Under the pieces are notes generated by a model, which saw only the letters and a list, made by a program, of their open reading frames with translations, ran no database searches and had not been told where the DNA came from. From Leptolyngbya sp. KIOST-1 (GTDB taxonomy: Bacteria; Cyanobacteriota; Cyanobacteriia; Phormidesmidales; Phormidesmidaceae), in assembly GCF_000763385.1 (NCBI RefSeq), contig NZ_JQFA01000002.1:1116001-1180000 (forward strand): a stretch of DNA of 64,000 nucleotides. Reading direction: 5' to 3'. How positions within the stretch are numbered: the stretch's first letter is position 1; the number at the start of each line of letters is the position of its first letter. Shown piece after piece: positions 1-64,000 of the stretch. The translations under genes were made by a program, and so were the position numbers.

Positions 1-784
1 GTGGGTTCATCGCTGACGATGGCCCAGAACTCACCATTGACGCTGTTATAGCCAAAGGCGAGGTGCACCGGGCCATACCACTCCCCTTTGTGGAGCTTAA
101 CAGTATGCCAACAGAGCGCCTCCCCCCGCTGAAGATGAACGTCCTTCAATTGGCTCCACCCGTGACCGGCCCGCCAAATCCAGGTATTGCGCTTGATGCG
201 GACACGGTAGTGCCAGCCGAGTTCAGTCGTCATCGCGCTCATGGCCTCGGTGTGAATGAAGCCCCGGTCGGCCAACACGACCACCTTCACCCCCGACGGC
301 AAGCGATGGGCGGCCTGTTGAAGCATCTCCTGGTACTCATCGAAGGCAACGGACGCGCTGCGGTGCCGGAGCACCCGCCAGACCACGGGCAACGCCCGAC
401 CTCGATGCACCACCGCCAGGCGGATCAAGCAATACTCATCCCAAAACAGCGAGGTGTCCAAACTCAGGTACAAACAGTCCTCATCCCAGTGGGCTAAGGC
501 CCCCTGAATCAAGGGCTTGTACAGACGATGGACGTTCAGACGGCTATTGTGCAGCCAGCGGCTGAGTCGTCGTTGTTTACTTTGCGCCTGCACCCCTCGA
601 CACGGCACGTAGGGCAGCCAGCGCGTCAGGTTGACCTCTCCACGCTGGAGCAAGGCCACCACCATCCATAGGCAGGTCGTCAGATGGCCCCGATGCGCCC
701 AGGGCACCGATTGACCTAGCCAGGCGTTCAAGGCATTGTAGAGGGGGGAGTTTTTTTCACAGCGTTCATGGTTTTGAGTGGTAT
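1..784 (-). pseudogene. IS4-like DDE transposase, partial
   Basis: The frame reads from about 784 down to the window edge, so the C-terminus lies outside. It contains a recognisable DDE core: a first catalytic Asp in LYLSLDTSLFWDEYC, then VVLADRGFIHTEAM, and a run ending FWAIVSDEP at the edge. This pattern is typical of IS4-type transposases in cyanobacteria. No ATG, GTG or TTG lies upstream of the conserved NSPLYNALNAW segment; the frame runs back into the 102-bp repeat at 785-886 and meets a stop there. The start codon and left IS end therefore seem to be lost at the repeat junction. I call it a 5'-truncated remnant, although a start at the TTG near 731 cannot be excluded. Confidence 0.75.
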
Positions 785-886
785 CTAAGCTTAGAACGCT
801 GGCTCCCCTCTCTCTCCTCAGATCCCTGAAACTACCGCGTCACGAGCTGTTCAACAGCTTTCAGCCAACTTTTGTCAGTCAACCAG
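785..886. repeat. 102-bp direct repeat, copy 1
   Basis: Identical over all 102 bases to 1244-1345, in the same orientation. One end begins with the 10-bp palindrome CTAAGCTTAG; inside is a short hairpin sequence, AGCTGTT-C-AACAGCT. Its left edge cuts the 5' end of the transposase and its right edge cuts the 5' end of the brnT remnant. It may be a small mobile or recombination-derived element. It has no terminal inverted repeats that I can see. Confidence 0.9.
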
Positions 887-1139
887 GGCCAACGTTGCGA
901 AGCATGGGATTAGCTTTGATGAAGCTGTCACGGTTTTTTACGACGAAAGCGCTCGCGTGATCTTCGACCCTGACAACTCATTCGATGAAGATCGGTACCT
1001 AATCTTGGGAATGAGTGAAGCCTCTCGACTGCTGTTGGTATGCCATGTCTATAGACGAAACGATGAGGTGATTCGGGTTATTTCGGCCCGAAGGGCTACC
1101 AGCAGAGAAGAACGACAGTACTGGAGTTTTATGCCATGA
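887..1139 (+). pseudogene. brnT: BrnT-type toxin, 5'-truncated
   Basis: The reading frame gives ANVAKHGISFDEAVTVFYD and continues through a conserved BrnT core (ARVIFDPDNS, YLILGMSEASR, VIRVISARRATSREER), ending YWSFMP. This matches the BrnT family of RelE-fold ribonuclease toxins. The first dozen or so residues, which usually read like M.FEWDE.K, are missing; homology begins exactly where repeat copy 1 ends. An in-frame GTG at 957 could start a 60-residue product, but it would lack the first beta strand. The stop overlaps the start of the following antitoxin remnant by 4 bases (ATGA), the normal brnTA arrangement. Probably non-functional. Confidence 0.75.
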
Positions 1140-1288
1140 GGGATGAGTACGATTTTTCGGCATCAGTTGAAAATCCTTACACGAAAAAGCTGAAGAAACA
1201 AATCACAATTCGGCTTGAGGAAGGAGTGGTTGACTACTTCAAACTAAGCTTAGAACGCTGGCTCCCCTCTCTCTCCTCAGATCCCTGA
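1136..1288 (+). pseudogene. brnA: BrnA-type antitoxin, 3'-truncated
   Basis: A 50-codon frame starting at the ATG at 1136. It reads MRDEYDFSASVENPYTKKLK followed by KQITIRLEEGVVDYFK, which is the start of a BrnA ribbon-helix-helix antitoxin. After codon 36 it enters repeat copy 2 and continues with an unrelated 14-residue tail (LSLERWLPSLSSDP) before a stop. The helix-turn part of the DNA-binding fold is therefore missing. BrnA normally binds and silences BrnT and represses the operon; this version should do neither. Together with the headless brnT it marks a dead toxin-antitoxin locus caught between two copies of the same repeat. Confidence 0.7.
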
Positions 1289-1345
1289 AACTACCGCGTC
1301 ACGAGCTGTTCAACAGCTTTCAGCCAACTTTTGTCAGTCAACCAG
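1244..1345. repeat. 102-bp direct repeat, copy 2
   Basis: Identical to 785-886. The left edge replaces the 3' end of brnA; the right edge supplies the last codons and the stop of the Roco gene on the minus strand. The two copies are offset by 459 bp and enclose 357 bp of brnTA remnant. Confidence 0.9.
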
Positions 1346-3246
1346 CCGCGATCGTCCATAATGCGGCAAATTTGCACCTGCTGTCTGTCTCCTCCTTCCG
1401 GCTGTTCGCCCCAGTTGGGTAGCTGCTCTGGGCGCTGGTCGGGCACGAGTTGGGCAATCAGGCTGGTGGTGTTAGCTTCTGGATTCGCAGGGTCGAGGAC
1501 GACTTTGTAGGAAAGATCAAAGCGCTCCATCAGCCGCAGAAAAATGGGGTGGAGTTCTTTGGGATAGCCGGTTTCGCCAACAAAGGGGGGATGGATCCAC
1601 AGGTGACTGAGATGGTCAAACTCAACTAGCCCATAACGCTGGCGGGTGGTTTCATCATCGAGAACATAGCTGATGGCTTTGGCCAACCAGTCGGGCTGGA
1701 GGATGACGATGTCTTTTAGAATTTCGTCGTAGTCGTAGTGGATGAAATAGCCGAGGGTATGGGATACACGCACAAACAGCTCGGCAGCAAAGCCCTCTAG
1801 CCCGTGCTCTTCGCAAAGAGCAAGCACGTCTGCATAGGGCATGTGGGTTTTGCCAGATGCTTCGAGCAGTTCGCGAATCTGCTGCCATTTAGTGGGCACA
1901 AGGCGACCCATGCCGGGTAAAGTGGCAGCAACATTGGCAATCGCCTCTCGCAGTTCGGCAATGCCAGTGCAAACCTGAGTTTCAGGATGGGGTTTGCTAT
2001 TGACATGAAAGAAGCCGACAACAGTATCGCTGCCAAACAGGTCGATCAATTCTTGCCGATCAATATCGGGCTGGCGCTGGCCGGGGCCACCGTGGGTAGC
2101 TACTACCAGCACTTTGGCATCTGACTCTCGATGTTTGATCAGCGTAATCCACTCTTTGACAAACCCTTGCTGTGGCCCTTCCCGTGGCTTCCATACCACT
2201 AGATAGACTGCTGATGAGCTAAAAAATAGCTGATGGGTAGGACGATAGACCCGCTGCCCTCCAAAGTCCCAACCGTTGAGGGTAATTCCTGTTGCATTAT
2301 CGGGAGCCGTGACAACTACAGACTTGATCTCAATACCATGGGTTGTGGGACGACCATCAACCCATTCATCTCCCCGCAATGCTCCCAACAAGCAACTCTT
2401 ACCAACCTCACCCTCACCTACTAAAATCAGTTTCGCTTCATTCAGCAGTGTCTCTCCATTTGATCTTGCTCTTAGATATTGCTGAATAGCAGCTGAACCT
2501 TGATTTGCTGCTGCCGCAACATCAGGATTGAGAGGATTATTGTCGAGAGATATATCTTTTAGATTCTCAAATTCATGAAAGTAGAGTGGCAGATCTTTTA
2601 CGTGGTTATTGTCTACGAAAAGAAATTCCAAGGAAGATATTCGAGCTATTGCATCAGGAATTTGCATAAGACCCAAATCGCTGATATTAAGTGTCTCTAA
2701 ACTTGTTAGATTACTTAGCCCAAGAGATATATCTTTAGTGCTATTGCCTTGGATATAAAGGCGCTTAATGTTATTCATTTTCGTTAATGAGTCTGGCAAT
2801 AAGCAAAACTCGTTATTGCCAATTGCTAAATGCTCCAGTTTTTTTAACTGGGAAAAAGATTCGGGAAGATCGGTCAATTTATTATGGTTCAATCCGAGAG
2901 TGCTTAGCTGGCTAAGATTAGCTATTTTTGAAGGCAAGGCTGTTAAATTATTTTCAAAGGCAAAAATAGTTTTCAAGCTTGGTAAATCAAAGAGAACTTC
3001 TGGTAGCTTGTCTAATTCATTGCGTGAAATATAAAGGCTATGGAGCTTTTCAAGTGTGACAAGAGAGTCTGGTAGTTCTATTAATTGATTTCTAGAGAGA
3101 TCAAGGTATTGCAATTGGGTGAGAGCCGCGATCGCCTCCGGTAATGCCGTTAATCCCAGTCCGCTAAGATCAAGTTCTATCGCTCCCTCTTGACGGGCTG
3201 CCTCAATCTGCCGTTCTGCTTCCTGGTAGGCTTCGTCGCGCGCCAT
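1291..3246 (-). CDS. LRR-Roc-COR (Roco) GTPase, probably C-terminally truncated
   Basis: A 651-residue protein. An N-terminal helix (MARDEAYQEAERQIEAARQE) leads into leucine-rich repeats at about 22-245. A Ras-of-complex-proteins GTPase follows, with P-loop GEGEVGKS at 277-284 and DFGGQ at 327-331, then a COR dimerisation domain from about 440. Bacterial Roco proteins are soluble GTPases cycling between monomer and dimer; their cellular roles are mostly unknown. The COR domain stops early: after QICRIMDDR the sequence enters repeat copy 2 and ends in an 18-residue tail (GWLTDKSWLKAVEQLVTR), where relatives continue for roughly another 60 residues or more. The LRR-coding half is visibly AT-rich against its GC-rich neighbours, suggesting transfer. 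It may be inactive or altered. Confidence 0.88.
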   Translation of the reverse strand: MARDEAYQEAERQIEAARQEGAIELDLSGLGLTALPEAIAALTQLQYLDLSRNQLIELPDSLVTLEKLHSLYISRNELDKLPEVLFDLPSLKTIFAFENNLTALPSKIANLSQLSTLGLNHNKLTDLPESFSQLKKLEHLAIGNNEFCLLPDSLTKMNNIKRLYIQGNSTKDISLGLSNLTSLETLNISDLGLMQIPDAIARISSLEFLFVDNNHVKDLPLYFHEFENLKDISLDNNPLNPDVAAAANQGSAAIQQYLRARSNGETLLNEAKLILVGEGEVGKSCLLGALRGDEWVDGRPTTHGIEIKSVVVTAPDNATGITLNGWDFGGQRVYRPTHQLFFSSSAVYLVVWKPREGPQQGFVKEWITLIKHRESDAKVLVVATHGGPGQRQPDIDRQELIDLFGSDTVVGFFHVNSKPHPETQVCTGIAELREAIANVAATLPGMGRLVPTKWQQIRELLEASGKTHMPYADVLALCEEHGLEGFAAELFVRVSHTLGYFIHYDYDEILKDIVILQPDWLAKAISYVLDDETTRQRYGLVEFDHLSHLWIHPPFVGETGYPKELHPIFLRLMERFDLSYKVVLDPANPEANTTSLIAQLVPDQRPEQLPNWGEQPEGGDRQQVQICRIMDDRGWLTDKSWLKAVEQLVTR

Positions 3247-3393
3247 ATTCTCTCACCCGCTTTTTTGCTGCCTCTGTTATAGCCTCTTACCCTGGCAAAT
3301 CTAGCGAAGGGCCTAAAATGAATGCAGCCTCCTGTCGCTCGCTCTCACAAGCCCTGACATAGACAGCCCTTAGCCCCTTGAGGAACCTCTGCC

Positions 3394-3666
3394 GTGAGTC
3401 ACATCACCATCTCTCTGCCCGACAACCTCAAAGCCTTTGTGGACGAGCAAGTCGCCCAAAGCGGCTACGCCTCCGCCGATGACTACTTCCTGGCCCTGGT
3501 GCAGCTAGACCAGCGACGGCGACAGGCCAAAGAGTCCCTGGATAGCCTCCTGATCGAAGGACTAGACAGCCTAGATCGAGGCGAAGGCATCGAAGCCACC
3601 GACAACTGGTGGGAGCAAGAGCGGCTCGACCTGATTGAAAGCCATCAGAGCCAGCGCGATGCTTAG
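3394..3666 (+). CDS. ParD-like ribbon-helix-helix antitoxin
   Basis: A 90-residue protein with a GTG start. The N-terminus, SHITISLPDNLKAFVDEQVA, is the beta strand plus first helix of a type II ParD/CopG DNA-binding fold; the C-terminal half is acidic and fits a toxin-wrapping tail. It precedes a ParE-type toxin gene, and the two overlap by 8 bp, the usual order and coupling for ParDE modules. By family analogy it neutralises the toxin by direct binding and represses its own promoter. Only 147 bp separate it from the divergent Roco gene, so the promoter must lie there. Confidence 0.85.
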   Translation: MSHITISLPDNLKAFVDEQVAQSGYASADDYFLALVQLDQRRRQAKESLDSLLIEGLDSLDRGEGIEATDNWWEQERLDLIESHQSQRDA

Positions 3667-3976
3667 GATAATTGTCTCAGAGCCAGCCCGCCTGGATCTG
3701 AGAGAGCATTTTGGGTATCTGGCGGAGAGAGACTATGGCAAAGCCCTAGAGTTCTTTGACGCCGCTCGCCAAACCTTTGCGGCTCTAGCCCGTACACCTA
3801 GCATAGGAAGTGCTTACCCCAGTACCAAAGAACGGCTGAAAAACTTGCGAAAGTGGCATATTAAAGGCTTCAAGCGATATCTGATTTTCTACCGCCGTCA
3901 AGCCGATAGCATTGAAATTGTTAGGGTGCTCTACGGTGCCCAAGATATCCAAACCCTGCTCGATCGAGATACCTAG
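3659..3976 (+). CDS. ParE/RelE-type toxin
   Basis: A 105-residue protein from the ATG at 3659, which overlaps the antitoxin stop. It has the RelE/ParE superfamily pattern: an N-terminal strand (LRIIVSEPARLDLREHFGYL), a helical hairpin with repeated aromatics, and the C-terminal strands KWHIKGFKRYLIFYR and IEIVRVLYGAQD. In this superfamily ParE poisons DNA gyrase and RelE cuts mRNA; the sequence alone does not settle which applies. The I-x-R-V-L-x-G-x-Q-D ending favours the ParE branch. It looks intact, unlike the nearby BrnTA pair. Confidence 0.85.
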   Translation: MLRIIVSEPARLDLREHFGYLAERDYGKALEFFDAARQTFAALARTPSIGSAYPSTKERLKNLRKWHIKGFKRYLIFYRRQADSIEIVRVLYGAQDIQTLLDRDT

Positions 3977-4008
3977 GTGTAAGGCCACTTCTAGAGATAG
4001 ACAGCACA

Positions 4009-4482
4009 TTATTCCTGCTCACAAGCGCCAATGCTTACCCAACTGGTCGAGCCATCCGCCCAGTGTTCCTTCTTCCAAATCGGGGCGTTGTGTTTGAGGG
4101 TGTCGATCGCATACTGACAGGCCGCAAACGCCTCCGCCCGGTGGGGGCAGCCCACCGCCACCAGCACGCTGATCTCCCCCACCGCCAGCTTGCCGGTGCG
4201 GTGGTGGATCACCACGCGGGTGGCCTCGGCCCAGGTGACGCGAATCTGGGCGGCAATCTGCCGAAACACCTCCAGGGCCATCGGTTCGTAGGCCTGATAC
4301 TCCAGCGCCACCACCGCCTTGCCCTCGCTGTTGTTGCGCACCATGCCGCTCATCACCACCACGGCCCCATTGGCGGAGTCATCGGCCAGGGCGTAGACCG
4401 CCTCCACCGAGAGGGGGGCAAACGTGATCCGCAGGCTGTCGGCGGTGCTTTCTACAGAGGATCTAGAAGTAGCAAGCTGCAT
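4009..4482 (-). CDS. moaE: Molybdopterin synthase catalytic subunit MoaE
   Basis: A 157-residue protein. MoaE with MoaD inserts two sulfurs into precursor Z (cPMP) to form molybdopterin in the cytosol, for enzymes such as nitrate reductase. The diagnostic parts are present: GAVVVMSGMVRNNSEGK, LEYQAYEPMA, VVIHHRTGKLAVGEISVLVA and the C-terminal DTLKHNAPIWKKE with its active-site lysines. The N-terminal 15 residues are not conserved and the true start could be slightly downstream. No other moa gene lies in the window. It converges with the ParE toxin gene with a 32-bp gap. Confidence 0.93.
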   Translation of the reverse strand: MQLATSRSSVESTADSLRITFAPLSVEAVYALADDSANGAVVVMSGMVRNNSEGKAVVALEYQAYEPMALEVFRQIAAQIRVTWAEATRVVIHHRTGKLAVGEISVLVAVGCPHRAEAFAACQYAIDTLKHNAPIWKKEHWADGSTSWVSIGACEQE

Positions 4483-4694
4483 AAAGAAGCCATGAAAAAC
4501 GACTGAGGCGGCACCGACTTAACAAAACGTCGTCTACCGTAGTGGTCGGTTACGCCTGCGGGTACCCACCCCTATCACCCAGGCTGGGGAAGGCTGGAGC
4601 TTGGCCCGTGTTGCAGCCGACATCCCCTGCCGCCAATGCCTTGCATTATAGGGTGGCCCTGCTGTTAAGGTCTCAGTCGAGTCGGAGGTATACC

Positions 4695-5450
4695 GTGGTT
4701 GATCTATCGGCCTGCCAAATTACATCGGCGGGCGACCTGACGCGATCGCTCTGGCGACTGCTCAATCTGCTCATGCAACCGAGTATCGTGCTGCCTGTGC
4801 TGGCGGTGATGATTGCTGCCCCGTGGGTTGTGCGCCCTCGGCGGTGGAAACGCCGAATTAGCCTGGCGGGGATATTGCTGCTGTTGTTGTATGGTCTGGG
4901 TCTCTCTCCCCTGGGAGTTGCCTTGGGAGGTGAGAGTTTGGCGCGGCTGATTCCCCGCGACAGCGGCCAACCCGCCGATGCGATCGTCATTTTGGGTCGT
5001 GGCGGCGAATTTCGCCCCGGCCGGGTGCAGGTGGCCGCTGAGCTCTGGCAGCAGCAGCGAGCGCCCCTGATTTTTGCCAGCGGGCGCGGCGATGCGATCG
5101 AAATTGGCCAAATGCTGGAGGCCGCCGGGGTACCGGCGGCGGCGATTGACGGCGAACCCTGCTCGGCCACCACCAATGAAAACGCTCTGTTTACCGCTGC
5201 ACTACTGCAACCGGGCGTCAGGCGACTGATTTTGGTCACCGACCCACCCCATATGGCGCGATCGCTGCTCACCTTCCGCAGCCTGGGGTTTGAAGTCACG
5301 CCCCACCCCAGCCCCGTACCCAACGGCATAGATGACCGCAACCGTCGGTTTCTGGTGCTGCGCGAATGGGCCGGCCTGATCGGCTACGGCATAATGGGCC
5401 GCTATTTTGCCCGCGAAACCGAGGAGCCGGGGTTTGCGGTGCGGGGGTGA
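4695..5450 (+). CDS. YdcF family (DUF218) membrane protein
   Basis: I chose the GTG at 4695 because a clean GGAGG sits 6 bases upstream; the frame is open further back to 4542 but with no such site. The 251-residue product has two hydrophobic segments near its N-terminus (LLMQPSIVLPVLAVMIAAPW; AGILLLLLYGLGLSPLGVAL) and then a DUF218 domain starting ADAIVILGRGG, with LIFASGRG, CSATTNENA and LILVTDPPHMARSLLTFRSLG. DUF218/SanA-like proteins are linked to envelope integrity in other bacteria, with no reaction firmly assigned. The domain should face the periplasm. Confidence 0.85.
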   Translation: MVDLSACQITSAGDLTRSLWRLLNLLMQPSIVLPVLAVMIAAPWVVRPRRWKRRISLAGILLLLLYGLGLSPLGVALGGESLARLIPRDSGQPADAIVILGRGGEFRPGRVQVAAELWQQQRAPLIFASGRGDAIEIGQMLEAAGVPAAAIDGEPCSATTNENALFTAALLQPGVRRLILVTDPPHMARSLLTFRSLGFEVTPHPSPVPNGIDDRNRRFLVLREWAGLIGYGIMGRYFARETEEPGFAVRG

Positions 5451-5493
5451 GGAGGAGAGTGGATGGGTGGGAGAGTGGATGAGTGGGAGAGTG

Positions 5494-5521
5494 CCCTCCA
5501 CCCCTCCACCCCTCCACCCCT

Positions 5522-5535
<14 letters not shown>
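5494..5535. repeat. Tandem 8-mer repeat at the pyrB 3' end
   Basis: About five units of CCCCTCCA/CCCCTTCA run through the short gap between the YdcF gene and pyrB and into the last codons and stop of pyrB. It is one of several short tandem repeats at gene ends in this window. Confidence 0.75.
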
Positions 5536-6527
<992 letters not shown>

Positions 6528-6529
<2 letters not shown>

Positions 6530-7130
6530 GACCCGTTGTCTCAACCCCGTTCAGTACCGTCCCCACCATACCTGGTGGCGGGCTACAGGACTACGGTTTG
6601 GCCTGGTTGGGGCCATGGGTCTGGCGCTGCTGGGGTTGTTGGGGAGTCGCGCTGGGGCAGCGGCAGACAATGCGATCGCCACCCCATTTCAATCTGTGGC
6701 CCCTGGCCCGGCGGAGGCGCTGCTCAGCGCCAGCCGCCTGGTGCAGGCCAGGGCCAGACGACTGGTGGTCCCCGCCGACCCCGTGGCCGTGGACCTCTAC
6801 ACCCTCGACAATCGCTGCGAATACTACCAGCCAGAGCCCGTTCTGGTGCCCCGCCCCCAGAGCATGGAGACCACCGTCGCCTGGATTATGGCGGAGCAGA
6901 CCATTCCAGAACTGGCCCTTGCGGGCTACCGCACCCATTTTGATCCCTCGACCAAAACCGTCACCATCGACCTGCGGGTGGCCCGCAACTCGCGCCGGGT
7001 GCTGAATTCGCTTTCCATATGTGAGCAGAAGGCGCTGCTGGGCAGTCTGCGCGAGACACTCCTCAACCAGCCCGACTGGCAACTTGAGTCGGTGACGTTT
7101 ACAAACCGGGGCAACCCCCTGGTGCTATAG
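6528..7130 (+). CDS. Exported GerMN-domain protein
   Basis: A 200-residue protein from the ATG at 6528. A basic N-terminus and hydrophobic stretch ([21 protein letters not shown]) form a signal peptide or anchor. The mature part ([77 protein letters not shown]) matches the GerMN-type fold that cyanobacterial genomes carry under the label spore germination protein, although these organisms do not sporulate. Two cysteines may pair. Function unknown; an envelope or peptidoglycan-associated role is plausible. It shares the CATG start palindrome with pyrB. Confidence 0.75.
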
Positions 7131-7157
7131 CGGGTAGCTGCAACGGGCGCTGTGACC

Positions 7158-9659
7158 TCAAGTTCTGACCAGAGCCTGCTGCTCAAGCCAGCCCTGGAGC
7201 TGATCCACCGTGGTAAAGGCCATCAGTTTCTCCAGCAGGTCGCCCCGGCTAAAGTACTGGGCCACGTCGGCCAGCTGGGCCAGGTGATCCTGGGTGGTGC
7301 CCTGGGCCGAGGTCAGCAGCAGCACTACCACGTGGACGGGCCGATCGCTGCGATCGCGTTGAATCCCCCGCCGATGCACCCCCAGACACAGGCGTGGGCC
7401 CTTGAGTTTGGGCACGCGGGCGTGGGAGATGATCACCCCCGGCAGCACCTCGCTGGCGTAGCCCACATCGTCGAAGGCCAGGGCCTTGAGCAAGCTGCTA
7501 TGCCGCGGGTCGTCGCGATCGATCACCTGGCTGAGCAGGGTATCCACGGTCTCCTCGTAGGTGGTGGTGGTGAGGTCGAGCAGCACCCGCTCGGGGCTGA
7601 GCAGGGTCTCCAGGGCCAGGGGCTGGGCCGCGCCAAAGTAGTGGGCCCCGCGCTCGGAGGGGTAGAGCACCATAAAGCTGAGCCGCAGGTCGGCCAGGCG
7701 CTGGGGCAGCCGCTCCAGGGTGCGATCGTAGGCCACGGTGCCCTCGCGGGCGCTGACCAGCACCACCAGGTCCTTGTCGCTGGGGGCTCCCTTCAGGTGG
7801 GCGATCGCCCCGGTCCAGTCGGGCACCTCGGTGAACCCGCTGCTGGTTTCGATGGGCACCGCGGCAAAGTGCTGGCGATAGGCCTCGGCGGTGTCGCCCA
7901 CCACATACCCCTGCAGGTCGGCCCCAAGCTGGGCGGCCAGGTGTTTGAGCGATCGCACCGCCTCGTAGAAGCCGGGGTTGTGGTCGATCATGGCGGGCAG
8001 CAGCACCACCAGCCGCTGGAAGGTGCTCACCCCGTGGTCAAACTTGCACACCCACACCTGCTGCGGGGCCTGCTCCAGCATCTGGTCAATGACGGAACCA
8101 AAGATGCGCTGCCGGGCCGAGCGGGTGCCGTTCCAGCCAATCACAATGTCACTAATGCGGCGCTCGGTGGCCGCTTCCACAATGCCGGAGGCGGGGTTAC
8201 GGGCCACCCGCGTCACAGGGTTGACGGGCAGATCCAACTCCACCCCGTGCACCACGGCGTGGGCCAGCAGCCGCTCGGCGGCCACCACACTGTTGTCGGT
8301 GTCCTCGGCCTCGGTTTCCTCAGCAATCACCGACAGGGGATAGATGGCCTCCTCCGACTTACCATCCCGCAGCAGGGCCGCCACATTGATCAGGGCTTCG
8401 CTGGTGGCGGGGTTGGCCAGGGGCACCAGCACCCGCTGGGGGGCCTGGCGCGGTTCGTACTGCTGCTCGTCCTGCTCACGGGCCACCTGGCGACCAAAGC
8501 GATCCACCACCGAGGGGCCGAGAATGCAGGTGGCAAAAATCATCAGCACCACGCCGTTGAGCACATCGTCGCCAATGATGCCCAGCTCGTAGCCCACCAG
8601 GGTGGCGGCCAGGGTGGCGGCGGCCTCGCAGGTGGAGAGGCCAAACATCACCCAGCCCTCGGCGGCGGTGTAGTTGTAGATCCGCCGGGTGACACCAGCG
8701 GCGATGAACTTGGTGATCACGTTGGTGGCCAGCATCGAGATCATCACCACCCAGGCGGTGAGGCTGCTGAACAGCACCGACACATCCACCAGCAGGCCAA
8801 TGAAAATTAGAAAGAAGGGAATGATAAAGGCGTCGCCAAAGAACTGAATCCGGGTCATCAGGCGGCTGCGCTCGGGAATCAGCCGGTTCAGGGTCAGCCC
8901 CACCAGAAAGGCACCCAAAATCGCCTCCGTCCCCACGGCCCGGGCCAGAAACGCGCCGATAAAGACCACCGCCAGTACAAACACAAACTCGCTCTTGCCG
9001 CCGTCCTCCACGTTGCGAAAGAACCAGCGGGCCAAGGGCGGCAGTAGGTAGATCACCGCCGCCACGTAGATCACCATGGCCAGGGCCAGGGAGACCCAAA
9101 ACATGGTGGTCAGCTCCCCCTCAAAGGCGCGGGCCACCACCACCAGCACCAGCAGGGCCACGGTGTCGGTGAGAATGGTGCCGCCCACGGTGGTCACCAC
9201 CGCGTCGTTTTTCATGATGCCCAGGCGGCTGATGATCGGGTAGGGCACCAGGGTGTGGGAGGCAAACATGCTGGCAATTAGAATCGCCGCGATCCAGTCG
9301 AAACCCAGCAGGTAGTGGAAGATCAGCGTGCCCGCCAGCTGCGGAATGGTGAAGGTGATGACGCCAAACGCAAAGCTGCGATCGCGGTTTCTGCGGAACT
9401 GGTTCATGTTGATCTCCAGCCCCGACAAAAACATGATGTAGAGCAGGCCCACATTGCCCAACAGCTCGATCGCCTGGCCCCGCTCCAGCACGTTCAGCAC
9501 GCTGCTGCCCAGCACCACCCCGGCCACAATCGGGCCAATTAGCCCGGGCAGCTTGAAGCGCTCAAAGATCAGCGGCGTGGCCAGAATCACCACCATACAG
9601 AGGCCGAAGATCAAAATTGGGTCTTCTACGGGCAGGGGCATCCCTAAAATTGAGTCCAT
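7158..9659 (-). CDS. CPA2-type cation/proton antiporter fused to UspA and EIIA domains
   Basis: An 833-residue protein. The start at 9659 (MDSILGMPLPVEDPI) is supported by AAGGA seven bases upstream. Residues 1 to about 400 form a Na+(K+)/H+ exchanger of the KefB/NapA (CPA2) type with about 12 membrane segments (LPGLIGPIVAGVVLGSSVLN, LLYIMFLSGLEI, GAFLARAVGTEAILGAFLVG). About 415-680 look like one or two degenerate UspA nucleotide-binding domains. About 690-833 form a PTS EIIA type 2-like domain with His746 in ISHARVP, the phosphorylated residue of that family. Ion exchange would thus be coupled to cytosolic sensor domains. It lies downstream of a c-di-AMP riboswitch and two usp genes. Confidence 0.9.
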   Translation of the reverse strand: MDSILGMPLPVEDPILIFGLCMVVILATPLIFERFKLPGLIGPIVAGVVLGSSVLNVLERGQAIELLGNVGLLYIMFLSGLEINMNQFRRNRDRSFAFGVITFTIPQLAGTLIFHYLLGFDWIAAILIASMFASHTLVPYPIISRLGIMKNDAVVTTVGGTILTDTVALLVLVVVARAFEGELTTMFWVSLALAMVIYVAAVIYLLPPLARWFFRNVEDGGKSEFVFVLAVVFIGAFLARAVGTEAILGAFLVGLTLNRLIPERSRLMTRIQFFGDAFIIPFFLIFIGLLVDVSVLFSSLTAWVVMISMLATNVITKFIAAGVTRRIYNYTAAEGWVMFGLSTCEAAATLAATLVGYELGIIGDDVLNGVVLMIFATCILGPSVVDRFGRQVAREQDEQQYEPRQAPQRVLVPLANPATSEALINVAALLRDGKSEEAIYPLSVIAEETEAEDTDNSVVAAERLLAHAVVHGVELDLPVNPVTRVARNPASGIVEAATERRISDIVIGWNGTRSARQRIFGSVIDQMLEQAPQQVWVCKFDHGVSTFQRLVVLLPAMIDHNPGFYEAVRSLKHLAAQLGADLQGYVVGDTAEAYRQHFAAVPIETSSGFTEVPDWTGAIAHLKGAPSDKDLVVLVSAREGTVAYDRTLERLPQRLADLRLSFMVLYPSERGAHYFGAAQPLALETLLSPERVLLDLTTTTYEETVDTLLSQVIDRDDPRHSSLLKALAFDDVGYASEVLPGVIISHARVPKLKGPRLCLGVHRRGIQRDRSDRPVHVVVLLLTSAQGTTQDHLAQLADVAQYFSRGDLLEKLMAFTTVDQLQGWLEQQALVRT

Positions 9660-9728
9660 AGAGAGCGTCCTTAGGAATAGATAAAGGATGGGCAATTAGA
9701 AGGAAGGTTTGTGAACCGTGGCCGTTAC

Positions 9729-9764
9729 GGCACTGGGCCAAGGCGATCGCCTTGGCCCAGTGCC
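9729..9764. repeat. 36-bp perfect palindrome in the antiporter leader
   Basis: Two 18-bp arms with no loop, centred on the HIP1 octamer GCGATCGC (arms 9729-9746 and 9747-9764). It lies 70 bp upstream of the antiporter start, in the transcribed leader below riboswitch A. Neither side is followed by a T-run, so it is not a classical terminator. A protein operator or an RNA hairpin acting with the riboswitch are both possible. Confidence 0.85.
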
Positions 9765-9900
9765 ACTCAATCTCGATAGGTGCCACCGAGAGCCACCGAA
9801 ATTTGGCGCTAGGACGTTTCCATGGCGTATGCTCCAGAGTTCCAGGTCGATACGAAACCGTATCGCTGTGTACCAACCAAGGACACTGATCAATTCTGTG

Positions 9901-9914
9901 CTTCCTTAAGGAAG
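9901..9914. repeat. 14-bp palindrome CTTCCTTAAGGAAG
   Basis: A perfect palindrome about 20 bases past the 3' end of riboswitch A on the minus strand. It might be part of the expression platform, but no T-run follows. Confidence 0.6.
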
Positions 9915-9933
9915 GCTGAATTGCAGTTTCCTC

Positions 9934-10064
9934 TCAACGCCGACGAGGTTAGCTGACGGGCTAGGACTGAGAGCTGTCCTTCCTGGGTGGTGGTCAAAGG
10001 GTGACGCCTTTGACCCGTCAGGATTGGCCCCGTGAGTTGGTTCCCCCGTTCTAGAGCAACGGGG
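9934..10064 (-). ncRNA. c-di-AMP riboswitch (ydaO/yuaA class), copy A
   Basis: Read on the minus strand, the order is AGAACGGGGGAACCAAC, then GGGGCCAATCC, a variable hairpin, GGACAGCTCTCAGTCC, and the near-invariant 3' block CCCGTCAGCTAACCTCGTCG. These match the conserved parts of the ydaO leader in order and spacing as I recall it from Bacillus (GGGGGACCC, GGGGUGAAUCC, CCGUCAGCUAACCUCGU). CGTTG at the 5' side can pair with CGGCG at the 3' side to close P1. It ends about 275 bases before the antiporter start. Known members bind cyclic di-AMP and usually lower expression of potassium and osmolyte functions. I see no clear terminator, so the switching mechanism is open. Confidence 0.9.
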
Positions 10065-10120
10065 GCCGCGATCGCGACCCCCGACGCCCTGGATTAGGCT
10101 GTTCTAATTGTTCTCCAATT

Positions 10121-10150
10121 TTTATAGCACCGGATTTCAATTGCGCTCAA
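10121..10150 (-). promoter_or_regulatory. Predicted sigma70-type promoter for riboswitch A and the antiporter
   Basis: On the minus strand TTGAGC (10150-10145), an 18-base spacer and TATAAA (10126-10121) lie just before riboswitch A and after the end of the usp gene. Position and layout are the same as for the promoter of riboswitch B. Confidence 0.55.
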
Positions 10151-10213
10151 TCTATCCGCAGATGTAGATCATCGCGACCCCCACACCTCCGCTATCCCCA
10201 CTTACCACGTCCG

Positions 10214-10738
10214 CTAAACAGACCCCTGAAGCTTTGGCTGCAACACCTCAACCTCCAGACTGCTGTCGTTGGGCACCACAACGGTAGGGCAGGGGGCATG
10301 GTTGGCCACGTGGTCACTCACGCTACCTAGAATGAGCTTTTTTAAGCCCCGCTTGCCGCTGTGGCCCACCACGACCACGTCGGCTCCCCAGGCTGTGGCA
10401 AGCTGGCAGATTAGAGCGCCTGGGTCAGCTACTTCGCAGACAAAATCGGTCGGAATGTTGTGTCTTAACGCCTCGTTGCGCAACCGCTCCAGCCAGGTGC
10501 GGGCCTCCTGTAACTGTTGGAGTTGGGCGGCGTCTTCGTCGTGCTGCACCTGGCTGGAGCTGCGCAGGCCCACCCCAGCATCGATCATCTTCCCCAGGTT
10601 TTCGTAGGGTTTGACCGGCAGGCTGTGGACCAGGCGCAGCTGTCCCTGGGAGGCCTCAGCCAGTCCCAGGGCGTAGTCAAAGACGCGGTCGGAGGCCGCC
10701 GTGCGATCGAGGGCCACCAGGATGGTGTGATAGTTCAC
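10214..10738 (-). CDS. Universal stress protein (UspA family)
   Basis: A 174-residue protein. I prefer the GTG at 10738 (NYHTILVALDRT follows) because GGAG lies 8 bases upstream; a GTG three codons earlier would sit almost on that site. The N-terminal VALDRTAASDRVFDYALGLA and the C-terminal ATP-binding signature GHSGKRGLKKLILGSVSDHV (G-2x-G-9x-G-S) are complete, so nucleotide binding is likely. It is the second gene of a two-gene operon, 31 bp after the other usp, and precedes riboswitch A and the antiporter on the same strand. Soluble Usp partners fit a role in sensing energy state for the transporter. Confidence 0.9.
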   Translation of the reverse strand: MNYHTILVALDRTAASDRVFDYALGLAEASQGQLRLVHSLPVKPYENLGKMIDAGVGLRSSSQVQHDEDAAQLQQLQEARTWLERLRNEALRHNIPTDFVCEVADPGALICQLATAWGADVVVVGHSGKRGLKKLILGSVSDHVANHAPCPTVVVPNDSSLEVEVLQPKLQGSV

Positions 10739-10769
10739 TGGGCTCACTCCAAAAAAGATGCCAATTCTC

Positions 10770-11348
10770 TTACTTGGGCAGCCCCAGCACCGAGCAGGGG
10801 GTTTGAGGATCGAGCTGCTTTACCAGGGGGTGCTTGGCTGTGTGGCAACCCACCAGCAGCACCTCAGCCCCAATCTCTTTGGCCACCTGGCTGAGCTCGG
10901 TCGCCACCTGGCCCACCCGCAGGTGGGCGTTGAGCGAGCCGCGCCACTCGCTGGCCAGGCAGCGGGCCTGCCAGAGAATGCGATCGGCATTGGCGATGGT
11001 TTTGGGGCGCGTTTTATCGACCACGTAAACCACATGCACCTGCACCGGGTTGGGCCTGGCCAAACGGGTTTGGTGAGCCGCGCACAGGGCCAGGTCGAGG
11101 GCGGCCTGACTGTGGGCCGAACCACTGTATCCCACCACAAAGTTGATCGTTTGCTCGTCTATGCTGTTGGGGTCTTTAACCGGCGGTTTTGGCCGCAGCA
11201 GCAGCACAATGTCCTTAGCCAGATCGCGGCGACCCAGAGCCGCCTCTAACCGCACAACCATAGGCTTGATCGCGGCCTCGGGGGAGCCCTGAGGGGCGAT
11301 CGAATGACGCTGCCTTACCGGGGCAGGGGCGCGAGATTTGAGCTGCAT
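10770..11348 (-). CDS. Universal stress protein-like protein with N-terminal extension
   Basis: The ATG at 11348 (MQLKSRAPAPVRQ) has AGGAGGG directly upstream, which decides the start. The 192-residue product has a basic unstructured start of about 50 residues, then a Usp fold: INFVVGYSGSAHSQAALDLA, VQVHVVYVVD, and EIGAEVLLVGCHTAKHPLVKQL. The ATP-loop glycines of the second half are not conserved (GCHTAKHPLVKQ instead of G-2x-G-9x-G), so it may not bind nucleotide. First gene after riboswitch B, about 105 bases downstream of the aptamer. Confidence 0.82.
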   Translation of the reverse strand: MQLKSRAPAPVRQRHSIAPQGSPEAAIKPMVVRLEAALGRRDLAKDIVLLLRPKPPVKDPNSIDEQTINFVVGYSGSAHSQAALDLALCAAHQTRLARPNPVQVHVVYVVDKTRPKTIANADRILWQARCLASEWRGSLNAHLRVGQVATELSQVAKEIGAEVLLVGCHTAKHPLVKQLDPQTPCSVLGLPK

Positions 11349-11453
11349 GAGACCCTCCTGGAGCCTAGTTATAAACAGCGAACAAGCCGTGGCAACACGA
11401 CTTAGGACACTGAAACAACCAACGCATGGGCGTAAATGGTGAGATTCAGTCTC

Positions 11454-11578
11454 CCTCAATGCCGACGAGGTTAGCTGACGGGCTAGGGCTGAGAGATGCC
11501 CTTTTCCGATTACCCTCTATAGGGTTTAAGAACTCGGAAATACGCCCCTTTAACGGTTCCCCCGCTCTAGCAGCGTAA
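11454..11578 (-). ncRNA. c-di-AMP riboswitch (ydaO/yuaA class), copy B
   Basis: On the minus strand: ACGCTGCTAGAGCGGGGGAACC, then GGGGCG, a hairpin, GGGCATCTCTCAGCCC and CCCGTCAGCTAACCTCGTCG, the same conserved blocks in the same order as copy A and the known ydaO leaders. ACGCTG can pair with CGGCAT to close P1. The conserved blocks match copy A while the variable hairpins differ in length and sequence, which indicates two selected RNAs and not a recent duplicate. It lies before the usp-usp operon. Confidence 0.92.
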
Positions 11579-11639
11579 AGGCTTGTAAAGCGATTAGAGG
11601 CTGCGTGGTTAGATTAGGCTGACTTGTTCGATTCTCTCA

Positions 11640-11669
11640 ATTTTAAATCCGGAAAACAAAAAGCGTCAA
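11640..11669 (-). promoter_or_regulatory. Predicted sigma70-type promoter for riboswitch B and the usp operon
   Basis: On the minus strand TTGACG (11669-11664), an 18-base spacer and TAAAAT (11645-11640), each one or two bases from consensus. Transcription would start just before the riboswitch. Confidence 0.65.
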
Positions 11670-12185
11670 GCGGAAGATTACGTTATATAACCATTTCTGG
11701 ATTCCAAATCGTTGAAATAATTAAGCTCTTCAATTGACCCTAAATCCACTGACAAAAGGAAATACATTGCTCTGGATTTAGCCCTCAATAAGACCTGTAC
11801 TTATTTACTATTAAAAGATTTATCTTAACGGCCAAGCATCATCCTTGAGAAGGATTTTAGAACACTGACCTCGACGACAGCCCCTCCTTCTGAACCGATG
11901 CAAAAGGGTTTAGCGACCTTAAAAGCCCCTATTTCCTTGATCCCTATTCCTAGCACTCAGGGTTTTGGTAGTTCGAAGCATCCTGTCTGGCGGGGGCTGG
12001 CAAGCCTGGCTGCTCCGTACTATCCGATAGGATTTTGGTGTGTCATGCGATCGCTGACCCATCCCACTTGTCAATAGGAATTTCTACTTGGCGCATGCAA
12101 TTATCAGTTTCCCCTGCACAGGTTGGGCGGCGCAATAGCAGACGCTGTTGGCGAATTGTTTCTTTACGGAATTGCTCGGCGTTGG
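11670..12185. other. Gene-free AT-richer stretch upstream of riboswitch B
   Basis: I find no convincing gene here. The first 170 bases are clearly more AT-rich than the surroundings; the remainder has no long open frame or similarity I recognise. It separates the riboswitch promoter from the decayed permease zone. Confidence 0.6.
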
Positions 12186-12258
12186 CCCCCTGAATCCCCC
12201 AACTTTGGGGGACTTTGACCTTCCGCCCCCCCAGGATTGGGGGCTGGGGGGGCTTTTC
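12186..12258. repeat. Interspersed palindromic repeat (GGGGGACTTTGA type), copy 1
   Basis: A C-rich/G-rich inverted repeat with the core TTTGGGGGACTTTGA and a G-rich end, of the same family as 56253-56323. Its G-run merges with the start of the 279-bp duplication. Confidence 0.75.
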
Positions 12259-12527
12259 GGGGCAACTTTTTCAAGCGTACTTTGCAGATTGTTGATTTTG
12301 CCAACAGCATCAGCGCTAGCAGAACCCAACACAACCAGCCCTAGCGTTGGGTTCCACTCCATTTCACCCAACCTACACCTGATGGAATGTAGGGCAAACT
12401 AGCGGGCCAAATAATTTTCACTATCTGCCGCCAGCGGGGCATTTCTAACACCCGCGCCACGTCTAAATAGTCTTTGGCACACTGGCCACTTCCAAAGCCG
12501 TATTGATCACCGTCGGCCACAGGGAGG
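12249..12527. repeat. 279-bp direct duplication, copy 1
   Basis: Appears identical to 12533-12811, with 5 bases (gcggt) between the copies. Each unit carries a short AACCCAAC...GTTGGGTT inverted repeat and about 130 bases of a permease gene remnant (KDYLDVARVLEMPRWRQIVK on the minus strand). Confidence 0.93.
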
Positions 12528-13095
12528 GCGGTGGGGCTTTTCGGGGCAACTTTTTCAAGCGTACTTTGCAGATTGTTGATTTTGCCAACAGCATCAGCGC
12601 TAGCAGAACCCAACACAACCAGCCCTAGCGTTGGGTTCCACTCCATTTCACCCAACCTACACCTGATGGAATGTAGGGCAAACTAGCGGGCCAAATAATT
12701 TTCACTATCTGCCGCCAGCGGGGCATTTCTAACACCCGCGCCACGTCTAAATAGTCTTTGGCACACTGGCCACTTCCAAAGCCGTATTGATCACCGTCGG
12801 CCACAGGGAGGTGATAAAATAACAAAAATAGCCGATGGATTGGCCAGGTTAAAAGTGGCCAGGGCAATGGGCAACCAGGCCACCGGAGACACCGGACGAA
12901 AGAGCTGCACCAGCGGGTTTATGGCGGTCATGGCGCGGGGCGACAGGCCAATCCAAAAGCCTACTTGAATGGCCACAAAAGTACCTAGCAAAAAAAACCA
13001 GCAGCACCCGACGCAGACTGGCCAACAGCAGCCAGCCAATGCCCAGATTGCCCGGCCCACGCCGGAAAAAAGGATTGGTAATGTAGTCGATTAAC
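12391..13095 (-). pseudogene. Nitrate/taurine-type ABC permease (NrtB/SsuC family), frameshifted and duplicated
   Basis: Minus-strand fragments give the core of a binding-protein-dependent permease: NPFFRRGPGNLGIGWLLLAS, GFWIGLSPRAMTAINPLVQL, FRPVSPVAWLPIALATFNLA, then in other frames SLWPTVINTA and AKDYLDVARVLEMPRWRQIV with IIWPASLPYI. These belong to one protein but are split by at least three frameshifts, several at homopolymer runs, and the C-terminal part is replaced by an AACCCAACC-type repeat. Part of the fragment is present twice because of the 279-bp duplication. No start, binding protein or ATPase gene is nearby. A relic of a nitrate, cyanate or sulfonate importer; the substrate cannot be told. 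Confidence 0.8.
12533..12811. repeat. 279-bp direct duplication, copy 2
   Basis: Second copy of 12249-12527. This one is contiguous with the rest of the permease remnant on its right, so it is probably the original and copy 1 the added unit. Confidence 0.93.
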
Positions 13096-13366
13096 CCAAT
13101 CTATCCGCCGACATAGGTGCTTTTGCTTTATTTATTCGTCTGGCATAAAGCTCCCCTAGGGGCTCCTTGTTTTGATCTGCTAGTAACAGTTTTAATTGGT
13201 CTTCAAAATTGGAACGTCATCACTTTGCAGGGTGAACCAAGGCCAGCCTAAGGGATGCACTGGCCTGTTGGCACAACACACCCTTTATTAGCGCGATCGC
13301 AGTTGTTTCCCACTCCAAACTGCTGTCGGAGCTACATATCCAAAGACAGATTCTTGCCCAGGTTAT

Positions 13367-14344
13367 CTAACAGTAAGCCTGGGTAAGTTGGGAGAGCCGA
13401 GCTTTTTCGTCGGAGCTGAGTTCCCAACCCAAAGCCCCGGCATTCTGGGCGGCCTGGCGGGCATTTTTGGCACCGGGAATGGGCAGCACATTGCCTTGGC
13501 ACACCAACCAGTTGAGGGCTACCTGGGCCGGGGTGCGCTCCCGCCGCTCGCCAATCTCCTGAAGCGCCTGGATCACCGGCATCAGCTTGGTCAGTCCGCC
13601 TTGGCTAAAGCGGGGGTCAAGCCAGCGCGCTCCGGCGGGCTTGAGATTGGACTCTGGGGTGTATTTTCCGGTCAGCAACCCCTGGGCCAGGGGGCTGTAG
13701 GCCAGAATGGTGACCCCCAACTCCCGCGCTGTGGCGATGATGCCATTGGTCTCGGGCTTGCGGTTGAGCAGCGAGTACTGTACCTGGTTGGCCGCCAGGG
13801 GCACCCCCTGTTCGGCCAGGGAACGATGGGCGTCGCGCATTTGCTGGGCCGAGTAGTTGCTCACCCCCACAGCCCCAATCCGGCCCCGCTTAACCTCCGC
13901 CCCCAGGGCCAGCATCAGATCCTTCTGGCTGAGCAAAAAGTCGAGGGGCCAGTGCACCTGGTAGAGCGCCACCGAGGCCACCTGAAGGCGATCGAGGCTG
14001 GCGGACAGGGCATCGGCCACGGATTGCTTGGAAAACCGCCACGGCAGCGGGAAGTATTTGGTAGCTACCACAGCGTTCTGGGTCACCTGCTGGGGGCGCT
14101 GCTGCATGAAGCGGCCAATTAATTTTTCTGACTGGCCAAAGCCATAAATCTCGGCGGTGTCAAACAGCGTCAGGCCAGCATCCAGCGCAGCGGCAAAGGC
14201 AGCATGTAAATCACTGTCGCTGTAGGCCTTGCCGTAGTCCCAAAAGAGCGAGTCGCCCCAGGCCCAGGTGCCTACGCCCAGCGCCGGTACAACCAGACCA
14301 TCCGGGCCAAGGGTAACGGTTTGCAGATTGGCGATGGGGGACAT
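13367..14344 (-). CDS. Aldo/keto reductase
   Basis: A 325-residue NADPH-dependent oxidoreductase of the TIM-barrel aldo/keto reductase superfamily. The catalytic tetrad is visible: Asp and Tyr in LFDTAEIYGFG, Lys in VVATKYFP and His in LYQVHWPLD. The NADP-binding C-terminal motif IPGAKNARQAAQNAGALG is also there. The substrate is unknown; such enzymes reduce aldehydes and ketones, including lipid-peroxidation products and methylglyoxal. It diverges from the peroxiredoxin gene across 90 bp, which hints at shared stress control, but I see no operator. Confidence 0.93.
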   Translation of the reverse strand: MSPIANLQTVTLGPDGLVVPALGVGTWAWGDSLFWDYGKAYSDSDLHAAFAAALDAGLTLFDTAEIYGFGQSEKLIGRFMQQRPQQVTQNAVVATKYFPLPWRFSKQSVADALSASLDRLQVASVALYQVHWPLDFLLSQKDLMLALGAEVKRGRIGAVGVSNYSAQQMRDAHRSLAEQGVPLAANQVQYSLLNRKPETNGIIATARELGVTILAYSPLAQGLLTGKYTPESNLKPAGARWLDPRFSQGGLTKLMPVIQALQEIGERRERTPAQVALNWLVCQGNVLPIPGAKNARQAAQNAGALGWELSSDEKARLSQLTQAYC

Positions 14345-14434
14345 GGGAAGGGCTCCGACGACAGCGAAGGGTACACCCTATATTGTAAACTTTGGTAAAG
14401 AGTTTTCAGAATCATCCCCAAGGAAGAACCTGCC

Positions 14435-14986
14435 ATGACCCGCCGCCAACTTTTGCAAGCCGCCCTGGGGTTTTGCCTGGTGTGCCTGAGCTGGCTAATT
14501 GTGCCCCTACCGGCCCTGGCTCTGGGCGGGGCACAGGTTCCCCTGGGTGAACCGGCCCCGGACTTCACGCTGCCAACCAACAGCGGCGATGGAGAAATTG
14601 CTCTGGCGGACCTTCGTGGCCAGTGGGTGGTGCTCTACTTTTACCCTCGTGACTTTACCTCCGGCTGCACCATCGAGGCCCAGCGGTTTGAGCGCGATAT
14701 AGCTGAGTACCAGGCCCGTAACGCTCAAATTATTGGCATCAGCGCCGACAGTGTTGAGTCCCACGCCGAGTTTTGTGACGCTGAGGGGCTAGAGTTTCCG
14801 CTGCTGTCGGACCCCAGGGGGGCGGTGAGCAAAGCCTACGGGTCGTGGCTGGGGGCGATGTCCCTGCGGCACACCTACATCATTGGCCCCGATGGCACCA
14901 TGCAGGCGCGCTTTTTGGGGGTGCAGCCGGTGATCCACAGCCGGGAGGTGCTGGCCGAGTTGGACCGATTGCAGCAGGCGGCCTAG
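14435..14986 (+). CDS. Exported peroxiredoxin (BCP/PrxQ type)
   Basis: A 183-residue protein; AAGGAAG lies before the ATG. The first 30 residues (MTRRQLLQAALGFCLVCLSW, then LIVPLPALALG) form a signal peptide, with a twin-arginine-like RR near the start but no full Tat motif, so the enzyme should act in the thylakoid lumen or periplasm. The thioredoxin-fold core has APDFTLP, VVLYFYPRDFTSGCTIEAQ with the peroxidatic Cys, and PLLSDPRGAVSKAYG. The resolving Cys that PrxQ normally has five residues after the peroxidatic one is replaced by Gln; the Cys in AEFCDAEG might substitute, or it is a 1-Cys enzyme. It detoxifies peroxides. Confidence 0.9.
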   Translation: MTRRQLLQAALGFCLVCLSWLIVPLPALALGGAQVPLGEPAPDFTLPTNSGDGEIALADLRGQWVVLYFYPRDFTSGCTIEAQRFERDIAEYQARNAQIIGISADSVESHAEFCDAEGLEFPLLSDPRGAVSKAYGSWLGAMSLRHTYIIGPDGTMQARFLGVQPVIHSREVLAELDRLQQAA

Positions 14987-15039
14987 GGAGTACCATCTCC
15001 TTACTTTCGAGCTACCCCTGGCATCGTTCCTGGCCGGAA

Positions 15040-17196
15040 TTAAATCAGGCGAATCCAGTAGCGATCGCGCCCCCTGCGCTTAGCCTGGTATAGGGCGGCA
15101 TCGGCAGCGGCAATCAGGTCTTCGGGCGACTGGTCGACGGTGGGCACTACGCTGGCGATGCCAATACTGATGGTGAGGTAGTCACTGATGGGTGACTGGG
15201 GGTGGGCCAGCTTCAGATTAGCAATTTCCTGCTGCAGGGCCCTGGCCACCATTTCCGCGCCCGTGCGGCGGGTGTTGGGCAGCACCACCGCAAACTCTTC
15301 ACCGCCGTAGCGGGCCAGCAGGTCGGCGGCGCGTTTAACGGCGCGGGTGGCGGCGGCGGCAATGGCAATCAGGGCTTCATCCCCTTCCTGGTGGCCCAGG
15401 CAGTCGTTGTAGGGCTTGAAGTAGTCCACATCGAACATAATCAGCGACAGGGGCTGCTGTTCGCGCACCAGCCGCTGCCACTCCTGCTCCAGGTATTCGT
15501 CAAAGCGGCGGCGGTTGGGAATCTGGGTCAGGCCGTCGAGGGTGGCCAGACGCTCTAGCTTTTCGTTGGCGCTCTTGAGCGCGGTTTCCATGCCCTTGCG
15601 ATCGGTGATGTCGATGCAGTTGGTGATCACGCCGTTGACGGTGCCACTGGCGTCCTGAAAGGGGCTAATCGCCACCTGGTACCAGCGACGGGTGCCGGAG
15701 CGATCGATAATTTCTTGCTCCCCCTGGTAGGGCATCTGGGTGGCGATCACCTGCTGATGAATACGGCGCTGCTGGCTGGCCTCGAACCCAGAAATGTTGG
15801 GATTGAAGTCGGTGTCAAACTTGCCCACCATATCGCTGGGCGTGATGCCGTGCAGGGCGGCACTGGCCCGGTTGGCCATCTGCACCCGGTCGTCGCGGTC
15901 CTTGACCACTATGATGCTGGGAATGCTGTCAATGACGTTTTGTAAAAACTGTCGCTGGCGGGCAATTTCGGTTTCGGCCTGCTTGCGCTCGGTGATGTCG
16001 CGCACGATCGCCAGCACCTGGTTCGGGCCACTGCTGACAATGCGGGCCTCTTCGTAGCGCCAGCCCTGGGCGGTCTGAAAACTGTACTCGTAGATCTGGG
16101 GCTGGCCCGTCTGGAGCGCCAGGCGTATGTAGTGCATGCGTTCGGCAGCCATAGCGGCAGGCAGCACCTCGGTCATGGCTTTGCCGATCTGCTCCCGGGG
16201 CTCCGCGAGCAGATCCACCGCTCCGGCATTCATCACGTCCAGACAGATGCCATCGCCCGAAAAGCGCACCAGCAGGTCAGGAATAGCCTCTAGAATGATT
16301 CGCTGGGTGGCCTCGGCCTGGCGCAGGGCAGCCGTGCGATCGGCCACCTGGCGCTCCAGGGTCTGGCTGTAGTCGGCCAGCAGGGTTTGGGCCTGTTTGC
16401 GGGTGGTGATGTCTTGAAAGGCCGCGATCGCGTACTCCACCCGCCCCGCCTGATCAAAAATGGGGGTGGTGGCCATTTCGATCGGAATTGGGTGATTGCC
16501 GGGGCGCAACTCCAGATCGTCGGCCCAGCCAGGCTGCCCCTGTAGCGCCTGGGTAATGGGCAGATCCTCCGTGGGGTAGCGCCGCCCCGTACTGGCCCGG
16601 TAGGCAATACAGGTGTCCTCGAGGCTCAGCGACGGCACCGAGGGCATGTCCTCAAGGCAGAGCAACACCCGGGCCTGCTGACTGGCAAAGACCATGCTGC
16701 CCTCGCGATCGTACACCGCAATACCCAGGGGAATGCCATCTAAAAACTGCCGCCAGCGCCGCTCACTGCGCTGCATTTCCTGGTTGAGGTGTTCCAGCTC
16801 GGCGAAAGACTCCTGGAGCTTAGTCGCCATCGTGTTGAAAGCTCGCGCCAGCTGACCCAGTTCGTCAAGGCTTTCGACCGGCAGGGGGGTTTGCCAGTTG
16901 CCCTGGGCCGTCGCCTGAATGGCCTGGCGCAGCTGGGCAATGGGCTGAAGCACCCGGTTGACTACCGCCAGGCCTACCACCACGGAACTGCCGATCGCCA
17001 CCACGCTCAGCAGCGCCACGGCCCAGTTGCCCAAATAAAAGCTCAAAAAGCCCAGCAGCCCGATCGCACAGCTAATTTGCAGGACAAATACCGCAGTCAG
17101 CACCGTGCTGAGGGAAAAAGGCCTAAGCAAACGGCTCAAGGGACGGTATAAAGGGAGTTTTGGCACTGGATTGAGTGGCAATATTAAATTCAGCAA
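15040..17196 (-). CDS. Membrane-anchored PAS-GGDEF diguanylate cyclase
   Basis: A 718-residue protein. Two hydrophobic segments at about 30-80 (VLTAVFVLQISCAIGLLGFL; VALLSVVAIGSSVVVGLAVV) are followed by a HAMP linker, three PAS domains at roughly 140-275, 300-400 and 420-540 (ITTRKQAQ, ITERKQAE and ITDRKGME close each), and a GGDEF domain. The active-site loop GGEEF is at 631-635 and the inhibitory I-site RAAD lies five residues before it, so it should make cyclic di-GMP and be product-inhibited. There is no EAL domain. Nothing in the PAS sequences identifies a cofactor. Confidence 0.95.
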   Translation of the reverse strand: MLNLILPLNPVPKLPLYRPLSRLLRPFSLSTVLTAVFVLQISCAIGLLGFLSFYLGNWAVALLSVVAIGSSVVVGLAVVNRVLQPIAQLRQAIQATAQGNWQTPLPVESLDELGQLARAFNTMATKLQESFAELEHLNQEMQRSERRWRQFLDGIPLGIAVYDREGSMVFASQQARVLLCLEDMPSVPSLSLEDTCIAYRASTGRRYPTEDLPITQALQGQPGWADDLELRPGNHPIPIEMATTPIFDQAGRVEYAIAAFQDITTRKQAQTLLADYSQTLERQVADRTAALRQAEATQRIILEAIPDLLVRFSGDGICLDVMNAGAVDLLAEPREQIGKAMTEVLPAAMAAERMHYIRLALQTGQPQIYEYSFQTAQGWRYEEARIVSSGPNQVLAIVRDITERKQAETEIARQRQFLQNVIDSIPSIIVVKDRDDRVQMANRASAALHGITPSDMVGKFDTDFNPNISGFEASQQRRIHQQVIATQMPYQGEQEIIDRSGTRRWYQVAISPFQDASGTVNGVITNCIDITDRKGMETALKSANEKLERLATLDGLTQIPNRRRFDEYLEQEWQRLVREQQPLSLIMFDVDYFKPYNDCLGHQEGDEALIAIAAAATRAVKRAADLLARYGGEEFAVVLPNTRRTGAEMVARALQQEIANLKLAHPQSPISDYLTISIGIASVVPTVDQSPEDLIAAADAALYQAKRRGRDRYWIRLI

Positions 17197-17443
17197 AACA
17201 CCCTACCTCTCTAGAATAAATCGCCCAGACCAGCCCGAACCAATTGCTGTGCCACCTGGGTCAGGGTCATCCCAGAACCTGGGCTATGAGCCTATCCTAA
17301 GAGCCGAGCCGGGCCACAGCCCGTGATCTCAAGCAGCCGTTTCCCTATCGCCAAAAGACCAGTCCGGTGATTTAAAGCAGCTGTGGGTGACTTTTTGGGG
17401 TTCTAGTCCGGGCTGGCAGATGGGGAAGTACCGTTTTTGGGGG

Positions 17444-17478
17444 GTGCAGGTGTCAGGTATTGGGGGGCAGGTATCAGG
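17444..17478. repeat. Heptamer tandem repeat (STRR), five units
   Basis: Units GTGCAGG, TGTCAGG, TATTGGG, GGGCAGG, TATCAGG. On the minus strand they read as the same CCTGACA/CCCAATA family seen at 18672-18706 and 62154-62188. Confidence 0.7.
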
Positions 17479-17531
17479 AATGATGGGATGCCTGTTGCCG
17501 TTAAGGACTAGAGCTAAAGTTCCCCCTGCCC

Positions 17532-17550
17532 CTTAGTCTCGCCTTAACCC
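17532..17550 (+). promoter_or_regulatory. Weak Pho-box-like element upstream of pstB
   Basis: CTTAGTCT-cgc-CTTAACCC: two 8-base units with the 3-base spacing of cyanobacterial Pho boxes; the expected third unit is not convincing. It lies 72 bases before the pstB start. Confidence 0.35.
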
Positions 17551-17621
17551 TAAACTCGCCGCAGGCTGCAATAGTATGGAGTGAGTTCTTGTTCAGACTT
17601 TAGCGCGACCCTGGTGCCAAG

Positions 17622-18425
17622 ATGTCCAACACCTATGCTCCCCCTTCCACTGACATAGCCCTCAAGGCGGAAAGCCTTCAGGTCTACTACGGGTCCAATC
17701 TAGCTGTTCGCGACGTTTATCTAGAAATTCCCCGCAACGAAATTGTGGCTTTTATTGGCCCCTCTGGCTGTGGCAAGAGCACGGTTCTGCGCTGCTTCAA
17801 CCGCATGAACGATCTGATTCCCTCCTGCCGGGTCGAAGGCAAAATCAGCTTCCACGGGGAGGATATCTACTCCGACCGGGTGGATGCTGTAGAGCTGCGC
17901 CGCAAGATTGGCATGGTGTTTCAAAAGCCCAACCCCTTCCCCAAGTCAATCTACGAAAATATTGCCTGGGGTGCCCGCATCAATGGCTTCAGGGGCGATA
18001 TGGACGAGCTGGTAGAGACCTCCCTCCGCAAGGCGGCCCTGTGGGATGAGGTCAAAGATAAGCTCAAGCAGAGTGGCCTCTCGCTGTCAGGGGGGCAGCA
18101 GCAGCGCCTCTGCATTGCCCGGGCGATCGCCGTTCAGCCCGACGTGGTTCTGATGGACGAACCCTGCTCGGCCCTCGACCCGATCTCGACCATCAAGATC
18201 GAGGAAACCATGAAGCAGCTGAAGGAAGACTACACAATTATCATTGTGACCCACAACATGCAGCAGGCCTCGCGGGTGTCTGACCGCACCGCCTTCTACA
18301 ATGCTGAACCCACACCCAAAGGCGGCAAGGTGGGCTACCTGGTCGAGTTTGATCGCACCGAAACCATCTTCAACTCCCCCCGCGAACAGTTCACCCGCGA
18401 CTACGTCTCGGGCCGTTTCGGTTAG
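17622..18425 (+). CDS. pstB: Phosphate ABC transporter ATP-binding protein PstB
   Basis: A 267-residue ATPase that powers high-affinity phosphate import through PstC/PstA. Walker A is GPSGCGKST, the ABC signature LSGGQQQR, and Walker [14 protein letters not shown] with a switch His in VTHNMQQA. PstB-specific parts are [36 protein letters not shown] and the C-terminal [10 protein letters not shown]. It stands alone: pstA, pstC and pstS are at 56358-59887, about 38 kb away. A strong terminator follows at 18518-18543, so it is a single-gene transcript. Confidence 0.97.
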
Positions 18426-18517
18426 GGTCAATCCCCAGGAGCCCTGCCTCCAGCGCCCAGCCCGCTCTTCCTCAGCTGGCGCTGGCATGCTCCAAAGCAA
18501 GGTCTTACACTCGACAG

Positions 18518-18543
18518 CCCAGGCCCAGCCTGGGTTATTTTTT
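18518..18543 (+). terminator. Rho-independent terminator of pstB
   Basis: Stem CCCAGGC/GCCTGGG with a 3-base loop followed by TTATTTTTT. Confidence 0.85.
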
Positions 18544-18559
18544 GCCCGTCAAAAGGGCA

Positions 18560-18591
18560 GGGTTTCAGGCTCAAGGATCAGCCTGAAACCC
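18560..18591. terminator. Hairpin between convergent genes, possible terminator
   Basis: Arms GGGTTTCAGGC and GCCTGAAACCC around a 10-base loop. No clean T-run on either side; the minus strand has CTTTT a few bases later, so it could end the lipoprotein transcript. Confidence 0.5.
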
Positions 18592-18671
18592 CTTTCCCAA
18601 ACACACTAAAGCTACCTGGCGGGCCGTTGACCTGGTGCTTGATGCCATCAGTCAGCCCATCATTCCGGATG

Positions 18672-18706
18672 CCCGACACCCAACACCCGACACCTGACAC
18701 CCCCAA
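18672..18706. repeat. Heptamer tandem repeat (STRR), five units
   Basis: Units CCCGACA, CCCAACA, CCCGACA, CCTGACA, CCCCCAA. Same family as 17444-17478 (opposite strand) and 62154-62188. Confidence 0.8.
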
Positions 18707-18734
18707 AAGGTAGCTCCCCGCCTGCCGGGCGGTC

Positions 18735-19592
18735 CTAGCTAGTCTGCCCTGAGTTAGCCTCAAAACAGTGGCCTTCGCCTGCATGGCCCAGTTCAACCAG
18801 GCTCGACTCCAGGCGCGCGAAGTCCTCCGGCGATAACTCCGATTGCAGCAGGGCCATATCGGCTTCAACGCGGCCATCGGTGGCGAGGGCCGCCAGGGGG
18901 TCAAAGCCAAAGGCCGACTGGTTGAGGGGGTCGTCGGCAGGTCTAGACCCTTCGCCAAACAGGTGATCGAGGTGCAGGGTCGCTTCCAGGGAGGCCTCGT
19001 CGCCGGCGGTTAAGATGCCCCGGCGCTCGTCGCCGATGAACTCGCCGCAGTAGTAGTTCAGCTCTTGTTCGAGGTTGAGCACAAAATCAATGGTTTCGCC
19101 ATCGCGCTCGGCGGTGCCGATGATAACGATGCTGTAGCCCTCACCGGGACCGTCGGTGGCCGGGGTGATGTAGTAGGAAATGGCGTTGTAGTGGCCCTCG
19201 GGGACATCACTCTGGGCGTCTAGAAACACCGTCGGGTCGTCTTCGTTGCCCGTCACCAGGTCGACGGACTGGGGGGCGAAGCTGACCTCAGCCACCGGGT
19301 TTTCAATTGGGCTGAGCGACGTGTAGTCGTAGGGTGGCTCAGTCTGGAAGGCCCGCAGCTCAGAAAAGTTGACGTAGAGGTGATCAAAGCTCAGTTCCCA
19401 GCCGTCGCCGGAGGTAAATCCGGCCTGAGGCCGCTCTTCGGCATTGGCAAACATCTCCAGGGTGCCCCCTTCGGCGGTGGCCTCGGGGGCGGCAGTATCT
19501 TCAGTCACCGTGGTTTGCGGGGGCGTGTCGCAGGCCAGCACTAGCAGGGGCAGGGCCATAGCGAGGGCTGTCCGCAGTATTGAATTTTTCAT
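18735..19592 (-). CDS. Putative lipoprotein of unknown function
   Basis: From the ATG at 19592 (MKNSILRTALAMALPLLVLA) the 285-residue product has a lipoprotein signal with lipobox LVLAC, then a Thr/Glu-rich linker and a globular domain (WELSFDHLYVNFSELRAFQT, DVPEGHYNAISYYITPA, DFVLNLEQELNYYCGEFIG). The FDHLYVNFSEL pattern resembles cyanobacterial lipoproteins that carry DUF4382-like beta-rich domains, but I do not recognise it firmly. Two cysteines (in YYCGEF and GHCFEAN) may form a disulfide. It should sit in the inner or outer membrane facing the periplasm. Alone on its strand. Confidence 0.7.
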   Translation of the reverse strand: MKNSILRTALAMALPLLVLACDTPPQTTVTEDTAAPEATAEGGTLEMFANAEERPQAGFTSGDGWELSFDHLYVNFSELRAFQTEPPYDYTSLSPIENPVAEVSFAPQSVDLVTGNEDDPTVFLDAQSDVPEGHYNAISYYITPATDGPGEGYSIVIIGTAERDGETIDFVLNLEQELNYYCGEFIGDERRGILTAGDEASLEATLHLDHLFGEGSRPADDPLNQSAFGFDPLAALATDGRVEADMALLQSELSPEDFARLESSLVELGHAGEGHCFEANSGQTS

Positions 19593-19918
19593 GGGTTTTG
19601 GAAATAGGGGCCAACATAACAACGACAGTCAGGCACTTGGGTCATAGGGGCAGAACGCCAAACATGCCTACCGGCCTTTCAGAAAACCACGGGGGAGAAC
19701 TGTTTTTCAATCCCAATGGGGGGGAGGGGGATAGTCTAGGGCGAGGTTTGGTCTAATGCGGTGTTGGGCCACCGAACAGGTCGTCTGCCGACCTCCCGGC
19801 GGCAATCCGTTGGCGATCGAGGGCTGCAACAATCGGTTGGGAAGGCCTGTACTCCAGCAATTTCTGCGGTGTTTGGGTCTAAGGTAGTACTATCCTCTGA
19901 CGCATTTTCCATTGACCT
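19593..19918. other. Divergent intergenic region
   Basis: It separates the lipoprotein gene from the PucC-family gene and must hold both promoters. I see no hairpin, operator or RNA motif that I can name. Confidence 0.5.
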
Positions 19919-21373
19919 ATGACGAGCCCAGATATCTCACCCTCGGCTGCGGAGGCCTCGGCTAAGCCCAGTCTCGGCATTCCTACCATGCTGCGCCTGG
20001 GGGTGTTTAACATGGGCCTGGGGATTATGTCGCTGCTCACCCTGGGGGTGCTCAATCGGATCATGATTGAGGAACTCCAGGTGCCAGCCCTGATCGCGGC
20101 GGGCACGATTGCGGTGCACCAGTTTATGGCCCCGGCGCGGGTGTGGTTTGGCCAGATGTCTGACTCCAGGCCGCTGCTGGGCTACCACCGCAGCGGCTAC
20201 ATCTGGATCGGCATCACCACTGTGGCGATTACCTCTTTTGTGGCGGTGCAGGTGGTGTGGCGGCTGGGAGAGGCGATGGCGGCCTCTGGCTGGGGGCCAG
20301 CGGTGTACCCCTGGGTGGGGCTGCTGGCGCTGCTGTTTGCGGTCTACGGCCTGGCCCTGAGTGCCACTTCGACCCCCTTTACGGCCCTGCTGGTGGATGT
20401 GTCGGATGAAGACTCGCGATCGCGCCTGGTGGGCATCGGCTGGGCCATGCTGATGGTGGGCATTATCACCGGGGTAATTATTGTCTCGATTGTGCTGCGG
20501 CCCATCGACCTCGATGCGCCGATCGAGCAGGTGCAGCGATCGGTGAACCGGTTGTTTGTGGTGGCCCCGGCGGTGGTAATTGCCCTGTCGATCTTTAGCA
20601 CCCTGGGCATTGAGCGCAAGTACTCGCGGCGATCGCAGCGCTCCATGGTGGCGGGCCGCGAAGACAACATCACTCTGCCCCAGGCCCTGGGCATTCTCAC
20701 CGCCAGCCGCCAGACCCGGCTGTTCTTTGGTTTTTTGCTGGTGCTCAGCCTCAGCCTGTTCATGCAGGATGCCATTCTCGAACCCTACGGCGGCGAGGTG
20801 TTTGGCATGACCATTGCCGAAACCACCCAGCTCAACGCCGCCTTTGGCCTGGGCACGCTGCTGGGCATCATCGTCACCGGCATGCTGGTGGTGCCCCGCA
20901 TCGGCAAAAAGCGCACCGTCACCATCGGCTGCGGCTGGGCGGCGATCAGCCTGCTGGGCATCACCCTCTCGGGGCTGACCGGGGCACCGCCCGTGCTGCT
21001 GGGGGCGGTGTTTTGCTTTGGCATTGCCTCGGGGGTGCTCACCCTGGGGGCGATCGTGCTGATGCTGGACCTGACCGTGGCGGAGACAGCGGGCACGTTT
21101 ATTGGGGCCTGGGGGCTGGCCCAGGCGATCGCCCGGGGCGGCGCAACGGTGATGGGGGGCGGCGTTCTCGATCTGGGCCGGGGCATGCTGGGCCTGTTTC
21201 ACAGCGGCGAGGTGCCCCCATCCCAGGCGTTTATGGCCTACGGGCTGGTGTTTATGCTACAAGCAGTGGGCATGGTGGTGGCGGTGGTGCTGCTGCGCCG
21301 AGTCAACATTCAGGAATTTCAGGCCAATGCCAGGGCGGCGATCACGGCGGCGTTGGAAAGCGATATGGATTAG
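19919..21373 (+). CDS. PucC/BCD-family major facilitator transporter
   Basis: A 484-residue membrane protein with about 12 hydrophobic helices. The segment RLGVFNMGLGIMSLLTLGVL, the loop APARVWFGQMSDSRPLLGYH and ATSTPFTALLVDVSDEDSRS are typical of the PucC (bacteriochlorophyll delivery) branch of the MFS. In purple bacteria PucC helps assemble light-harvesting complexes; cyanobacterial relatives are thought to help chlorophyll-protein assembly, though the cargo is not proven. It is likely in the thylakoid or plasma membrane. The gene is monocistronic or leads into the phosphatase gene 100 bp downstream, with a heptamer repeat between them. Confidence 0.9.
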   Translation: MTSPDISPSAAEASAKPSLGIPTMLRLGVFNMGLGIMSLLTLGVLNRIMIEELQVPALIAAGTIAVHQFMAPARVWFGQMSDSRPLLGYHRSGYIWIGITTVAITSFVAVQVVWRLGEAMAASGWGPAVYPWVGLLALLFAVYGLALSATSTPFTALLVDVSDEDSRSRLVGIGWAMLMVGIITGVIIVSIVLRPIDLDAPIEQVQRSVNRLFVVAPAVVIALSIFSTLGIERKYSRRSQRSMVAGREDNITLPQALGILTASRQTRLFFGFLLVLSLSLFMQDAILEPYGGEVFGMTIAETTQLNAAFGLGTLLGIIVTGMLVVPRIGKKRTVTIGCGWAAISLLGITLSGLTGAPPVLLGAVFCFGIASGVLTLGAIVLMLDLTVAETAGTFIGAWGLAQAIARGGATVMGGGVLDLGRGMLGLFHSGEVPPSQAFMAYGLVFMLQAVGMVVAVVLLRRVNIQEFQANARAAITAALESDMD

Positions 21374-21408
21374 GGGTCTGGTACGGTAAAGATGACGGCT
21401 TAGTGGGA

Positions 21409-21443
21409 TTTTGGGTTTTGGGTTTCGGGTTTCGGGTTTACGG
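21409..21443. repeat. Heptamer tandem repeat, five units (TTTYGGG)
   Basis: Units TTTTGGG, TTTTGGG, TTTCGGG, TTTCGGG, TTTACGG directly before the phosphatase gene. The unit length matches the other repeats in the window but the sequence differs. Confidence 0.8.
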
Positions 21444-21472
21444 CTGACCTGAAACCGTCTTTGAGGACTGAG

Positions 21473-22282
21473 ATGCAGAGCTTTTGGAACGAGGTACTGG
21501 CCTTTGCCGAGGCCACCACGGCCACCGTGGGCGAACGGCTGATGGCGGAATTTGGCCAGGTGCAGGCCGATCTGAAGGCGGATGGAAGTTTGGTGACAAG
21601 GTGCGATCGCTGGTCTGACGACACCCTGCGGGCCGCTATCCGTGAGGCCTTCCCCGACCACGGCGTGCTCAGCGAAGAGGTGGAGCACATCTTCCCCGCC
21701 GCCGACTGGTGCTGGATCATCGACCCCATCGATGGCACCACCAACTTCACCCGAGGCATTCCGGTGTGGGGCATTTCCCTGGGGTTGCTGTACCGGGGCA
21801 CGCCGGTATTTGGCTACGTGGCGATGCCGCCCCTGGGGCAGTCTTTCTACGGCTACTGGCCGGGGGCAAGTGGGCTGGATATGCCCAGTGGTGCCTTCTG
21901 CAACGGTCGGCCTATCCACACCAGCCAGGCGGCCCCCGACAAGACCCAGTTCTTCAGCCTCTGCGCCCGCAGCACGGCGGTGCTGGAAAAGCCCTTTCCC
22001 TGCAAAATTCGCATGCTGGGCTCCGCCGCCTACAACCTGCTGCTGGTGGGGGCGGGCTGGGCGGTGGGGGCCGTGGAGGCGACGCCCAAGATCTGGGACG
22101 TGGCGGCGGTGTGGGCGATTGTGCAGGCCGCCGGGGCCACCTGGGTGCCCCTGGACGATACCGCCCCCTTTCCCCTGGCGGTGGGCCAGGACTACAGCCG
22201 CCGCCCCTACCCCACCCTGGCCGTGGCCCAGGCAAAGCTAACGGAAACCTTTCGACCCCTGGTGGAGGTCGTGGTTCGGTGA
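21473..22282 (+). CDS. Inositol monophosphatase-family protein
   Basis: A 269-residue Mg2+-dependent phosphatase fold. Metal ligands are present: Glu pair in LSEEVEH, WIIDPIDGTTNFTRGIPVWG, and the C-terminal KIWDVAAVWAIVQAAG in place of the usual W-D-x-A. Members hydrolyse inositol phosphates, histidinol phosphate, 3'-phosphoadenosine 5'-phosphate or fructose 1,6-bisphosphate; the sequence does not tell which. The ATG at 21473 is preferred over a TTG four codons upstream. A second, more divergent family member is at 37540-38445. Confidence 0.9.
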   Translation: MQSFWNEVLAFAEATTATVGERLMAEFGQVQADLKADGSLVTRCDRWSDDTLRAAIREAFPDHGVLSEEVEHIFPAADWCWIIDPIDGTTNFTRGIPVWGISLGLLYRGTPVFGYVAMPPLGQSFYGYWPGASGLDMPSGAFCNGRPIHTSQAAPDKTQFFSLCARSTAVLEKPFPCKIRMLGSAAYNLLLVGAGWAVGAVEATPKIWDVAAVWAIVQAAGATWVPLDDTAPFPLAVGQDYSRRPYPTLAVAQAKLTETFRPLVEVVVR

Positions 22283-22503
22283 GGCGGTGAATGCGGCTAG
22301 TGATCCGCCGCCGTGGAACTGAGCGGGTTGCAGGTACCGCAGCAGCAAGGTGCCTAGGGGCCGAGAGGGTCGCCAGTTCAATTTCTTTCAAGACAGGCCA
22401 GGGCCAGGGGTGCTATGGTCTTCCCGACAGCGGATCGACTCAGCGGAGCGATGTGGGCCGTGCTGGGGGCAGCCTGTCGCGCCGTTGAGCGAGGAGAAAA
22501 CCG

Positions 22504-23316
22504 ATGAGCGCTGGGATTGACTACCAGACAATTACGGCTCACCAGCAGGAGACCTGGGCCACGGGCAACTTCCACGAGATTGCCCGCCAGAATACGTCCA
22601 TGGCGATCGCTCTCTGCGAGGCGGTGGACCCCCATCCCTGCGATCGCGGCCTGGATGTGGCCTGCGGCAGCGGCACCGCCGCCCTGGTCGCCGCCCGCCG
22701 CTACTGCGAGATGACCGGCATTGACTACGTGCCCGCCCTGATCGAGCGGGCTAGGCAGCGGGCCGCCGCCGAGGGGTTTGAGATCGACTTTGACCTTGCC
22801 GATGCCCAGGCGCTGCCCTTTGCCGAGGCCAGCTTCGACTTTGTGCTGTCGGTGTATGGGGTACAGTTTGCCCCCGACCAGGAGCAGGCCGCCCGAGAAC
22901 TGCTGCGGGTCTGTCGCCCCGGGGGCAAAATTGGCCTTGCCTCTCCCATGCCCCAGGGCTGGAGCTTTGACTTTTTCAGCGCCCTGGCCCGGTATCGGCC
23001 CCCGCCCCCCGGCCTCAGCTCGCCCCTGCGCTGGGGTACCGAGCAGGGCCTGGAGGCGCTGCTGGGGGAGGGCTGCCATGCCATCGCCAGCGAACAGCGC
23101 ACCTCGGTGCTGTATTTCCGGTCGGTAGACCACGCCACCGAGGTGTTTTTGACCTACTTTGGACCTGCCATTCGCGCCTCCCAGGGCTCAGCCACGGCGG
23201 CGCAGGAACACCTGCGCGACGACCTGCGGGCGGTGTTTAGCCGCTACAACCGGGCCACGGACGGAACCGCCGCGATGGAAAACCAGTTTTTGCTGACGAT
23301 GGCTTACAGGGAATGA
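22504..23316 (+). CDS. Class I SAM-dependent methyltransferase
   Basis: A 270-residue protein with AGGAG before the ATG. Motif I is LDVACGSGTAALVAAR (SAM-binding GxG loop), followed by MTGIDYVPALIERARQRA, FDLADAQALPFAEASFDFVL and ELLRVCRPGGKIGLAS: the standard Rossmann methyltransferase order, as in the UbiE/Methyltransf_11 group. The substrate is unknown, probably a small molecule or lipid. It follows the phosphatase gene by 221 bp and is not clearly co-transcribed. Confidence 0.9.
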   Translation: MSAGIDYQTITAHQQETWATGNFHEIARQNTSMAIALCEAVDPHPCDRGLDVACGSGTAALVAARRYCEMTGIDYVPALIERARQRAAAEGFEIDFDLADAQALPFAEASFDFVLSVYGVQFAPDQEQAARELLRVCRPGGKIGLASPMPQGWSFDFFSALARYRPPPPGLSSPLRWGTEQGLEALLGEGCHAIASEQRTSVLYFRSVDHATEVFLTYFGPAIRASQGSATAAQEHLRDDLRAVFSRYNRATDGTAAMENQFLLTMAYRE

Positions 23317-23472
23317 CGGGGGTAAGTTCCCTGCTGGTTACGCTCCGCGCCACCCAGCCTACGAAAACCCTAGTGTTTAGCTTCCTCGCGATGCATTGCT
23401 GCGCGTTAGCAGGGCCTCAACTTAACGTTATGCACCGTACGACAGCCTAATTAGTAGCATTGTTGACACGCT

Positions 23473-24102
23473 CTACGACTCGGGTACCAGTTCGGTATTC
23501 ACCTCGTTGATGGGGCGACGGCGCAGTTCGACCGACTCGCTGCGGGGCAGCAGGTCAAACATTTCGCGCATCACGTCATCGATCGCCTCGTAGGAGACAA
23601 TCCCGACCTCGTTAAACATCAGGTCGCCCTGGGCGTTGAATACCAGGGTTTGGGGCACGGCATTGCGGAAGTAGTAGCCCGGTTCGTTGGGCTCGTAGCT
23701 GGCCTTGACCGGAATCGCGTCGGCCATGACCGGGACAAAGTTGGCCACTCGCCCGTAGGGGGCCTGGAGCTGGGAAATCACCGACGAAAATTTCTTGCAG
23801 TCGCTGCTGTCATCGACGTAGATTACCGCGATCGCGGGTTTTCCGTACCTGAGCGACTGCTCCAGGCTCACCTTGGGGGGCACCAGCGACCCATTGCCCG
23901 CGTAGAGGGCAAAGATGTTGCCGTCGTAGTTGTCGTCGGTGAGCCCCGCCAGGGCGGTGGGCTGCCCCCCCAGGCTCAGCCACAGCGTCAGGCTGAGGAA
24001 GACCACCCCAAGCCACCCGCCCAGGCGCACCCTGGAAGTAAATAGACGAGAGGTTGGCAGAGGGATGGTCGGGAAAAGCAGGGTTGAAAGCCAGCGCAGC
24101 AT
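23473..24102 (-). CDS. Thioredoxin-fold thylakoid protein (photosystem I accumulation type)
   Basis: From the ATG at 24102 (AAGGA about 10 bases upstream) the product is 209 residues. One membrane segment near residue 35 (LGVVFLSLTLWLSLGG) precedes a thioredoxin-like domain (LRYGKPAIAVIYVDDSSDCK, VPQTLVFNAQGDLMFNEVGI). It resembles the cyanobacterial family around Slr1796, reported to be needed for photosystem I accumulation. The usual CxxC is absent; only one Cys (DSSDCKKF) is in that place, so it is unlikely to be a disulfide reductase. The C-terminal domain should face the lumen. It ends near a lipoprotein gene on the same strand, 92 bp downstream of that gene. Confidence 0.75.
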   Translation of the reverse strand: MLRWLSTLLFPTIPLPTSRLFTSRVRLGGWLGVVFLSLTLWLSLGGQPTALAGLTDDNYDGNIFALYAGNGSLVPPKVSLEQSLRYGKPAIAVIYVDDSSDCKKFSSVISQLQAPYGRVANFVPVMADAIPVKASYEPNEPGYYFRNAVPQTLVFNAQGDLMFNEVGIVSYEAIDDVMREMFDLLPRSESVELRRRPINEVNTELVPES

Positions 24103-24194
24103 GGCGGTAACGTCCTTGGTCGAGAGTCTGGAGTGGGGCCTGCCCTTGGGTAGCCACCCACCCCAGACTCTATTAGGCCACAGAATGGCCATGC

Positions 24195-24812
24195 TTACTG
24201 CTGGGCGGCACGAAATTCCTGGATTACCGATCGCATGGCGTCGGCGTTAGCCATCCGCAGGTCGTCGGGGGTCCACACCACCACCTGGTAGTATTCTTCG
24301 CCCATTTCAACGGTGGTGTGCAGGTAGGCCACCGGGCGCTGGGACACGTCGCCGCGCACCTCGTACTGCACCGCTGGAAAGCCGCTGACGCGATCGACTC
24401 CGGTGCGGGCCTGGTTGGCAATCACCTGGTTAAAGCCCCCCTTGAGAATTTGCAGGTAGTTGCTGGCCTGCTCCTCCAGGTTGCCGGGGCTAACGGCGGC
24501 CCGACTTTCGCCCAGCACCACCAAAAACAGGTTCTGGTCAGGATTGTAGGCCTCCAGTTCGGCGTTGGGGTGCAGGGTGCCGGTTGGGGCGGCCTGCCAG
24601 CCGTTTTGCAGGCGCAGGCGCACGGGCTTCATGCGGCTGACCAGCATGTCGCCCCGAAAGCCGCGATCGACAAACTGATTGCCCATGTCGCCGTTGTTGC
24701 GGGGCGATCGCGACAGCCCCAGGGTATTGCAGCCGGTGAGCCCCAGCACCGCCACCACTGCCACCACCGCCAGGGCGCTGCCTTGCCACCCCTTCGATCC
24801 CTTGTTAGCCAT
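24195..24812 (-). CDS. Putative lipoprotein, conserved in cyanobacteria
   Basis: From the ATG at 24812 (MANKGSKGW) the 205-residue protein has a lipoprotein signal ending LTGC, a short linker and a domain beginning near VRLRLQNGWQAAPTGTLHPN, with LEAYNPDQNLFLVVLGESRA and YLHTTVEMGEEYYQVVVWTP. The pattern resembles small secreted domains that bind or cover lipids (PsbP-like or DUF1795-like beta sandwiches), but I cannot assign it. It sits 92 bp upstream of the thylakoid thioredoxin-fold gene in the same direction, possibly in one transcript. Confidence 0.7.
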   Translation of the reverse strand: MANKGSKGWQGSALAVVAVVAVLGLTGCNTLGLSRSPRNNGDMGNQFVDRGFRGDMLVSRMKPVRLRLQNGWQAAPTGTLHPNAELEAYNPDQNLFLVVLGESRAAVSPGNLEEQASNYLQILKGGFNQVIANQARTGVDRVSGFPAVQYEVRGDVSQRPVAYLHTTVEMGEEYYQVVVWTPDDLRMANADAMRSVIQEFRAAQQ

Positions 24813-24954
24813 AGCGCCACCCTTCCGCTCAATCCACCGATGCCGTTTAGCTTCAAGGGTATAGCAACCCCTCCGCAATGGTCGCATCCTCTCCTATGCT
24901 AGATAGGTATTTGCCGCTAGCGGCAAATACCTGATCTAAATCTAGAGTTACCCC

Positions 24955-26046
<1,092 letters not shown>

Positions 26047-26212
26047 CCTGTGGGAAATCGCTGGGGCGATCGCGCCGGCAGCATCGGCCAGGCGCATCGT
26101 CACAGTATGCAAACAACCTCGCTGTAATAGTGGTTCCTTGGGGAAAATCTATCTACAATTTGACCCATCAGGAGCACAGCGTTCCTCGCTCCAGGTTTGT
26201 AGGACTACCGCC

Positions 26213-27079
26213 GTGGCATCACCGCTTCAAACCCATCCTCGGCTGCGCTCAGCGCTGCACCAGCTGCAGGGGGTACCGCCCTGGGCACTGCTGTCGCTGG
26301 TGATGAACGGGCTGCTGTTTATTACCATCGTGGTCATGCTGCGGCAGCTGGGCCAGGGTGGCGATGCGGTGCTGTCCCAGGCCAACGCCTTTGCCGCCGA
26401 TCCCTACGTCCCGGTGGCCCCGTTTGAGCCCAGCCTGGGACCACGCCACAACCTCGACTACGAGCAGTGGGTGGCGCTGCTGGCGGCGGAGGCGGAGGCG
26501 GTGGTAGCCATCGATGCGCCGCGACAAAACATACTGCTGGGGGACTCACTGACCCTCTGGTTTCCGGCCAACATGCTGCCAGGCCGCAAAACCTGGATCA
26601 ACCAGGCGATTTCGGGCGAAAGCTCGGGGGGGCTGCGCGATCGCCTCTACCTGCTCGACCAGACCGATCCCGAAGCCCTGTTCATCATGGTGGGCATCAA
26701 CGACTTGATCTGGGGCGGTTCGGAGGCAGACCTGGTCTACAACGTGCGCCGGATGATCAACTACCTGCGCCAGACCCACCCCCAGGCGCGGGTGGTGGTG
26801 CAGTCAATTTTGCCCCACGGCGGCGAGGCAGCCACCTGGGAGGGGCGCGATCGCCTGCTGACCATTCCACCCGATCAAATTCGTACCGTCAACAGCCAGC
26901 TTAAGGCCGTCGCCATTGAAACCGGCGTCGATTTTCTCGATCTGTACCCGCTGTTTGTCAACGGCGACGGCTACCTGCGGGCCGACCTCACCACCGATGG
27001 GCTGCACCTTAACCAGAACGGCTACATGGTGTGGCGCACAGCCCTAGCCCTAATCAACGAAACCGAGTTTCAACCCTAG
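26213..27079 (+). CDS. SGNH/GDSL-type hydrolase with membrane anchor
   Basis: I take the GTG at 26213; a TTG at 26138 is also in frame. The 288-residue product has one hydrophobic segment (LLSLVMNGLLFITIVVMLRQ) and then an SGNH hydrolase: block I ILLGDSLTLWFP (catalytic Ser), block II Gly in NQAISGESSGG, block III MVGINDLIWGG (Asn), block V DGLHLNQNGY (Asp, His). All four catalytic positions are present. Such enzymes remove acyl or acetyl groups from lipids or polysaccharides. A periplasm-facing esterase next to the Wza/Wzc export genes could modify the exported polymer. Confidence 0.87.
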   Translation: MASPLQTHPRLRSALHQLQGVPPWALLSLVMNGLLFITIVVMLRQLGQGGDAVLSQANAFAADPYVPVAPFEPSLGPRHNLDYEQWVALLAAEAEAVVAIDAPRQNILLGDSLTLWFPANMLPGRKTWINQAISGESSGGLRDRLYLLDQTDPEALFIMVGINDLIWGGSEADLVYNVRRMINYLRQTHPQARVVVQSILPHGGEAATWEGRDRLLTIPPDQIRTVNSQLKAVAIETGVDFLDLYPLFVNGDGYLRADLTTDGLHLNQNGYMVWRTALALINETEFQP

Positions 27080-27223
27080 ACGCCAAGGGCGCGGCTCTGC
27101 CTACGCAGCTGCACCCCCCACCGGGTCACAACCCGATCGCTTGTGTCAGCCGCGCTGCACCGTCAGGGCATCGGGGGTAGTCGAGCGGGGTGTGGTATCA
27201 GAGGTCAATCCAATGACAGCACC

Positions 27224-29407
27224 CTAAAAGTCGATGGAGCGAATCAGCGGCGGTGCCTGAGGGATGGGTGCAGCGCCCGGAGCCGTGGTTGCCAGAGAGG
27301 CAGCGGCGCTGTCGGCGGCGTTGACGATCGCCCCCAGCACCGGCAAAGCTTCGTTTTCCAGCAGCTGTTCTAGCAGCGCCTCCAGCACCGCTTTGTCGGT
27401 GACGCCGGGGCGGGTGACCAGCAGCAGGCCGTCGCTGACGCTGCCCAGCAGCAGGGCATCGTTGCTGCGGCCCAGGGGCGGCGCGTCGATCAGCACCAAG
27501 TCAAAGCGGGAGCGGGCATCGGCCAAAAACTGCCCCATTTCGCTCGATTCCAGGACCGCTGCCGGGTGGGGCTGGGGGCCGGGGCTGGGGGCCAGGTAGA
27601 GGTTTTCGACCCAGGGGGCCAGCTGAATGGGTTCCTGGTAGCGGCCCGCGTAGTAGTGCAGTGGTTCGGCGATCGCCTCTGGGTTGGCGGTCACCCCCAG
27701 CCGCTGGCCGCAGGAGGGCTGGCGCAGGTCGGCCTCGACCACCAGGGTGCGGCGACCGGCCCGGGCGGCGGCGATGGCCAAATTAAAGGCGGTGGTGGTT
27801 TTGCCCTCGCCCGTCCGGCTGCTGACCACCAGCACCACCCGGGGGGGCGCAGCCGCTTCCGACAGGCTGCCCGCCCGCCGCAGGCTGCTGCGCAGGCGCT
27901 CGTAGATCTCCAGGTCGGGGGTGTGGGGCTGGTAGAGCACGGGCCAACCCTGGGCCGAGGTGGCCGCCAGGGCGGGCACCAGCCCCAGCACCGGCACATC
28001 CTGGTCGGCCAGAATGCCCTGGAGGTCTTCGGCGGTGCGGGCGGTGCTGTCGAGCAGGTCGAGCAGAAAGGCGACGGCCCCGGCGGCGACAATGCCCAGC
28101 AGCCCGCCCACGGCCATCACGGCGACGGGGTTGGGGGGGGCCTCCACCTGGGCCACCACGGTGGGCGGCTCGGCCACGGTCAGGCTGCTGACGGTCTCGG
28201 CCTCGGCGGCTTCGGCATCGATGCGCTTGGCCTGAATCTGGTCGTAGAGGGCCTGGTTGAGGGCGACCCGCTGGGCCAGGCGATCGCGCTCCAGCTGCTT
28301 GTTGGGCAGGCTGGCGTACTGCTGGCGCAGCTGCCCGTCGGCCTGGCTGAGCGCCTGCTGCTGGCTGTCCAGAGCCGCCCGCTCAGCACTCAGGGTGACC
28401 AGCTGGTTGGCCAGGGCGGCGCGGGCCGGATCGAGGGTGCTGTTTTGGCGCACTTCGCTGACGCTGGGCAGCGCCGCCAGGTCCTGGCCGCCCACCACCT
28501 CCTGGGCGCGCTCCGCCAACAGTCGGCTATAGGCGCTCAGGTTCTGGCGCAGATCCTGCATGGTGGGGTGGGAGTCGCGCAGGGTGGGGGACAGCAGCTG
28601 GAGCTGGGTCTCGGTCTCTAAGATCTGCGATCGCAGCTGGGCAATGATCGGATCTGCGCTCAGGGCCGAGGCCGTAAAAGCCTGCCCCGGCGACAGCCCC
28701 AGCCGCTGCTCCAGGCTTTGAATCTGGGAGTCCAGCCCGGCCAGGGCAATCTGGTTCTGGCGCTGCTGCTGCTGCCCCCCAGAGATGGCCCCCAACAAAC
28801 TGCCGTCGAGGGCCGCCTGAATCGCTGGCCCCTCGGTGCGATCGTAGGCCTCCAGGGCCTGCTCGGCGGCCCGCAGGTCGGCCTCCACCGCCGGCAGCCG
28901 TTCGTCTAAGGCGGTGACGATGGCCCGCAGCCGCGCCCGGTTGGTCACCCGGCTGAGTTCGACCATCGCCTCAAACATCAGGCTGAGGGCCAGCTGGGTC
29001 TGCTCCTCCTCGGGCCCGCGCAGGACCACCGTCACCCGCTGCACCTGGGCGTCGTCGCCCTCCACCCCCTCCAGCCGGACCGTGGCGCGATCGCGCAGGG
29101 TCTCCGGTGCCAGGGGCATGCCCCGCCGCTCCAGCTCCTGGGACACCTGCTGGAGCAAGACATCGGCCAGCAAAAACTGCTCCGAGATAATGCCCTGGCC
29201 CCGCTGCTGCACCTCGGTGCCGGTGGTGGTCAGGGCCACCACCGGGGCATTTTGCACCAGCACCCCCTCGGCCCGGTACTGGGGGGGCGGGGGCGGCTGC
29301 ATTGCCACCACCGACGAAATCCCCAGCACCCCCAGCAGCGTCGCCAGGCTGGGCCACTTGTAGCGATCGAGGGCCAGCAGATAGCGCTTGATAAACGGAG
29401 AAACCAT
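27224..29407 (-). CDS. Wzc-like polysaccharide copolymerase with BY-kinase domain
   Basis: A 727-residue inner-membrane protein: N-terminal membrane helix (LATLLGVLGISSVVAM), a large periplasmic Wzz-type coiled-coil region, a second helix near 410-430 (AVGGLLGIVAAGAVAFLLDL) and a cytosolic BY-kinase ATPase domain with Walker A SSRTGEGKTTT, Walker A' VVEADLRQP and Walker B LVLIDAPP. Such proteins set chain length and control exopolysaccharide export. The C-terminus (APIPQAPPLIRSIDF) has no tyrosine cluster, which the E. coli enzyme needs for autophosphorylation. It follows the Wza gene by 11 bp, so the two are an operon. Confidence 0.92.
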   Translation of the reverse strand: MVSPFIKRYLLALDRYKWPSLATLLGVLGISSVVAMQPPPPPQYRAEGVLVQNAPVVALTTTGTEVQQRGQGIISEQFLLADVLLQQVSQELERRGMPLAPETLRDRATVRLEGVEGDDAQVQRVTVVLRGPEEEQTQLALSLMFEAMVELSRVTNRARLRAIVTALDERLPAVEADLRAAEQALEAYDRTEGPAIQAALDGSLLGAISGGQQQQRQNQIALAGLDSQIQSLEQRLGLSPGQAFTASALSADPIIAQLRSQILETETQLQLLSPTLRDSHPTMQDLRQNLSAYSRLLAERAQEVVGGQDLAALPSVSEVRQNSTLDPARAALANQLVTLSAERAALDSQQQALSQADGQLRQQYASLPNKQLERDRLAQRVALNQALYDQIQAKRIDAEAAEAETVSSLTVAEPPTVVAQVEAPPNPVAVMAVGGLLGIVAAGAVAFLLDLLDSTARTAEDLQGILADQDVPVLGLVPALAATSAQGWPVLYQPHTPDLEIYERLRSSLRRAGSLSEAAAPPRVVLVVSSRTGEGKTTTAFNLAIAAARAGRRTLVVEADLRQPSCGQRLGVTANPEAIAEPLHYYAGRYQEPIQLAPWVENLYLAPSPGPQPHPAAVLESSEMGQFLADARSRFDLVLIDAPPLGRSNDALLLGSVSDGLLLVTRPGVTDKAVLEALLEQLLENEALPVLGAIVNAADSAAASLATTAPGAAPIPQAPPLIRSIDF

Positions 29408-29418
29408 CGTCGTTTTCC

Positions 29419-30546
29419 CTAGGGCCTAAATAACGAATCCGCCGCGTTGGTCAGCGAGTCGAAAAAGAGCAAAAAGCCCAGCACATCGCGAAAGGGTTGG
29501 GTAAAGGTGTTCAGGGCGTAGCTCACCCGCGCCAGCAGGTTGCGATCGACCACCAGAATGTCGTTTTCCTGGAGCGGAATGTTCTGGCTCAAGTCGCCGC
29601 TGACCGCCGCCGCCGCATCCACCACAATCGTGTCGGCGGTGCCGGTTTCGGGGTTAAACCGCAGCACCGCAATCCGGTTGTAGGCAGCCACATCGGGGTT
29701 GACCCCCGCCACCGCCAGAGCGTCCAAAAAGCGGCTGCCGTTGCGCAGGTTGATCGCACCGAAGCGCGCCTCCAGCCCCCTGGCCCCCGAGGCGCGGTTG
29801 AGCACCCGCACGGTGATTTCGGGCCGGGCCAGGGTAGAGGTGGCCACCAGGTCGCGATCGTAGCTCTCCGCGTCCTCCGGGGCCAGGCGGGGCACGGTGA
29901 TCACATCGCCGTCCTGGAGCTGCACCTGGGGAATGGGTTGCCCCTGCCGCAGCGGGGTAAACAGATCGACCCGGCGCGACAGCTGTGAGCCGTCCACCAG
30001 GGGGCGATCGACCTGCACCAGGCGCAGGTCGGCCAGGGTGGTAGCTCCCCCCGCCGTCAGCAGCGCCACCGACAGCTGGGGCGATTGCAGCGGGTACAGC
30101 CCAGGGCGCGGCACCTCCCCCACCACGGTGACTTCCACCGGGCGCTGGGCGGTCAAAATCAGCGACACATCCGGGTTGACCACGTACTGATCGTAGACCC
30201 GGTACAGCGTATCGCGGGCCTGGTTGAGGGTCAGCCCGCTGAGGTTGAGGGTGCCCGCCAGGGGCACCACCACATTGCCCTGAATATCGAGGGTGGCCGG
30301 AAAACTCAGATCGGGAAACCGCTGGACCCCCACAAAAATACTGTCCCCCGGACCCAGGCGGTAGCTGTCAAACCCGGCCAGGGGGTCCGGGGTATCGGCT
30401 TCCAGTGGCAGAGGGCCGGGCCGGGGCAGGGCGGGAGGCGGGGTCTGGGGCGTTGTCAGGGGCAGGGTATCCTGGGCCCAGGCCATGGCTGGCCAGAGCC
30501 CGGCGACGCAAAGGACCAGCCCCAGCCGACGAGCGGTGCTTCCCAT
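29419..30546 (-). CDS. Wza-like polysaccharide export outer-membrane protein
   Basis: From the ATG at 30546 the 375-residue product has a signal peptide (MGSTARRLGLVLCVAGLWPA, MAWAQ). It has a polysaccharide-export domain starting YRLGPGDSIFVGVQRFPDLS, then at least two SLBB repeats (VEVTVVGEVPRPGLYPL; PEITVRVLNRASG) and a C-terminal segment ending in a possible amphipathic helix. Wza forms the octameric outer-membrane channel for capsule or released exopolysaccharide. There is no lipobox Cys, as in several cyanobacterial relatives. It is the first gene of the pair with the Wzc-like kinase. Confidence 0.92.
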   Translation of the reverse strand: MGSTARRLGLVLCVAGLWPAMAWAQDTLPLTTPQTPPPALPRPGPLPLEADTPDPLAGFDSYRLGPGDSIFVGVQRFPDLSFPATLDIQGNVVVPLAGTLNLSGLTLNQARDTLYRVYDQYVVNPDVSLILTAQRPVEVTVVGEVPRPGLYPLQSPQLSVALLTAGGATTLADLRLVQVDRPLVDGSQLSRRVDLFTPLRQGQPIPQVQLQDGDVITVPRLAPEDAESYDRDLVATSTLARPEITVRVLNRASGARGLEARFGAINLRNGSRFLDALAVAGVNPDVAAYNRIAVLRFNPETGTADTIVVDAAAAVSGDLSQNIPLQENDILVVDRNLLARVSYALNTFTQPFRDVLGFLLFFDSLTNAADSLFRP

Positions 30547-30835
30547 CCAGACCCAGCCCAGGCCGCGATTCCCGCAGGGATACTCGTTCCGAGTCGGTTC
30601 CCGTACGCTTCGCGCATCGTCCCAGCCAGCCCCCCAGTCAGCATTTAAACCACTCAAAACCATAGCCTCAGCGGCAGGTGTTTCCTGCTCCAGGTAACCC
30701 ACCCATATTGCCCCATTTTTCCGGCAACGGGACAGATCCGGCAATGGGACAGAGCCACCGAGATTGCGAAAAACTTAGCAATCTGAAAATCTCAGGTAGG
30801 CGTGGGTCAGCCACCGGCCTGGTTAGGACAATCCG

Positions 30836-31153
30836 TCACAGCTTGGCCCGAATGGTGAACGAGTAATCGCCGCCGGGTTCGAGCTGGTAGTCACAGCGCT
30901 CCAGGAACCGGCTGAGGGGTTCACAGATCAGCGCCCGCCCCAGGGAGGGTTCCACCCGCAGCTGGCCCTGGCGAAAGCGCCACTGGAACTGCCACTCGTA
31001 GGTGCTGGCCCGCACCTCTCCTTCGATGCGGCCCTGACTCCACGACTGGTGGGTAATGCGAACGTAGGCGGTGGTTTCAGAGGGGCGACGGGTCACAGCG
31101 GTAGGCAACACACAATGGACGGTGGGCAAGAGGGAGTCGGAAATGGCCCTCAC
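30836..31153 (-). CDS. DUF3146 family protein
   Basis: Up to 105 residues; a GTG at 31096 would give a shorter and more usual product. The conserved part reads YVRITHQSWSQGRIEGEV, YEWQFQWRFRQGQLRVEPSL, ALICEPLSRFLERCDYQLEP and GGDYSFTIRAKL. I recognise this as a small protein found across cyanobacteria (DUF3146). No function is known. It stands alone between Wza and nadK. Confidence 0.75.
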   Translation of the reverse strand: MRAISDSLLPTVHCVLPTAVTRRPSETTAYVRITHQSWSQGRIEGEVRASTYEWQFQWRFRQGQLRVEPSLGRALICEPLSRFLERCDYQLEPGGDYSFTIRAKL

Positions 31154-31398
31154 AGGTAAGATAACCGTAGCCTAGGCCTTGGTCTACCCGAAAGTTGTGG
31201 GCAGCGATACGCCCCAGGGGGCGAAATGCCGGGGTGAACGGGGCAATTTCGAGGCGGTGCTGTTTAACCCTAGACGAAAAAACGGTAGCCTAGGGAGAAG
31301 GTAAACTCCGATCCCCAGCGGCGTGTTCGGCATCCTGTCGGGTGTAGGGCACGTTTTGTTTACCGCATTTTCACCGATTGTAAGGTTGGACCCTGCCT

Positions 31399-32316
31399 GT
31401 GCCCAAGGTTGGCATTATCTATAACGACGTTAAGCCCGTGGCCTGTCAGGCCGCTCTCGAATGGGAGGAAAAGCTGGCCCGCCTGGGTTATACCGTCAGC
31501 TTGGCCACCGGCATGGGCGGCATTTTGGGCTACTCCCAGCCCGATCGCCCCGTTTGCCACACGCCCCTCGACAGTCTAGTACCGCCCCACTTTGACGCGG
31601 ACATGAGCTTTGCGGTGGTGCTGGGGGGCGACGGCACGGTGCTGTCGGCCTTTCGTCAGCTGGCTCCCATCGGCGTACCGCTGCTGACGGTGAACACGGG
31701 CCACATGGGCTTTTTGACCGAGGCCTATATGAATCAGCTACCCCAGGCGATGGATCAGGTGCTGGCGGGCGACTACGAAGTTGAAGAGCGGGGCATGCTG
31801 GCGGTGCGGCTGCTGCACGGCTCTGACCTGGTGTGGGAAGCGCTCTGCCTGAATGAAATGGTGCTCCACCGGGAGCCACTCACCAGCATGTGCCACTTTG
31901 AGGTGGCGATCGGCTGCCACGCCCCGGTCGATATTGCCGCCGACGGCATTATTGTGTCTACGCCGACGGGCTCTACGGCCTATTCGCTGTCGGCGGGGGG
32001 GCCAGTGATTGCTCCGGGGGTCTCGGTGACCCAGCTAATTCCCATCTGCCCCCACTCCCTGGCCTCGCGGGGGCTGGTGTTCCCCGATCGCGAGCAGGTC
32101 ACCATCCACTCCGCCAACCCCGACAAGCTGGTGCTAATCGTAGACGGCAACGCCGGCTGCTACGTCATGCCCAAAGACCGGGTCAGCACCTGCCGTGCCC
32201 CCTATCCGGCCCGGTTTATTCGCCTCCGGTCGCCGGAGTTCTTCACCGTACTGCGGGAGAAGCTGGGCTGGGGACTGCCCCACATTGCCAAGCCGACCTC
32301 GGTGGAGCTGCCCTAG
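31399..32316 (+). CDS. nadK: NAD kinase
   Basis: A 305-residue protein with a GTG start. It phosphorylates NAD(H) to NADP(H) using ATP in the cytosol. The family motifs are [15 protein letters not shown] (catalytic Asp), [12 protein letters not shown], and the glycine-rich [20 protein letters not shown], with [11 protein letters not shown] near the C-terminus. Cyanobacteria usually have two NAD kinases; this one lies with no other NAD gene. Confidence 0.96.
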
Positions 32317-32346
32317 GGGTTTGGGGGTGGATGGGTGGATGAGTCC

Positions 32347-32366
32347 CTGTAGGGTGGGCAGTGCCC
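32347..32366. repeat. Short palindromic repeat (GGTGGGCA-g-TGCCCACC)
   Basis: A hairpin with 8-base arms and one central base, a motif common between cyanobacterial genes. It lies after nadK and could help end its transcript, although no T-run follows. Confidence 0.5.
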
Positions 32367-32505
32367 ACCATTGGGGAGAAAGGTTTTCAGAAGTCACTTT
32401 AATTCTGTGGTGGTCGTGGCTAAAGTCCTACCAACCAGGCAAGTTGTAGCTTAGTCGTTATCCCTCGGTGGGCATACTGCTGTCAGCCCTTCACCCCCGA
32501 TCGCC

Positions 32506-33471
32506 ATGGATTGGCCCACCATTGCCGTGATTGTTCCCACCTACCAGCGGGAGGCGGTGCTGTGTGACACCGTTGCCAGCGTACTGGCCCAGGACTACCC
32601 GGCCTACCAGGTGATTGTGGTGGACCAGACCCAGACGCATGAGGCTGAGACGCAGCGCCAGCTGGAGGCCTGGGCGGAGGCTGGCAAGATTACCCGGTAC
32701 TCGGTGCCCTGGGCCAGCCTGCCAGCGGCGCGAAACCTGGGCATCGAGCGATCGCGCTCCGACATCGTTCTGTTCATCGACGATGACGTGGTACTGCCCC
32801 CCGGCTACCTCTACGCCCACGCCCGCACCTTTCTGGAACGGCCCGAGGTGGGGGCGGTGGCGGGGCGGGTGTTCGACCGCATGAAGCTGGCGGAGCAGAA
32901 AGAGCTCAAAATTGACTACCTGCCGCCCGAGGCGATGGACCCCGGTGTGGCCTGGTACCACCTGGACCTGGTGCATACCACCCAGCCCCAGCGGGTGCTG
33001 ACGGCGCGGGGCTGCAATATGTCCTTTCGGCGCGAGCTGTTTGACAAGCACGGGCTGCGGTTTGACGAGCGTTTTTACGGCAGCGCGGTGCGCGAAGAGT
33101 CTGACTTTTGCCTGCACATTCGCGCCACGGGCTACATCATCTGGTACAACCCCGAGGCCCATCTGGTGCACCTGGGGGAGGAGACCGGCGGCTGCCACGA
33201 CATCAGCACGCGATCGCTCAATTACCAGATGAACTTTTACCACAACCACTTTTTGCTGGCCCTCAAAAACCTCACCCTGGGGCAAAACCTGCGCCTCTAC
33301 GCTCGCCTGTTCGACTGCCACGTACTGGGGCATCCGCCCTGCAACAAGGACGGCCACCCGCTCAAGGTGCTCAGTCGGGGGCTATTTTTTGTGGCGGGGT
33401 GGCTTTACACCGTCTATACCCTGCTCACGACGCTGGGCCAGCGCGGGCGCATTTACCCTCATGTAGAGTAG
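32506..33471 (+). CDS. Family 2 glycosyltransferase
   Basis: A 321-residue GT-A enzyme. The nucleotide-sugar fold starts TIAVIVPTYQREAVLCDTVA and the metal-binding motif is DIVLFIDDDVVLPPGYL. The acceptor-side region has RGCNMSFRRELFDKHGLRFD and YGSAVREESDFCLHIRATGY, where the E-E/S-D pair probably holds the catalytic base. A C-terminal hydrophobic segment (GLFFVAGWLYTVYTLLTTLG) could attach it to the membrane. Donor and acceptor sugars are unknown; a surface polysaccharide role is likely. Confidence 0.92.
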   Translation: MDWPTIAVIVPTYQREAVLCDTVASVLAQDYPAYQVIVVDQTQTHEAETQRQLEAWAEAGKITRYSVPWASLPAARNLGIERSRSDIVLFIDDDVVLPPGYLYAHARTFLERPEVGAVAGRVFDRMKLAEQKELKIDYLPPEAMDPGVAWYHLDLVHTTQPQRVLTARGCNMSFRRELFDKHGLRFDERFYGSAVREESDFCLHIRATGYIIWYNPEAHLVHLGEETGGCHDISTRSLNYQMNFYHNHFLLALKNLTLGQNLRLYARLFDCHVLGHPPCNKDGHPLKVLSRGLFFVAGWLYTVYTLLTTLGQRGRIYPHVE

Positions 33472-33597
33472 ACCCATTTGATGCAGCCGCTGCGGCCTGA
33501 GCCTGCCCTGACCCCACGAAGTTAAGAATCTCAGACGCACGAATCGGCCAGCTCTGCCAGCGACCATAATTCTAAAAACCGTCTCTGAAGGCAGACC

Positions 33598-36500
33598 ATG
33601 GCTGACGATCGCGACCCCACGATTCGATTACAGCTAGATCTGTCGCCCGAACAGCCGGGGCTGCTCGAAGGGCTAGATACCTGGTTGCGCCTGGGATTGC
33701 TAACTGACCAGCAGGTGCGCGATCTCGCGCTGACCCATCTCAGCTCAGATCTGCCACCCGTGCCAAATCCGGCGGTCGCGCCAGCCCCGGGCCTGGCCGA
33801 TGCGATCAATCCCTTTGAAAACCCGGCTGACGCTGCGATCGCGGGCCAGGCCCCAATCACTGACTTTGCCCCCGCTGAACCAGCCCCGCGCCGTCAAAGG
33901 TCGGGCCCCTCGCGCCCCCCCTCGCGCCCTGAGCGGGGCCGAACGACCACTCCGCCACGGCCCAGTACGCCCTCTCCTACGGCACTGTGGCTCAGCCGTT
34001 TGATGAGCGAGCTGAGCGTGGTGTGGCTGCTGGGGCTGGGGGTGTTTCTAGTAGTACTGTCGTCGGCGGTGCTGGCGGCCACCCAGTGGGAGCGGTTTGG
34101 GGCGATTGGCCAGTATTTAGTTCTGCTGACCTACACGCTGGTGTTTTGGGCGGTGGGACGGTGGTGTGGCCGCCGCCCCAATTTGCAGCTCACCGCCAAA
34201 ACCCTGCAAATGATCACTCTGCTGCTGGTGCCGCTGAACTTTTGGGCCCTGGATGGGCTGGGGGTGTGGCGCGGGGGTGGAATGCTGGTGGGGGCAATCG
34301 CCCTCATCCTCCTCACCCTGGCCGCGCTCCAGGTGCTGCGCCAGCAGAGCAGCACCGCCGTGGAGCAGGTCAATGCCCTGGGGCTGGCCTACCTGCACCT
34401 TGGCTGGGCCTGGGGAGCTGTGCCCATCCCGGCGGTGTATGCCGGGGTCTTGGGCAGTGCCGCCGCTACGGTCTACGATCAGCGACGGCGGGGGCTGGCC
34501 CCAGGACTGCGCTGGCCCACCATTGCCATCACCACAGCCCTGGGGCTGCTGCTGGCGCGGGGGCTGACGGCTGTGGGAGCAGAGCAGCTGGGCCAGTTTG
34601 GGCTGGCCTTTGGGCTTTACGGCGCCACCTGGGTGTGGCTGGGCCAGCGGCGACTGGTGCCAAAACCACGCCCCGCAGAAACCCCAGAGGAGCCTGACGC
34701 CCTAGCTGCCGGGGGCGATCGCCCCACCCGGTGGGGCATTGCCGGGGGGCGGGGGCTGCTGTGGTGGGGCTGGCTGCTGGCAATCGCCGACTGGCCCCTC
34801 CAGGCGATCGGCATCAGCTTGCTGGGGCTGGCCCTGCGGATTCAGGCTCTGGGTAAGCTGGGCCAGCGGCGCGACTTGCTAATTGCCTACGGCATTGCGG
34901 TCCAGCTGGCTTTCGTTGGCTGGGAACGGCTGCCCCCGGCCCTGCGACAGACCCTGACATCTCCCCTGGCAAGCTGGGCCAGAACTGGGGAAAACCCGTG
35001 GACCTTGCTGGGCATTTCGCTGTTTCCCTACGTGGTGGGCATGGTGCTGGTGGCAGACGGCTACCAGCGGCGACGACAGCCCCAGTTAAGCCGCTTTAGC
35101 GACGGCATTGCCTTCGGCAGCAACGCAATGTTGACCCTGATCAGTCTGGCCAGTGGGCCGGTGCTGGTGGTCAACCTGATCGCCTCTACCGTCACGGCCC
35201 TGGTGGTGGCCCTGCGGCGATCGCCAACTCGCTGGCGTATTGTCGCCGCCTACGGCCTGGGGGTGGTGAGTACCCTGGTAGCCATCGGTAACGCCTGGCC
35301 GGGGCTACCCCTCCAAGGCTGGCTGATGGTCATTGTCGGGCTGGCAACGGTGGCGCTGCTGCTCAGTAGAGCGCTGCCCGGGCTGTGGGGCAGCAGCGCC
35401 TGGCTCTACGGCGTGGGGCTGTCGGCGATGACCTACGCCCTGCTGTGGGGACACCTGGTTGACAACGGTTTTGGCTCTGAGCGGAGCTGGGTGGGGCTGG
35501 TGATTCCGGTGGGGCTGGCGCTGATTGGCCGCCACCCCGCCAGCGTACTGACGACGGGCCTCGCCCTGCCCTTTAGCCTGGGCTTACCCTGGACGCGCCT
35601 GGTGGGGCTGGGTACGGCCACCCTGCTCACCGGGGCCAACAGCACTGTCTACCGGCGACCTGGGGTGGCGTTTTTGGCGGTGGCCTTTGCCCTGGGCTGG
35701 ATCTACAGCAGTCTGGAGGACTGGCTGCCAGGCTTCCCCCGTCATCTGGCCGACTGGGGATTGGTCACCGTCGGGCTGACCGCCGGGCTGTGGGGAATCT
35801 GGCGCTGGCTCGCTCTTCCAAACACGGCCCCCAAACGGGCTAGCCCGACAGCGGCGGCGGACGATGCGCCTGCTCTAACAACGCTGTACCGGCTGGCCTG
35901 CGATCGCTGGGGCCACCTCCTCGCCGTCAGCGTGCTGGTCCTGTCCACGGTGGCCATTGCCCTCTACTACCTGGACCTGCGCCAGCCTAGGCCTCTCATC
36001 ATCGTGGTCCTCGTCGCCTTCCTGGTGGCCCTGGGGCTGCGCTACTGGGGAACTCTGCGTTCCCTGACGGTCTATCTGGCGGGCTGGGGGGTAGAACTGC
36101 TGGTGGCGGGGCTGCTGGTCTTCCATCACCCGACTCCGGTCGCCCTGGCGCTGCCAACTCTGGGCCTGGGGGCGATCGCCCTGGGCCTGGCCGCCACCAC
36201 CGGGCGATCGCGCCACACCCTGGCCGCCCCCCTCCATACCCTGACGCTCACCTACGCCGGGTTGGCCCTGGCCCTGCGAGCCTACACGGCGACGGCCTGG
36301 ACGGGCTGGCTGGTGGTGGCCGCCGCCCTGCTCACCCTGGAGGTGGGGCGACGTACCCAGGCTCCCCTGGCGCGGTGGCTGGCGCTGGCGCTACTGTCCG
36401 TGGGCTGGTACGAACTGGTGATTTACCAGATGCTCCAGGGCGCGGGCGGCGAAGCAGCGGATGCGCTGCTGGTGCTGGCCGGAGTAGCGACGCTGATCAT

Positions 36501-37539
36501 GGTCGTGTACCGATTGGCGGCAGGGCAGCTCGATCGCACCCTGGGCCTACCCCAGACAGAGCTAATCTGGGCCGCGCACCTGCACTGGCTGATCGGCAGC
36601 CTGTTGATGCTAGGCGGCGGCATTGGCATGGGCTTTGGCCAGGCAACGCTGGGGTGGCTGGGGCTGGGAATCGCAGCCATGCTCCTCCTCTACGCCCTCA
36701 GTCAGGGGCGATTGGGGACGGCTGCATCAGCTCAGCACGCCTGGGTCTATGCTGGGCTGGTCGAGCTGGTGGGCTGGTTTGCCCTGGGGCGATCGCTCTT
36801 GCCCGCCCTGAGTGTCCTCGACAACTGGTGGGGCGTGGTGGCCTGTGCCGTAGCCGTGCCGGTGTACTGGCTGCCCTGGGCCACCTGGGGCTGGCCCCAG
36901 CGCCCCTGGCGGGCGATGGCGGTGGGGGTCCCCCTGGCGATCGCGCTCCTGACCGGCGGGTTCGACCACATTCCCACCCTCTGGGTGCTGGCGGGGTTTT
37001 ACGGCTGGCTGGCCTGGCACAGCGGCAAAATCCAGATTTCCTACCTGTCCGCTGTTTGTATCATCTGGGCCAGCTGGGTCTGGCTCACCGCCCGTGCCAT
37101 CGACGACGCCCTGGCCTGGGTGCTGCCCCTGGGGCTGGCGCTGCTCTACATTGCCCAGGTGGACCCAACCCTGGCGCTGCCGCCCCAGAAAGAGCAGCGC
37201 CACTGGCTGCGGCTGATCGCCCTGGCCCTGGTTCTGTTTACCGCCCTGGTGGTTGAACGGTGGGCGGGGCTGCCCGTGGGCTCGGTGGCGTTAGTGGCGA
37301 TCGCCGCTGGGTTGCTGCTGCGGATGCGCGCCCCGCTGTACGTGGGCACACTGGTCTTTGCCCTCAACGCCCTCAACCAACTGGTGCTGCTCAATGCCGC
37401 CTTCCCCTTCGTCAAGTGGGTGGTAGGTATCGTCGTTGGCATTGCCCTGATCTGGGTTGCCGCCGATGTCGAGCGTCGCCGCGACCAGTGGCTTCAGCTC
37501 ACCCAGACCTGGAGCCAGGATCTGGACGGCTGGCAGTAG
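33598..37539 (+). CDS. Very large multi-pass membrane protein of unknown function
   Basis: A 1313-residue protein. The first 140 residues are soluble: a helical region (PEQPGLLEGLDTWLRLGLLT) and a Pro/Arg-rich linker. The rest is almost continuous hydrophobic helices, by eye about 30 or more, with short loops. The start resembles N-terminal helices in DUF2157-like bacterial membrane proteins, and the multi-helix layout recalls DUF2339, but I cannot place it in a described family. No catalytic motif is visible. It ends immediately before the converging inositol-phosphatase-like gene, the two stop codons being adjacent. AGACC lies before the ATG. Confidence 0.8.
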   Translation: MADDRDPTIRLQLDLSPEQPGLLEGLDTWLRLGLLTDQQVRDLALTHLSSDLPPVPNPAVAPAPGLADAINPFENPADAAIAGQAPITDFAPAEPAPRRQRSGPSRPPSRPERGRTTTPPRPSTPSPTALWLSRLMSELSVVWLLGLGVFLVVLSSAVLAATQWERFGAIGQYLVLLTYTLVFWAVGRWCGRRPNLQLTAKTLQMITLLLVPLNFWALDGLGVWRGGGMLVGAIALILLTLAALQVLRQQSSTAVEQVNALGLAYLHLGWAWGAVPIPAVYAGVLGSAAATVYDQRRRGLAPGLRWPTIAITTALGLLLARGLTAVGAEQLGQFGLAFGLYGATWVWLGQRRLVPKPRPAETPEEPDALAAGGDRPTRWGIAGGRGLLWWGWLLAIADWPLQAIGISLLGLALRIQALGKLGQRRDLLIAYGIAVQLAFVGWERLPPALRQTLTSPLASWARTGENPWTLLGISLFPYVVGMVLVADGYQRRRQPQLSRFSDGIAFGSNAMLTLISLASGPVLVVNLIASTVTALVVALRRSPTRWRIVAAYGLGVVSTLVAIGNAWPGLPLQGWLMVIVGLATVALLLSRALPGLWGSSAWLYGVGLSAMTYALLWGHLVDNGFGSERSWVGLVIPVGLALIGRHPASVLTTGLALPFSLGLPWTRLVGLGTATLLTGANSTVYRRPGVAFLAVAFALGWIYSSLEDWLPGFPRHLADWGLVTVGLTAGLWGIWRWLALPNTAPKRASPTAAADDAPALTTLYRLACDRWGHLLAVSVLVLSTVAIALYYLDLRQPRPLIIVVLVAFLVALGLRYWGTLRSLTVYLAGWGVELLVAGLLVFHHPTPVALALPTLGLGAIALGLAATTGRSRHTLAAPLHTLTLTYAGLALALRAYTATAWTGWLVVAAALLTLEVGRRTQAPLARWLALALLSVGWYELVIYQMLQGAGGEAADALLVLAGVATLIMVVYRLAAGQLDRTLGLPQTELIWAAHLHWLIGSLLMLGGGIGMGFGQATLGWLGLGIAAMLLLYALSQGRLGTAASAQHAWVYAGLVELVGWFALGRSLLPALSVLDNWWGVVACAVAVPVYWLPWATWGWPQRPWRAMAVGVPLAIALLTGGFDHIPTLWVLAGFYGWLAWHSGKIQISYLSAVCIIWASWVWLTARAIDDALAWVLPLGLALLYIAQVDPTLALPPQKEQRHWLRLIALALVLFTALVVERWAGLPVGSVALVAIAAGLLLRMRAPLYVGTLVFALNALNQLVLLNAAFPFVKWVVGIVVGIALIWVAADVERRRDQWLQLTQTWSQDLDGWQ

Positions 37540-38445
37540 CTAAGATCCCACTACCCCCGCCGCTGCCACCGCCTCCAGCAAGTCTCGGTGGATCGACGCC
37601 GTTGCCCCAATCACCATGCCAGGGCGCAGATAGTCGGTGCAGGTGTGCAGCGGCGGCGGCAACTCGCCCGCGAAGGTGGTGACGATGTAGCCCATCTCCT
37701 GAGCCATAAAGGCCAGGGCCGCGCCGTCGATAAACTGACCTCGGGCCAGCACCGCCCCACACAGATCCCCGCTCAGCAGCCCATTGAAATTAGGAATTTG
37801 CGCCTCGGGAGAGTAGTCGGTTTTGGTGTGGATGACCCGGTAGCGATCGCTGATGTGCGGCACCACCGCCCCCATTTGCCAGCCCAGACATACCGCCGGA
37901 CTGGGGCTCTCAACCTTAATGCGACGACAGTTCTCCAGAGATTCCTCCAGGCTGCCCTGAAAAGTGCCCTCCCCCCGCAGGCTGTAGTAGTAGAGGTTTT
38001 GGCTGGGGGTAATGGCGATCGCCGCCTCGTACTCATCGGCATTGAGAATGCCCAGAATTATCTGGTAGTTGGAATGCCCGTCCAGGTAAAACTGAGTGCC
38101 GTCGATGGGGTCGAGGGTGATCAGGTAGTCGCCCGCTGGCCCCAGATCGATCGCTCGAAAGTACTTGGTGTTGTAAGTCTGGGCGTACTCCTCCCCATAG
38201 AAACGCACCTGGGGAAAGAGCCCCAGCAGCACCACCTCCATCATGGTTTGAATCGACAGGTCGGCGTCGCTGAGGGCGGAGGCAAAAAAATTATCGCCCT
38301 TGCCGTCTTTGTCGGGCTGAGCCACAATCTGGGCCTGAATTTGCTGGGCGTAGGCCCCAGCGGTTTTGAGATAGGGCAGCAGAGCCGCCAGAATTTGACG
38401 CGGGGTAGTGGAGGGCAGCATAGGGACCGGGTTGAGCAAGAGCAC
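37540..38445 (-). CDS. Divergent inositol monophosphatase-family protein
   Basis: A 301-residue protein of the same fold as 21473-22282 but distantly related. Metal-site residues are VRFYGEEYAQ, LITLDPIDGTQFYLDGHSNY and, near the C-terminus, GQFIDGAALAFMAQEMG. The last motif keeps Asp but lacks the preceding Trp of the usual WDxAA, so the substrate pocket probably differs. A cytosolic sugar or inositol phosphatase is the best guess. The stop codon abuts that of the giant membrane-protein gene on the other strand. The N-terminus could begin at MLPSTTPRQ, eight codons in. Confidence 0.82.
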   Translation of the reverse strand: MLLLNPVPMLPSTTPRQILAALLPYLKTAGAYAQQIQAQIVAQPDKDGKGDNFFASALSDADLSIQTMMEVVLLGLFPQVRFYGEEYAQTYNTKYFRAIDLGPAGDYLITLDPIDGTQFYLDGHSNYQIILGILNADEYEAAIAITPSQNLYYYSLRGEGTFQGSLEESLENCRRIKVESPSPAVCLGWQMGAVVPHISDRYRVIHTKTDYSPEAQIPNFNGLLSGDLCGAVLARGQFIDGAALAFMAQEMGYIVTTFAGELPPPLHTCTDYLRPGMVIGATASIHRDLLEAVAAAGVVGS

Positions 38446-38488
38446 TCCTACTGTACGCCACTACCCTCACTCGAATAAGAAGCACTAT

Positions 38489-38525
38489 AAAAAAGGGGCC
38501 GCTAATTACTCATTAGCGGCCCCTT
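38489..38525 (-). terminator. Rho-independent terminator of pilA
   Basis: Arms AAGGGGCCGCTAAT and ATTAGCGGCCCCTT around a 5-base loop; on the minus strand it is followed by TTTTTTAT. It lies about 42 bases after the pilin stop. Confidence 0.9.
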
Positions 38526-38566
38526 ATTGATGATTCAAAAAAGTAGGTTAAGCGTTAGCTAACAAC

Positions 38567-39112
38567 CTACATTTTCTTCCAGTTAGCGGCACAAACGGGG
38601 TTGTTTTGGCTAGCAGTAGCGCTAAAGCCAGTCACAGCACCAGCATCAGCAGCAGTATTTGCAGCATTCGATTCACACATGATGGCGATGGTAGTGGCTT
38701 CTACCGTTGCGCTACCGGAAGATAGCTGAGTAGCGCCGACATAGCTCTTCAGAGCGGTGTCAATTCTATCAGCAAAAGCCAGAGCGCCAAAGGCACCGGA
38801 TTGGCCAGCAGGAATGGAGTAGTTGTAGTAGGTGGTAACGGAAGGAATACCAATGGCCAGTTCTACGAAACCAGGGGCGAAAGTGGGGTTCTCCAGGCGG
38901 TAGGCTTGCTGACCGCGGTTCATAGAACCAACGTAGGTTTTAGCTTCCGACTGACGGGCTTTGTTGGCCTGGTTGAGGAAAGAAGGCAGAGCGATAGCCG
39001 CCAGAATACCGATGATGATGATAACAACCAGCAGTTCAATCAGGGTGAAGCCGCCTTCTTCTTTTTTGGCGATCAGGTGCTTCAGCAGGTTGGCTTTGAG
39101 AGATGCTTTCAT
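38567..39112 (-). CDS. pilA: Type IV pilin (PilA-type)
   Basis: A 181-residue prepilin with AAGGAGA before the ATG. The 21-residue basic leader ends in Gly before FTLIELLVVIIIIGILAAIA, the classic type III signal cut by PilD, with Glu at +5 of the mature protein. The helix runs on through LPSFLNQANKARQSEAKTY, and the globular head ends in a likely Cys pair (MCES; NPVCAANW) forming the D-region. It assembles into pili for motility or DNA uptake. A strong terminator follows. An O-antigen-ligase-type gene lies just upstream on the same strand. The head is rich in Ser/Thr, compatible with glycosylation. Confidence 0.96.
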   Translation of the reverse strand: MKASLKANLLKHLIAKKEEGGFTLIELLVVIIIIGILAAIALPSFLNQANKARQSEAKTYVGSMNRGQQAYRLENPTFAPGFVELAIGIPSVTTYYNYSIPAGQSGAFGALAFADRIDTALKSYVGATQLSSGSATVEATTIAIMCESNAANTAADAGAVTGFSATASQNNPVCAANWKKM

Positions 39113-39204
39113 AGGTGTATGTCTCCTTGAGGGTAGGCGGTAGAGGTGTTGTTTGCGCCTAGGTCTAACCTACCCACTTGCTCTCGGCTAGCGATCACAC
39201 CCGT

Positions 39205-41778
39205 TCAAAAAAGTTTTTTGGCTGGCACAGACGCAGGAACAATTTCAAAGCGATTGTTGACGGCACTAGGTAGATTAAGTTGCTCTGCTTGCAAGGTTTC
39301 TACGGTTTGATCCAGAGCGACAAATTCTCTGGGGAACTCTGCAAACAGGCCCAACAACTCCGGTATGACCCACTGGTCAACCTCCTCCAGGGGCGCAATG
39401 AAGTTGATGCCTTGGGCATAGCGGTTGCGGTAGGTGAGGCCCAAGAGGCTGCGCCCGGTGCGGGGGGCGGGGGTCCCAAAGGCGGTCAACCACGATCGCA
39501 GATCGCGGTATTCGGCCAGAGACTCAGCCAGTTGGGCTTGCTCTGCCGGGGCCAGAGGGCTCTGGGCGAAATAGCTCTGGGCAAAGTCCGCGGGTTGTAG
39601 CCAGGCCCGCAGCAGCAGCAGGGCCTGATCCTGGGGCGACTGGTCCAGCGCCTGATTGACAATCTCCAGGGCAGCGGCGGGGCTTTCGTCGGTAGCCAGC
39701 AGCGCCTGGGTGATCGGTCGCAGCTCACCCGACTCTGCGATCAGGATGGGCCGCTGATACCACCACCGCACCAGGGCCGTTTGGTCGTAGAGGGTGCCGT
39801 ACCCTGGCGTGGCTGGCGAGGTAGCCTCCAGCACGGCCTGATGGTGGGCCAGCGCCTGATCCAGGACGGCGGATTGGAGGGGGGCGAGGGGAGCCTGTCG
39901 CCACAGAGGCAGGGTTAGAAACCTGGGCTGAGCCACGCCTTCGAGGCTGAAGGCGGTCACGGCCGCTTCGGGTTGCCCCTGAGCTAGCAGAGCCTGGCCC
40001 AGGAGGTAGCGGCTCAAGCTGGTATTTCTGGGTAGCAGCTGCACAGCGCGGCGGCTGTAACCCTCAGCGGCAGTAGAATCCTGCGGCAGCAGGAGGGCGG
40101 CCAGGTTGTAGTTAAACCAGGCATCGTTGGGGGCGATCGCCGCCGCCGCCGCAAAATGCCCCAAAATATCCTGGCGCGCCGCCGCCTGTTCAGCTGGGGG
40201 AACCAGGGGCAACAGCCCGTAGATGTCCTGCCCGGCCAGGGCGTGGTAGGTGGGATCCCACGGAACCAGGGCGGCGGCTGAGCCCAGGTGCTGCAACGAG
40301 GCCGCTACGTCTCCCTGGCGGGCCTGGTGTAGAGCGCGATCGCCGTGCCAGAAGCCCAGGTCGGCCACCAGCCACAGGTAGCCAGCGACCACCAACCAGG
40401 CCAACACCCCCAGGCTGAGGTAGCGGCGGGTAGAGGTACCCACAGGTGCGGGCGAGGGTAAATCCGAGCGATCGGCCAGGTGTAGCAACAGCCCCAGCAG
40501 CGCCACCAGGGCCATAGACAGGCCAATGTTTTCCAGCTGCCAGTCGGTCAGGCTGGAGACCCCGTAGGCCAAAAAGCTCCCGCTGACCCCGTAGAGCAGC
40601 CATCGCTGGGTGCGGTCTGAGGTGGCGCGGTGCAGGCGCAGCCACAGCCTGGCAATTAGCACTATCCATAACCCATAGACGATCAACCCCACCAGCCCCA
40701 GTTCGCCCAAAATCTGGGATGGCGTGCTGTGCAGCTGCTGGGAATGATCCAGCCCCAGCCCCACCTCGATGGGGCGGTAGAGGTTGGAAACACGGCTCAT
40801 CACCCCTGGACCAACACCAAATAGGGGGCGATCGCGCAAAATATTGCCCGCCAGTTGGGCCATAAAGTAGCGATCGAGCAGCGGCCCATCCTGCACCACA
40901 AAACCCGAGGGGTTGGCAAAATTGAGACCGCTTAGCAAACTGCGCACGCGGGGGTTGCTGATGGCCACAATCAGGACCAGTGGTAACCCCAGCCCCCCCA
41001 CAGCCATTGGCGCTAACTTTCCTTTAGTCGTAGATCCCAGGATGAAGGTAACGCCAGCCACCACCAGCCATACCAAACCCCCCAGCAGAGCACCCCGCGA
41101 CCCGCTGACGTAAAGCGCCGCCCCAGTTAAAACCGTGGCGGCCACCGCCAACCACCGCAGCCAACCCTTCAATACCCCCGCGCAGGCCACCACCAGGGGC
41201 AACCCCAGGGCAAAGTAGCCGCCAACAAAGTTGTGGTGGCCAAAGGGCATAGCATTGCGCAGGGCTTGATAAAACTCGTTGTCAGGGGCTGGGCTGATGG
41301 CTGACTCGGCCCCCGGTCGCCACAGCGCCAGCGAGATCACGGCGGTGCCTAAGAAGGTGGCCGCGATCGCAGCCGCTAGGGTGGATGGCATAGCCGGAGC
41401 TTGCCTGATCCAATTCGCCAGGCCATAGAGCGCAAAAGCGTAGAAGGAGACCAGCACTACATTCCACAGGGCTAAAACCCTAAAGTCGCTGATCAGACTG
41501 CAGAGGATCAGACCGATGCCCGTGGCCGCCACCGCCCAATCCAGACCGTGGCCCAGGGGGCGAAAGGGACGCTCCAGCTGCCGCAGCTGCTGGATTAGCC
41601 AGAGGGCGATCGCCAAAAACCCCGCCTGCCACAGCAGCACCCAGGGCCAGCTCACCATTCGCAGGTAGCTGTGGGGTAGCCACGTCATCGCCACCACCAC
41701 CCCTCCCCCCAGAGCACCCAACCAGTGCTCCCTGAGGGCTTGGGTCACAGTCGGTTGTGCAATAGAGGGTTGAGTCAT
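39205..41778 (-). CDS. O-antigen ligase/Wzy_C family membrane protein with TPR-like C-terminus
   Basis: An 857-residue protein with about 12 membrane helices in the first 480 residues, including the Wzy_C-type periplasmic segment (RDRPLFGVGPGVMSRVSNLY with LDHSQQLHSTPSQILGELG). The C-terminal 370 residues are helical and repeat-like (AAAAIAPNDAWFNYNLAALL, EGYSRRAVQLLPRNTSLSRY), a periplasmic TPR-type domain. The superfamily transfers or polymerises lipid-linked glycans: WaaL, Wzy, and the pilin O-oligosaccharyltransferases PilO/PglL. It lies 92 bp upstream of pilA on the same strand, which favours a role in pilin glycosylation, but this is inference. Confidence 0.88.
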   Translation of the reverse strand: MTQPSIAQPTVTQALREHWLGALGGGVVVAMTWLPHSYLRMVSWPWVLLWQAGFLAIALWLIQQLRQLERPFRPLGHGLDWAVAATGIGLILCSLISDFRVLALWNVVLVSFYAFALYGLANWIRQAPAMPSTLAAAIAATFLGTAVISLALWRPGAESAISPAPDNEFYQALRNAMPFGHHNFVGGYFALGLPLVVACAGVLKGWLRWLAVAATVLTGAALYVSGSRGALLGGLVWLVVAGVTFILGSTTKGKLAPMAVGGLGLPLVLIVAISNPRVRSLLSGLNFANPSGFVVQDGPLLDRYFMAQLAGNILRDRPLFGVGPGVMSRVSNLYRPIEVGLGLDHSQQLHSTPSQILGELGLVGLIVYGLWIVLIARLWLRLHRATSDRTQRWLLYGVSGSFLAYGVSSLTDWQLENIGLSMALVALLGLLLHLADRSDLPSPAPVGTSTRRYLSLGVLAWLVVAGYLWLVADLGFWHGDRALHQARQGDVAASLQHLGSAAALVPWDPTYHALAGQDIYGLLPLVPPAEQAAARQDILGHFAAAAAIAPNDAWFNYNLAALLLPQDSTAAEGYSRRAVQLLPRNTSLSRYLLGQALLAQGQPEAAVTAFSLEGVAQPRFLTLPLWRQAPLAPLQSAVLDQALAHHQAVLEATSPATPGYGTLYDQTALVRWWYQRPILIAESGELRPITQALLATDESPAAALEIVNQALDQSPQDQALLLLRAWLQPADFAQSYFAQSPLAPAEQAQLAESLAEYRDLRSWLTAFGTPAPRTGRSLLGLTYRNRYAQGINFIAPLEEVDQWVIPELLGLFAEFPREFVALDQTVETLQAEQLNLPSAVNNRFEIVPASVPAKKLF

Positions 41779-41968
41779 GGCCAGAGATGCCGATAGGGTA
41801 GAGCAAAGTCTGCAGAAAACCCTGACGACCAGGGGCTTTGCAGCGGAGTTGTTTGGGGTTGCCTGACGCCCTGACGGCGATCGCGGCAGGGGTGGGTAGA
41901 CTTATTCTAGAACCGCCCCCAACTCTCAGACCTGCTCTACAGGTTTCTTACGCTTATCCCTGACCCCA

Positions 41969-42778
41969 ATGCCGCTATCTGTGAGCAATCCCCATCGTTC
42001 CAGGCCCCAGGTCAGGCACCTGCTGGTGTGGCTGGCGCCGATGGCCCTCCTGTTGAGTCTGCTGCCACTCCAGCGGCAGCGCCTGGCCACCATCCAAGAC
42101 CGCAGCGCCACCAGCCAGAGCCTTGAGCGCCAGGAGGAAGCCACCGCCGCCACCCTGGCGGTCGCGCAGAAAATGCCCACCTTTGGGTTCGACAACCTGG
42201 TCGCCAACTGGTTTTTTCTACAGTTCTTGCAGTACTTTGGTGACGACGAAGCGCGGGCTGTAACCGGCTACAACCTGAGTCCAGAATTCTTCCGGGTGAT
42301 CATTCCCAATGACCCTTACTACCGGATGTTTTACCTGTTTCTGTCGGGCAGTACAAGTAACTTTGCCGCCAAACCGGAGCAGAGCGTGGCGCTCATTGCC
42401 CAGGGGCTGGAACGACTCAACCCCAACCTGCCCGAGGATGCATTTTATATCTGGCGCTATCGTGGCGTAGACGAATTGCTGTACCTGGGCGATGGTCAGG
42501 CTGCGCAGAAATCTTACCAAACCGCCGCCGACTGGGCGCGCCAGTCAAACCATCCAGACGCCCCCCTCACCATTGAAAACTCCCAGCGTACCGCCGACTT
42601 TTTGGCCAATAACCCACTGAGCAAGCAGGCCCAGGTGAATGCCTGGGCCAGTGTGCTGGCCAACGCCTTTGACGATGGCACTCGGCAACGGGCGATTGAT
42701 CGCATCAACGCTCTCGGCGGCAGCGTCTTCATTAACGAAGCTGGCGAAATCAGCATTCAGTTTCCGCCCGACGATTAA
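41969..42778 (+). CDS. Conserved hypothetical protein with N-terminal membrane anchor
   Basis: A 269-residue protein. A hydrophobic segment at about 17-35 (HLLVWLAPMALLLSLLPLQ) suggests an uncleaved anchor. The rest is helical, with TPR-like features (YNLSPEFFRVIIPNDPYYRM, SVALIAQGLERLNPN, GDGQAAQKSYQTAADWARQS). Similar proteins occur in cyanobacteria without known function. It diverges from the ligase-like gene with 190 bp between them and may belong to the same cell-surface process. I do not recognise a catalytic motif. Confidence 0.7.
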   Translation: MPLSVSNPHRSRPQVRHLLVWLAPMALLLSLLPLQRQRLATIQDRSATSQSLERQEEATAATLAVAQKMPTFGFDNLVANWFFLQFLQYFGDDEARAVTGYNLSPEFFRVIIPNDPYYRMFYLFLSGSTSNFAAKPEQSVALIAQGLERLNPNLPEDAFYIWRYRGVDELLYLGDGQAAQKSYQTAADWARQSNHPDAPLTIENSQRTADFLANNPLSKQAQVNAWASVLANAFDDGTRQRAIDRINALGGSVFINEAGEISIQFPPDD

Positions 42779-42788
42779 GCCAGGGCCA

Positions 42789-43307
42789 TCACTCGGGTAA
42801 ATAGTCTGACGACAAGATTTGCTGGGCTGTGTAGCTACAACTGACGGGTAAGTCGTTGTAGGTTAGCGACGTTTCTCGCACGACAAGATCAAGCCCTGAC
42901 TGAAAGCCAGCGGCAATGGCTTCGGTTAGGTAAGGCTTGAGAGTGGGACTTTCTGCCAACAGGTTAATGATTTCTCGTCGCTGTTCCCGCACCGTCGCGA
43001 CCCAACTCTTGGAACGGCGCTCAGGCTGAAATTCCCACTTCAGCAGATGGCCTAGCAAAACCCCCAGTCGATTTCTTAGCTCCTGGCGCTGCTGCCGACC
43101 CAAAGACTCAATTTCCTCGACTAAATTTGCAATATCTAGGGCAGACCACTGCTGAGTTTGAAGCAGATGAGCCTGTGCTAACGTCCAGGCATAGAAGTCA
43201 GCCTCATAGAGAGACCGGGGCTGAGTCAAGTTTCTGGCGGATTGATTTTCAGCAACCACTACTATGCCCTCAGCAAATGACTTGAACCTACGATAGCCCA
43301 AGGTCAC
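42789..43307 (-). CDS. DUF29 family protein
   Basis: Up to 172 residues. The conserved core begins SLYEADFYAWTLAQAHLLQT, with IANLVEEIESLGRQQRQELR, NRLGVLLGHLLKWEFQPERR and SKSWVATVREQRREI, the DUF29 pattern frequent and multicopy in cyanobacteria. The first 25 residues are not typical, so a GTG near 43259 may be the real start. All-helical, soluble, function unknown; members often lie near mobile or toxin-like genes. It converges with the preceding gene across 10 bp. Confidence 0.85.
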   Translation of the reverse strand: MTLGYRRFKSFAEGIVVVAENQSARNLTQPRSLYEADFYAWTLAQAHLLQTQQWSALDIANLVEEIESLGRQQRQELRNRLGVLLGHLLKWEFQPERRSKSWVATVREQRREIINLLAESPTLKPYLTEAIAAGFQSGLDLVVRETSLTYNDLPVSCSYTAQQILSSDYLPE

Positions 43308-43333
43308 CTGCTAAGGGCTAGATCATGTAGAAC

Positions 43334-43858
43334 CTACAGCTGGCCGCAGTCGGCAATCACCACGGGTTCTGAGGTCTGGCCGCTGCGGCTGCCCACCTGC
43401 TCCATGGCGCTGACCACATCCATCCCTTCGACTACGCTGCCAAACACCACATGCTTGCCGTCGAGCCAGGGGGTGGCCACTGTAGTCAAAAAGAACTGCG
43501 ACCCGTTGGTGTTGGGGCCAGCATTGGCCATGCTCAGCAAACCGGGGGTAGTGTGCTTGAGGGTAAAGTTTTCGTCGGCAAATTTCATGCCGTAAATCGA
43601 CTCGCCGCCGGTACCGTTGCCGCGGGTAAAGTCACCCCCCTGGCACATAAACTCGGGGATGATGCGGTGAAAGCTAGAGCCTTTGAAATGCAGCGGCACC
43701 CCGGAGGTGCCCATGCCTTTCTCGCCCGTGCACAGGGCGCGGAAGTTTTCGGCGGTTTTGGGGGCGACATCGGCCCGCAGCTCCATCACGATGCGTCCCA
43801 CAGGGGTGCCGCCAATGGTGATGTCGAAAAAGACTCTGGGATTGGTTGCTTCAGCCAT
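43334..43858 (-). CDS. Cyclophilin-type peptidyl-prolyl isomerase
   Basis: From the ATG at 43858 ([17 protein letters not shown]) the product is 174 residues and has no signal peptide, so it is cytosolic. Active-site residues are in [20 protein letters not shown] (Arg, Phe, Met, Gln), [17 protein letters not shown] and [12 protein letters not shown]. It catalyses cis-trans isomerisation of proline peptide bonds during folding. The eukaryote-like [11 protein letters not shown] loop is common in cyanobacterial cyclophilins. An upstream ATG at 43930 gives an unlikely extension. Confidence 0.96.
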
Positions 43859-43945
43859 AAATCGATCTCTCGTGCAGGACATGGGGTTAACCTCTGCCAT
43901 TAACCCACAGTTTCGCTCTGGTGAACACATCCCTGGTGTGGCAAA

Positions 43946-43978
43946 AGACCCCTGGGTTCTTAGAGAACCCAGGGGTCT
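43946..43978 (-). terminator. Rho-independent terminator of putA
   Basis: 15-bp arms (AGACCCCTGGGTTCT and its complement) around a 3-base loop, followed on the minus strand by TTTTG. Confidence 0.85.
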
Positions 43979-43989
43979 AGGCCCGGAGG

Positions 43990-46989
43990 CTAATCTACCC
44001 CCTCGATCGGGGCAAAGCCCTGGCGCTGAACGTTTTCGCTCACGTGGCGGGGCTCTAGAAATTGCAGCAGGTAGTCGGGGCCGCCTGCCTTAGAGCCAAC
44101 GCCCGACATTTTGAAACCACCGAAGGGCTGGCGCGAGACGATCGCCCCCGTGATCCCCCGGTTGATGTAGAGGTTGCCCACGGCAAACTCGTTTTGCACC
44201 CGCTCAATGTGGGAGGGGGTGCGGGAGTAGAGGCCACCCGTTAGCCCATAGTCGGTATCGTTGGCGATGTGCAAGGCTTCATCAAAATCCTTAGCCTTGA
44301 TCACCGCCAGTACTGGGCCAAAGATCTCCTCCTGGGCAATGACCGCATTGGGTGGCACATCGGTAAACACCGTCGGGCCGACGAAGTAGCCCGTTTCGGG
44401 GGCAGGCATTTCCAGGGCCAGGGTGGCTTCGGCCTTGCCTTTTTCGATGTACTCCTTAATTTTGGCCTGGGCATTGGCGTCGATTACGGGGCCAACCTTG
44501 GTGCTGGCCTTGACCGCTTCGCCCACGTTGAGGGAGCAGGTGGCTTCGATCAGGCGGCGCACAAAGGTGTCGTACACCGAGGCCACTACCACAACGCGAG
44601 AGCAGGCCGAGCATTTCTGGCCGCTGTAGCCGAAGGCGGAGTAGACGACCCCCTGCACCGCCTGATCTAGATCGGCGCTTTCGTCGATGATGATGGCGTT
44701 TTTGCCGCCCATCTCGGCGATCACGCGCTTGAGGTGGCGCTGGCCGGGTCGCCACTGGGCCGCCTCGGCGTAGATGCGGCAGCCCACCTCGCGGGAGCCA
44801 GTAAAGGCAATCAGGTGCACGTCGGGATGGTTGACCAGGTGTGACCCCACGGTAGAACCCCGGGCGGGCAGGTACTGAAACACGCCGGGGGGCATGCCCG
44901 CCTCGATCAAAATTTCGGCAATTTTAGCGGCGATTACGGCGGAATTTTCAGCGGGTTTGAGGATGGTGCAGTTGCCCGTGACCAGGGCGGCGACGGTCAT
45001 GCCCGTGGCGATCGCCAGCGGGAAGTTCCAGGGTGAAATCACCACCGCAATGCCGCAGGGGAAGTAGCGGTAGCGGTTGGTCTCGCCGGGGTAGTCGTAG
45101 GCGTACCCGGCGTCGAGCCGCTCCATTTCATCGGCGTAGTAGCGGCAGAAGTCGATCGCCTCGGAGACTTCGGGGTCGGCCTGACCCAGCGGTTTGCCCA
45201 CCTCGTACACCATCCAGGCGTTCAGCTCGTGGCGGCGCTCTTCCATCAGCTCGGCGGCGCGGCGGAGGATCGCTCCCCGCTCTTTGGCTGGGGTAGCGGC
45301 CCAGGCGGGGAAGGCGGCTTTGGCGGCGGCGATCGCACTATCAGCCTGATCCTGACTGGCCAGCCCCAGCTTACCGACCAGTTCCGCTGGCTTCGAGGGG
45401 TTTACCGAATCGGCCGTGGCCTCGGTATCGACCGCAGTACCGTTGATGATCGGGTTATAGCGCTGGCCGAGTTGGGCATGAACTGTTTTGAGCGCTTCGG
45501 CGGCTTCGGAGCGCTTGGTAGCTACAGCAAAGTCGGTATCCGGCGCGTTGGGAAAGGGTACTGAGTAGTCTTTGACCTCGGCCCCGGCCATATCCGTTGG
45601 GGCAAGCTCCGGGGCCGCCAGCAGGGTTTCGACCGGCACATCCTCCTGGTTTTGGCGCAGGAAGGAGCTGTTGGCGGTGTTTTCGAGCAGACGACGAATC
45701 AGGTATGACATGCCGGGGATGAGTTCCCCAAAGGGAGTGTAGACCCGCACTCGGTAGCCTTTGTCGGCCAGGGTTTTGGCTAGCTTGTCGGCCATACCGT
45801 AGAGCACCTGTAGCTCAATATTGCGCTTGGGGATATTCAGCGCTTCGGCGATCGCCATCGCGTGGGCCTGCGACCTGACATTGTGACTGCCGATCGCCGC
45901 ATAGAGATACTGGTGGTTCTCCAGCAGCAGCCGGGTCATGCGCTCAAAGTTGGCATCGGTGGAAACCTTCTCGCTGTAGACGGGGCTGGGCCAGTCGTTT
46001 TGCCGCGCGGTAATAGTTTCTTGATCCCAGTAGGCCCCTTTGACCAGGCGAACGGTGATCGGGGTGCCCCGATTCTTTGCCCACAGCACCAGATCCTTCA
46101 GGTCGCTATAGCTGTCCTGCAAATACGCTTGCAGGGTGACGCCCAGGTCGTCGCGCTGGCGAAACTCGGCCTCCATCAAAATGTCTTTGAGAATCGCCAG
46201 GGTGAGGGCTTTGTAGCGGTACTGCTCCATGTCGAAGTGCACGGCGACGCCGAGGTCCTGGGCGCGGCGCAGCAGGGTGCGGATGTGCTCACTGACTTTG
46301 GCACGGCTACCCTCGGCATCCAGCGGGTCAAACTGGGAGTAGAAGGCGGTCAGCTTGACGGAAACCTGCACCTTGGCCAGTTCCTTGCCGTCGGCCACAT
46401 CGATCGCATCGACAGTCTTCCAACCCTTTGCCGCCGCCGACAGCTGCTCCATCAAATCCAGGTAGCGCTGCAGGTAGGCCTCGGCCTCAGCCTCGGTGAT
46501 TACCGCTTCCCCCAGCAAATCCATGGTGAAGGTGAGCCTGTCTTTGCGCATGCGCTCGATCGCCTTGATCGCCTGGTCCATCTTTTCGCCAGAGATGTAG
46601 CGGTAGGCCAGGGTTTCCACGGCGGGGGCGACAGTGGTAGCGGCCAGCTTGCCGGGGGCCGAGTCGGGGTCGGTAAAGTTGAGCAGTCCCTTCAGCACAT
46701 TGGGCAGCTCTACCTCGTCAGCAGACAGGTACTCCTGCAGGTGGCGGGCGATTTCGGGCTTGCTGCGCAGGGCGGGCAGGGCATCGATGAAGCGAAACAG
46801 CTGCACCTTGAGGCCGGGGTTGGCCATGGCGAAGTCCATGATCTTGTCGTCCCAGCGCATCTGGTCGCGCATTTGGGCAAAAAGATTCTTTTTCTCGCGG
46901 GTGGCGGCCAGCAGGGCGGTGGCGATCGCGAGGGTCTTGGTTTCGTAGGGGTGCGAGTCGGTCTGGGGCTGAATGGCTGGGGCTACCAC
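43990..46989 (-). CDS. putA: Bifunctional proline dehydrogenase / P5C dehydrogenase PutA
   Basis: A 999-residue enzyme that oxidises proline to glutamate in two steps. The N-terminal half is the FAD-dependent proline dehydrogenase barrel ([74 protein letters not shown]). The C-terminal half is the NAD-dependent aldehyde dehydrogenase ([30 protein letters not shown], catalytic Cys in [23 protein letters not shown]). There is no ribbon-helix-helix DNA-binding domain, so it is not a self-repressor like the E. coli protein. It has its own terminator. Confidence 0.97.
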
Positions 46990-47238
46990 GGTATATGTCT
47001 CCTTATTCCCTATCTCCTATCTTGAGCGAAAAAAAGCGCTGTAGGGTCAGCGCGTCATGATACTTTTCTCGCCCAGGAGTAAGGCTTGAGCGGCCTATGA
47101 TTTAGAGCATTGCCACTTCCACAGGGGGCTCGTCGACGAACCCAATCGCTAACTCTGGGCGTAAAGTAAACACGAGGTAAACGTCAGGCCCTTGGGCTAC
47201 CCTAAAATTAACCTTGAAAAGCTCACCCACCAAATCCT

Positions 47239-47481
47239 ATGAAAGCTTACGAGCTACCGGCAACGGTTGCAGCTAACGGTCGTTTAACCTGGCCTGAGTT
47301 TCAGTTAGACCCTGCTCTCAAAAATGCTCAGGTGAGGGTAATTGTTTTAGTTGAGGAGAGCACTGACATAGAGGAGAATGCGTGGCTACAGTCCGCTGCT
47401 CAAAATCCTGCCTTCAGTTTTCTCTATGATTCTGAGGAAGATATTTATAGTGTGAGTGATGGCAAGCCCTTCGAGTCCTAG
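47239..47481 (+). CDS. Antitoxin-like protein of a MazF-type module
   Basis: An 80-residue acidic protein (MKAYELPATVAANGRLTWPE start; EDIYSVSDGKPFES end). The first 25 residues look like a short beta-rich operator-binding element, the rest an acidic tail. I identify it as an antitoxin mainly from context: the MazF/PemK-type toxin gene overlaps its last 23 bases. Similar small proteins lie before growth inhibitors in other cyanobacteria. The DNA-binding fold cannot be named with certainty. Confidence 0.7.
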   Translation: MKAYELPATVAANGRLTWPEFQLDPALKNAQVRVIVLVEESTDIEENAWLQSAAQNPAFSFLYDSEEDIYSVSDGKPFES

Positions 47482-47815
47482 GGGAAAAGTTGTTTTAGTG
47501 CCCTTTCCGTTTGATGATTTATCGGCCACTAAGGTAAGACCAGCTGTTTGTGTAACCCATGCTATAGGCCCTTATCAGCAGGTTTTGCTGGCGTTTGTTA
47601 CTAGCCGCCTTCCAGAAAATCCATTGGCAACTGACATCATTTTCGATGCATCCCATCCTGAATTTGTCGGCAGTGGGCTGCGTCAGCCATCTGCTTTACG
47701 ACTTCATTACTTAATGACGGCTCGTACTTCGCTCATTTTGCGAGAATTGGGCGCGCTATCAGAAACAGCCCAAGCAGATATAGCCGAGCGGCTGTGCCGT
47801 CTTTTCGCCATCTAG
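47459..47815 (+). CDS. MazF/PemK-family toxin
   Basis: A 118-residue protein from the ATG at 47459; a GTG one codon earlier is equivalent. The conserved start GKVVLVPFPFDDLSATKVRP with AVCVTHAIG and the later FVTSRLP and GSGLRQPSALRLHYLMT fit the PemK/MazF fold, which cuts single-stranded mRNA at short sequences. The gene overlaps its antitoxin, giving translational coupling. It appears intact. Target sequence and activity cannot be read from the sequence. Confidence 0.85.
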   Translation: MASPSSPRGKVVLVPFPFDDLSATKVRPAVCVTHAIGPYQQVLLAFVTSRLPENPLATDIIFDASHPEFVGSGLRQPSALRLHYLMTARTSLILRELGALSETAQADIAERLCRLFAI

Positions 47816-47843
47816 TCTCTGCCCATTAAATTTTTAGTGCCCC

Positions 47844-48371
47844 ATGACCGACGATACCCGCGATCGCGCCAAAACCCAGTACGCCAGCGGCCAAACCGCC
47901 TTTGAGCGGGGCAACTACCGCGAGGCGGTGGAATGCTTCGAAGCCGCCCTCGACCTGGCCAAGGCCACGACCCCCCTGGGGGGCGAAATTCAAACCTGGC
48001 TAGTGAATGCCTACAGCGCGGTGGGGCGGCAGAGCGATGCGATCGCCCTCTGTCAGGCTCTGACCCGCCATCCCGACCTGGAAACTCGCAAGCAGGGCAA
48101 AAACCTGCTCTACATTTTGCAGGCCCCGCAGCTCCAGCGCCCCACTAACTGGATGACAGAAATTCCCGATCTAGACAAGCTGTCCACTGAGGGGGCGCAA
48201 AGCCTGGGCCAGGCTGGCTATGCGGGAACTAAAACGACCTCTCGGCCGAGGCCCAAGCCCGAAGAACCAACCATTGACCCCAGCGAGATCAACCGCAAGG
48301 ACAACGGGTTTTTGTGGGCCGCCCTGGTCGGGGTGGCCCTGATTCTGGGCGGCTTGCTCTGGCTGAGCTAA
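47844..48371 (+). CDS. TPR protein with C-terminal membrane anchor
   Basis: A 175-residue protein. The first about 90 residues form two or three TPR units (KTQYASGQTAFERGNYREAV, ECFEAALDLAKA, WLVNAYSAVGRQSDAIALCQ), followed by a Pro/Lys-rich linker and a hydrophobic C-terminal tail (GFLWAALVGVALILGGLLWL). The tail would place the TPR domain on the cytosolic side. Such tail-anchored TPR proteins are common in cyanobacteria and mediate protein contacts; the partner is unknown. It starts 28 bp after the toxin gene but is probably an independent gene. Confidence 0.85.
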   Translation: MTDDTRDRAKTQYASGQTAFERGNYREAVECFEAALDLAKATTPLGGEIQTWLVNAYSAVGRQSDAIALCQALTRHPDLETRKQGKNLLYILQAPQLQRPTNWMTEIPDLDKLSTEGAQSLGQAGYAGTKTTSRPRPKPEEPTIDPSEINRKDNGFLWAALVGVALILGGLLWLS

Positions 48372-48486
48372 CTGCACCTGCCAAAAGCTGATAGCCGGAT
48401 CTGCGCCATCCTCAGGGATGGGATTGCTTTGGGCAGGATCCAACCGTATGATCTAAAGCTGCTGTTTTAGATGTTAATTAATCACC

Positions 48487-49437
48487 ATGGTGAGCGTTCG
48501 CCGTTCATGGATTGTGGGGGTGTCGAGCCTTTTGCTGCTGCTGCCCCTGGGGGCCTGTGGCACCTCAGCCCCAGAGCAGGGTTCAGAGGCAGGCACCGGA
48601 GGGGAAGCGACCACCAGCACCATTCCCCTCACCGCCGGGGCGATTCCCGATCAGGACCCGGAGCTGCTTCAGCGGCTCTACACCAAGCTGGCTGACTACC
48701 TGGAGGCCGAGCTGGGCGTGCCGGTGGAGTACAAGCCCGTAACCGACTATGCCGCCGCCGTCACCGCCTTTCGGGTGGGCGATCTGGATTTGGTGTGGTT
48801 TGGGGCGCTGACCGGGGTGCAGGCGCGCTTGCAGCTGCCGGGGGCCGAGGCGATCGCCCAGCGCGACATCGACGAACAGTTCCACAGCATCTTCATCGCC
48901 AACGCCAACAGCGGCATCGAAGAAATTCAAGACATCAGCGACCTGGCCCAGCTCAAGGGCCGCACCTTTACCTTTGGCAGTGAGTCGTCTACCTCCGGGC
49001 GGCTGATGCCCCAGGCCTACCTGGAGCAGGCCGGGGTCGATGTGGAGAACGACTTTCGCGGCGAGGTGGGCTTTTCGGGCAACCACGACGCCATTCTCAA
49101 GCTGGTGGAGGCAGGCACCTACGAGGTGGGCGTGCTGAACGAGCAGGTGTGGCTCGATCGCCTGGCCGCCGGGGCCGTCGACACCGACAAGGTGGTGCAA
49201 ATCTGGCGCACTCCGCCCTACTTCAACTACCACTGGGTAATCAGCCCCGAGGTCGACGAGCGCTACGGCGAGGGGTTCTCGGAGCGGGTGCAGGCGGCGC
49301 TACTGGCCCTCGACCCGGCGGTGCCCGAGCACAAGGAGATTCTCGACCTGTTTGGGGCCGAGCGCTTCATCGTCACCACCAACGAAAACTACGCCGAGAT
49401 CGAAGCCGTAGGCCGCAAGATCGGCAAAATTCAGTGA
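48487..49437 (+). CDS. phnD: PhnD-type substrate-binding lipoprotein (phosphonate/phosphite/phosphate)
   Basis: A 316-residue protein. The signal peptide ends in a lipobox (LLLPLGACG). The mature part begins TIPLTAGAIPDQDPELLQRL and has VEYKPVTDYAAAVTAFRVGD, LDLVWFGALTGVQARLQ, FTFGSESSTSGRLMPQAYLE and FSGNHDAILKLVEAGTYEVG, the PhnD/PtxB/SsuA-like pattern for oxyanion binding. Its stop overlaps the start of the PhnC-like ATPase gene by 4 bases. The bound ligand may be a phosphonate, phosphite or phosphate and cannot be told from sequence. There is no Pho box that I can see upstream. Confidence 0.9.
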   Translation: MVSVRRSWIVGVSSLLLLLPLGACGTSAPEQGSEAGTGGEATTSTIPLTAGAIPDQDPELLQRLYTKLADYLEAELGVPVEYKPVTDYAAAVTAFRVGDLDLVWFGALTGVQARLQLPGAEAIAQRDIDEQFHSIFIANANSGIEEIQDISDLAQLKGRTFTFGSESSTSGRLMPQAYLEQAGVDVENDFRGEVGFSGNHDAILKLVEAGTYEVGVLNEQVWLDRLAAGAVDTDKVVQIWRTPPYFNYHWVISPEVDERYGEGFSERVQAALLALDPAVPEHKEILDLFGAERFIVTTNENYAEIEAVGRKIGKIQ

Positions 49438-50180
49438 GCCCATCGCCCGTGTTTCAGCTGGAGGGGGTGAGCTGTCGCTTTGGGGCGGTAACGGCCCTGA
49501 GCGATTGCAGCCTGGCGATCGCCCCCGGTGAGCGAGTGGCGCTGATCGGCCCCAGCGGCGCGGGCAAAAGCACCCTGCTGAGCCTGCTCAACGGCAGCCA
49601 GGTGCCCACCACAGGCCGCGTCACAATTCTGGGGCAGGACGTCAGCCGCCTGAGCGCCAGAAAGCGACGGCGGATTCAGCGGCTGGTGGGCACGGTCTAC
49701 CAGCAGCACCACCTGGTGGGCAACCTGGCGGTGGTCCACAACGTCAATGCCGGGCACCTGGGCCGCTGGCCGCTGCCCAGGGCGCTGTGGTCGCTGGTGT
49801 GGCCCCAGGCGGTGCCCACGGCAGCTCAGGCTTTGGCCCAGGTGGGCATTGTCGATAAGCTCTACGCCCGCACCGATCGCCTCTCGGGCGGACAGCAACA
49901 GCGGGTGGCCCTGGCGCGGGTGCTGGTGCAAGACCCCGCCGCCATCCTCGCCGATGAGCCGATTTCCAGCGTGGACCCGGAGCGATCGCGCGCCCTGATG
50001 GACCTGCTGCGCCAGCTGAACGAAACTACCGGCAAAACCCTGGTGATCAGCCTGCACGAAGTCGAGTTTGCGGTGAAGTACTGCGATCGCATCATCGGCC
50101 TGCGCCAGGGGGAGGTTCTCTTCGATACCCCATCCACCCAGGTCAGCGACGCTATGCTGGCCAGCCTTTACCACCTTTAG
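49434..50180 (+). CDS. phnC: PhnC-like ABC transporter ATP-binding protein
   Basis: The GTG at 49434 overlaps the phnD stop (GTGA), giving a 248-residue product; the frame is open upstream only as an alternate frame of phnD. Walker A GPSGAGKST, signature LSGGQQQR, Walker B AAILADEPISSVDP and a switch His in ISLHEVE are all present. The RRRIQRLVGTVYQQHHLVGN segment is typical of phosphonate-type ATPases. It should drive import with PhnD, yet no PhnE permease gene follows: after 50180 comes a gene-free stretch and a nuclease-family gene. The permease must be elsewhere or lost. Confidence 0.92.
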   Translation: MSPSPVFQLEGVSCRFGAVTALSDCSLAIAPGERVALIGPSGAGKSTLLSLLNGSQVPTTGRVTILGQDVSRLSARKRRRIQRLVGTVYQQHHLVGNLAVVHNVNAGHLGRWPLPRALWSLVWPQAVPTAAQALAQVGIVDKLYARTDRLSGGQQQRVALARVLVQDPAAILADEPISSVDPERSRALMDLLRQLNETTGKTLVISLHEVEFAVKYCDRIIGLRQGEVLFDTPSTQVSDAMLASLYHL

Positions 50181-50594
50181 GGCACCGGTCAGTATGGCTG
50201 AGATCTCTAATCTGCCACCGCAGGGTCTACAGCTCCCTACCGATTCCTTGGCAGAACAAAGGTTGAAACCGATGATCGATCACTCCTTTCCGTCGGGTCC
50301 AGGACGGCGGAACGTCCCTGGTCGACGGGGGTCTGGGGCCATGTCGCTGGCCCCAGTAGCACCTTGAGCTTACTGCCGCAGTTGTGGCTCGCATGCCCCG
50401 GCCTCGCTGCAACACAAATACTGTACCGATGCTCTACAGCATGGCATCAAGTTTGGCCAAAGGCCCCGGGAAGGCCGACAGGTGCCGACAGGTAGCAATT
50501 TTGTATTAAAGAATATATTCAAAAGCCAGGTTCCTGAGGTTAAGTGATGTCTGTTACAGAGTTTTTCTCTGTTTCACCCGTCTACCGGCCCAGA
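50181..50594. other. Gene-free stretch after phnC
   Basis: No permease fragment is recognisable in any frame. It holds a hairpin (GGGGCCA/TGGCCCC) and a short direct repeat GGTGCCGACA near 50480, and becomes AT-rich just before the next gene, where its promoter should be. Confidence 0.55.
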
Positions 50595-51380
50595 ATGAAA
50601 ATCGCCACCTGGAATCTTGAGCGTGCGCTCCCCCAATCGGTACAGGCTGAACGCCAGCGCCAATGGTTCAGCCGCATCGATGCCGACATTTGGATTTTGA
50701 CAGAAACCCATCTGGGCATTACCCCTGGGGAAACCCACGCGTCGGTGGCCAGCAGCCGGCCCGACCGGCCCAGCGAAGAGGACGAGCGCTGGGTACAAAT
50801 CTGGGCCAGGGCGGGCGAACTGGTGCCCCTGGCCACCACCGATGAAGCCCGTACCGCCGCCGCCCTGCTCACCCTGGCCAGTGGGCAGCAGTGGGTGGTG
50901 TATGGCACCGTGCTGCCCTGGCTGGGGAGTAGCTGGCAATCGCACCCTGCCGCCCAAGGGCAGGCCTTTGCCGCCGCCCTGTCCACCCAGCAGACCGACT
51001 GGCAACGGCTGCGGACCACCTACCCAGAGGCCATCCTCACGGTTGCCGGAGATTTCAATCAGGACCTGAATGCCCTGCACTACTACGGGTCACGCCGCAA
51101 CAAACAGGCCCTGCGTCAGGCGCTAGACAGTGTGGGATTGGTTTGCTGTACCGCTGGAGAAAACGACCCGGTGCACCAGCTTATCAACGGGCAGCACTCC
51201 AACATTGACCACATCTGCATCAGTTCAGAGGTAGCGACGTACTTTCACCAGTCCTTTGCCTGGCCCCACCGTCTGGACGATCTGCGCGGCCTCTCCGATC
51301 ACTTTGGGGTTGGGGTGGATTTACCAGAGGCAGATTTTTGTGATCGCGATGTTGCCGCCAAAGCAGACCGCTACGTCTGA
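50595..51380 (+). CDS. Endonuclease/exonuclease/phosphatase-family protein
   Basis: I take the ATG at 50595 because the family starts MKIATWNLER; an ATG 17 codons upstream is possible. The 261-residue product keeps the metal and catalytic residues: Asn in TWNLE, Glu in LTETHLGI, GDFNQDL, and the C-terminal SDHFGV. Family members cleave phosphodiester or phosphomonoester bonds in DNA, RNA, or lipids; the substrate is unknown. Its last 60 bases overlap the 3' end of surE on the other strand. Confidence 0.87.
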   Translation: MKIATWNLERALPQSVQAERQRQWFSRIDADIWILTETHLGITPGETHASVASSRPDRPSEEDERWVQIWARAGELVPLATTDEARTAAALLTLASGQQWVVYGTVLPWLGSSWQSHPAAQGQAFAAALSTQQTDWQRLRTTYPEAILTVAGDFNQDLNALHYYGSRRNKQALRQALDSVGLVCCTAGENDPVHQLINGQHSNIDHICISSEVATYFHQSFAWPHRLDDLRGLSDHFGVGVDLPEADFCDRDVAAKADRYV

Positions 51381-52004
51381 ATCGGGGTCGTGGCGGCGCT
51401 GACCGTAGTTGCCCACATAGTAGAAGTGACCCTGCTCTACCTTGAATTCAGTGGGCAGCGGCTGGGTACAGGTAGTGCAAAACACCAGCTCCGGGTCAGG
51501 GTCGCCAGGCTGCAAGTGGGGCAAATTCACATTCCAAAAACAGCCGGGAGGTAGCGCCTCGGCCATCAGGGTCTCCAGCACCTGGGCCGTCAGGCGGCTG
51601 GCCAGCGCCCAGTCTACCGGGCGGCGGTTCTGAATGTAGTGGGAGATGGCGATGCCCGGCACCCGCAGCAGGGCCGCCTCTCGCACAGCGGCAACGGTGC
51701 CCGACACATGAATATCGGCCCCCATGTTGCCCCCGGCGTTGATGCCAGAGAGTACCCAGGTGGCATCGGGGCACAGGTGGCTGACCCCGACCCGGGCGCA
51801 GTCGGCTGGGGTACCGCCAATGGCAAAGGCCTGTTCCTCCCGCTGGGCAATGGCGATCGGCCCACCCCGGTTCATCTGGTGGCTACAGCCCGACAGATGG
51901 CGATCGGGAGCCACTACCCAGGTGGAATGGCCCGTCAGCGCCTCCCGCAGAGCCGCAATGCCGGGGGCATCGATGCCGTCATCGTTGGTGAGAATGAAGG
52001 TCAT
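51321..52004 (-). CDS. surE: 5'/3'-nucleotidase SurE
   Basis: A 227-residue metal-dependent phosphatase acting on nucleoside monophosphates. The metal site is ILTNDDGIDAPGIAAL, with VVAPDRHLSGCSHQMNRGGP and VLSGINAGGNMGADIHVSGT. The C-terminal domain is short but complete. It is linked to stress survival and nucleotide salvage. It overlaps the converging nuclease/phosphatase gene by 60 bp at the 3' ends. Confidence 0.94.
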   Translation of the reverse strand: MTFILTNDDGIDAPGIAALREALTGHSTWVVAPDRHLSGCSHQMNRGGPIAIAQREEQAFAIGGTPADCARVGVSHLCPDATWVLSGINAGGNMGADIHVSGTVAAVREAALLRVPGIAISHYIQNRRPVDWALASRLTAQVLETLMAEALPPGCFWNVNLPHLQPGDPDPELVFCTTCTQPLPTEFKVEQGHFYYVGNYGQRRHDPDSDVAVCFGGNIAITKICLW

Positions 52005-52111
52005 GGATAGATTGGCAAAAATTCTCTGCTTGCAGCATAAGGCGTAAACTCCTCCCAGGCGCTGGCGACCCCTAGAATAGACTCAAAGGACTGGGACGGG
52101 AGGGGCAGATC

Positions 52112-52654
52112 ATGGGATTGACGGTCCGCGAATTGGCCAAGCTACAGGCCGACTATCCCGACTACCGCATGGAGTTGGTGGATGGCGAGGTCAGCGTTAT
52201 GAGTCCATCCGGCTATGAGGCCGACGAAGTTTCTACTGAACTATCCAGGGTTTTGGGCAACTGGGTGCGGCCCCGCCAGCTGGGTCGGGTCACCGGCTCC
52301 AGTGCGGGGTTTGTGCTGCCCAATTCTGACACCCGTGCCCCGGATGTCTCTTTTGTCAGGGCCGAGCGGCTGCGCCGGAGCCCGCGATCCTTTGCCGAAC
52401 TGGCCCCAGACCTGATGGTGGAGGTTAAATCGCCAACCGATAGCATCGCTAAACTGCGCGACAAAATTCAGGATTTTCTGGCCCTGGGCACCCAGGTCGG
52501 CATTTTGATCAATCCCGAGAGCCGCCAGGTGGAGGTTTACCGGCTGGAGCAGGAGTGTGTCGCCCTCGGCGACGGCGACACACTTACCATTCCTGATCTG
52601 CTGCCGGGCTGGGAAGTTGCGATCGCTGACCTGTGGCCGCTGGTGTTTGAGTAA
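52112..52654 (+). CDS. Uma2 family protein (PD-(D/E)XK fold, DUF820)
   Basis: A 180-residue protein. It has the conserved start LTVRELAKLQADYPDYRMEL with VDGEVSVMSP, the active-site region PDVSFVRAERL and LMVEVKSPTDSIAKLRDKIQ, and YRLEQECVALGDGDTLTIPD near the end. The Asp...Glu-x-Lys arrangement predicts a nuclease-like metal site. Uma2 proteins are extremely multicopy in cyanobacteria; their function is unknown, although association with mobile DNA is often suggested. Confidence 0.92.
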   Translation: MGLTVRELAKLQADYPDYRMELVDGEVSVMSPSGYEADEVSTELSRVLGNWVRPRQLGRVTGSSAGFVLPNSDTRAPDVSFVRAERLRRSPRSFAELAPDLMVEVKSPTDSIAKLRDKIQDFLALGTQVGILINPESRQVEVYRLEQECVALGDGDTLTIPDLLPGWEVAIADLWPLVFE

Positions 52655-52665
52655 TCTGCTAATTC

Positions 52666-52698
52666 AGATCCCAGGGTTTTTGGAAAACCCTGGGATCT
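52666..52698. terminator. Hairpin between the convergent Uma2 and hemB genes
   Basis: 15-bp arms (AGATCCCAGGGTTTT and its complement) with a 3-base loop. No good T-run on either strand, so it may be a weak bidirectional terminator. Confidence 0.65.
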
Positions 52699-52709
52699 CA
52701 TACCATCCC

Positions 52710-53690
52710 CTACCCAATCCAGCGGGCGACATCTTTGGCGTGGTAAGTCAAAATCAGGTCGGCCCCAGAGCGCTTGAAGCTGGTCATGGTTTCCATCACC
52801 ACCTTTTGCTCATCGACCCAGCCGTTGAGGGCGGCGGCCTTGACCATGGAGTATTCGCCCGACACGTTGTAGGCGGCCACCGGCAGGTTGGTGGCCTGCT
52901 TCACCCGCCAGATGATGTCCATGTAGGCCAGGGCGGGCTTCACCATCAGCATGTCGGCCCCCTCGGCAATATCCAGCTCAATTTCTTTGAGCGCTTCGGT
53001 GCCGTTGGCCGGGTCCATCTGGTAGGTGCGGCGATCGCCGAACTGGGGCGCACTCTCTGCTGCATCGCGGAACGGGCCGTAGTAGGCCGAGGCGTACTTG
53101 GCCGCGTAGGAGAGAATCGGCGTGTCCTCAAAGCCGTGCTCGTCTAACCCGGCCCGAATCGCCTGCACAAAACCATCCATCATGCCCGAGGGGGCAATGA
53201 TGTCGGCCCCGGCCTTAGCCTGGGCCACGGCGGTTTTCTTCAGCAGCTCGAGGGTGGGGTCGTTGAGCACGCGCCCGCTGAGGTCGCCTACCTCCAGGTA
53301 ACCGCAGTGGCCGTGGGAGGTGTACTCACACAGGCAGGTATCGACAATTACCACCAGGTCGGGCACCGCCTCTTTGACCGCCGTGGTAGCCTGCTGCACA
53401 ATGCCGCAGTCGTGCCAGGCTCCGGTGGCGTCGGTGTCCTTGTCGGCGGGAATGCCAAACAAAATAATGGCGGGAATACCCAGGTCGTGAACCTCCTTAG
53501 CTTCCTCCACAATTTTGTCCACCGAGAGCTGGTAGACCCCCGGCATTGACGAGACTTCCTTAGCGAAGCCTTCGCCCGGCACCGCGAACAGCGGGTAGAT
53601 CAGATCGGCCTGGGTGACCAGGGTTTCTTGCACCATGCGGCGAAGTTGCGGGTGCTGGCGCAGACGGCGAGGGCGATGGGTAGGAAACAT
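52710..53690 (-). CDS. hemB: Porphobilinogen synthase HemB
   Basis: A 326-residue enzyme condensing two 5-aminolevulinate molecules to porphobilinogen, early in heme, chlorophyll and bilin synthesis. The start is typical ([20 protein letters not shown]). The cysteine-rich metal site is [15 protein letters not shown], the Schiff-base lysines are near [12 protein letters not shown] (preceding AAKYAS) and in [16 protein letters not shown]. The three-Cys site suggests a zinc-type enzyme. A conspicuous inverted repeat lies just upstream of the start. Confidence 0.97.
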
Positions 53691-53713
53691 AGCCGGGGGT
53701 GAGGGGTTTCTTA

Positions 53714-53747
53714 AAAATGAAGCTTCATTAAACTAAAGCTTCATTTT
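53714..53747. promoter_or_regulatory. Inverted repeat upstream of hemB
   Basis: 12-bp arms AAAATGAAGCTT and AAGCTTCATTTT separated by 10 bases, 23 bases before the hemB start. It also contains the direct repeat AAGCTTCATT twice. The AT-rich palindromic form suggests a dimeric repressor or activator site, or a leader hairpin. Confidence 0.55.
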
Positions 53748-53861
53748 GGAACGAAAACAACTGCTTGGTTACGTTCCGTAACGTCTAACCCCTGGCTTGG
53801 CGGGCGGCATCCCCTCGCTCTGGCCAGGGGGAGAATTGCAGAGTCCCCTACAAGGTGGGCC

Positions 53862-54368
53862 CTAAAAGGTAGGGTCGTGCTTAAAGTCGAGGCATTCGCC
53901 ATTTTCCCAGGTGCGGTTGCTCTGTTCGCAGGCCCGGCGATCGCTTAAAAACGGAATGGCAGCCGGACTGATCGGTCGCGGTTGACTGACCTGAGTAGGG
54001 GTCTGGGTCAGGCGCATCAGCACTGTCAGAGCGCCGATTCCCAGGGCCGTGAGGGCTATCATCATCGCCATTTGCCCCGGTATCGACACCGACTGGCAGG
54101 ACTTGTCCTGCTGACGCCGCTCCCTGGATCGTTTTTCTGGACCAGCGACCACCACCACGTAGTACCGCTGGAGCAGCAGCGGGATGGACAGTCGAATGTC
54201 GACGGGATGCTTTTGCCAAAGGGTCGTGGCCATAGCCACCTGGAGGGCCTCGCGCTGCTCCTCATTAAAGGACCGGGCAATGGTGGGATTCATCTGCTCT
54301 AGCAGCCGCTCCAGGGCTTTGGTAGCGGGGGATGCGGCCTGCTCAGACGAGTTGGACGGTGGGTGCAT
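53862..54368 (-). CDS. Hypothetical protein with one membrane segment
   Basis: A 168-residue protein. The N-terminal 95 residues are soluble and helical (ALERLLEQMNPTIARSFNEE, ALQVAMATTLWQKHPVDIRL, SIPLLLQRYYVVVVAGPEKR), then a membrane helix (MAMMIALTALGIGALTVLM) and a short tail with two Cys (RRACEQSNRTWENGECLDF) that should face the periplasm and may pair. Proteins with this order occur in cyanobacteria next to varied genes; I know of no function. Confidence 0.7.
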   Translation of the reverse strand: MHPPSNSSEQAASPATKALERLLEQMNPTIARSFNEEQREALQVAMATTLWQKHPVDIRLSIPLLLQRYYVVVVAGPEKRSRERRQQDKSCQSVSIPGQMAMMIALTALGIGALTVLMRLTQTPTQVSQPRPISPAAIPFLSDRRACEQSNRTWENGECLDFKHDPTF

Positions 54369-54868
54369 AGGAATGGGACTCGGTATAAATCTACAGGGAT
54401 GGGATTCTCAGCAAGGTTCCCGACCACCGATCACCGCAATCGCCCCTTCATAAACTATTTATTTGGCAGATTAAATTTGTGTTTGTGCTGTTAAGCGCAA
54501 ACTCTGTGCTACGATTGCTAATCGTGCTCAGTGGTTGAGTACGTTACCAAATGTGGGTCGCTAGCTCAGCGGTAGAGCACTCGGCTTTTAACCGATTGGT
54601 CCTGGGTTCGAATCCCAGGCGACCCATTTTTTTAGTACTGACTACACCTCGAGACGTAGAACTCGCGGTCGGGTCCCACAGTGTTTTATGATGGGGCAGA
54701 GTGGCGGGGTGACCACACCCCGGCTGGGTGGGGAGGTCTTTTAAGCTTGACTTTAGATTGTGCAAACATTTCGTCATACATCATCGATCTATCCTAAGAT
54801 TGATGAGTAAGGCTACCTACTTAAACGACTCGAAGGCCTAACGGCGAGAACACACTAGGAGGAATTTT
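54369..54868. other. Region around tRNA-Lys and upstream of fba
   Basis: Besides the tRNA, it holds a G/C-rich hairpin zone near 54690-54745 and an AT-rich leader before fba, ending with AGGAGGA 7 bases from its ATG. I see no known riboswitch or conserved small RNA. Confidence 0.5.
54555..54626 (+). tRNA. trnK: tRNA-Lys (anticodon UUU)
   Basis: 72 nt forming a full cloverleaf: acceptor GGGTCGC/GCGACCC, D-arm GCTC...GAGC, anticodon loop CTTTTAA (anticodon TTT), T-arm CTGGG-TTCGAAT-CCCAG, discriminator A. CCA is not encoded. A run of seven T follows at once and could end transcription. Confidence 0.97.
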
Positions 54869-55948
54869 ATGGCGCTTGTCTCACTGAGGCTACTGCTGGA
54901 CCACGCCGCTGAGAACGGCTATGGCATCCCGGCTTACAACGTAAACAACCTGGAGCAGATTCTAGCCATCATGAAGGCTGCGGATGAAACCGATAGCCCC
55001 GTGATTCTGCAAGCATCTCGCGGTGCTCGCTCCTACGCTGGCGAGAACTTCCTGCGTCACCTGGTGCTCGCTGCGGTTGAAACCTACCCCCACATTCCCG
55101 TGGTCATGCACCAGGACCACGGCAACTCCCCGGCCACCTGCTACTCCGCTCTGCGTAATGGCTTTACCAGCGTCATGATGGACGGCTCCCTGGAAGCTGA
55201 CGCCAAGACCCCCGCTAGCTTTGACTACAACGTCGCTGTCACCAGGGAAGTGGTGAAAGTAGCTCACTCCATTGGCTGTAGCGTTGAGGGTGAACTGGGC
55301 TGCCTCGGTTCCCTCGAAACCGGCGCTGGCGAAGCGGAAGATGGCCACGGTTTTGAGGGCACCCTCAGCCACGACCAGCTGCTGACCGACCCCGACGAAG
55401 CAGTGCAGTTTGTTGAAGCGACTCAGGTTGACGCTCTGGCCGTTGCCATTGGCACCAGCCACGGCGCGTACAAGTTTACCCGCAAACCCACGGGCGAAAT
55501 TCTGGCCATCAGCCGGATTGAAGAAATCAACCGCCGCCTGCCCAACACCCACCTGGTCATGCACGGCTCCTCTTCGGTGCCCCAGAAGTGGCTCGACATG
55601 ATCAACCAGTACGGTGGTCAAATTCCTGAGACCTACGGTGTGCCCATCGAAGAAATTCAGAAGGGCATCAAGAGCGGTGTGCGCAAGGTCAACATCGACA
55701 CCGATAACCGTCTGGCTATCACCGCCGCCATTCGTGAAGCCGCCGCAAAGGATCCCTCCAACTTCGATCCTCGCCACTTCATGAAGCCCTCGATGAAGTA
55801 CATGACCGAGGTCTGTGCTGAGCGCTACGACGCCTTCGGCACCGCCGGCAACGCCAGCAAGATCAAGCAACAGCCCATCGAGGTCTACGCCGTTAAGTAC
55901 GCCAAGGGCGAACTCGACGCCAAGACCGCCAAGGCTGCTGCGGTTTAA
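54869..55948 (+). CDS. fba: Class II fructose-1,6-bisphosphate aldolase
   Basis: A 359-residue zinc enzyme used in both the Calvin cycle and glycolysis in the cytosol; it also handles sedoheptulose bisphosphate in cyanobacteria. Zinc ligands lie in [18 protein letters not shown], in the region [20 protein letters not shown], and in [13 protein letters not shown] and [11 protein letters not shown]. The long C-terminus with [20 protein letters not shown] is typical of the cyanobacterial type. AGGAGGA before the ATG is an excellent ribosome site. A terminator follows at 56008-56056. Confidence 0.97.
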
Positions 55949-56007
55949 TTGCAAATCACTGGCTGAATTAGGCCAAGTTCCCCAGGGAATGTAGGCCAAT
56001 CCCCTAG

Positions 56008-56056
56008 AGCAGTGCTTCTTGGATCCTGTCAGGCTCTAAAGAAGCGCTGCTTTTTT
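56008..56056 (+). terminator. Rho-independent terminator of fba
   Basis: Arms AGCAGTGCTTCTT and AAGAAGCGCTGCT (one mismatch) around an 18-base loop, followed by TTTTTT. Confidence 0.85.
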
Positions 56057-56252
56057 AGATTGACCAGGTATAGCGCCTTAATGATCGTAGGTTGCATTCG
56101 CGGCCACCCCCTGTTCGGCACCACTCCGATCGCCTCGATCAGCCGCAATGCATCACCAGAGGAGGCCAATGTCCTATGCGCAAATGGCCATCGATATAAA
56201 AAGCCAGGGGTTCACGGAGCAGCCGCTGGGGTTCTGGTTAACATCCTTGCAT

Positions 56253-56323
56253 CGCCCCCAAAGTCCCCCAATTCTGGGGGACTTTGAGATTTCGATCCCC
56301 TCAGAATTGGGGGGTTGGGGGGA
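56253..56323. repeat. Interspersed palindromic repeat (GGGGGACTTTGA type), copy 2
   Basis: Inner palindrome CAAAGTCCCCCA-attc-TGGGGGACTTTG (56259-56286), then a second G-rich half ending GGGGGGTTGGGGGG. Same family as 12186-12258. It lies just after the pstA 3' end on the minus strand. Confidence 0.8.
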
Positions 56324-56357
56324 CATATTACACCTGCATTCAGCAACGCCGCGTTGC

Positions 56358-57341
56358 CTACGATCGCCGCTGTCGTAACCGGCTGCGTAGGACGATCGCG
56401 ACGCTGTTCATTAGTATCAGCACTGTCATCAGCACAATAATGGCGGCGGCAGCGTTCTCGTGGAATGCTTTCTGAGGGCGGCTAACCCAGTTGAAGATCT
56501 GAATTGGCAGCACCGTAAACGGACTTTGCACTACATTCATTGGGCAGCGGGCCAGGTCGAAAGGGTTGAAGAACGGAAACCCTTCGGTGCAGCCAGGGGT
56601 AAAGGGCACAAAGGTGAGTGCCCCGATCGCGATCAGCGGTGCCGTCTCGCCGATCGCCCGCGACAGGGCCAAAATCACTCCGGTGAGAATGCCGGGCAGG
56701 GCGGCGGGCAGCACGTGGTCCCATACCACCTGCCAGCGGCTACCGCCCATAGCCAGCCCCGCCAGGCGCATCCCCTCGGGTACAGCCCGCAGCGCCTCGC
56801 GGGTGGCGACAATAATAATTGGCAGCACCAGCAGCGCTAGGGTAAGCGCCCCCGCTAGCACGGAGCGCCCGCCGGTAATTGGCTCCAGCAGCCGCACAAA
56901 AGCCGCTAGCCCCAGCAGTCCGTAAATAATGGATGGCACCCCGGCCAGGTTGCTGATGTTGATTTCGATCAGGCGGGTAAACCAAGTGTCGTCAGAAAAT
57001 TCTTCCAGATACAGCCCTGCCCCCACCCCCACCGGAAAAGCCACCAAGGCAACAATAATCATGACCCAAAAGGTGCCCGCCAGCGCTCCCACAATGCCTG
57101 CATTTTCGGGCTTTCGAGAGGGAAAGCTGGTGAAGAACTGCCAGTCAAGGCGGCCCCAGCCCTGGTTGAGTACGTCGTACAACAGCCAGCCCAGCACAGC
57201 AATGGCGATCGCCGTTGCCACCCAGGCGGCAATCTGAAACAGGCGATCGGTAGCGTAGCGTCGGGGCAAGTTGCCCGCAAATTCCTGCGATTCCAACACC
57301 ACCGGGGGCGGGGTGACAAACTCAGACGGTGAGGTGGCCAT
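56358..57341 (-). CDS. pstA: Phosphate ABC transporter permease PstA
   Basis: A 327-residue inner-membrane protein with six hydrophobic helices and the permease EAA loop (TREALRAVPEGMRLAGLAMG, SRWQVVWDHVLPAALPGIL). It pairs with PstC to form the phosphate channel. Its ATG overlaps the pstC stop by one base (TAATG), so translation is coupled. Unusually, pstB does not follow; an interspersed repeat and the fba terminator region are next. PstB is encoded at 17622-18425. Confidence 0.95.
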   Translation of the reverse strand: MATSPSEFVTPPPVVLESQEFAGNLPRRYATDRLFQIAAWVATAIAIAVLGWLLYDVLNQGWGRLDWQFFTSFPSRKPENAGIVGALAGTFWVMIIVALVAFPVGVGAGLYLEEFSDDTWFTRLIEINISNLAGVPSIIYGLLGLAAFVRLLEPITGGRSVLAGALTLALLVLPIIIVATREALRAVPEGMRLAGLAMGGSRWQVVWDHVLPAALPGILTGVILALSRAIGETAPLIAIGALTFVPFTPGCTEGFPFFNPFDLARCPMNVVQSPFTVLPIQIFNWVSRPQKAFHENAAAAIIVLMTVLILMNSVAIVLRSRLRQRRS

Positions 57342-58486
57342 TAATCATACTTCTCCCGAAAGCGACGCACAAACCAGTAGCTGACAATGTTCAAGGCTAG
57401 AGTCATGAGAAAAAGCATCATGCCCACGGCAAAAATAGTTTTGTAGGGCAGGGTGCCGTGGGGCGTGTCGCCCAGGCTGACCTGCACAATGAAGGCGGTC
57501 ATGGTCATCACCGGCACAAAGGGGTTGATGAAATTGAAATTGCCGTCGATGAACTGAGGACTCTGCCCCGCCGCTAAGCTGACGATCATGGTTTCGCCCA
57601 CCGCCCGCGAGGTCGCTAAAATAACCGATGCCACAATGCCTGAGAGCGCCGCTGGTAGGATCACGGCTTGAATGGTCTCGCGCTTAGTCGCTCCCATGGC
57701 AAACGCGCCCTGGCGCAGCTCTTCGGGCACGGCGCTGATAGCATCTTCGCTCAGCGACGCCACCAGGGGCAGGATGCTCACCCCCAGCACCATGCCCGCG
57801 CTGAGGGCGTTAAACCCCTGCAAAGTTGGGATTAACCCCTGCAAAAAGGGCGTCACCGCCAGCAGAGCAAAGTAGCCAAACACCACCGAGGGCACCCCCG
57901 CCAGTAGTTCTAATATGGGCTTGAGCACCTGGCGCACCCGCGGGGCGGCGTATTCACTTAAGAAAATTGCGATCAGCAGCCCCAGGGGAATAGCCACCGT
58001 CATGGCAATGGTGCTGGTCAGCAGAGTGGCGCTGACCAGCACAAAAATACCAAAGCCGCCGTCATTGAACAGCGGCGTCCAGCGGTTGTCAGTGAAGAAC
58101 CGCCGTAGGGCGTGGAACGCTCCCGCCGCCTGGCTAGGGGGCGGGACTCCCAAGGCCTCAGCCTGGTCAAACACCACCTTCGGATCTGCCGCCTGAATTT
58201 GATCGCCCAGGCTTTGTAATTCAGTCTCGGAGACATTGGGCAGCAGGTTGGGCAGTTGCTCGACCCAAAGGTCTTGGCGAAAGAACGGGTCTGCAAAAAA
58301 AGCCACGGTTTCAAAAATCAGCGTCATCACAATGCCCGCCGTGGTGACGATGGAGATGGCGGCAAAGACAAAACAAACAGCGCGGACAATTGCTTCGACC
58401 CGACGGCTGCGATCGCGGTTGGGTCGCCACAGGTCATCTTTTCGAGGCGGAGACCCATCGACCGGAGATAAAGACTCGGCTGACAT
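57341..58486 (-). CDS. pstC: Phosphate ABC transporter permease PstC
   Basis: A 381-residue permease with six helices and EAA loop [20 protein letters not shown]. The first periplasmic loop is large (about residues 65-140; [20 protein letters not shown]), longer than in E. coli PstC, which fits cyanobacterial versions. It is the first gene of the pstCA operon and diverges from pstS; two Pho boxes lie between them. Confidence 0.95.
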
Positions 58487-58608
58487 TGGAAAAATCCCCC
58501 AGAGCAGGGGGCAATAAAAGATATATCTAGTACGCTAAACCGCGATCGCCCATTCTGCTCACCAAAATTGAAATTTTTAGTTACCCCTTAAAACAGGAAC
58601 GGCTACGC

Positions 58609-58638
58609 CTTAACTTCCTATTAATCAGGCCTTAATTT
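58609..58638 (+). promoter_or_regulatory. Pho box 1 (pstC side)
   Basis: CTTAACTT-cct-ATTAATCA-ggc-CTTAATTT: three 8-base units with 3-base spacers, matching the cyanobacterial SphR/PhoB consensus (PyTTAAPyPyT/A repeats). It is 122 bases upstream of the pstC start and 328 bases from pstS. Confidence 0.8.
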
Positions 58639-58841
58639 TGCCCCTGAGCGCTCGCTCTCGAACTCAATATCAGCCTTTTTGAATTGACTCAGCATGTCAT
58701 CTAAATCCCACAAAATCAAGAGACGATCAGGCTCTATCGCCACTCCACATGCCGAAAGACCTCCCCCAAGGGCAAGCACATACATTCATATTTTTTGTCA
58801 ATATCGACTGATCTATGGACGTAGTTAATTTTCAAGGTCTA

Positions 58842-58882
58842 GCTAATCTTTTCTTAATCTTCGCTAAGCCATCGCTTATTTA
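58842..58882 (+). promoter_or_regulatory. Pho box 2 (pstS side)
   Basis: GCTAATCT-ttt-CTTAATCT-tcg-CTAAGCCA-tcg-CTTATTTA: four units at 11-base pitch, 84 bases before the pstS start. The direct-repeat period is exact even where single units vary. Confidence 0.75.
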
Positions 58883-58966
58883 TCCTATCAACCCGTCTTA
58901 GGCTTTGTACTCTACGCTCATGAATGGCGAATTTGAATCTCTTTAGAACGCCACGGAGAGTGTTGT

Positions 58967-59887
58967 ATGTTGAGCCGACAAAAATTTAATCGCTATGCGC
59001 TAGCCGGGGTAGTTACTGCCGCCATCGCCGCTGGAGTAGCGGCACCCAGCGCCTTTTCCCAGAGTGGCAGCTCCATAACGGTTGATGGTTCCAGCACCGT
59101 TTTTCCCATCTCTGAAGTGATGGCCGAAGAATTTATGGCCGCAAGCCGTGGCACCCAGGTCACCGTAGGGGTGTCAGGTACCGGCGGTGGCTTCCGCAAG
59201 TTTTGCAATGACGAGCTAGACATCACCGGAGCCTCTCGTACGATCCGCGAATCCGAGGTCGAAGCTTGTAGAGCTGCTGGCATCGAGTACATGGAAGTGC
59301 CCATCGCCTTCGACGCTCTGACTGTGGTGATCAACCCCAACAATACCTGGGCCACTAGCCTCACCGTTGAGCAGCTGAAGCAAATTTGGGAACCCGCTGC
59401 CGAAGGCCGCATCACTCGCTGGAACCAGATTGACCCCAGCTGGCCCAACGCGCCTTTGAACCTGTTTGGCCCCGGCACTGACTCCGGCACCTTCGACTAT
59501 TTCACCACCTACATTGTTGGTGAAGCCGCCTCTAGCCGGGCCGACTTCACCGCCAGCGAAGACGACAACATCCTGGTGCTCGGCGTAGCCCGCGATGTCA
59601 ACGCCCTCGGCTACTTTGGCTACGCTTACTACGAAGAAAACCGCGACACCCTCCGCTCTGTGGCGGTCAACGGTGTGCGGCCTAGCGAAGCAACCCTGCT
59701 AGATGGCACCTACACTCCCCTGTCTCGAACCATCTACTTCTACGTGAAGAAGAGCAGCTTTGAGAACAACCCCCAGGTTCGTGCCTTCGTCGAGTTCATG
59801 CTTGACAACGCCGAAGAACTGGTGCCTGAGACTGGCTATGTGGCCCTGCCCTCCGAGCGCTACACCGCCATTCGCGCTGGCCTCTAG
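58967..59887 (+). CDS. pstS: Phosphate-binding protein PstS/SphX type
   Basis: A 306-residue periplasmic protein with a signal peptide cut near APSAFSQ. Phosphate-site segments are ITVDGSSTVFPISEVMAEEF, VGVSGTGGGFRKFCNDELDI and FGPGTDSGTFDYFTTYIVGE. It captures phosphate and delivers it to PstCA. The N-terminal Cys of a lipoprotein is absent, so it is soluble. It is in the SphX/PstS group of cyanobacteria. Two TonB-like proline-rich proteins follow on the same strand. Confidence 0.96.
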   Translation: MLSRQKFNRYALAGVVTAAIAAGVAAPSAFSQSGSSITVDGSSTVFPISEVMAEEFMAASRGTQVTVGVSGTGGGFRKFCNDELDITGASRTIRESEVEACRAAGIEYMEVPIAFDALTVVINPNNTWATSLTVEQLKQIWEPAAEGRITRWNQIDPSWPNAPLNLFGPGTDSGTFDYFTTYIVGEAASSRADFTASEDDNILVLGVARDVNALGYFGYAYYEENRDTLRSVAVNGVRPSEATLLDGTYTPLSRTIYFYVKKSSFENNPQVRAFVEFMLDNAEELVPETGYVALPSERYTAIRAGL

Positions 59888-60019
59888 AGGTCAGGCTGCT
59901 TTCTAGGAGTGCGATCGCTTCGCACTCCTACTTTTAGCCCTTGGGAAGCCAGCTCATTCCCAGGGGCTTTGCGGTAGCTAGTCCTTAGACCCCAAATTTC
60001 ACAAAACACTGCCACGACG

Positions 60020-60931
60020 ATGACTACGCCCATGACCCTCGGGGAATCCGTAAAATTGCCAGCCCCCCAGCCGGATTGGCCCCCACCGCCGCCAAAGCCG
60101 CGCCGCCTCAAGGGCTGGGCCCAGCTCAAGCGGTTGTTGGCACCGCTATTTGGCCTGTCGGTGCTGGCCCATGGGCTGCTGTTGTTGGCACCGCTGCCCT
60201 CTAGCCCAGCGCCGGAGGTAGAAGAAGCGGCGAGCGAGGAGGAGTTTGTCGACCTGCTGAGTATCAGTAGCCTCGCCGCCCCTGAGCCCGAGCCCGAACC
60301 CGAACCCCTCGCCGCCCCACCCCCGGAGGCGGCCCCGCCGCCCACCCAGGCCCAAGCCCCGACGGCCCCAACCCAGCCGGTGATTCCGGAGGTGTATCCC
60401 ATCACCCCGGCAGCAGCCCCGGCCCCGGCTGAGGCTGCACCGTTCACAGAGGCCGCCTTTGAGGCCCCGCCAGAACAGCCCGCGGCATTTGTGCAGGACG
60501 AGGAGGTGACCGCGATTTTTTCTCGCCTGACCCGGGGCGCAGGCGATAGCGACTTTGACTCTACGGCCACGTCGTTTCCCAGCGTGGCGTTTCTCACGCG
60601 CCAGGGCATCAAGGATTGGTCGGCAGCGGAGCAGCAGTGCTTTTTTACTGAGATCAACGCCGATCGCTTTGCCCTGCGGCCCGGTGCAATCGATGTTCGC
60701 TTCCTCACCCGCAACATTGAGTTCATTGAGCGCCAGGATATTCCTCGGACGTTTCCTGCCCCCGAGTTTCAGGTCAGTGAAGTGCCGGGGGGCTACTGTG
60801 GCCGAACGCTATTTCAAGTCTTGAAGGGGGGCCAGCCTGTACTCTTTATTTCGGTGGCTGGAGTTGGCGTGGGTAACCCTGCCAGTACCGGCCTAGTGAT
60901 CATTTGGAACACTGACCCCAGGGTTGGCTAA
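60020..60931 (+). CDS. Membrane-anchored proline-rich protein, TonB-like N-terminus
   Basis: A 303-residue protein. An N-terminal cytosolic stretch, then one membrane helix (LLAPLFGLSVLAHGLLLLAP) in the same context as TonB (RLLAPLF..S.LAHGLLL), then about 90 residues rich in Pro, Ala and Glu, including EPEPEPEP, that would span the periplasm. The C-terminal domain (AAEQQCFFTEINADRFALRP, RTLFQVLKGGQPVLFISVAG) has two Cys and is not a TonB domain I recognise. The following gene shares the N-terminal layout, so the two are paralogous in that part. Function unknown. Confidence 0.75.
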   Translation: MTTPMTLGESVKLPAPQPDWPPPPPKPRRLKGWAQLKRLLAPLFGLSVLAHGLLLLAPLPSSPAPEVEEAASEEEFVDLLSISSLAAPEPEPEPEPLAAPPPEAAPPPTQAQAPTAPTQPVIPEVYPITPAAAPAPAEAAPFTEAAFEAPPEQPAAFVQDEEVTAIFSRLTRGAGDSDFDSTATSFPSVAFLTRQGIKDWSAAEQQCFFTEINADRFALRPGAIDVRFLTRNIEFIERQDIPRTFPAPEFQVSEVPGGYCGRTLFQVLKGGQPVLFISVAGVGVGNPASTGLVIIWNTDPRVG

Positions 60932-61018
60932 GCACGGATGACTATTAGGCGATCGCGCCCCTTCCCCTAACAATCAAATTCTTCCCCTGTAAGCTAGTAA
61001 AAGCTCTGTTACGCCAGC

Positions 61019-62035
61019 ATGACTACCCCCAGCATGACCTCTCCTCCCCGCAATCGCTTTACTGCCTCCAAGCCGTCCCGGCCCCTACGGCAGCTGCTGG
61101 CTCCCATGCTGCTGGCCTCGCTGGCCCTCCACGGCCTGGTGCTGATGCTGCCCTCGGGTTCGTCGTCCGACGTCGTGATTCCGCCGCCCGACCCCGAGCA
61201 GGATAGCGTGGCCATCACCCGCGTACCTCCGGCAGGCACCCCTGACACCGAGGCCGCTCCGCCCCCTTTAGCCCCAGCCGTAGCGCCAGCCACGGTAGGT
61301 ACAGCCGCCACGCCAGTACAGCCCCAGCCCACCAGGCCAAGTACGCCGGTAAGACCAGCCCAGGCCTCCCCTGCCGCCGCTCGGCCCCGCGGGGGTACTA
61401 CGCAGTCTACGCCTCGCGCTAATGGTGCGGTTCCGCCCAGTACTTCGGCGGACAGCCCGCCCTCTGCCACTCCTGCCACCCCCCCGGCTCCCCCATCTGC
61501 CCCATCCGCCAGCCAGCCACTGTTTGAAGGTGATTTGGGGGAGCGCCTGCGAGCCTATGTTGCCGGACTTAGCCTATCCCCCGAGCGAATCGAGCAGCTG
61601 AGGGCCGCTATTCTCCAGCGGGTCACCTACACCGCTGAGGCCACCACCACCGCTGCCTACGAGCAAAACCTGAGCCAGTGGCAACAGACCATCCGCACCG
61701 AAACCGGGCTGAGCGACCTCACCCCCGCCCCCGCCCCCGAGGACTTGGCGGTGACCGTTGTTCAACGCGCCTGCCTCTCAGAACCCCCTGGCCCTGTGCA
61801 AGCCGGGGTACTGGTTAGCCCCAGTGGCACCGTCCGCAGCCAGCCCGTGGTGCTGCGCAGCTCAGGCTACGGCGTGGTGGACGATCGCGCGCTACAGGCC
61901 GTTGCCAGCCATCAATTTCCCAGCGCCAGCGAGGCCAGAGCCTTCACCGTCACTATCGCCACCGAACTCGCCGGGCAGAGCGACTGCCTCAGGATCGAAA
62001 ACGTGGCGCAGGAGGCTGGTGCCACCGGCACTTAG
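61019..62035 (+). CDS. TonB-family protein
   Basis: A 338-residue protein. It has a helix near residue 30 (LLAPMLLASLALHGLVLMLP), then a Pro/Ala/Thr-rich spacer of about 120 residues, a helical segment (ERLRAYVAGLSLSPERIEQL), and a C-terminal region resembling the TonB C-terminal fold (AGVLVSPSGTVRSQPVVLRS, DDRALQAVASHQFP). TonB passes energy from ExbB/ExbD to outer-membrane transporters, usually for iron or cobalamin. Neither exbB/exbD nor a receptor gene is nearby. The upstream gene shares its N-terminal design, and both follow pstS, so an outer-membrane function in phosphate uptake is possible but unproven. Confidence 0.75.
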   Translation: MTTPSMTSPPRNRFTASKPSRPLRQLLAPMLLASLALHGLVLMLPSGSSSDVVIPPPDPEQDSVAITRVPPAGTPDTEAAPPPLAPAVAPATVGTAATPVQPQPTRPSTPVRPAQASPAAARPRGGTTQSTPRANGAVPPSTSADSPPSATPATPPAPPSAPSASQPLFEGDLGERLRAYVAGLSLSPERIEQLRAAILQRVTYTAEATTTAAYEQNLSQWQQTIRTETGLSDLTPAPAPEDLAVTVVQRACLSEPPGPVQAGVLVSPSGTVRSQPVVLRSSGYGVVDDRALQAVASHQFPSASEARAFTVTIATELAGQSDCLRIENVAQEAGATGT

Positions 62036-62058
62036 TGGACTGGATGGCGTTCTCATAG

Positions 62059-62078
62059 GGGCAAACGGCCGTTTGCCC
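62059..62078. repeat. 20-bp perfect palindrome (GGGCAAACGGCCGTTTGCCC)
   Basis: Directly after the TonB-family gene. This GGGCAAAC-type palindrome is commonly scattered between cyanobacterial genes. It could act as a weak terminator hairpin. Confidence 0.75.
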
Positions 62079-62153
62079 TTACTCAAGTTCATGCTTGAAT
62101 CCAGCAACGCCTCAATTTCCCTAGTACTCTGCGGCATAAGTTGGCCAACCATG

Positions 62154-62188
62154 CCTGACACCTGGCACCCGACACCCAATACCCACAG
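62154..62188. repeat. Heptamer tandem repeat (STRR), five units
   Basis: Units CCTGACA, CCTGGCA, CCCGACA, CCCAATA, CCCACAG; same family as 17444-17478 and 18672-18706. Confidence 0.8.
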
Positions 62189-62218
62189 CAAGGGTGGTTA
62201 TATTTCTGCCCGCCAATA

Positions 62219-63073
62219 CTAGGAAGCCAGCGCTACCGGCACCTGGGCGCGATCGGTCAGAATCTCGTACCCCGTCTCGCTGACCAGCACCGTGTGCTCA
62301 AACTGGGCCGACAGGCTGCGATCCACCGTCACCACCGTCCACTGGTCCTTCAGCGTGCGGGTCTGCTTCGACCCGGCGTTCAGAATCGGTTCGATCGCCA
62401 GGGTCATCCCGGGCCGCAGCTTCACGTTGGGCAGCTGGCGGGTGCGGACGTTGAATACCGAGGGGGCCTCGTGCAGGTTGCGGCCCACGCCGTGGCCGGT
62501 GAAGTCTTCCACCACGGCAAAGCCGTAGCTGGCGACGCAGTCTTCGATCGCCCCAGCGATATCCAGCAGCGTATTCCCCGGCTTCACCTGGGCAATGCCA
62601 GCGTAGAGCGCTGCCTCGGCCGCCGTCATTAGCTGTTTGGCCACCGCAGACACCTCGCCCACCGCAATGGTGATGCACGAGTCACCGTGGAAGCCGTTGT
62701 AGTAGGCCCCTGTATCTACCTTGAGCAGGTCGCCCCGGCGAATGGTCTGGCGCTTGCTGGGAATCCCGTGGACTACCTGGTCATTGATGCAGGCGCAGAT
62801 TGAGGCCGGGAAGCCGTGGTAGCCCTTGAAGCTGGGGGTGGCCCCCATTTCGCGAATGCGCTTTTCGGCGTAGGCATCGAGATCGGCGGTGGTCATCCCC
62901 GGCTGCACCAGCGCCTCAATCTCCTTTAGCACCGTGGCCACAATGCGGGCCGCCCCGCGCATAATTTCTAGCTCGGCCTCACTCTTTAGCTCTATGCCGC
63001 GCACCCGGCGGCTGCGCTTGGGGAGGGTGGCCGTCTCGGCCCGACCGGGAATTAAATTTGTCAAAAAGTTCAT
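62219..63073 (-). CDS. map: Methionine aminopeptidase, type I
   Basis: From the ATG at 63073 ([13 protein letters not shown]) the product is 284 residues. It removes the initiator Met from new proteins. The five metal ligands are visible: Asp in [16 protein letters not shown] (two), His in [15 protein letters not shown], Glu in LAIEPI and Glu in FEHTVLV. The N-terminal 35 residues extend beyond the minimal enzyme, as in one of the several cyanobacterial paralogues. An alternative start at 63112 is less likely. Confidence 0.94.
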
Positions 63074-63205
63074 AGCTGCTTTGCAACGGGATCTGGGTCT
63101 GCGCCCCTTCACCAGTGTAATCGCTCTGGGGCAACCAAGCTTGCCCTGGTACCAAGCCAGCTCCCCTGACTTATCAGGCCCAACTAAAAAATCTGGTCAA
63201 CATAG

Positions 63206-63239
63206 CAAAGAGGCCAGGGAATGATCCCCAGCCTCTTTG
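63206..63239 (-). terminator. Probable glnA terminator
   Basis: Arms CAAAGAGGC and GCCTCTTTG with a 16-base interior that pairs further (GGGA/TCCC). On the minus strand a T-run follows about 14 bases later, so the match to an intrinsic terminator is partial. It lies about 68 bases after the glnA stop. Confidence 0.65.
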
Positions 63240-63306
63240 TTGATGGCCTATTCAGGCGATCGCTGCCTCAGGCAGAAATCAGCCCAACCCATCAAGCTTC
63301 CTACCT

Positions 63307-64000
63307 CTAGCAGTCGTAGTAGAGAGCCAGCTCGTAGGGGTGGGGCCGCAGACGCATGGGGTTGACTTCGTTGTCGAGTTTGTACTCGATCCAGTTGCTG
63401 ATGAAGTCTTCGGTGAACACGCCGGTGCTGGTCAGGAAGCTGTGGTCGGCTTCCAGGGCCTTGAGGGCATCCAGCAGAGACCCGGGGGTAGAGGGAATCT
63501 TGGCCAGTTCCTCGGGGCTGAGGTCATAGATGTCCACATCCAGCGGGTCGCCGGGGTCGATCTGGTTCTTGATGCCGTCGATACCGGCGCAGAGCATGGC
63601 GGCAAAGGCCAGGTAGGGGTTGGAGGTGGCATCGGGGCAGCGGAACTCCAGGCGCTTGGCCTTGGGGTTGTCGCCAGAGAGGGGAATGCGCACCGAGGCG
63701 GAGCGGTTGCCCTGGGAGTAGGCCAGGTTCACCGGCGCTTCAAAGCCGGGCACCAGACGCTTGTAGGAGTTGGTGGTGGGGTTGGTCAGCGCCAGCAGGG
63801 CGGGGGCATGCTTGAGGATGCCGCCGATGTACCACAGGGCGGTCTGGCTCAGACCGGCGTAGCGATCGCCCGCAAAGGTGGGCTGGCCGCCATTCCAGAT
63901 CGATTGGTGGGTGTGCATGCCGGAGCCGTTGTCGTTGAACAGGGGCTTGGGCATGAAGGTGACGGTCTTGCCGTACTTCTTGGCGACGTTCTTGATGCAG
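63307..64000 (-). CDS. glnA: Glutamine synthetase type I, 3' part
   Basis: The window ends inside the gene; the frame is open to 64000 and reads in from [20 protein letters not shown]. The visible 231 residues are the C-terminal half of Gln[18 protein letters not shown] (active-site His), [20 protein letters not shown] (ATP-binding), [12 protein letters not shown] (Arg for glutamate) and [20 protein letters not shown]. The C-terminal tail ends [11 protein letters not shown]. The adenylylation-site Tyr region found in other bacteria is replaced, as in cyanobacteria, which use inhibitory proteins instead. Central enzyme for ammonium assimilation. Confidence 0.97.

Follow-up and report, generated by a model that had tools for sequence, protein, structure and literature searches.

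Two riboswitches of the c-di-AMP class stand in series on the minus strand of the window (the whole 64,000-nt stretch of DNA that was analysed), the first (RS1) ahead of two usp genes and the second (RS2) ahead of nhaX, a CPA2 antiporter gene. On a slight balance of probability, these two switches of different descent control usp1-usp2 (RS1) and nhaX, formerly usp3-nhaX (RS2), most likely as OFF switches by which translation is lowered.

Both RNAs are confirmed as true members of the known class RF00379. In an Rfam cmscan run with gathering thresholds, RS1 (11446..11593, minus strand) matched the family at 67.7 bits (E 1.5e-13) and RS2 (9924..10110, minus strand) at 65.5 bits (E 6.1e-13), each against a gathering score of 38 and each spanning model positions 1–134. 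The initial annotation had called two ydaO/yuaA-class RNAs in the interval 9934–11669, which runs from the −35 region of RS1 almost to the end of RS2, the latter extending to 9924. It had also proposed the gene order riboswitch, two usp genes, riboswitch and CPA2 antiporter; the covariance model, run on both regions, bore out the first of these claims, and open reading frames (ORFs) together with domain matches bore out the second, the minus-strand order being RS1, usp1, usp2, RS2 and nhaX. Each aptamer holds a leader position on the strand of its genes, with RS1 97 nt before the usp1 ATG and RS2 264 nt before that of nhaX. A single DAC-domain gene for a diadenylate cyclase (129.2 bits) is predicted in the genome, which should therefore be able to make c-di-AMP, as is expected of a host of this RNA family, and both aptamers would be expected to bind this ligand. 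The 6.3-Mb genome contains three RF00379 matches, the third of which lies about 12 kb outside the window and leads a CitMHS/ArsB-type carrier. It is extremely improbable that the RS1 and RS2 matches are due to chance or are decayed, functionless copies: nothing was found to speak for this, the scores are far over the cut-off, and the aptamers are conserved beside the same genes across genera.

Start codons were chosen from SD sites and relatives. By ORF and domain match, usp1 (10770..11348, minus strand) encodes a Usp-family protein of 192 aa from ATG 11348, and usp2 (10214..10747, minus strand) encodes another of 177 aa from GTG 10747, with GTG 10738 a possible start. Of a third gene, usp3, there remains only the first ~100 nt (9722..9823, minus strand), an ORF of 4 aa that reads METS and then stops, as seen in blastn and tblastn comparisons to the usp3 genes of genomes G196 and G356. 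The nhaX leader contains, inside this remnant, a perfect 36-nt palindrome with a GCGATCGC core (9729..9764), which occurs at one place in the genome at ≤2 mismatches and, by eye, is absent at the same site of the G196 and G356 sequences. The nhaX gene itself (7158..9659, minus strand) encodes 833 aa from ATG 9659, behind its own SD, and its frame is open from TTG 9695 (845 aa). In 845-aa numbering, the product comprises a Na_H_Exchanger domain (Pfam PF00999, 193.3 bits, cut-off 26.2), a Usp domain (residues 420–551) and a PTS_EIIA_2 domain (698–838). Its best NCBIfam match, the CPA2 subfamily model TIGR00932, scored 108.5 against a cut-off of 238.3 and is thus below threshold. Among named records, the closest nhaX genes are those of Nodosilinea and Leptolyngbya, and the host is probably a cyanobacterium of the Nodosilinea group.

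In sequence, the membrane part of NhaX is related to the Na+/H+ antiporter 4bwz (74.8 bits), which we take to be NapA, and to KefC (8bxg, 31.9 bits); PtsN (4gqx, 23.8 bits) is a relative of the EIIA-like end, and each of these matches covers the membrane part only or the EIIA-like part only. The aspartate pair is DD in 4bwz and T164-D165 in NhaX, and the choice of cation (Na+ or K+) is not readable from the sequence. Within the EIIA-like domain, His746 is invariant in 6/6 aligned orthologues and, by comparison with EIIA proteins, is a candidate phospho-acceptor; a single ORF with an HPr domain (816 aa) is present in the genome, and a phospho-acceptor role for the EIIA-like domain is only possible.

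A further proposal of the initial annotation, a feedback circuit for K+ or Na+, did not hold up at the level of motifs. Such a loop would be closed if c-di-AMP were also a ligand of the free Usp proteins or of the Usp domain in NhaX, which appears quite improbable here; no result of the analysis linked the Usp or the EIIA domain to c-di-AMP. According to the available part of one report (PMC8214093), the Usp domains of KdpD do bind c-di-AMP, and, in the available parts of two others (PMC10117731, PMC12313861), the cyanobacterial Na+/H+ antiporter NhaS5 is among the proteins pulled down with c-di-AMP, making it a candidate parallel to NhaX. In the KdpD type, as that first report gives both motifs, (A/G/C)XSXSX2N is present and the ATP motif is lacking, yet [AGC]xSxSxxN is absent from NhaX, Usp1 and Usp2 alike. 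Instead, the Usp domain of NhaX has the ATP motif G-X2-G-X9-G-S without the core of the KdpD-type motif, Usp2 also has the ATP motif (GHSGKRGLKKLILGS), and Usp1 has neither.

RF00379 matches occur in 195/388 genomes of the class sample and in 24/26 genomes of the genus. Downstream of 100 non-genus matches, taken among the best-scoring matches listed plus further ones, the nearest gene on the same strand (up to 600 nt away) was recorded: it was an ABC permease in 32, an ArsB-type carrier in 23 and a Usp1-type gene in 20, with no such gene in 9; rarer neighbours were family d34 (3) and ABC substrate-binding, d53, d41 and d85 genes (2 each), and an ABC ATPase, NhaX, d21, d246 and d287 were found once each. 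Because of these counts, usp and NrtB/NMT1-type ABC transporter genes can be regarded as regular cyanobacterial neighbours of the switch. By coordinate comparison, all 21 usp1 loci of the genus adjoin a riboswitch (22 stretches, one gene being in two pieces). A same-strand riboswitch lies no more than 3 kb upstream of 7/7 nhaX orthologues of the genus (84–100% identity, one of them partial) and of 0/46 antiporter paralogues (35–47% identity, those at contig ends included), and so the riboswitch–antiporter link is specific to nhaX orthologues. In the class sample, 10/11 genomes with an nhaX orthologue (E ≤ 1e-140) have the riboswitch, namely six of the genus plus G121, G159, G027 and G184; in G193, none was found in about 3.5 kb upstream of nhaX. 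A riboswitch at nhaX is also present in two further named records, Nodosilinea sp. LEGE 06152 and Cyanocohniella sp. LLY, the latter with an nhaX that reads across two frames; contig L102 begins too near nhaX for the presence of a switch to be judged. Other neighbours were seen by eye in other cyanobacteria, including a P-type cation ATPase (L134, L143), a glycosyltransferase (L127) and an M23-like peptidase (L163). The contig of one nhaX relative also bears a cobalamin riboswitch on the opposite strand (L105:4637-4840).

The gene block takes several forms among relatives, and the layout, new to the initial annotation, is not unique. The simplest arrangement, RS-usp3-nhaX, is found in G121, G159 and LLY, and RS-nhaX without an intact usp3 is found in G027 and G184. 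Other loci read RS-usp1-usp2-nhaX (G303, G341 and G317) or RS-usp2-nhaX (G359), and in G303 and G341 an RS-ABC cassette lies directly upstream too. The layout of the window recurs with usp3 in G356 (RS-usp1-usp2-RS-usp3-nhaX) and is extended to three serial, same-strand c-di-AMP riboswitches in G196 (RS-ABC-RS-usp1-usp2-RS-usp3-nhaX) and, likewise minus usp3, in LEGE 06152. In all, 6/26 genus genomes have at least two switches on one strand within 8 kb. Full-length usp3 genes are present at five loci in several genera, which suggests that usp3 is ancestral at the nhaX locus. Here usp3 has decayed, and the original target of RS2 was probably usp3-nhaX, the unit led by the switch in those five other loci.

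The flanks of the window match G196, and pieces of a decayed NrtB-like ABC permease (12386..13088, minus strand), identified by sequence comparison, are a relic of an upstream ABC cassette. Because this permease has decayed upstream and usp3 is reduced to its remnant, the window looks like a reduced form of the three-cassette island. Traces of a third riboswitch that might have been lost next to this relic were also sought, and none was found at E ≤ 1 in 9600–13600. The decayed region upstream of RS1 additionally contains a tandem duplication (12239–12806) of two 284-nt copies with 99% identity.

Descent was examined in a maximum-likelihood tree of 66 aptamers plus 60 nt of platform, which included 21 ArsB-type switches and was rooted on that type. 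RS2 groups with the nhaX switches of G196, G356 and LEGE 06152 (100/99), RS1 lies within a usp/ABC clade (100/100), and both fall outside the clade of genus ArsB-type switches (98/100). RS1 and RS2 thus stand in different, supported clades, by which a recent tandem duplication is ruled out and the earlier claim that both are under selection is upheld in the form of their separate maintenance. The RS2 and usp/ABC clades join with modest support (94/83), at a node where, the program warns, long branches meet; it also warns of an unsettled bootstrap. Because of this join, the nhaX switches do not form one clade (3 changes); those of four other genomes branch outside both clades, and that of G184 is inside usp/ABC. 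Local copying of switches does occur, since the ABC and usp switches are sisters within G303 (99/90) and within G341 (91/90).

That each switch has its own promoter, as had been claimed, agrees with conservation alone, and both promoters are predicted. For RS1, the candidate is TTGACG-N18-TAAAAT (11640..11669, minus strand), the sole site returned by the promoter scan; since shuffled sequences yield 1.4 sites, the scan is at chance level and is no evidence for it. The TTGAC is invariant in 14/14 aligned usp1-type leaders (picked out of the 22 genus leaders available), and the −10 that goes with it is TAYAAT-like and variable. The scan made no call for RS2, where an extended −10, TGCTATAAA (10121..10129, minus strand), is predicted from the sequence. 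By eye, TGNTA is present in 8/9 aligned RS2-type leaders and TGNTATAA in 5; the element is weaker in G196, G027 and LEGE 06152, and none was seen in G184.

Downstream of each aptamer lies an expression platform. From leader alignments, that of RS1 (11349..11445, minus strand) comprises a putative GGGAGACUGAA/UUCAGUGUCCU competing stem, a hairpin round AAGUCGUG..CACGGCUU, and the SD AGGAGGG; that of RS2 (9824..9923, minus strand), delimited by leader comparison, ends in the SD CUGGAG, which precedes the start codon of the usp3 relic. Usp1-type and ABC-type leaders alike consist of GGGAGACUGAA, a variable hairpin, UUCAGUGUCCU, a second hairpin, the SD and the start; GGGAGACUGAA and UUCAGUGUCCU can pair, and, on our own reading of the family, GGGAGACUGAA may also hold the aptamer's pseudoknot strand. 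The start codon follows the end of the aptamer, as measured in the genus sets and nine nhaX-type leaders only, at 93–99 nt in 34/34 usp1/ABC-type leaders with an SD found (of 35), with RS1 at 97, and at 96–101 nt in 9/9 nhaX-type leaders from several genera. Such near-fixed spacing counts for a start-site mechanism, which would need it.

Complementarity of GGGAGACUGAA and UUCAGUGUCCU is conserved. Across 61 leaders, 91.0% of cells pair, versus 32–49% with the partner slid, a figure that leans to motif-bearing leaders because the 61 were chosen by eye from 77, with near-duplicates and motif-less leaders left out (among them L091, L094:6612, L095, L096, L108, L114, L131, L133, L138 and L190). 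Covariation in the competing stem did not exceed that of shuffles (3 pairs changed on both sides, with 58/500 shuffles as high; score, 262/500), and the stem is therefore conserved in sequence, while compensatory changes give no proof of it. Of 100 shuffles, 96 gave a weaker duplex than RS2 (p 0.04); the duplex of RS1 gave p 0.10. Per-leader duplex tests reached p ≤ 0.05 in 33/170 cases versus 3/170 for a control segment, and a simple pair count gave 8.65, compared with 8.12 in shuffles and 8.54 when other leaders were drawn at random. RNAalifold found no structure in 83 aligned leaders (score 0.0), and in smaller sets returned −22.7 for 35 usp1/ABC-type leaders (those of 40 matching the second-hairpin pattern, the five dropped being non-genus), −17.6 for 17 ArsB-type leaders (a hand-picked part of the genus set) and −11.9 for the nine nhaX-type leaders of several genera.

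A search for terminators found 0 terminator-like sites (GC hairpin plus U-tract) in 9600–12000. In a scan of the leader sets, which like the pair count used simple home-made scripts, such sites occur within the genus in 3/35 usp1/ABC-type leaders versus 11/17 of the ArsB type (hairpin plus T-tract), a contrast that vanishes outside the genus (9/32 ABC, 7/23 ArsB and 4/20 Usp1 leaders); 4/9 nhaX-type leaders have a terminator-like match. Modelled SD accessibility on ligand binding goes from 0.79 to 0.60 in RS1 and from 0.36 to 0.42 in RS2, and drops in 5/34 usp1/ABC-type and 3/9 nhaX-type leaders. By the same modelling, SD masking is supported for the ArsB type (10/17) and hardly for other types. 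By eye, a UUCUCCU in ArsB-type leaders (L065 and others) could pair with the aptamer 3′ strand or with the SD AGGAGA.

These features can be assembled into a model in which, at low c-di-AMP, the aptamer's 3′ end (P1 plus the pseudoknot strand, GGAGACUG) would pair with the platform segment CAGUGUCC and leave the start site usable. With c-di-AMP bound, the GGAGACUG strand would be kept in the aptamer, and the freed CAGUGUCC could form a stem that reaches the SD region and turns translation down. This would be clearest in RS2, where CAGUGUCC may pair with GGAACUCUG immediately before GAG. By analogy with the family, an OFF sign is likely for both switches, and a Dehalobacter c-di-AMP OFF switch follows the same competing-strand logic in the available part of its description (PMC9337991). 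The OFF/translation reading draws support from the RF00379 scores, the diadenylate cyclase, the linkage to nhaX (7/7 versus 0/46; 10/11) and usp1 (21/21), the 91.0% pairing, the spacing, the absence of terminators, the RS1 SD model and the RS2 duplex (p 0.04). It is weakened by the absence of covariation, the weak duplex and pair-count tests, the SD models of RS2 and of most other leaders, and the terminator counts outside the genus and in nhaX-type leaders. The output is probably translational, on mixed evidence, and translation control is mildly favoured over attenuation.

A transcriptional action, in which the freed CAGUGUCC helps a hairpin to stop RNA polymerase without a classical U-tract and nhaX is controlled without usp3, has a real though lesser chance of being correct. 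The c-di-AMP switch of a Na+/c-di-AMP tandem works through termination, as described in the available part of PMC9337991; terminator-like elements occur in most of the genus ArsB-type leaders (11/17) and in some ABC (9/32) and Usp1 (4/20) leaders outside the genus, and RS2-type switches persist near nhaX after usp3 loss in G000, G027 and G184. Against it count the empty scan of 9600–12000, the 3/35 of the genus usp1/ABC-type leaders and the near-fixed spacing before the start codon. The case for a purely translational control of nhaX is in turn weakened by the loss of usp3 and by the nhaX start, which lies 264 nt beyond RS2 behind its own SD, and these same facts, together with the palindrome between RS2 and nhaX, would suit RS2 being a relic that folds and binds but has ceased to control nhaX, the latter being translated from its own SD behind the strong palindromic hairpin. 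We consider this unlikely, as a full-length RF00379 match (65.5 bits) is retained; moreover, usp3 loss need not end control, because in LEGE 06152 it put nhaX exactly at the platform start codon, 99 nt after the switch. Control of nhaX by RS2 is accordingly likely, not certain, since usp3 is a remnant here and the switch of relatives leads usp3-nhaX. As the scan showed no intrinsic terminator in the stretch from usp2 to RS2, transcripts that start at the RS1 promoter and read through would encounter both switches on the way to nhaX. More speculatively, and with considerable doubt, it is conceivable that cyanobacteria share a c-di-AMP platform, often terminator-less and at a fixed distance from the start, for translation control of usp, nitrate-type ABC and nhaX genes, and that the Nodosilinea islands of two or three serial switches, with read-through passing several checkpoints, give the antiporter a steeper response than the Usp genes.

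Relative to known systems, RS1 and RS2 resemble RF00379 (ydaO/yuaA) riboswitches in their full-length aptamers above the cut-off, leader position, ion- or osmolyte-type targets and the diadenylate cyclase of the genome, and they differ in their targets, here Usp genes and a CPA2-Usp-EIIA antiporter, and in that no U-tract terminator was found in either leader. In cyanobacteria, the set of these switches, as far as the available literature excerpts extend, consists of slr0753 and osmoprotectant genes in general. The Synechocystis gene slr0753 (putative chloride efflux) carries a riboswitch of the same class in the same phylum (PMC10117731, available part); its candidate counterpart is the genome's third switch, and RS1 and RS2 are set apart from that type by lying outside the ArsB-type clade of the genus. 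Tandem c-di-AMP riboswitches are known as 77 doublets in which the aptamers adjoin with a terminator between them (PMC9481103, in the part available). Two same-class aptamers on the same strand with the same ligand are likewise found here, but usp1, usp2 and a predicted promoter stand between RS1 and RS2, and, with these genes intervening, the pair is not a tandem riboswitch in one untranslated leader. In the Na+-I/c-di-AMP tandem of Dehalobacter, the 3′ side of the aptamer competes with a downstream regulatory stem, as proposed here, with the difference that intrinsic terminators and a second ligand are used in that system (PMC9337991, available part). Our literature search, of partial coverage, returned no description of usp or antiporter targets or of the RS1-RS2 layout, and we do not claim that these are unreported. 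The block extends a known gene-control family in a real but fairly ordinary way: a Usp/EIIA-carrying cation antiporter and usp genes are well-supported additions to the cyanobacterial neighbours of c-di-AMP riboswitches, and the natural variation of the block (usp3 kept, lost or replaced, and one to three switches) is well suited to testing the targets of these switches.
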